NCBI GenBank assembly: GCA_028818385.1
Contig: JAPPNY010000201.1
Coordinates: 1-20,679, forward strand
Direction: 5' to 3'
DNA: 20,679 bases
Origin: Spirochaetaceae bacterium
GTDB taxonomy: Bacteria > Spirochaetota > Spirochaetia > SZUA-6 > Bin103
The notes under the pieces were generated by a model. It was not told the DNA's origin. It did no database searches and worked only from the letters and a program-made list of their open reading frames with translations. The position numbers and the translations under genes are program-made. Shown piece by piece: positions 1 through 20,679 of this stretch. How positions within the stretch are numbered: position 1 is the stretch's first letter; each line of letters starts with the position of its first letter.

Positions 1-205
1 CCACGACGGCCCCCAGGTGGACGATGCCGTCCACTCCGTCCGCCGCGGCGGTCAGCCGCTCCAGGTCCTGCAGGTCGCCGACCACGGAATCCTCGACTCC
101 GGGCGTCGGTTGCAGGTCGTAGCCGCGCAACCGGTGCCGTGCGGACAGGCCCGCGACCAGCACCCGGCCCAGTCTGCCGGCGGAACCGGTGATCAATACG
201 TGCAT
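1..205 (-). CDS. NAD(P)-dependent epimerase/dehydratase family protein, N-terminal fragment
   Basis: The gene runs off the left edge of the window, so only about the first 68 residues are seen. The protein starts MHVLITGSAGRLGR, which is the glycine-rich dinucleotide-binding loop of a Rossmann fold (GxxGxxG type). It then shows an acidic residue after the second strand (GYDLQP), a short D-L pair near the adenine pocket (VGDLQDL) and the VHLGAV strand typical of extended short-chain dehydrogenases of the epimerase family. The ATG is preceded by a good ribosome binding site, GGGAGGA read on the minus strand, at 211-217. The gene follows prpD with a 19-base gap and is probably co-transcribed with it. 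The substrate cannot be told from this fragment. Such enzymes act on nucleotide sugars or other hydroxy compounds in the cytoplasm. Confidence 0.85.
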   Translation of the reverse strand, partial: MHVLITGSAGRLGRVLVAGLSARHRLRGYDLQPTPGVEDSVVGDLQDLERLTAAADGVDGIVHLGAVV

Positions 206-224
206 TCGCTTCCTCCCGTCGAGG

Positions 225-1637
225 TCACGGCTCGACAACCAGAGCGTCCATGAAGTCCGACACCGTCATGTCTGCCAGCGCGGCGCCGTCGTCGAACCAG
301 GCCGCGATGCGCTCCACCCGCCGGCCGTCGAACGCCGTCGCCAGGTTGGCCCGCAGCTTGCGCCGCAGCCGCGGCAGTGCCTCCGCGCGCCGCCGCGGAT
401 GGCCGATCGGATAGACCACCTCCACGGAATCCGTGCTGGTGCCGTCGGTGAAGTGCACCTGCACGGCGTTGGTGATCGAGCGCTCCGCCGGATCCAGGTA
501 GCCGGCGCTGTACGACGGCTCCTCGGCCACCCGCATCAGGCTGCGCAGCCGGTCGATGCGCGCGTCAGCCGCGAACTCGTCGTCATAGTGGTGGTCGGTC
601 AGCTCGCCGACCAGCAGTCCCACCGCGATGATGTACTGCAGGCAGTGATCCCGGTCGGCCGGATTGGCCAGCGGGCCGGTCTTGTCGATGATCCGCACCG
701 CGGCCTCCTGGGTGCGGATGTCGATGCGCTCGATCTCGTCCAGCCGCTCGCGCACCCGCGGGTGCAGGGCGATCGCCGCCTCGGCCGCGGTCTGCGCGTG
801 GAACTCCGCCGGGAAGTCGACCTTGAACAGCACGTGCTCGACGATGTGGCTGGCCAGCGGCCCGCAGCGCAGCGGCTGCCCGCGCAGCAGCACCGCGTCG
901 AAGCCCCAGCGCGGCGTCTCCACCGCGCGCGGGTAGCCCGGCTCCCCGCGCATCGTCAGGTAGGCGAGCTGCACCGCGCGCGCCGCGGCGTCGCCGGCCG
1001 CCCAGGACTTGCGCGACCCGGTGTTCGGCGCGTGGCGGTACGTGCGCAGCGGGCCGGCGTCGACCAGCGCCTGCGACGCGGCGTCCGCCACCGCCCGGGC
1101 GTCGCCTGAGAGCAGCGCGGTCACCGTGCACGCGCAGGCCAGCTTCACCAGCAGCACGTGGTCGAAGCCGACCCGGTTGAAGCTGTTGTCGATCGCCAGC
1201 ACGCCCTGGATCTCGTAGGCGCGCACGATCAGCGACTCCAGCTCGCGCATCGTGACGCGGCGCTGCCCGCTACGGCACAGATGGTCTGCCACCGCCAGCA
1301 GCGCGCCGATGTTGTCGGAGGGGTGGCCCCACTCGGCCGCCAGCCACGTGTCGTTGTAGTCCAGCCAGCGGATCAGGGTCGAGATGTTGAACGCCGCCTG
1401 GATCGGGTCCAGCGCAAGCGCCGTGCCGGGCACCCGGGCGCCGCCGGGCACGGCTGCGTCCTGGCCCGGGACGAACGGTCCCAAGAGGCGCGTGCAGGCA
1501 GGGTGGCGCAGCGCCAACGCGGCGCAGCCCAGCGCATCCAGCAGACACAGGCGAGCGCCGTCGTGGGCTGCCTGCGGGAACGGCGGCGGCTCCGCCGCGT
1601 AGGCGGCGAGCCGCTCCAGGACCTCATCCGTTTTCAT
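225..1637 (-). CDS. prpD: MmgE/PrpD family protein, probable 2-methylcitrate dehydratase
   Basis: This 470-residue protein matches the length of PrpD, the iron-sulfur-independent dehydratase that turns 2-methylcitrate into 2-methylaconitate in propionate breakdown. Visible family features are the YNDTW and WGHPSDN segments near residues 90-110, NRVGFDHV near 155, the NTGSRKSWAAGDA stretch near 205, and FKVDFPAEFHAQTA near 270. The family is broad (MmgE, cis-aconitate decarboxylase and others share the fold), so the specific call rests on prpB and prpC lying on the same strand 3.4 kb upstream. The chosen start is the ATG at 1637; an in-frame GTG three codons further upstream (1646) is possible, and neither has a strong ribosome site. 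The gene is separated from prpC by the inserted block at 1653-5094, so it may have lost the operon promoter and rely on read-through from the restriction-modification genes (inference). Confidence 0.9.
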   Translation of the reverse strand: MKTDEVLERLAAYAAEPPPFPQAAHDGARLCLLDALGCAALALRHPACTRLLGPFVPGQDAAVPGGARVPGTALALDPIQAAFNISTLIRWLDYNDTWLAAEWGHPSDNIGALLAVADHLCRSGQRRVTMRELESLIVRAYEIQGVLAIDNSFNRVGFDHVLLVKLACACTVTALLSGDARAVADAASQALVDAGPLRTYRHAPNTGSRKSWAAGDAAARAVQLAYLTMRGEPGYPRAVETPRWGFDAVLLRGQPLRCGPLASHIVEHVLFKVDFPAEFHAQTAAEAAIALHPRVRERLDEIERIDIRTQEAAVRIIDKTGPLANPADRDHCLQYIIAVGLLVGELTDHHYDDEFAADARIDRLRSLMRVAEEPSYSAGYLDPAERSITNAVQVHFTDGTSTDSVEVVYPIGHPRRRAEALPRLRRKLRANLATAFDGRRVERIAAWFDDGAALADMTVSDFMDALVVEP

Positions 1638-1652
1638 GCGATGCACACCATC

Positions 1653-1930
1653 TCAGAGACGACTCCCGAACTCTGTCGGCGTCTCGATCGGATGGCGGCT
1701 GCGGAGCGCCAGGAGATCAACGTCACCGGTCACCAGGAGGTCGGCCTTCGCGGCCACCAGCGGCGCCAGCACGGCGGAGTCCTTGGGATCCCGCGGTGTC
1801 TGCGCGCAGCCTTTACGGCCTCATCGGTCAGAGCCTGGACGTCGTGCTCGGTCGCATCGGCGAACGCACGCGCGATCTCGCCCCGCATGCGGTCGAATTC
1901 GGCGTCCAGCTTGCGCAACCGCTCAAACAT
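1653..1930 (-). pseudogene. Remnant of a PIN-domain toxin-antitoxin pair
   Basis: Two reading frames join into one broken gene. The first frame (1930 down to about 1790) begins MFERLRKLDAEFDRMRG and continues to LTDEAVKAARR. This charged helical peptide resembles the small antitoxins found upstream of PIN-family toxins. From about 1790 down to 1653 a different frame reads TPRDPKDSAVLAPL, then ADLLVTGDVDLLAL and ETPTEF, which is the C-terminal half of a PIN ribonuclease with its conserved TGD-DLL motif. The N-terminal part of the PIN domain, with the first catalytic aspartate, is absent. The simplest reading is a deletion that fused the antitoxin to the end of the toxin. The ATG at 1930 overlaps the stop of the methyltransferase gene by 8 bases. 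The first frame alone could still make a 66-residue peptide. The antitoxin identity is by resemblance only; the PIN tail is clearer. Confidence 0.6.
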
Positions 1931-2879
1931 CGTTCATGCGATCGTCCGCGGCTGATCTCGCCCCACTGCCGACGTACCAGCCGCTTCTTTCGAAGAGCAT
2001 CAACTGTTCGTCCGACCTCTCATGCTCCTCCCTGGGCGATGCGCGAACGTGATTCGTGACCAACGCCTCCAGCATCGGCTTTCGGTTCGTCTCGCGTGCA
2101 CCGACATGATAAAAGTGCTCCTGCGTCGAGATCTCGAACGTACCCCAGAGCGTCTGCAGATATACGTTCGTTCGGTACTCGTTGCTGTGCCACGTAGATA
2201 ACATGAACCGGCACGGGTTCTTCCGCAGTCTCTCGTACAGTGACGTCTCCGACTCCTCATCCCAACTGTCATAATAGTCTACGTGGCGGCCGACATACGG
2301 AGGATCACAGTATACGTAGTCACCCTCTCTCACTTCCCCGAGAGTGATCCGGTAGTCCTGGCACGCGAACCGCCAGTCGAACAGCTCCGTGGCCGCTCGG
2401 AAGCACTCGACCTGATTGACGATCTTCGTGATGTAGGCCGGAGCGAACCGCTGCGGCTTGTGTCCGAACGGGACATTGAATCCCCCTCGCTTGTTGAATC
2501 GGATGACTCCGTTGAAACAGGATCGATTAAGGAACAGGAAATCCAGCGGATCCCCACTCGAGTTGAAACGATCGCGCACATGGTAATAGTGGTCTTGCCC
2601 CCGATTCGCCAAGAGATCGCCTTCCCGCTCGAGGTACCTTCTGGTCTTCGATCCATCGACGGCACCGTCCTTGACGGCTTGATAGAACCGGATCAGGTGT
2701 GGATTGCTGTCTGCGAGCAAGGCTCGCCGCGGGGCCACGTTCAGAGCCACCACTCCGGAACCTAGGAAAGGCTCGACCCAGACCCCGGCTGGATCGCGCT
2801 CGATCTCCCGTAGAATGGTGGGTACCAGCTTGGTTTTGATACCTTGGCACTTGATCGGTGGTACCTGGACTCGCATCAT
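1923..2879 (-). CDS. Dam-like adenine-N6 DNA methyltransferase, EcoRV-type modification enzyme
   Basis: This 318-residue protein carries the motifs of the alpha-group (D12 class, Dam-like) adenine methyltransferases. Motif X is at PPIKCQGIKTKL (residues 7-18), the S-adenosylmethionine loop at EPFLGSGVV (36-44), the NRSCFNG segment at 118-124, and the catalytic DPPY motif at 192-195. M.EcoRV belongs to this same class. Together with the neighbouring EcoRV homologue, this supports methylation of adenine in GATATC as the protective activity (inference from the pair). The stop of the endonuclease gene and the ATG overlap as TGATG, so translation is probably coupled; a second ATG lies one codon later and a TTG one codon earlier. 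Base composition is clearly lower in GC (33 of 60 in one line counted) than in the neighbouring genes, which suggests transfer from another genome. The last codons overlap the toxin-antitoxin remnant. Confidence 0.92.
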   Translation of the reverse strand: MMRVQVPPIKCQGIKTKLVPTILREIERDPAGVWVEPFLGSGVVALNVAPRRALLADSNPHLIRFYQAVKDGAVDGSKTRRYLEREGDLLANRGQDHYYHVRDRFNSSGDPLDFLFLNRSCFNGVIRFNKRGGFNVPFGHKPQRFAPAYITKIVNQVECFRAATELFDWRFACQDYRITLGEVREGDYVYCDPPYVGRHVDYYDSWDEESETSLYERLRKNPCRFMLSTWHSNEYRTNVYLQTLWGTFEISTQEHFYHVGARETNRKPMLEALVTNHVRASPREEHERSDEQLMLFERSGWYVGSGARSAADDRMNDV

Positions 2880-3745
2880 CAACTGCTCTTGGAAGGACGT
2901 GTCGCCTTCGGCACCACCTGCGTCGGATCACCGCCACGGTAACTGACGAAGTCCGTCAGTCTTCGGATTGGGCGGGTCTTTCCAGAAGGATCCTTTACCG
3001 TGATCTTCCCGTAGTTCATCCAATAGTCGTCGAACCATTCTTCTCCGAGCACCGAGAACATTCCGTTACCCGCAACGATGTCGTCGATTCTGTTGATGCT
3101 GCCGATGTTCGCCGTATTCCCGCTGCCGCGTTGATCCGAAGCAATCCGCCACTTCTCTTGAACGAAGAACTGAATGTCTCGAATAACTGAAGCGATCGAC
3201 TGAAGATCCTCGATTCGATACGCTCGAGTCTCATCGACGTCCCGGTCGGCGTGACGCGAATAGATGATACCCAAACAATAGTGGCCGGCGTACTCCTTGT
3301 ACGGGAACTGTATGTTCTTCGTGCTGTCTCGATCCGTGAAATACTTGCCGTGTGAGCCGAGCGTGAACCCGTTACAGAACTCAGGGGTCGTTGCCCGCCG
3401 GTATGTCGTCTTGAAGTCGACGGCGAACTTCAGGTCCGAGTTGGCCTTCACAAACGAGATGTCCGGGTAGTAGTTCTGATGATCCGCGAGAACGATTCCG
3501 TACCCTATCTCCTCCGCGAAGGCGAGTAGTCTCGGAAAGAGGTGAATCTCGAGAATCTTCGAGACCACCTTGGTGTCGGACGAGATAGTGTAAATGCTGC
3601 GATACACGTCGATAAAGCCCTTGACCGTCCACTGACCGTCCATGGTCGCAATGTCTGTGCTGAGGTTGTCCGTCAAGCTTCGCAGCGCCTTGAGGAACGA
3701 TACCTTCTCCTGTTCGTCGTTTACCACTGATCCGATCGTGCCCAT
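2879..3745 (-). CDS. Type II restriction endonuclease, EcoRV family (predicted GATATC)
   Basis: This 288-residue protein aligns by eye with EcoRV (245 residues). The SDTKV segment (56-60) matches SDTKV around EcoRV Lys38, and Glu66 matches Glu45. HQNYYPD (89-95) matches the Q-loop and catalytic Asp74. AVDFKTTY (108-115) supplies the Asp90 and Lys92 equivalents as Asp110 and Lys112. KWRIASDQRGSGNTANIGSI (198-217) matches the recognition R-loop, including the Asn185 and Asn188 equivalents. EWFDDYWMNY near 236-245 matches the C-terminal DYWRNY. All catalytic and base-contacting segments I can recall are intact, so blunt cutting at GATATC is expected. An N-terminal extension of about 21 residues and a longer C-terminus account for the extra length. 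The ATG at 3745 has only a weak ribosome site. The gene comes first in a two-gene operon with its methyltransferase; GC is about 52% in a sampled line. Confidence 0.95.
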   Translation of the reverse strand: MGTIGSVVNDEQEKVSFLKALRSLTDNLSTDIATMDGQWTVKGFIDVYRSIYTISSDTKVVSKILEIHLFPRLLAFAEEIGYGIVLADHQNYYPDISFVKANSDLKFAVDFKTTYRRATTPEFCNGFTLGSHGKYFTDRDSTKNIQFPYKEYAGHYCLGIIYSRHADRDVDETRAYRIEDLQSIASVIRDIQFFVQEKWRIASDQRGSGNTANIGSINRIDDIVAGNGMFSVLGEEWFDDYWMNYGKITVKDPSGKTRPIRRLTDFVSYRGGDPTQVVPKATRPSKSS

Positions 3746-3773
3746 CGTCGCGCTCGCCGCTACTCGCGGTCAA

Positions 3774-3833
3774 GACGCGCGTCTGCCCGCTGATTGGCCT
3801 GGCGTGATGGCTTGGTTCTCTTCCGTCACCAAG
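3774..3833. repeat. Two palindromes in the spacer upstream of the restriction-modification operon
   Basis: The 148-base gap between the endonuclease start (3745) and the divergent gene at 3894 holds no gene. It contains a perfect 10-base palindrome, GACGCGCGTC, at 3774-3783. It also contains an inverted repeat with arms CTTGGT (3811-3816) and ACCAAG (3828-3833) separated by 11 bases. Either could be an operator for the divergent promoters expected here. No convincing -35/-10 pair was found by eye and no controller-protein gene is present nearby. Confidence 0.3.
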
Positions 3834-3893
3834 GTAGCGCGTACTTCGCGCTGACGCTTTCACCCTTACCGCTTGGTGTGCCACAGTGCCGCC

Positions 3894-4748
3894 ATGCGGG
3901 CACACACGACCCTTAGCTTGTTCGAGCCGCTGCAGCGGCTCCTGTTCTACGACGACTTCAACGACGGCGTGAACGGCTGGGGCGCGCTGATCGGCAACTA
4001 CGAGGACCGTGTTGACGCCATGCTGCCGGAGTACATGGACATGCGCCCGCCGATGCTGAGCAACCTGACCACGTGGGACGCGGGCACCTCCGGCGCGATC
4101 GGCGGCGCCTACGCGCTGAAGCTGGCCACGCGCGCCAAGCCCGGCACCTTCTGCACGGCGATCAAGCGCTCCACCTTCCGCACCGCCGGACCGCTGCGCG
4201 TGGAGGCGATCGTCACCTTCAAGCCGGAGGCGAACGAGCTGGAGCTCGGCGAGACGGCGGTGCGCGCGTTCGGAGTCCTGCTCGACCTCCAGCACGCCGA
4301 CGGGCAGGCGGCCGAGCCGCTCCGGGTCATGCCGCACATCCGCTACCTCAACGCCTTCGAGGGCCGGCGAGCCGAGTGCTGGCAGTACAAGAACGAGCGC
4401 GAGCCGCTCCACGACATCGGCACCCGCGGCAAGACCTGGTCGCACTTCCACTTCAAGTCCAGAAACTGGGTCGACGTTCCGGGCGGCGGCCAGCGGCTCT
4501 GCTACAACGAGATCGCCACCAAGCACAACTGGTACTACCTGCGGCTGGACTTCGACCTGGCCGGCATGCGCTTCCTGGGATTCCGCTGCAACGAGCGCGA
4601 CCTGGACGTGGCCGGCATCGAGCCGATGCGGCTGCCGGCGATGCCCAACCTGTGGTCGATGCTGAACGTCGCGTTCTTCGTGGAGAGCGACGCGGCCACG
4701 CGCGCGTTCCTGTACGTGGACAGCGTCGCGGTCTCCACGGCCACGTGA
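3894..4748 (+). CDS. Uncharacterised protein, possibly DUF6772-like
   Basis: This 284-residue protein has no signal peptide, membrane segment or catalytic motif that I recognise. It begins MRAHTTLSLFEPLQRLLFYD and is rich in aromatic residues and short beta-like stretches, for example FYDDFNDGVNGWGALIGNY, MLSNLTTWDAGTSGA, ALKLATR, HNWYYLRLDFDL and MLNVAFFVE. This suggests a beta-sandwich or jelly-roll fold of the kind seen in lectin-like proteins (inference). From memory it resembles a family called DUF6772, but that recall is weak. The start is the ATG at 3894; an in-frame GTG at 3873 is the alternative. GC content and codon use are like the chromosome rather than like the restriction genes beside it. 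It is followed after 13 bases by another unknown gene, with which it likely forms an operon. The function is unknown. Confidence 0.75.
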   Translation: MRAHTTLSLFEPLQRLLFYDDFNDGVNGWGALIGNYEDRVDAMLPEYMDMRPPMLSNLTTWDAGTSGAIGGAYALKLATRAKPGTFCTAIKRSTFRTAGPLRVEAIVTFKPEANELELGETAVRAFGVLLDLQHADGQAAEPLRVMPHIRYLNAFEGRRAECWQYKNEREPLHDIGTRGKTWSHFHFKSRNWVDVPGGGQRLCYNEIATKHNWYYLRLDFDLAGMRFLGFRCNERDLDVAGIEPMRLPAMPNLWSMLNVAFFVESDAATRAFLYVDSVAVSTAT

Positions 4749-4761
4749 GGGGAGAGGAACG

Positions 4762-5094
4762 ATGAGGCAGAGTCACACCGCGGCGATCGAGCTGGGCACC
4801 ACCTGGGAAGGCAAGTTCGCCACCGAGCCGTACGAATCGTCATGGGCGCGCGAGGCGATCTTCTTCCTCCGCCTCATCGACGGCGAGGCTCCCGCCGGTG
4901 CGGTCGCCCGCGTGCAGATCGCGCCGGACGGCATCCACTGGACCGACGAGGGCACGGAGATCGCGCTGCCGAGCACGCCGGGACCGACCACCTTCGCGCG
5001 CCTCCGCCACTTCGGCGGCTGGCTGCGCCTGACCGGCACGCTGCCGGCAGGCGTCGCGCTGCCGGTCATCGTCCACTTGGCGCTCAAGGAGTAG
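4762..5094 (+). CDS. Uncharacterised 110-residue protein
   Basis: I do not recognise this small protein. It starts MRQSHTAAIELGTTWEGKF with an excellent purine-rich ribosome site (GGGGAGAGGAAC) just upstream, which supports the ATG at 4762. The sequence alternates hydrophobic stretches and turns, for example AIFFLRLIDGEAPAG, VARVQIAPDGIHWTDEG and FGGWLRLTGTLPAGVALP, as expected for a small beta-sandwich. The middle segment resembles the statistics-like repeats of some phage or surface proteins, but no family can be named. It has no signal peptide or membrane helix. It lies 13 bases after the gene at 3894 and its end overlaps the convergent prpC by 11 bases. The tight spacing to its upstream neighbour suggests that the two products work together. 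Confidence 0.7.
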   Translation: MRQSHTAAIELGTTWEGKFATEPYESSWAREAIFFLRLIDGEAPAGAVARVQIAPDGIHWTDEGTEIALPSTPGPTTFARLRHFGGWLRLTGTLPAGVALPVIVHLALKE

Positions 5095-6187
5095 AGCGCT
5101 CCGAAAGCGGCACGAACGGGCGGTCGTCGGGGCCGACGTACTCGGCGGTGGGGCGGATCAGCTTGTTGTCGGCGAGCTGCTCGATGACATGCGCGGCCCA
5201 GCCGGTCAGACGGGCGATCACGAACACCGGCGTGAACAGGCGTTGCTCGATGCCGAGCTGGTGGAACACCACGGCGCTGTAGAAGTCCAGGTTCGGGAAC
5301 AGTCCCTTCTCCCGCCGCATCACCGCCTCGACGCGGCGCGCGATGGCCAGAAGATCGGCGCCGCCGTGCTCGGCCACCAGCCGCTCCGCACACGCCTCGA
5401 TGATCGGTGAGCGGGGATCGCCGCTACGGTAGACGCGGTGGCCGAACCCCATGATCAGCCTTTTCTCCGCCAGCGCCCGCATGACGCCTTCCTCCGACGC
5501 GTCCGGGTCGTCGAAGGAGCGGATCAGGTCGAGCGCCGCCTCGTTGGCGCCGCCGTGCAGAGGCCCGCGCAGCGTGCCGATGGCTGCCGTGATCGCGGAG
5601 TGGAAGTCGGTGAGGGTGGAGGCTGCGGTTCGCGCCGCGAAGGTGGAGGCGTTGAACTCGTGCTCGGCGTACAGGGTCATGGCGACGTCCAGGGTGCGCT
5701 CGGCCTCGGGCGTCACCGGCCCGGCGCCGAGCTGCACCAGGGTGTGGGCGGCGAGCGACCCGGCGCCGGCACCATCCGCGACGGCGCCGCGCCACGCGCC
5801 GATGACGGCCGGCAACTGCGCCAGCAGCGTGTCGGCCGCGTCCACCATGGCGGCGGGATCCACGACCGGGGCGACCGCTCCCAGCGCCGAGCAGCCGGTA
5901 CGCAGCACGTCCATCGGGTGGGCGTGATCGGGCAGCCGCTGAATGATCCCGCGGACCGCCTCCGGCAGCGCCCGGCGCGCGGCCAGCCGCTGCCGATACA
6001 CGTCGAGCTCGGCGCGTCCCGGCAGCTCGCCGTGGATCAGCAGCCAGGCCACCTCCTCGAAGCAGGCGCCACCCGCCAGCTCCTCGATCGCGTAGCCGCG
6101 ATAGCGCAGGCCGTGGCCCTTGCCGACGGTCGCGATCGCCGAGCGGCCGGCGACCACGCCGCTCAGACCGGCGCTCGCCTCAGCCAC
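5084..6187 (-). CDS. prpC: Citrate synthase family protein, probable 2-methylcitrate synthase
   Basis: This 367-residue protein is of the short citrate synthase type. The catalytic residues are visible: His211 in GPLHGGANEA, His250 in GFGHRVYRSGDPR and Asp301 in NLDFYSAVVFHQLG. LRYRGYAIEELA near residue 27 is the usual N-terminal family motif. It would condense propionyl-CoA (or acetyl-CoA) with oxaloacetate. The methylcitrate call rests on the overlapping prpB gene and on prpD nearby; sequence alone does not rule out an ordinary citrate synthase. The GTG at 6187 is chosen because it overlaps the prpB stop by 8 bases (GTGGCTGA), a typical coupled arrangement, and because the family motif then sits at the normal distance from the start. 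Its 3' end overlaps the convergent small gene at 4762-5094. Confidence 0.92.
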   Translation of the reverse strand: MAEASAGLSGVVAGRSAIATVGKGHGLRYRGYAIEELAGGACFEEVAWLLIHGELPGRAELDVYRQRLAARRALPEAVRGIIQRLPDHAHPMDVLRTGCSALGAVAPVVDPAAMVDAADTLLAQLPAVIGAWRGAVADGAGAGSLAAHTLVQLGAGPVTPEAERTLDVAMTLYAEHEFNASTFAARTAASTLTDFHSAITAAIGTLRGPLHGGANEAALDLIRSFDDPDASEEGVMRALAEKRLIMGFGHRVYRSGDPRSPIIEACAERLVAEHGGADLLAIARRVEAVMRREKGLFPNLDFYSAVVFHQLGIEQRLFTPVFVIARLTGWAAHVIEQLADNKLIRPTAEYVGPDDRPFVPLSERSTP

Positions 6188-7070
6188 GGTTGCCGTTCCG
6201 TCCCTGGTCCGCCCGGGCCAGGATCGCGTCCGCACGCGCCTCATAGCGCTCGTAATCCAGTGTCTCGTACAGTTCCGCACGTGTCTGCATCTGCGTGATC
6301 GTCTCCCTTTGCGTGCCATCGCGCCGGATCGTCTCGAACACGCCGGCCGCCGCCTTGGCCATGGCGCGGAACCCGGACAGCGGGTAGAGCACCAGCGCCA
6401 CCCCGGCCGCCGCGAGCTGCTCGCGCGTCCACAGCGGCGTCTTTCCGAACTCGGTGATGTTGGCCAGCACCGGCACCCCTGCCGCGTCGGCCACGCGGCC
6501 GAACTGCTCGAGTGCGGTGGCCCCTTCGAAGAAGATCATATCCGCTCCGGCTTCCACGTAGCGCCCGCACCGCTCCACCGCCGATTCCAGACCCTCGACC
6601 GCCAGCGCGTCGGTGCGCGCCATCACCACGAAGCGCTCGTCGGGCCGGCCGTCTGCGGCCGCGGCGATCCGCTCCTGCATCAGGTCGGCCGCCACGAGCT
6701 GCTTGCCGCCGCGGTGCCCGCACCGCTTGGTCTGCACCTGGTCCTCCAGGTGCATTGCGGCGGCGCCCGCGCGCGCCAACTCGCGGGCGGTGCGGCCGAT
6801 GGTAAGGCCCTCGCCCCAGCCGGTGTCGGCATCCACCAGCAACGGCAGGGGCACGGCGCCGGTGATCCGGCGCGTGTCCTCCAGCACGTCCCCCAGGCCG
6901 GTCATCGCCAGGTCGGGTAGCGCGAATCCCGCGTTGGCCACGCCCGCGCCGGACAGGTAGATCGCCCGGAATCCGGCCGACCGCGCCTGCACCGCGGCAT
7001 AGGCGTTGATCACGCCGACCACCTGCAGGGGACGCTCGGCGGCCAAGGCCGCACGCAGATCGCCGCTCAT
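6180..7070 (-). CDS. prpB: 2-Methylisocitrate lyase
   Basis: This 296-residue protein belongs to the isocitrate lyase/PEP mutase family. It splits 2-methylisocitrate into pyruvate and succinate, the last step of the methylcitrate cycle. The signature KRCGHRGGK near residue 114 contains the catalytic cysteine. LLVDADTGWGEG near 80 and HLEDQVQ near 107 give the magnesium-binding acidic residues, and VMARTDAL near 148 is also conserved. The ATG at 7070 has a GAGG ribosome site six bases upstream (7077-7080 on the plus strand). It is the first gene of the prpB-prpC operon and is divergent from the RlpA-like gene, with only 43 bases between the two starts, so both promoters must lie in or overlap this gap. 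No regulator gene of the PrpR type is seen in the window. Confidence 0.95.
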   Translation of the reverse strand: MSGDLRAALAAERPLQVVGVINAYAAVQARSAGFRAIYLSGAGVANAGFALPDLAMTGLGDVLEDTRRITGAVPLPLLVDADTGWGEGLTIGRTARELARAGAAAMHLEDQVQTKRCGHRGGKQLVAADLMQERIAAAADGRPDERFVVMARTDALAVEGLESAVERCGRYVEAGADMIFFEGATALEQFGRVADAAGVPVLANITEFGKTPLWTREQLAAAGVALVLYPLSGFRAMAKAAAGVFETIRRDGTQRETITQMQTRAELYETLDYERYEARADAILARADQGRNGNRG

Positions 7071-7113
7071 CGCCGGCCTCAATTTGCAGATCCCGGAGTC
7101 GATAATCAAGTGG

Positions 7114-7815
7114 ATGTACGCCATCTTCCTGGCTTTGTTCGCGCTCATCGCCGCCGGCGCCGCCGCGCAGGAGGCGCTGCCGGTATCGTTCACCGCCGCG
7201 CCCAGCCAGCACGAGCGGGCAGCACTCCCCGCGGGCATCACCGGCCTGGCATCCTGGTACGGCTGGCAGTTCCATGGCCGGCCGACCGCGAGCGGCGAGC
7301 AGTACGACATGTTCGCGCTGACCGCCGCGCACCCGACCCTGCCGTTCGACACCCTGGTGAGAGTCTCCCTTACGGGCGGTAGCGGAAGCGTCGAGGTCCG
7401 CATCAACGACCGCGGTCCGTTCGTGGCCGACCGCATCATCGACCTGTCCCTAGGCGCCGCACGCGAGTTGGGGATGCTGCGTTCCGGGGTGGCCCGGGTG
7501 CGCCTGCACGTTCTGCAGGTACCGCCCCCGACGCGGTACCTGCTGCAAGTCGGGGTGTTCAGGATCCCGGACAACGCCCACGACCTGCTCGACCGGCTGC
7601 GACTCCGGGACATCCCCGCCACCCTGGAGCCGTTCGGGGACCGGATCCGGGTGGTCACCGAACCCGCCTCCGAGGCGCAGCTCTCCGAGATCGAGCGGCG
7701 GCTTCGCGACGCCGGCATCGGCGCATGGGTACGCCGGGCGTGCGTGGAGCCGCACCCGGAAGCGCAGGCCGTCGGGCTCGGGACTCGCCGTCCGTGCCCG
7801 AGCGGTGTAACTTGA
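7114..7815 (+). CDS. RlpA-like protein: signal sequence, double-psi beta-barrel and SPOR domain
   Basis: This 233-residue exported protein begins with a hydrophobic signal sequence (MYAIFLALFALIAAGAAAQ). No lipobox cysteine is evident, so a soluble periplasmic or cleaved form is likelier than a lipoprotein. Residues 44-50 (GLASWYG) and 98-103 (NDRGPF) are the conserved ends of the RlpA double-psi beta-barrel; the aspartate in NDRGPF is the catalytic residue of the lytic transglycosylase family. A C-terminal stretch starting at YLLQVGVF (near residue 142) is a SPOR domain, which binds denuded peptidoglycan strands at the septum. The ATG at 7114 places the signal peptide correctly and has GGAG at 7095-7098 upstream, a rather long spacing. 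It is divergent from prpB and lies just upstream of a tRNA gene. Confidence 0.88.
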   Translation: MYAIFLALFALIAAGAAAQEALPVSFTAAPSQHERAALPAGITGLASWYGWQFHGRPTASGEQYDMFALTAAHPTLPFDTLVRVSLTGGSGSVEVRINDRGPFVADRIIDLSLGAARELGMLRSGVARVRLHVLQVPPPTRYLLQVGVFRIPDNAHDLLDRLRLRDIPATLEPFGDRIRVVTEPASEAQLSEIERRLRDAGIGAWVRRACVEPHPEAQAVGLGTRRPCPSGVT

Positions 7816-7837
7816 TGCGGCGCCGTGCGGCGCACAT

Positions 7838-7911
<74 letters not shown>

Positions 7912-7936
7912 GGAAGCTCCCGCAACAGGAGGGGTC

Positions 7937-9571
7937 GTGCGGATCGCCCTGGCCCAGATCAACCCGACCATCGGCGACTTCGCCGGCAACGTCGACCGCA
8001 TCGTGTCCGCCGCGCGGGCGGCGCAAGCCGGCGGCGCCACGCTGATGGTCTGCCCGGAGCTGGCGGTGTGCGGCTACCCGCCGATGGACCTGCTGGACCA
8101 CCGGTCGTTCGTGACGGCCAACCTCGACGCGGTCGACCGGTTGCGCCGGCTGCTTCCGCCGGGGCTGGGCGTGGTGGCCGGACACGTCGCCCCGAACCGG
8201 ACGGGTATCGGCAAGGCGCTGCACAACGTCGCCACCCTGCTCGCCGACGGAACCATGGTCGGCTCGCAGGCCAAGAGCCTGCTGCCCACCTACGACGTGT
8301 TCGACGAGGCGCGCTACTTCGAGCCGGCCGCCGCCTGCCGGCCCGTGCCGTTCGCCGGCGAGCGGCTGGGGCTCACCATCTGCGAGGACATCTGGTGGGA
8401 GTCGGACCCCGATCCCGCAGGCGTCTACGCGCGCGACCCGGTCGCCGAGCAGTCGCGCGCCGGCGCGACGCTGATGCTGGCGCCGTCGGCATCGCCGTAC
8501 CACCTCGGCAAGCCGGCGCTTCGCGCCGCGCTGCTGGCTCGGGTGGCGGCCACCGGTGGCTGCCCGGTCGTGTACGCCAACGCGGTCGGGGGCAACGACG
8601 GGCTCATCTTCGACGGGCAGTCCATGGCGTGCTCATGCGACGGCCGGCTGATCCACCGGTCGCCCGGGTTCCGGGAGGACGTGGCCGTGATCGACACCGA
8701 CTCGACCGGCGTCGCCGCCCCTGCCACGGACGACTACCGGGAGGTCGAATCCGCGATCGGCATCGGCCTGCGCGACTACCTGGCAAAGACCGGCCACGAC
8801 CGTGTCTGCCTGGCGATCTCCGGCGGCATCGACTCCGCGGTTGTGGCCGCCGTCGCCGCGCGCCAACTGGGCCCCGAGCGTGTCACCGCCTTCGCGCTGC
8901 CCTCGCGCTACTCGTCGCCCGGGAGCCGGCGCGATGCGGAGGACCTGGCGCGCGCGCTCGGGATCGATTTCCACGTGCTGTCGATCGAGCCGGCGTTTGC
9001 GGCATACCTGGACACGCTGGGGCCGGTCTTTGCCGGCCGCCCTCCCAACACGGCGGAGGAGAACCTGCAGGCGCGCATCCGCGGCACGCTGGTGATGGCG
9101 TTCGCGAACAAGACCGGCGCGCTGGCCCTGGCCACCGGCAACAAGAGCGAGCTAGCCACCGGCTACGCCACCCTGTACGGCGACATGGCAGGCGCGCTGG
9201 CGCCGATCGGCGACCTGTGGAAGACGCAGGTGTACGCGCTTGCCCGCCGCATCAACGAAGACGGCCCGGCCATCCCGCAGGCGACCATCGACAAGCCGCC
9301 GTCCGCAGAGCTGCGGCCCGATCAGCTCGACAGCGACTCGCTGCCGCCGTACGACGTGCTGGACGCGATCCTGCGGCGCTACGTCGAGGAGAGTGAAGGC
9401 GCCGAGCAGATCGCCGCCGCCGGCTTCGAGCCCGAGCTCGTCGGGCGCATCCTGCAGATGGTGGCGCGCTCGGAGCACAAGCGGCGCCAGGCCGCGACCG
9501 TGATCAAGCTGTCACCGCGCGCCTTCGGCCCCGGCCGCCGGTTCCCGATCGCCCGCCACGACGAAAGTTAG
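7937..9571 (+). CDS. nadE: Glutamine-dependent NAD+ synthetase
   Basis: This 544-residue two-domain enzyme makes NAD from deamido-NAD, ATP and glutamine. The N-terminal nitrilase-like glutaminase domain (about residues 1-260) shows the Glu-Lys-Cys triad: Glu41 in MVCPELAVCGYPP, Lys113 in QAKSLLPTYD and Cys149 in LTICEDIWW. The C-terminal synthetase domain starts near residue 270 and has the PP-loop SGGIDS at 295-300. It also has NTAEENLQARIRG (about 372-384) and the ATGNKSELATGYATLYGDM substrate region (near 398-416). The GTG start at 7937 has a strong AGGAGG-like ribosome site at 7928-7933. The stop overlaps the convergent pheT stop within the four bases TTAG at 9568-9571. The length is normal for the glutamine-using bacterial form. 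Confidence 0.96.
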   Translation: MRIALAQINPTIGDFAGNVDRIVSAARAAQAGGATLMVCPELAVCGYPPMDLLDHRSFVTANLDAVDRLRRLLPPGLGVVAGHVAPNRTGIGKALHNVATLLADGTMVGSQAKSLLPTYDVFDEARYFEPAAACRPVPFAGERLGLTICEDIWWESDPDPAGVYARDPVAEQSRAGATLMLAPSASPYHLGKPALRAALLARVAATGGCPVVYANAVGGNDGLIFDGQSMACSCDGRLIHRSPGFREDVAVIDTDSTGVAAPATDDYREVESAIGIGLRDYLAKTGHDRVCLAISGGIDSAVVAAVAARQLGPERVTAFALPSRYSSPGSRRDAEDLARALGIDFHVLSIEPAFAAYLDTLGPVFAGRPPNTAEENLQARIRGTLVMAFANKTGALALATGNKSELATGYATLYGDMAGALAPIGDLWKTQVYALARRINEDGPAIPQATIDKPPSAELRPDQLDSDSLPPYDVLDAILRRYVEESEGAEQIAAAGFEPELVGRILQMVARSEHKRRQAATVIKLSPRAFGPGRRFPIARHDES

Positions 9572-11307
9572 GAGGTGGCCGCCTCCAGCGTCTCCAGCTC
9601 CAACTCGCAGGCGGCGCACGGCATCTGGATCGCCCACGCCGCCAGCGCCTCCGGGTGCAGTTCGCCGATCACACCGGCACGCGTATCGTCCGCGCCGACC
9701 AGCACCTCCGCGGCGCGGCCCGGCCCAAACCTGCGATCGGCGCACGCGCGCAGCCGGTAGGGGATGCGCAGGTAGTAGAGCAACCCGGCCAGGTGCTCGT
9801 TGACGTCGTTGAATCCGGCCGCACCGTCGGCGATCAGGAAGCCCAGATGGGTGCGTGTCACCGTGCCGGAGTCGTCCCCGGCGTCGCGGCGGGCGACCTT
9901 GCCCACCTCGAACAGGCGGTGCGGGTAGACGGCGTGCGCGCTGGCCGCCTCGCAGCGCAGCAGGCTGGGCAGGCTGGAGGCGCGCACCACCGCGTAGCTT
10001 TCCGAGATCGGGTTGGCGATGCGCAGCACCTGTCCGTCGAGCTCCGCGTCGCCGGCCGCCCGCATCCGCTCGACGTGGTCGCGCTCCGAGCCGAGGTAAC
10101 TGACCATCAGTTCCTCGTACCCCAGTCCCACCATCAGCGCCCGCGCGCGCCGGCTGAACAGCTCGACGTCGGTCAGCCGGCCGGCCGTGAAGTCCTCCGG
10201 CAGCGTGGGGCGAAACGTCTCGAGGCCGCGGCCGATCACCACCTCCTCGATCACGTCCACCGGATGCAGGAAGTCGTTTCGGAACGGCGGCGGACGCACC
10301 GTCAGGGTGTCGCCGGACACCTCCGCCTCGACACCGGCGCGCCGCAGGGAGTCCAGCGCGTCGGCCGCCGCGACCGGCTCGCCGAGCAGCCGCCGCACGT
10401 AGGACAGCTCGACGCGGACCGGCACCTGGAACGCCAGCGGCGCGGTCACCTCCCGGCCGAACGGCGTGTCGTACGGGTACCTGGTGGTGACCGGATGGAT
10501 GCGAAAGCCGGCATCGGCCAGGTCGCAGGCGACGACCGCCGTGGCCAGCAACAGGTGGCTGAGGTCGGTGCCGGTCACCTCGACGAACAGGTCGTCGTCG
10601 GCAGGCGTGACCGCCCCCAGCCCGGCGCTGTTGATGACCGGCGGCAGGCTCAGCGCATCGCCCGCGGCGTCCACCAGAAAGGGATAGCGGTCGTACCCGG
10701 CGATGATCGGGCCGAACTCCGCGCCCTTGGGATGGCCGGAGAGCACCTGCCGCAGGCTCATTTCCTGAGGCGGCTGCTCGTCGGCAGGCAGGGGCGCGAA
10801 CGAGGTGGCATCCGGATCGGCGGCCACGTAGCGGATCGGGTAGCGCATGCGGCCGGCCCGGTAAACGCCCATGGCGATCGACCGCCGCTTGCGGCCGAAG
10901 CTCCAGCACAGCTTCTCCTGCGTCTGGATCAGGTCGACCAGCAGGGCCTCGCCGACCGCGGTCCCGCTCGCCTGGAAGCCGACGATGTAGGGCCGTATCG
11001 ACTTCAGCCCCGCGTCGACATCGATGACGCGCTGCTGCGAGGGGAGGGAAGCCCCTGGCTCGGAAAAGCAGTCGTAGGACGGAAGCGGCTCGCCCAGCCG
11101 GGCGCGCAGTTGCCGTGCCAGGCCGGCGGTGGACCACAGGTCGGGCCGGTTGGTGTCGTTGAGCTCGATGCGGCGGATTCCGGCATCCAGGTCGCGCTCG
11201 TCCAGCACCGCCTTGGCGCAGGACAGCAGCGGCTCCAGCTCCGCGTCGTCGATCGGCCGGCCCAGGAACCGCTCCAGCAGGCCGTCGGCCACGTCGATCT
11301 TGGGCAT
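9568..11307 (-). CDS. pheT: Phenylalanyl-tRNA synthetase beta subunit, archaeal/eukaryotic type
   Basis: This protein of 579 residues is far shorter than the usual bacterial beta subunit of about 800. It starts directly with MPKIDVADGLLERFLG and lacks the N-terminal tRNA-binding OB domain and the C-terminal anticodon-binding domain of the bacterial form. B3/B4-type editing-module sequence lies in the first half (KSIRPYIVGF, RKRRSIAMGVY, PPVINSAGLGA). It is followed by B5 (VSGDTLTVRPPPFRNDFLHPVDVIEE) and a catalytic-like core (ESYAVVRASSLPSLL, YPHRLFEVGKV, IGELHPEALAAW). It pairs with the PheS product to charge tRNA-Phe. It starts 2 bases after the pheS stop, so the two are translationally linked. 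This layout matches archaeal, eukaryotic and spirochaete enzymes (known for the family); transfer in an ancestor is likely. Confidence 0.95.
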   Translation of the reverse strand: MPKIDVADGLLERFLGRPIDDAELEPLLSCAKAVLDERDLDAGIRRIELNDTNRPDLWSTAGLARQLRARLGEPLPSYDCFSEPGASLPSQQRVIDVDAGLKSIRPYIVGFQASGTAVGEALLVDLIQTQEKLCWSFGRKRRSIAMGVYRAGRMRYPIRYVAADPDATSFAPLPADEQPPQEMSLRQVLSGHPKGAEFGPIIAGYDRYPFLVDAAGDALSLPPVINSAGLGAVTPADDDLFVEVTGTDLSHLLLATAVVACDLADAGFRIHPVTTRYPYDTPFGREVTAPLAFQVPVRVELSYVRRLLGEPVAAADALDSLRRAGVEAEVSGDTLTVRPPPFRNDFLHPVDVIEEVVIGRGLETFRPTLPEDFTAGRLTDVELFSRRARALMVGLGYEELMVSYLGSERDHVERMRAAGDAELDGQVLRIANPISESYAVVRASSLPSLLRCEAASAHAVYPHRLFEVGKVARRDAGDDSGTVTRTHLGFLIADGAAGFNDVNEHLAGLLYYLRIPYRLRACADRRFGPGRAAEVLVGADDTRAGVIGELHPEALAAWAIQMPCAACELELETLEAATS

Positions 11308-11309
11308 GC

Positions 11310-12875
11310 CTACGCTCTCCCGCCGGCCGCCGCCGCGGCAGCGCGCGTGCGCACGCGCTCGATGTCCTCCGAGAACAGTTCTCGCACCGTGTCCAGCCCC
11401 AGCGACAGCAGCGCCATGCGGTCGATGCCAAGCCCCCACGCCAGCACCGGTACGTCCACGCCCATCGGATCGCACACCTCGGGGCGGAAGATGCCCGCTC
11501 CGCCCAGCTCGAACCAGCCGAGCTGCGGGTGCTTGACCCACAGCTCCACCGACGGCTCCGTGAACGGAAAGTAGCCGGGCTCGAAGCGAACCTCCGTCGC
11601 CTTGGCCACCTCCCTGGCGAACAGCTCCAGCAGGCCCAGCAGCGAGCGCAGGTTGGCCCGCTCGCTCAGGACGATCCCCTCGGTCTGGTAGAAGTCGGCC
11701 AGGTGGGTGGCGTCCACGTCGTCGTACCGGAAACAGCGCACCACTCCGAAGTACTTGCCCGGAACCTCGGCCCCGGTGAGCGCCTTGGCCGACAGCACCG
11801 TCCCCTGGCTGCGCAGGATCAGCCGCCGCGTGAAGTCGCGGTCGAAGCGGTAGCCCCAGCCGCGGCTGCCGGTCCGTCCGCCGCGCTCGTGGGCGTCGGC
11901 CACCGGGTCCAGGAACCGCTCCGGGATCGAGGCGGTGTGGGTCGGCTCCATGACGTAGAACACGTCGTGGATGTCGCGCGCCGAGTGGGACTGCGGCATG
12001 AAGAGCGCGTCGCAGTTCCAGAACTCGGTCTCCACCAGAGGCCCGTCGAACTCCTGGAAACCGAGCGAGACCAGCTTGTCCTTGAGATCGTCCAGGAAGG
12101 TCGCGTACGGGTTGTGGCGGCCGAACAGCACCCGGTTCGGCGGGGTCTCGACGTTGTAGGGGCGCAGGCCCCGCTCCCGCCAGGCGCCGGACGCCAGGAT
12201 CTCGGGGGTCAGCACGCCGATCGCCTCGGCCGCGCCCTCCGGACCGGCGGCGAGCGCCGCCGCGACCTGCGCTCCCTGCCCGGTCAGGCGGTAGAAGACC
12301 GTCTCCCGGTCGCTCGCCCGGAAGGGCCCGCGCGCCCCGCGCCGCCGGCTGAGGGTCGCGAGCACCTCCCGGTCGCCGTCCGCAAGCGCCGACTCCCGCA
12401 ACGGCCCGGCCACGGCGGCGTCAAGCAGCCGGCGGGCGGTCGCCAGCGCCGCCGGCGGGGCGCCGATCGCCATGGCACACTTCTGAGCGTCCATCCGCAC
12501 GGCGCGGGCGCGCGCGAGGGTCCCGAACGCCGAACCCACCTCGCGCTGCTCCAGCGCGGTGCGCTCGGCAAGGTCCGGCAGCGACAGGGGACCGCCTTCG
12601 AGCTGCCGGAGGATCCGCTCCTCCGGAGTGCCGTCGCGCTGATACGAGCGGCCCAGCTCGGTCAGATCGTGCTCGACCTCGCTGACGCGGCTGGTCTCGG
12701 CCAGCCAGCCCTTGCCCGTGAGCCAGGAGATGACCTGATTGACCTGACCCAGGACCAAGCCGGCCGCCGCGGCCAGCGCTTCCGGCGTGTAGTCCTCACC
12801 CGGCTGCACCTCGCGGAGCGCTGCCGCCTCCAGCGGGTGCAAATCGGCCGGCGCTCTCGAACTCGGTGGTTGCAT
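11310..12875 (-). CDS. pheS: Phenylalanyl-tRNA synthetase alpha subunit, archaeal/eukaryotic type
   Basis: This 521-residue catalytic subunit has an N-terminal helical region with winged-helix character (about residues 1-200), as in archaeal and eukaryotic PheS, and a class II synthetase core after about residue 235. Core motifs are RHNPYATFLDDLKDKLVSLG, ETEFWNCDALFMPQSHSARD, the motif 2 region VVRCFRYDDVDATHLADFYQ, FTEPSVELWVKH, and motif 3 in WGLGIDRMALLSLGLD. It forms the alpha2-beta2 enzyme with PheT. The ATG at 12875 is chosen because upstream in-frame sequence is arginine-rich with no family resemblance. The gene lies 37 bases after the HD-domain gene and 2 bases before pheT, so a three-gene operon is likely. 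Length and motif order are normal for the archaeal type. Confidence 0.95.
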   Translation of the reverse strand: MQPPSSRAPADLHPLEAAALREVQPGEDYTPEALAAAAGLVLGQVNQVISWLTGKGWLAETSRVSEVEHDLTELGRSYQRDGTPEERILRQLEGGPLSLPDLAERTALEQREVGSAFGTLARARAVRMDAQKCAMAIGAPPAALATARRLLDAAVAGPLRESALADGDREVLATLSRRRGARGPFRASDRETVFYRLTGQGAQVAAALAAGPEGAAEAIGVLTPEILASGAWRERGLRPYNVETPPNRVLFGRHNPYATFLDDLKDKLVSLGFQEFDGPLVETEFWNCDALFMPQSHSARDIHDVFYVMEPTHTASIPERFLDPVADAHERGGRTGSRGWGYRFDRDFTRRLILRSQGTVLSAKALTGAEVPGKYFGVVRCFRYDDVDATHLADFYQTEGIVLSERANLRSLLGLLELFAREVAKATEVRFEPGYFPFTEPSVELWVKHPQLGWFELGGAGIFRPEVCDPMGVDVPVLAWGLGIDRMALLSLGLDTVRELFSEDIERVRTRAAAAAAGGRA

Positions 12876-12912
12876 GATGGGTATTGCCCTGCCTGTGATT
12901 CGGGATCGGCCG

Positions 12913-13461
12913 TCAGAGCGCCAGCTCGGCCTCGAACTGGTCGACGGCGTGGCGCATGAAGGCAAGCTTCTCCTGCGCCATCTGCGCCGACACCTCGAAG
13001 CAGAACCGCTCCGAATGCGCAAGGCGCTCGCGCAGAAACGCCAGGACCTCTTCCATGGTCTTCAGATGGTGCCAGAAGAACGCCCCGATCGACAGGCGGG
13101 CGAACCCCACCGCGCCGACGGTATCCAGCAGGTTGGCGTCGTAGAGCAGCTTCGCCTCCAGCCCATCAGGCTGCGAGCCGGGTGCGTGCTCGGCGATCGC
13201 GTCGCACACGGCGTTGACCTTGCTCACGTCGAAGCCGACTTCGCTCAGCAGCACCCGCGCCCGGTCGGTGGCAGCGCCGGCTCCACGCGCCGGCGTCTCG
13301 ATGTTGTGCAGGAAGCAGGCGGCGTGCAGGACGTCGTCGTCGTAGTCCATGCCCTCGCCGATCTCTCGCGCCAGGTGGTAGACGCGCGCCGAGTGCTCGA
13401 ATCCCGAGGCCAGACGGCCGGCCGTCAGGTCCTTGACGTACTGCACCAGCAGTTTGCGCAT
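12913..13461 (-). CDS. HD-domain (YedJ-like) protein with altered metal-binding residues
   Basis: This 182-residue protein has the layout of small HD phosphohydrolases: His23 in FEHSARVYHLA, a His-Asn pair at 52-53 in ACFLHNIE, Glu91-His92 in AIAEHAP, and EAKLLYDANLLDTVGAVGFAR at 102-122. In the family the second motif is His-Asp and the last is usually DADxLDxxGA. Here both show Asp replaced by Asn (Asn53 and Asn110). The DNA reads AAC at residue 53, so this is not a translation slip. Metal binding may be weakened or changed, and the usual nucleotide phosphohydrolase activity cannot be assumed. The ATG at 13461 is preceded by GGAG only one base upstream. It leads the pheS-pheT operon and is divergent from the aromatic biosynthesis fusion gene. 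Confidence 0.85.
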   Translation of the reverse strand: MRKLLVQYVKDLTAGRLASGFEHSARVYHLAREIGEGMDYDDDVLHAACFLHNIETPARGAGAATDRARVLLSEVGFDVSKVNAVCDAIAEHAPGSQPDGLEAKLLYDANLLDTVGAVGFARLSIGAFFWHHLKTMEEVLAFLRERLAHSERFCFEVSAQMAQEKLAFMRHAVDQFEAELAL

Positions 13462-13466
13462 GCTCC

Positions 13467-13472
13467 AGTATA
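13467..13472 (-). promoter_or_regulatory. Possible -10 box of the HD-pheS-pheT operon
   Basis: On the minus strand the hexamer TATACT, a 5 of 6 match to TATAAT, lies only 5 bases upstream of the ATG at 13461. If used, transcription would begin at or next to the start codon and give a leaderless or nearly leaderless message. No good -35 is seen at the right distance, so this is a weak call. Confidence 0.25.
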
Positions 13473-13506
13473 GGGTTCTCGGGTTCGGGGCGCCAGCGCG
13501 GGGGTC

Positions 13507-13530
13507 GGCAGGGCCGGCAGGGCCGGCACC
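13507..13530. repeat. Short tandem repeat of a 9-base unit
   Basis: GGCAGGGCC occurs twice in direct succession (13507-13515 and 13516-13524) and is followed by a partial third copy (GGCACC). It lies in the 115-base divergent spacer between the HD gene and the DAHP synthase fusion gene. It could vary in copy number between strains; no function is visible. Confidence 0.5.
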
Positions 13531-13576
13531 CGGCTACTGGCGGAACACGCGCGCCGTCGTGGATAATCGCCGTTTC

Positions 13577-15460
13577 ATGGTAGTCGTTCTGGCACGCGGC
13601 ATCTCCGAGTCGCGCCGGCAGGCAGTCCGCCGCGATCTCCAGGAGCAGGGTTTCACGGTGCGGCAGATCGAGGACGGCGAGCGCACCGTGCTGGCCGCGG
13701 TCGGTCCGCGAGTGACCGATCCCCATGCGTACGAGGCGATCGAAGGGGTCGAGCAGGTGCTGCCGATCTCCAAGCCGTACAAGCTGGCTTCCCGAGAGGT
13801 GCAGCGCGCCGACACGGTGGTGTCGGTGGGCCCCATCCGCATCGGCGGCCAGCGCATCGCCGTGATCGCCGGCCCGTCGGTGGTGGAGAGCCGCGACCAG
13901 ATCATGGAGTGCGCCGCGCTGGTGGCCGAGTCCGGTGCGGTGCTGCTGCGCGGCGCAGCGATCAAGCCGCGCACCTCGCCGTACTCCTTCCAGGGTCTGG
14001 GGCTGGAGGGCCTGCGCTTCCTGCGCGAGGCGGGCGACCGCCACGGGATGCCGGTGGTGTCGGAGGCGTCGTCGCCCGACCACCTGGCGGAGATGGCCGA
14101 GCTGGTCGACGTGCTTCAGATCGGCGCCCGCAACATGCAGAACTTCGACTTGCTGCGGCGGGTGGGCGCCCTCGGCAAGCCGGTTGTGCTCAAGCGCGGC
14201 ATGGGCGCCAGGGTCCGCGACCTGCTCATGTCGGCCGAGTACCTGCTGGCCAACGGCGCCGAGGACGTGATCCTGTGCGAGCGCGGCATCCGCACCTTCG
14301 AGACCGCCACCCGCAGCACGCTGGACCTGTCGGCGGTGCCGGCCGTGCAGGCGCTGTCGCACCTGCCGATCATCGTCGATCCCAGCCTGGGCACCGGCGA
14401 CCGCTCCAGGGTGCCGCCCATGGGGCTGGCCTCGCTGGCTGCCGGCGCACAGGGACTGCTCGTGGAGGTGCACCCCGATCCGGAGCGTGCGCTGTCCGAC
14501 GGGCCGCAGTCGCTGCACCCGGCGCAGTTCGAGAAGCTGATGCGCGACATCGACGGACTGGCCGCCGTGCTGGGCATGGAGGTGGCGCGGTTGCCGCTGG
14601 GAGCGGCCAGGACCGCGACGCCGCGTCCCGCGGGCGACGACGGCGAGCTGCCCAGGGTCGCCTTCCAGGGGGAGATGGGCGCCAACAGCGAGATCGCCAT
14701 CCGCCGCTTCCTGGAACGCGCCGAGCCCGTGCCGTGCCGGGAGTTCCGGGACGTGTTCGAGGCGGTGCTGTCGGGCGCCTGCCGCTACGGCGCCCTGCCG
14801 GTCGAGAACTCGCTGACCGGCACCATTCACCAGAACTTCGAGCTTTTGCTGCAGTTTCCTGACCTGACGATCGTCGCCGAGCGCAACATCCGCATCGTGC
14901 ACAACCTGATCGGCCGGCCGGGCGCGACCATCGACGGCATCAGGCGCGTCTATTCGCACCCGCAGGGACTGGCGCAGTGCCGGCGCTATCTGAGCGAGCA
15001 TGATTGGCAGTCGGTGTCGTTCTACGACACCGCCGGAGCGGTCGCCCACCTGGCCCGCGAAGGACAGATGAGCGACGCCACCATCGCCAGCGAGGAGGCG
15101 GCGCGTACCTACCGGATGCGCGTGCTCAAGCAGGGAATCGAGGACAACCCCCAGAACTACACGCGGTTCCTGCTCATCGCCGCGGCCGACCACCCACCCC
15201 TGGCGCCGGCCGACAAGGCCTCCCTGGTGTTCTCCACCCCGGACCGCCCCGGCGCGCTCTCGGAGTGCCTGACCGTGTTCGCCAAGCACGACCTCAACAT
15301 GACCAAGCTGGAGTCCCGCCCCATCCCCGGACGCCCCTGGGAGTACCGCTTCTACGTCGACGTTGCCCTGGGCGCCGCCGCCGACGCGCTCGGCAACGCC
15401 GAGGCGGAGCTGCGCGATCTCACCGCGAGCTACCGCATCCTGGGCGTCTACAGCTCGTAG
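13577..15460 (+). CDS. Fusion of type I-beta DAHP synthase, prephenate dehydratase and ACT domain
   Basis: This 627-residue protein joins the first step of aromatic amino acid synthesis to the phenylalanine-committing step. Residues 1-65 are a ferredoxin-like regulatory domain. Residues 66-340 are a DAHP synthase barrel with KPRTSPYSFQG (130-140), LQIGARNMQNF (180-190), VLKRGM (204-209) and ERGIRTFET (235-243). Residues 358-533 are prephenate dehydratase with GALPVENSLTGTI (405-417), YSHPQGLAQC (459-468), DTAGAV and NYTRF (527-531). Residues 546-627 are an ACT domain with RPGALSE and ESRP, the phenylalanine-sensing motifs. Two of the four expected metal ligands are changed: Ser101 stands where GPC has Cys, and Leu271 where DPSH has His. 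Glu297 and Asp308 remain. The barrel may be inactive, altered or regulatory. The ATG at 13577 opens the protein exactly at the conserved N-terminal strand. Confidence 0.93.
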   Translation: MVVVLARGISESRRQAVRRDLQEQGFTVRQIEDGERTVLAAVGPRVTDPHAYEAIEGVEQVLPISKPYKLASREVQRADTVVSVGPIRIGGQRIAVIAGPSVVESRDQIMECAALVAESGAVLLRGAAIKPRTSPYSFQGLGLEGLRFLREAGDRHGMPVVSEASSPDHLAEMAELVDVLQIGARNMQNFDLLRRVGALGKPVVLKRGMGARVRDLLMSAEYLLANGAEDVILCERGIRTFETATRSTLDLSAVPAVQALSHLPIIVDPSLGTGDRSRVPPMGLASLAAGAQGLLVEVHPDPERALSDGPQSLHPAQFEKLMRDIDGLAAVLGMEVARLPLGAARTATPRPAGDDGELPRVAFQGEMGANSEIAIRRFLERAEPVPCREFRDVFEAVLSGACRYGALPVENSLTGTIHQNFELLLQFPDLTIVAERNIRIVHNLIGRPGATIDGIRRVYSHPQGLAQCRRYLSEHDWQSVSFYDTAGAVAHLAREGQMSDATIASEEAARTYRMRVLKQGIEDNPQNYTRFLLIAAADHPPLAPADKASLVFSTPDRPGALSECLTVFAKHDLNMTKLESRPIPGRPWEYRFYVDVALGAAADALGNAEAELRDLTASYRILGVYSS

Positions 15461-15480
15461 GCGAGGTGGACGGGAACCGA

Positions 15481-15647
15481 TGGCGAAGCTCCTCCTGGGG
15501 CTCACGGACGACCGAGAGCCGCAGTCACTCACCTCGGCGCAACCCGATCTGTTGGCGGATCGCGTGACGGCAAGAGCGGACCAATCCGGTCCTCGTCTTG
15601 CTCTCCGGCCAGCAACCTGCCGAGGTTCAGACGGAGCAGATACGTGA
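15481..15647 (+). CDS. Possible 55-codon leader reading frame before mcrB
   Basis: An ATG at 15481, with GAGGTGG about 11 bases upstream, opens a frame starting MAKLLLGLTDDREPQSL. It ends at a TGA that overlaps the mcrB GTG as GTGA, the classic coupling overlap. The peptide resembles nothing I know and could be chance in GC-rich DNA. It may also be the end of a decayed gene. The 183-base gap between the fusion gene and mcrB holds no other gene. Confidence 0.2.
15571..15600. repeat. Imperfect inverted repeat upstream of mcrB
   Basis: The outer arms CAAGA (15571-15575) and TCTTG (15596-15600) and the inner arms GGACC (15578-15582) and GGTCC (15588-15592) form a 30-base hairpin with a small internal loop and an AATCC tip. 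It lies 110 bases after the fusion gene stop and 44 bases before the mcrB start. It has no T-run, so it is a poor intrinsic terminator; an operator or messenger structure is equally possible. Confidence 0.35.
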
Positions 15648-17809
15648 AGGAAATCCACCACTGGGCAGGCTGGTTCCGAGAACTTGGAAGGGCGATTCGG
15701 GGTGCCGGCGAAGACGGATTGGCCACACAGGCGAGCCAAGTGGACTGGGGCGGCAAGCCCGAACTGCTCAAGAACGGTGATCCGGGGATCGATCCGTTTT
15801 CGTTCCTCTACTCCCTGGCTCAGAAGAACACCAAGCGCCAGCGACCAAGAGTCTATCCGAGTGTCGCGAAGTGCTTCGGGCTGGAGGCGCCCCCGGATCC
15901 CGGCAACGATGATCTCTACACGTTTCCCACGCCGACCCCGGTGGCTTCGGCCGTGTTCAACGACAGAAGCGAGTTCAGGCCCGACCTGCTGTGGCGTCTG
16001 TTCCGGCAGGCGGTCGAGAACGAGCCGCGAATCGATCCGGAGCTGTTTCGGGATGTTCTGGAGATCAAGTTTGTCGCGATCGTGAAGCTGACGCATACGC
16101 TATGCCTCATCAACCCTGATTACTTCATTCCTGCCGATACGCTGGAACGCCTGCCCGCGAATGAGGGCGCGGACCTGAAGCGCTGGGGTCATGCAGAGTA
16201 CGTGTCGGCCATGGACAAGGCCAAGCGGACCTTCCCCGAATGCCGGGCGTACGAGATCAACGCGTTCGTGTGGTTCCAGTACATGTCGGGGTCTCCGCTG
16301 ATCACGGCTGAGTCCCGGTACTTCCAAGTCAGCACACGAGCCTACGAGGGCGACCGCTGGACAGACTTCGAGCGGAGTTGCGCCGTGTACACGGACGCAA
16401 TCAGACCAGGAGGCCCCGTTGGTTCGTGGAGCGACCCTTCGCGCGACCCGTATCCTCTCGCGGAGCCCAGTCGGGGAGACGTCATCCTGGTCCGCACCGG
16501 GTTCAAGGGCCGGGCGATCGGCGTCGTTCACAGCAACGACTACGCCGAACCCGGCGGACTGAATGAACGCAGCAGACTCCATGTGTACTGGATCAACAAG
16601 GCCTCGGCCAGCTTCGCCGCCCAGACGGACCAGAGGGCCTTCGCACGCACCCAGCCGGGGAGTTCCACGCACAGCGCGTTTGCGACGGCGGCTTCGTACG
16701 AACCGACGTTCGCACTGCTCGGCAAGGGGGGGCCATCGAAGAAGCCTCGCCTCCACCCCCTGAATCTGGTCCTCTATGGGCCACCCGGCACCGGGAAGAC
16801 GTGGCACACCGTCACCCGTGCGGTGGCGATTGTCGAAGGCCGGAGCGTCCACGATGTGTCCGAGGAGGGGCGGGAAGACCGCGCCGCCATCAAGCGCCGG
16901 TTCAACGAATACCGGCATACGATGAACCGGATCGAGATGGTGACGTTCCACCAGAACACCACCTACGAGGATTTCGTCGAGGGCATCCGGCCCGTGCTGG
17001 TGGACGATGCGAGCGCCAGCGCGGACAGCCAAGCCGAGCCGCACAACGTCGGAGATGTCCGATACGAGCTGTCTCGCGGCGTTTTCAGACGGATTACCGA
17101 GCGCGCCGAGCAGGACCCGGACCAGCGTTACGTGCTCGTCATCGACGAGATCAACCGTGGCAACATCGCCCGGATCTTCGGCGAGCTGATCACCCTGATC
17201 GAGGACTCGAAGCGGACCGGCCGCGAAGATGAGACACGGGTGACGCTGCCCGGCTCGAAGACAGAGTTCGGCGTGCCGGCGAACCTGCACGTCGTCGGGA
17301 CGATGAACACGGCGGACCGGTCCATCGCCCTTCTGGACACCGCGTTACGGCGGCGTTTCGTGTTCGAGGAGATGATGCCGGATGCGTCTCATCCTGGCAT
17401 CAGCACCGACGCAGACGGCGTCGATTGTCGCGAGCTGCTCGCCGCGATGAATCGACGCATCGCCGTCTTATTGGATCGCGAGCACCAGATCGGGCACACC
17501 TACTTGCTGGGTGTCGACACACTGGCGGCGCTCGCCAGCACGTTTCGGACCCAAATCCTGCCACTGCTGCAAGAGTACTTCTACGACGACTGGGAGAAGA
17601 TTCGCGCGGTTCTGAACGACAACGGGTTCGTCCGGAAGTCGGATCTGCCCGAGGAGCTGGTAAGAGCGGAGCTGGTGGATGCGGACCAAGCCGTGTACGA
17701 CCTACCCCCTGCCGCTGACGGCCCGTGGACCGCCGTGACCGCGTATCAGGCGATCTACGAACCGAAGACGTCAACAGAAGATAGTAGTAACGCGGCACCG
17801 GACGCCTGA
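15644..17809 (+). CDS. mcrB: McrB-family AAA+ GTPase of an McrBC restriction system
   Basis: This 721-residue motor subunit acts in modification-dependent restriction. The AAA+ core (about residues 370-640) has Walker A GPPGTGKT (379-386), the McrB hallmark TFHQNTTYEDFVEGIRP (434-450), Walker B VLVIDEINRGNIARIFGEL (497-515), MNTADRS (554-560, the GTP-related signature and sensor) and the arginine segment DTALRRRF (565-572). The N-terminal 360 residues are target-recognition sequence. A helical region WFRELGRAI to CLINPDYF covers about 8-161. A second segment around 276-318 (SRGDVILVRTGFKGRAIGVV, then RLHVYWINKA) has the look of a PUA-like EVE or related modified-base reader. The GTG at 15644 has GGAG seven bases upstream (15633-15636). 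mcrC follows after 2 bases. E. coli McrB has 459 residues, so this one has a much longer N-terminus. Confidence 0.92.
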   Translation: MKEIHHWAGWFRELGRAIRGAGEDGLATQASQVDWGGKPELLKNGDPGIDPFSFLYSLAQKNTKRQRPRVYPSVAKCFGLEAPPDPGNDDLYTFPTPTPVASAVFNDRSEFRPDLLWRLFRQAVENEPRIDPELFRDVLEIKFVAIVKLTHTLCLINPDYFIPADTLERLPANEGADLKRWGHAEYVSAMDKAKRTFPECRAYEINAFVWFQYMSGSPLITAESRYFQVSTRAYEGDRWTDFERSCAVYTDAIRPGGPVGSWSDPSRDPYPLAEPSRGDVILVRTGFKGRAIGVVHSNDYAEPGGLNERSRLHVYWINKASASFAAQTDQRAFARTQPGSSTHSAFATAASYEPTFALLGKGGPSKKPRLHPLNLVLYGPPGTGKTWHTVTRAVAIVEGRSVHDVSEEGREDRAAIKRRFNEYRHTMNRIEMVTFHQNTTYEDFVEGIRPVLVDDASASADSQAEPHNVGDVRYELSRGVFRRITERAEQDPDQRYVLVIDEINRGNIARIFGELITLIEDSKRTGREDETRVTLPGSKTEFGVPANLHVVGTMNTADRSIALLDTALRRRFVFEEMMPDASHPGISTDADGVDCRELLAAMNRRIAVLLDREHQIGHTYLLGVDTLAALASTFRTQILPLLQEYFYDDWEKIRAVLNDNGFVRKSDLPEELVRAELVDADQAVYDLPPAADGPWTAVTAYQAIYEPKTSTEDSSNAAPDA

Positions 17810-17811
17810 CC

Positions 17812-19131
17812 ATGCCGACTCCGCGCGTGCTTGTAGTTCGAGAGCACGAGCCGCTGACCGGATTGCGTGAGGATGAACGGCGTGATCTGGAGAGATTCGC
17901 GCTCGCACGGTCGACCGACGAACGGGGCAGGCGCTGGCCCGTTCTCTCGCTACGGAACGGTCGCCTCCACGCGCAGAACTACGTCGGAATCATCGAAACG
18001 CGCCGGGGAACCGTGATCGAGATCCTCCCGAAGGTCGGTCTCTCGGACGACGGGGACGGCGCGACGACGATCAGCGGCCACGCTGGCGAGCCGACGGAAC
18101 GCCCTCCTGGTTCCATATCAAGTAGGGACGAAGACACCCGGCGGGTCTTCCTCACGATGCTGCGCGACTGGCGCGGTCTCGGGCAGGCACAGCTTGACGG
18201 TGCCAGCATCCGCGCGATCCGGCGCTTCGACATGTTCGAAGCGCTCGTCCATCTGTTCCTGGTGAGCGTCGTCCTGCTGACCCGTCGTGGCCTCGCCCGG
18301 GCGTACCGGACACAGGAGGCGAATCTCCCCTGCCTGCGGGGCCGGATCTTGTTCTCGCCGCACGTTCGCGAGAATCTGGTCGACCGCTCCAGGTTCTACG
18401 TCGGCTACGACGAGTTCACGGCGGACCGACCCGCCAACCGCCTGATACACAGCGCGTTACGACGGCTCGCGGGTATCGTTCGCCATCCCGAGAACCGGCA
18501 GCGCGTCCATCAGTTGCGCATCGTTTTCTCCGATGTGCCCTTGTCGACGAACCTGGACGACGACTGGGCACGGCGCCGCGTGGACCGTTCGATGCGGCAC
18601 TACGACACCGTGATGCCGTGGGTCGGGTTGTTCCTGTTCGGCCACGGTCTCGCCACGTTCGCCGGGCCGCACGTCAATCGTGCGCTGCTGTTCCCGATGG
18701 AGGAGGTGTTCGAGGATTTCGTCACCGCCGCGGTCCGTCGACACCAGCGACGCTTCACGGTGCGTGCCCAAGGGCCGATGTGGCAACTGGCGACGGACGT
18801 CGCTGGCAAGGACGCGTTTCGGTTGAAGCCCGATGTCGTCTTGTTCGATCGCAAGCGAGTCCGATTCATCCTGGATGCGAAGTGGAAGCCACTCGACCTC
18901 GTCGCGCCGAACCGCGGCGTCAGCCAGGACGACGCGTATCAGCTCTTCGCCTACGGGAAGAGATACGGCTGCCGGCGTGTGGTACTGGTCTATCCGAGGA
19001 CGAAAGCGTTTCGCGAGACGCTCCTCTTCCGATTCGCCGATGGCGGCGATCTGGAGATGGCGTGCTTTCCGTTCAACGTGGCCGATCCGGCGGGAACCGT
19101 TGGCGCGTTGATGCGGGAACTGACCTCGTAG
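17812..19131 (+). CDS. mcrC: McrC-family PD-(D/E)xK nuclease subunit
   Basis: This 439-residue protein is the cleavage subunit partner of McrB. The N-terminal half (LHAQNYVGIIET, VIEILPKVG) is the beta-rich McrB-contacting region that stimulates GTP hydrolysis in known systems. FDMFEALVHLF and LRGRILF lie near 139-180. The nuclease core is at the C-terminus: FPMEEVFEDFV (294-304), LKPDVVLF with Asp341, FILDAKWKPLD with Asp355 and Lys357, and DAYQLFAYGKRYG with Gln377. This is a complete PD-(D/E)xK active site. The ATG at 17812 lies 2 bases after the mcrB stop, so the two are certainly co-transcribed. Its length is somewhat more than E. coli McrC (348). A linker of low complexity at about 78-105 (SDDGDGATTISGHAGEP) accounts for part of the difference. 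Confidence 0.93.
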   Translation: MPTPRVLVVREHEPLTGLREDERRDLERFALARSTDERGRRWPVLSLRNGRLHAQNYVGIIETRRGTVIEILPKVGLSDDGDGATTISGHAGEPTERPPGSISSRDEDTRRVFLTMLRDWRGLGQAQLDGASIRAIRRFDMFEALVHLFLVSVVLLTRRGLARAYRTQEANLPCLRGRILFSPHVRENLVDRSRFYVGYDEFTADRPANRLIHSALRRLAGIVRHPENRQRVHQLRIVFSDVPLSTNLDDDWARRRVDRSMRHYDTVMPWVGLFLFGHGLATFAGPHVNRALLFPMEEVFEDFVTAAVRRHQRRFTVRAQGPMWQLATDVAGKDAFRLKPDVVLFDRKRVRFILDAKWKPLDLVAPNRGVSQDDAYQLFAYGKRYGCRRVVLVYPRTKAFRETLLFRFADGGDLEMACFPFNVADPAGTVGALMRELTS

Positions 19132-19138
19132 CGCCGGC

Positions 19139-19166
19139 CCCACATGCGCCACGGCCGCGGTGTGGG
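19139..19166. terminator. GC-rich hairpin after mcrC, possible terminator
   Basis: CCCACA (19139-19144) pairs with TGTGGG (19161-19166) around a 16-base GC-rich loop that can pair further on itself. It begins 8 bases after the mcrC stop, where a terminator is expected, but no T-run follows. The 168 bases between mcrC and hicA hold no gene I can support. Confidence 0.3.
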
Positions 19167-19258
19167 ATCGGTGGTCGATGCCGGCCTGTACGCGGGCGGC
19201 TTCGAGGCTCATCCTCCAGGAGGCACCGTCAGCCATGGGCAGCGGTTTGGCGACTGAA

Positions 19259-19273
19259 ATGTAGTTGCATGTA
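19259..19273. promoter_or_regulatory. Direct repeat upstream of hicA, possible operator
   Basis: ATGTA occurs at 19259-19263 and again at 19269-19273, ten bases apart, about one helical turn, in an AT-richer patch 27 bases before the hicA start. HicB of this type carries a ribbon-helix-helix domain and normally represses its own operon, so a paired half-site here is plausible. TTGGCG at 19247-19252 could be a -35, but the -10 match at the right distance is poor. Confidence 0.25.
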
Positions 19274-19299
19274 TCTCAGGACTGCGTCACAGTGCGGTT

Positions 19300-19560
19300 G
19301 TGAGCCGCGCGGCGAAGCTCCTGCAACGGTTCTTGCGCAGGCCGAAGGACTTCAGCTACGACGAGTTGGCGCGTCTGCTGAAAGCGTTCGGATGTGTCGA
19401 GGCGCCGCGTGGTCACAGCGGAGGGTCGCGGGTGGCGTTCATCAACCGGGATACGCAAGACGTGATTCGTATGCATCGCCCGCATCCGGCCAACGTCATG
19501 AAGACGTATCAACTCGAACTGATCGAGGAACACTTGCGGGAGAAGGGGTACCTAGCGTGA
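19300..19560 (+). CDS. hicA: HicA-type toxin (mRNA interferase family)
   Basis: This small 86-residue protein has the HicA layout: an N-terminal helix with KLLQRFL, the SYDELARLLKAFG helix (19-31), GHSGGSRVAFIN (38-49), the MHRPHP segment (58-63) and the C-terminal helix YQLELIEEHLREKGYL (70-85). HicA toxins have a double-stranded-RNA-binding fold and cut messenger RNA when free of antitoxin. In the common form a histidine sits in a GSHHKF motif. Here that motif reads GGSRVAF, with histidines instead at 39, 59 and 62; this is a subtype I have seen alongside HicB partners. The start GTG at 19300 has no clear ribosome site, and a TTG in another frame lies beside it. The stop overlaps the hicB start as GTGA. 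GC is lower than in mcrC. Confidence 0.82.
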   Translation: MSRAAKLLQRFLRRPKDFSYDELARLLKAFGCVEAPRGHSGGSRVAFINRDTQDVIRMHRPHPANVMKTYQLELIEEHLREKGYLA

Positions 19561-19946
19561 GGGACAGTCTGTCATACAAGGGATTTGTCGGGTCGGTGCA
19601 CTTCAACGCTGACGATGAGGTCTTCTACGGCAAGATAGCGGGGGTCACTGACCTGGTGACCTTCGAGGGGACCACGGTCGCGGACCTGGCCGCGTCGTTC
19701 CGCGAAGCGGTCGAGGACTACCTGGTACTGTGCCGGACCGTCGGGAAACCGGCTCACAAGTCGTATAAGGGTAGTTTCAATGTTCGTGTCCCTACATCCC
19801 TGCACCGTCGGGCGGCAGAACAGGCGACGGTACGCGGCATCTCACTGAATCGGCTGGTTCAGGAGGCGCTAGAGCGGGAGGTGGGCGCAGACGCCGGTGG
19901 CGGCACCTATGGCGTCGCCGTCGATACGGCATCGCAGGACGGCTGA
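19557..19946 (+). CDS. hicB: HicB-type antitoxin with ribbon-helix-helix domain
   Basis: This 129-residue antitoxin pairs with the toxin encoded just upstream. The N-terminal half (YKGFVGSVHFNADDEVFYG, then VTFEGTTVADLAASFREAV) is the degenerate RNase H-like fold of HicB that neutralises HicA. After VLCRTVGKPAHKSYKGSF comes a ribbon-helix-helix DNA-binding domain, FNVRVPTSLHRRAAEQA to SLNRLVQEALERE (about residues 74-108), which represses the operon. The GTG at 19557 is used because it overlaps the hicA stop in GTGA and because a purine-rich GGAGAAGGGG lies upstream. The C-terminal 20 residues (glycine-rich, then VAVDTASQDG) look like an unstructured tail. GC in a counted line is 33 of 60, lower than in the flanking chromosome, consistent with a mobile addiction module. 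Confidence 0.9.
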   Translation: MRDSLSYKGFVGSVHFNADDEVFYGKIAGVTDLVTFEGTTVADLAASFREAVEDYLVLCRTVGKPAHKSYKGSFNVRVPTSLHRRAAEQATVRGISLNRLVQEALEREVGADAGGGTYGVAVDTASQDG

Positions 19947-19984
19947 CGGCCTTCCCTTGCCCTCATTCTGACCACGGTGTCGGC

Positions 19985-20257
19985 ATGATCCAAGTCAGTG
20001 CCGCGGAGTTGAAGTCTCGGCTCGGCAGGTACCTCGGGATGGTGCGGGCAGGAGCGACCATCAATGTCACCTCCCACGGCCGGAGTGTCGCCAAGCTCGT
20101 GCCCGCCAGCGAAGAGGAAGTGCTCATCGACGAGCCCACCGAGTCACCCAGCGCCCTTGCCTGGCTCCACCGCTTGCCGTGCCGCCGAGCGATTCCGGGG
20201 GTGGACGCGCTGCTGGCCGACCGCAGGCGGCGAGGACCGTCTACCTTGAGGGGCTAA
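19985..20257 (+). CDS. Phd/YefM-type antitoxin without an adjacent toxin
   Basis: This 90-residue protein starts MIQVSAAELKSRLGRYLGMV and continues with VTSHGRSVAKLVPA. This is the standard Phd/YefM fold: a beta-alpha N-terminus that dimerises and binds operator DNA, followed by a toxin-binding tail. The tail here contains SALAWLHRLPC, which resembles the toxin-wrapping segments of antitoxins paired with PIN toxins. Normally the toxin gene follows within a few bases. Here the next gene (a YciI-like protein) is on the other strand and overlaps the stop by 4 bases, so the partner is missing. The gene may be an orphan that counters toxins encoded elsewhere, or a leftover. It lies 38 bases after hicB, so it could be transcribed with that pair. 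Confidence 0.85.
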   Translation: MIQVSAAELKSRLGRYLGMVRAGATINVTSHGRSVAKLVPASEEEVLIDEPTESPSALAWLHRLPCRRAIPGVDALLADRRRRGPSTLRG

Positions 20258-20553
20258 CCAGGACGGCCCGTCCTCCAGTCCCAAGGCCGGAACTGAGTGT
20301 CGGCGAAAATGTCCGCCTTGCCATAGGGGCTGTCAGCCAGGAAAGCGCGCGCAGCCTCCAGGGAAGGCGCTTCGGCGATCAACAGCAAGCCGACGATGGT
20401 CTTCGCGTCGTCGGCGAGCGTCGGACCAGCGTTGTGTACGACAACTCCGGGATGACCGGGATGATTGCGCAGATAGTCGATGAATGCGCCCTGAAGCTCG
20501 CTGCCTGCCTGTACCCGGCCCGGCTTGTGAGTGACGAAAGCGACGACGTACAT
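20254..20553 (-). CDS. YciI-like (YCII domain) protein
   Basis: This 99-residue protein begins MYVVAFVTHKPGRVQ and shows the ferredoxin-like layout of the YCII family: a first strand, helix ELQGAFIDYLRNHPG, VVVHNAGPTLADDAKTIVGLLLIA, helix SLEAARAFLADSP and the terminal ADIFADTQFRPWDW. The family is widespread, of mostly unknown role, sometimes a small hydrolase or dehalogenase-like enzyme. The histidine usually found in the first helix appears to be replaced by aromatic residues here, so catalysis is uncertain. The ATG at 20553 has an ideal AGGGAG ribosome site (20561-20566 on the plus strand). It is convergent with the Phd-type gene, with a 4-base overlap of stop codons. Confidence 0.85.
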   Translation of the reverse strand: MYVVAFVTHKPGRVQAGSELQGAFIDYLRNHPGHPGVVVHNAGPTLADDAKTIVGLLLIAEAPSLEAARAFLADSPYGKADIFADTQFRPWDWRTGRPG

Positions 20554-20630
20554 CTGTTTTCTCCCTGTCTCTTGGATGGATTCCTTCGACTACGTTAGGC
20601 CCCTCATCGCGTTCCGTCAATGGGCCGCAT

Positions 20631-20679
20631 TGCCTCATCAAACATCCACACGAACGAGAACCGGTGCCTCATCGAAACA
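20631..20679. repeat. Direct repeat at the right edge
   Basis: TGCCTCATC followed by AAACA occurs at 20631-20644, and TGCCTCATC, G, AAACA occurs at 20665-20679, 34 bases apart and differing by one inserted base. The 126 bases upstream of the YciI-like gene hold no gene otherwise. Two copies at the window edge could be operator sites or the start of a longer repeat outside the window. Confidence 0.35.

What the first reader, a model, noticed from the sequence alone, without database searches (positions are those of the whole stretch)
13577..15460. DAHP synthase domain has lost two of four metal ligands
In type I-beta DAHP synthase the metal is held by Cys, His, Glu and Asp; from memory these are Cys102, His272, Glu298 and Asp309 in the Thermotoga maritima enzyme. 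This protein keeps the numbering with an offset of one. It shows Ser101 in GPSVVES (normally GPC) and Leu271 in DPSLGTG (normally DPSH), while Glu297 and Asp308 remain. The substrate-binding segments KPRTSPY, LKRGM and ERGIRTFE are intact. The codons are TCG and CTG, so neither change is one ambiguous base away from an obvious error at both sites. The domain may be a catalytically dead regulatory or scaffolding module for the dehydratase, or use a different metal arrangement.
Basis: partly seen in the sequence, partly recalled or inferred. Interest (0 to 1): 0.7.

Follow-up and report, generated by a model that had tools for sequence, protein, structure and literature searches.

The report
Aromatic-pathway enzyme without its metal site
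A spirochaete's two-in-one enzyme for making phenylalanine has lost half of the metal-holding residues in its first half, and close relatives share the loss, so that half has probably stopped making its usual product or, less likely, works without metal.

Summary
The gene at 13577-15460 (+) is a spirochaete fusion of type I-beta DAHP synthase (DAHPS) with prephenate dehydratase (PDT). Two of four metal ligands are replaced (Cys101Ser, His271Leu); Glu297, Asp308 and the other mapped PEP/E4P residues remain. It is no sequencing error: nine protein clusters share Ser/Leu. A sister clade has Ser/Gln and has lost Lys, Arg and Thr of the KPRT loop; P0018 has lost 7 of 9 mapped substrate residues; P0016, 83% identical, keeps all four ligands. 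PDT scores as intact. Relative to PDT the DAHPS domain sped up about sevenfold on the loss branches, then slowed. Best reading: the DAHPS half lost metal-dependent catalysis and is kept as a structural or ligand-sensing partner of PDT. Against it: in the only related whole genome found (sister clade) the later shikimate genes are present but no other DAHPS, and substrate motifs do not vary within the window's clade (0 of 26; other near-invariant sites 3 of 93). A natural metal-independent DAHPS is not excluded; I found none in the papers searched. Nothing was assayed.

The parts
13577..15460 (+). DAHPS(I-beta)-prephenate dehydratase fusion gene, 627 aa
13577..13774 (+). N-terminal ferredoxin-like (FXD) domain, aa 1-66; fast-evolving here
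   Evidence: PF18152; dN/dS 0.65 against L001
13784..14581 (+). type I-beta DAHP synthase barrel, aa 70-335
13877..13879 (+). codon 101 TCG = Ser in place of the metal ligand Cys
13964..13978 (+). KPRTS, aa 130-134: PEP/E4P-binding motif, intact
14387..14389 (+). codon 271 CTG = Leu in place of the metal ligand His
14399..14401 (+). Asp275: acidic residue peculiar to this clade among the 120 listed homologues, four residues after the lost His
   Evidence: acid in A 10/10 (window included), B 7/8, P0016 and P0018; 0 of 101 others
14465..14467 (+). Glu297, metal ligand kept
14498..14500 (+). Asp308, metal ligand kept
14657..15187 (+). prephenate dehydratase domain, aa 361-537
   Evidence: PF00800 E 2.7e-56; 4 of 48 near-invariant PDT sites changed, as in P0016
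15221..15364 (+). ACT domain, aa 549-596
   Evidence: PF01842
12913..13461 (-). divergent HD-domain phosphohydrolase-like gene, between the fusion gene and pheS-pheT
   Evidence: PF01966; pheS, pheT and nadE next to the fusion gene also in L001

Best explanation
The DAHPS half is a domain-level pseudoenzyme. In one spirochaete lineage the fused I-beta DAHPS lost its metal-binding Cys and His, and with them ordinary metal-dependent DAHP synthesis, while PDT stayed active. In the window's clade the barrel with its PEP/E4P pocket has been kept, I infer as the oligomer core and perhaps as a PEP/E4P sensor that tunes PDT. In sister lineages more of the pocket is gone. Shown: ligand loss, its sharing and grading, the rate shift in DAHPS and FXD relative to PDT, and PDT conservation. 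Inferred: loss of catalysis, PDT activity, the sensing or scaffold role, and another source of DAHP.
For: Two of four ligands are gone in clade A (the window, P0001-P0008, P0030). Clade B (8 proteins) has Ser101, Gln271 and Lys130Thr, Arg132Tyr, Thr133Gly, plus Asp308Asn in five and Glu297Gln in one. P0018 has 46 of 120 near-invariant DAHPS sites changed, against 4 of 48 in PDT (outgroup control there: mean 0.66, most 6 in DAHPS; mean 0.24, most 3 in PDT). The DAHPS/PDT+ACT rate ratio is 0.34 (5-95% 0.27-0.42) in outgroups and 0.36 (0.21-0.53) on the stem before the P0016 split, but 2.36 (1.58-4.80) on the loss branches and 3.55 (2.51-5.06) in P0018. FXD, the feedback domain (recalled role), goes from 0.74 in outgroups to 3.32 on the loss branches. 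Window against L001 dN/dS: FXD 0.65, DAHPS 0.32, PDT 0.15; five neighbour genes 0.13-0.22. Of 41 related genomes I count 36 with the fusion, and 33 of these have another PF00793 or PF01474 match, which could make the fused DAHPS dispensable (hand count; not each match was classed as DAHPS).
Against: Within clade A 0 of 26 substrate-motif sites and 0 of 4 ligand sites vary, while 35 of 143 less conserved DAHPS sites do: no drift of the pocket. This is weak evidence for binding, as the other near-invariant sites hardly vary either (3 of 93). The crown ratios fall back to 0.70 and 0.81. G001, the only related whole genome found (5 contigs, 4.05 Mb, 47 tRNA genes), has aroB, aroDE, aroK, aroA and aroC but no second PF00793, no PF01474 and no archaeal-type PF01959, so no other DAHP source was found. 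P0016, with intact ligands, also has a raised DAHPS/PDT ratio (1.67, 5-95% 0.74-5.86), and FXD was already faster on the stem before P0016 (1.68, 1.00-2.96), so the loosening is not tied strictly to the ligand loss. DAHPS dN (0.104) is only a little above that of the neighbours (0.065-0.093); part of its higher dN/dS comes from a lower dS.
Confidence: 0.6

Rival explanations
1. The domain is a working DAHPS that needs no metal (or holds one differently, with Glu297, Asp308 and perhaps Asp275), a parallel to metal-independent KDO8P synthase.
For: The nine mapped PEP/E4P residues are kept in all of clade A. Asp275 is an acid only in this clade among the 120 listed homologues. G001 has the later shikimate genes and no other DAHPS found. 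In KDO8PS the same four-ligand site has become metal-free in nature (PMC3052366, passages read).
Against: KDO8PS swaps Cys for Asn (PMC3052366); here it is Ser, and His, a PEP contact, is lost as well. Clade B has also lost Lys130, Arg132 and Thr133, and P0018 seven of nine mapped residues. All reported DAHPSs are metalloenzymes according to PMC6362186 (passages). Asp275 is also present in P0016, which keeps Cys and His, so it need not be a substitute.
Confidence: 0.2
2. Neofunctionalisation: the barrel still binds PEP but joins it to another aldehyde or binds another ligand, after a burst of change followed by new constraint.
For: Burst on the stems, then slower crowns. In clade B the changed loop TPYGS is the same in 8 of 8 proteins.
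Against: No biosynthetic cluster was seen around the gene; its neighbours are pheST, nadE, prp and restriction genes. In P0018 most PEP residues are gone.
Confidence: 0.1
3. Plain decay: a relic on its way out, kept only because it is fused to PDT.
For: P0018 shows that the domain can decay while PDT stays. FXD dN/dS is 0.65.
Against: DAHPS dN/dS is 0.32 between the window and L001, and near-invariant sites hold within the clade A and B crowns (3 and 4 of 93 vary).
Confidence: 0.1

Closest known systems
Type I-beta DAHP synthase with FXD domain (Thermotoga maritima, 1rzm)
   Different: Cys and His ligands replaced by Ser and Leu; fused to PDT
Spirochaete DAHPS-PDT fusions with intact ligands (P0016, P0019 and others)
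   Same: Same architecture, 56-83% identity
   Different: They keep Cys/His/Glu/Asp (P0071 has Ser and His)
Metal-independent KDO8P synthase (Neisseria meningitidis, 2qkf)
   Different: Asn, not Ser, replaces Cys (PMC3052366); that they keep His is recalled; different aldehyde substrate

Membership tests
Type I-beta DAHP synthase | Sequence family score (TIGR01361, NF006421) | tested here: met
   347.9 and 429.5 bits, over the cut-offs 267.75 and 335
Type I-beta DAHP synthase | Four metal ligands Cys/His/Glu/Asp | tested here: not met
   Ser101 and Leu271
Type I-beta DAHP synthase | PEP and E4P residues (R125, K130, R132, T133, G183, A184, R185, K206, R236) | tested here: met
   His271, also a PEP contact in the paper, is counted under the ligands
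Type I-beta DAHP synthase | Makes DAHP in a metal-dependent way | not testable with these tools
   needs an assay
Metal-independent KDO8PS-like class | Asn in place of the Cys ligand | tested here: not met
   Ser at 101
Prephenate dehydratase | PDT plus ACT domains with conserved sites | tested here: met
   PF00800 and PF01842 over cut-off; 44 of 48 near-invariant PDT sites kept. The NCBIfam equivalogs PRK11898 (211.7 of 219) and PRK11899 (231.4 of 359) fall below their whole-protein cut-offs
Pseudoenzyme | Loss of catalysis with the fold kept | tested here: inconclusive
   Ligands lost and barrel modelled intact; activity untested

The most novel reading that the evidence does not exclude
A natural DAHP synthase that works without its metal site, with Ser/Leu in place of Cys/His, and that is the only entry to the shikimate pathway in its lineage.
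Probability: 0.18. Interest if true: 0.85.

Novelty: new variant of a known kind. Interest (0 to 1): 0.55.

Why it matters
PMC6362186 finds only the metal-binding sites totally conserved in its DAHPS alignment and calls all reported DAHPSs metalloenzymes. Here a lineage shows graded loss (metal ligands; then the KPRT loop as well; then most substrate residues) inside a bifunctional enzyme whose other half stays intact. If the protein is active, it is a metal-free entry to the shikimate pathway, of interest because the E. coli iron-loaded enzyme is sensitive to superoxide and peroxide (PMC9936198, passages). If it is inactive, it is a clear series for how an enzyme half becomes something else. 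One assay separates the two.

Tried and rejected
Sequencing error: rejected, as nine clusters share the change. Frameshift or pseudogene: rejected, as the ORF is open and the domains score.

Second DAHPS in the window's own genome: no genome is held, so this could not be tested. Linking a second DAHPS to the clade's large contigs through contig lengths in the protein search: among contigs over 200 kb no listed I-alpha protein shares a longest-contig length with a fusion protein, but that was so for the sister group as well (compared by eye), so the check tells nothing. Synteny test for a lost aroF in G001: in G008 and G009 an I-alpha DAHPS gene lies between two genes that I take for serS and a guaB-like gene (named from sequence, no family search). 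Neither turned up in the roughly 2.4 of 4.05 Mb of G001 read. This is left open, because serS must lie in the unread part or be missing from the assembly.

Structure: the model (mean pLDDT 82.5, pTM 0.50) confirms the barrel. No coordinates were at hand, so the pocket geometry and Asp275 were not measured. The rows of the fold search span mostly residues 67-341.

Papers: DAHPS with pseudoenzyme, with metal-independent, with a PDT fusion in spirochetes, and with metal-ligand mutants were searched. None describes a DAHPS lacking these ligands in what I saw: listings; passages of PMC3052366 and PMC9936198 (there 'metal-independent' refers to a ribonucleotide reductase); passages and one section of PMC6362186; and a term search of PMC11656744 without hits. 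Subscription journals are mostly not in that library. A sponge-symbiont origin was considered because of a listing; nothing here shows it.

Full report
What is there. The gene at 13577-15460 (+) encodes 627 aa with a ferredoxin-like domain, a type I-beta DAHP synthase barrel, prephenate dehydratase and an ACT domain. Residue 101 is Ser (TCG) and residue 271 is Leu (CTG), while Glu297 and Asp308 remain. In T. maritima DAHPS (1rzm) the aligned residues are Cys and His. The I-beta enzyme of PMC6362186 names its metal residues C36, H206, E232 and D243 and its PEP and E4P residues (section 23). With an offset of 65 these map onto the window protein, which keeps nine of them (R125, K130, R132, T133, G183, A184, R185, K206, R236). 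The paper also counts the ligand His among the non-bonded PEP contacts, and that one is lost.

Who shares it. The protein search listed the best 120 homologues. Ser+Leu is found in P0001-P0008 and P0030 (with the window: clade A, 89-99% identical; P0030 is a shorter protein with 66% of the query covered). Eight proteins at 82-83% (clade B: P0009-P0015, P0017) have Ser101 and Gln271; five of them have Asn308 and one has Gln297. Clade B has TPYGS in place of KPRTS in 8 of 8. P0018 (68%) has Ala101 and Leu271 and has lost K130, R132, T133, G183, R185, K206 and R236, seven of the nine mapped substrate residues; it keeps R125, A184, Glu297 and Asp308. P0016 (83%) keeps all four ligands. The other 101 have Cys in 100 (P0071 has Ser), His in 101, Glu in 101 and Asp in 101. 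A later search from P0018 added P0121, a partial protein with Leu271 that does not reach residue 101.

How it evolved. In a tree of 33 of these proteins P0016 branches first, then P0018, then A and B (ultrafast bootstrap 95-97 on these nodes). With the topology fixed and sites resampled 100 times, the DAHPS/PDT+ACT branch-length ratio is 0.34 (5-95% 0.27-0.42) in the outgroups and 0.36 (0.21-0.53) on the stem before P0016. It is 2.36 (1.58-4.80) on the loss branches, 3.55 (2.51-5.06) in P0018, 0.70 (0.43-1.17) in the A crown, 0.81 (0.54-1.36) in the B crown and 1.67 (0.74-5.86) in P0016. So the DAHPS half changed about seven times faster relative to PDT when the ligands went, and then settled. 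The P0016 value, and an FXD ratio of 1.68 (1.00-2.96) already on the stem before P0016 against 0.74 in the outgroups, mean that the loosening may have begun before the ligands were lost. Between the window and L001, dN/dS is 0.65 for FXD, 0.32 for DAHPS, 0.15 for PDT and 0.18 for ACT; nadE, pheT, pheS, prpC and prpB lie at 0.13-0.22. DAHPS dN itself (0.104) is not far above theirs (0.065-0.093). Of 120 near-invariant DAHPS sites (97% or more in the 101 others), 8-10 are changed in A, 13-15 in B, 4 in P0016 and 46 in P0018; single outgroup proteins have 0.66 on average and 6 at most. Of 48 in PDT, 4 are changed in each clade member apart from the truncated P0030 (outgroup mean 0.24, most 3). 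As P0016 shares three of the four PDT changes, these mostly predate the ligand loss.

What speaks against simple decay. Within clade A no ligand and no substrate-motif site varies (0 of 4, 0 of 26), while 35 of 143 less conserved DAHPS sites do; other near-invariant sites vary at 3 of 93, so the pocket is not set apart from the conserved core. Within clade B 0 of 26 motif sites and 4 of 93 other near-invariant sites vary, but 2 of 4 ligand sites do. The clade also carries an acidic residue at 275, four residues after the lost His: in A 10/10, B 7/8, P0016 and P0018, and in 0 of 101 others. Whether it replaces a ligand is unknown; its presence in P0016 shows that it came before the loss.

Where the DAHP comes from. 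No whole genome is held for the window. The nearest whole genome found, G001 (locus L001, clade B), has 5 contigs that sum to 4,054,384 bases and 47 tRNA genes; 30 tRNA loci read with ARAGORN gave 19 of 20 amino-acid types, all but Gln. It has aroB (274.3 bits, below the cut-off of 305 in TIGR01357), aroA and aroC, an aroD-aroE fusion and a shikimate kinase. It has one PF00793 match, the fused one, no PF01474 and no PF01959. In a set of 41 related genomes I count 36 with the fusion (G010 by the length of its reading frame only); 33 of these have another PF00793 or PF01474 match (G017 only as two fragments), G001 and G032 have none, and G010 has only a small fragment (hand count). PF00793 also covers KDO8P synthase and not each match was classed; those compared with the I-alpha protein of G009 are 53-94% identical to it. 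So either the G001 assembly lacks the gene, or DAHP reaches the pathway in an unknown way, or the altered domain still works. The completeness of G001 is not told by the tool, and my attempt to settle this by synteny did not finish.

Reading. I hold the pseudoenzyme reading at 0.6: loss of the Cys and His ligands, further loss of substrate residues in sister lineages, and acceleration of FXD and DAHPS relative to PDT all point to lost catalysis with PDT kept. The unvarying pocket in clade A would fit a domain that still binds PEP or E4P as a signal to PDT; this is inference. A metal-free DAHPS is held at about 0.2. Natural metal-free KDO8P synthases show that this barrel can do without metal (PMC3052366), but they use Asn, and Ser with Leu has no precedent in the papers I searched.

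Limits. No activity, metal content or binding was measured. The model confirms the fold and says nothing on ligand geometry. Clade A is known here from protein records and this window only.

Noticed in passing
1923-3745: Type II methyltransferase and restriction enzyme pair on the - strand (PADLOC 423 and 139.3 bits).
   Followed up: partly
15644-19131: AAA ATPase gene with a weak restriction-enzyme match (61.3 bits), followed by a second gene without a PADLOC match, directly downstream of the fusion gene; they look McrB/McrC-like (recalled). In L001 other genes follow.
   Followed up: partly
3873-4748: DUF6772 protein (PF20562, E 2.4e-110).
   Followed up: no
7837-7912: tRNA-Arg (cct) just upstream of nadE.
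   Followed up: no
L140 (start of G001 contig C1): Contig C1 of G001 (1.08 Mb) bears 1 of the 47 tRNA genes; it may be a second replicon or foreign.
   Followed up: no
P0071: A fusion outside the clade with Ser101 but His271 kept.
   Followed up: no
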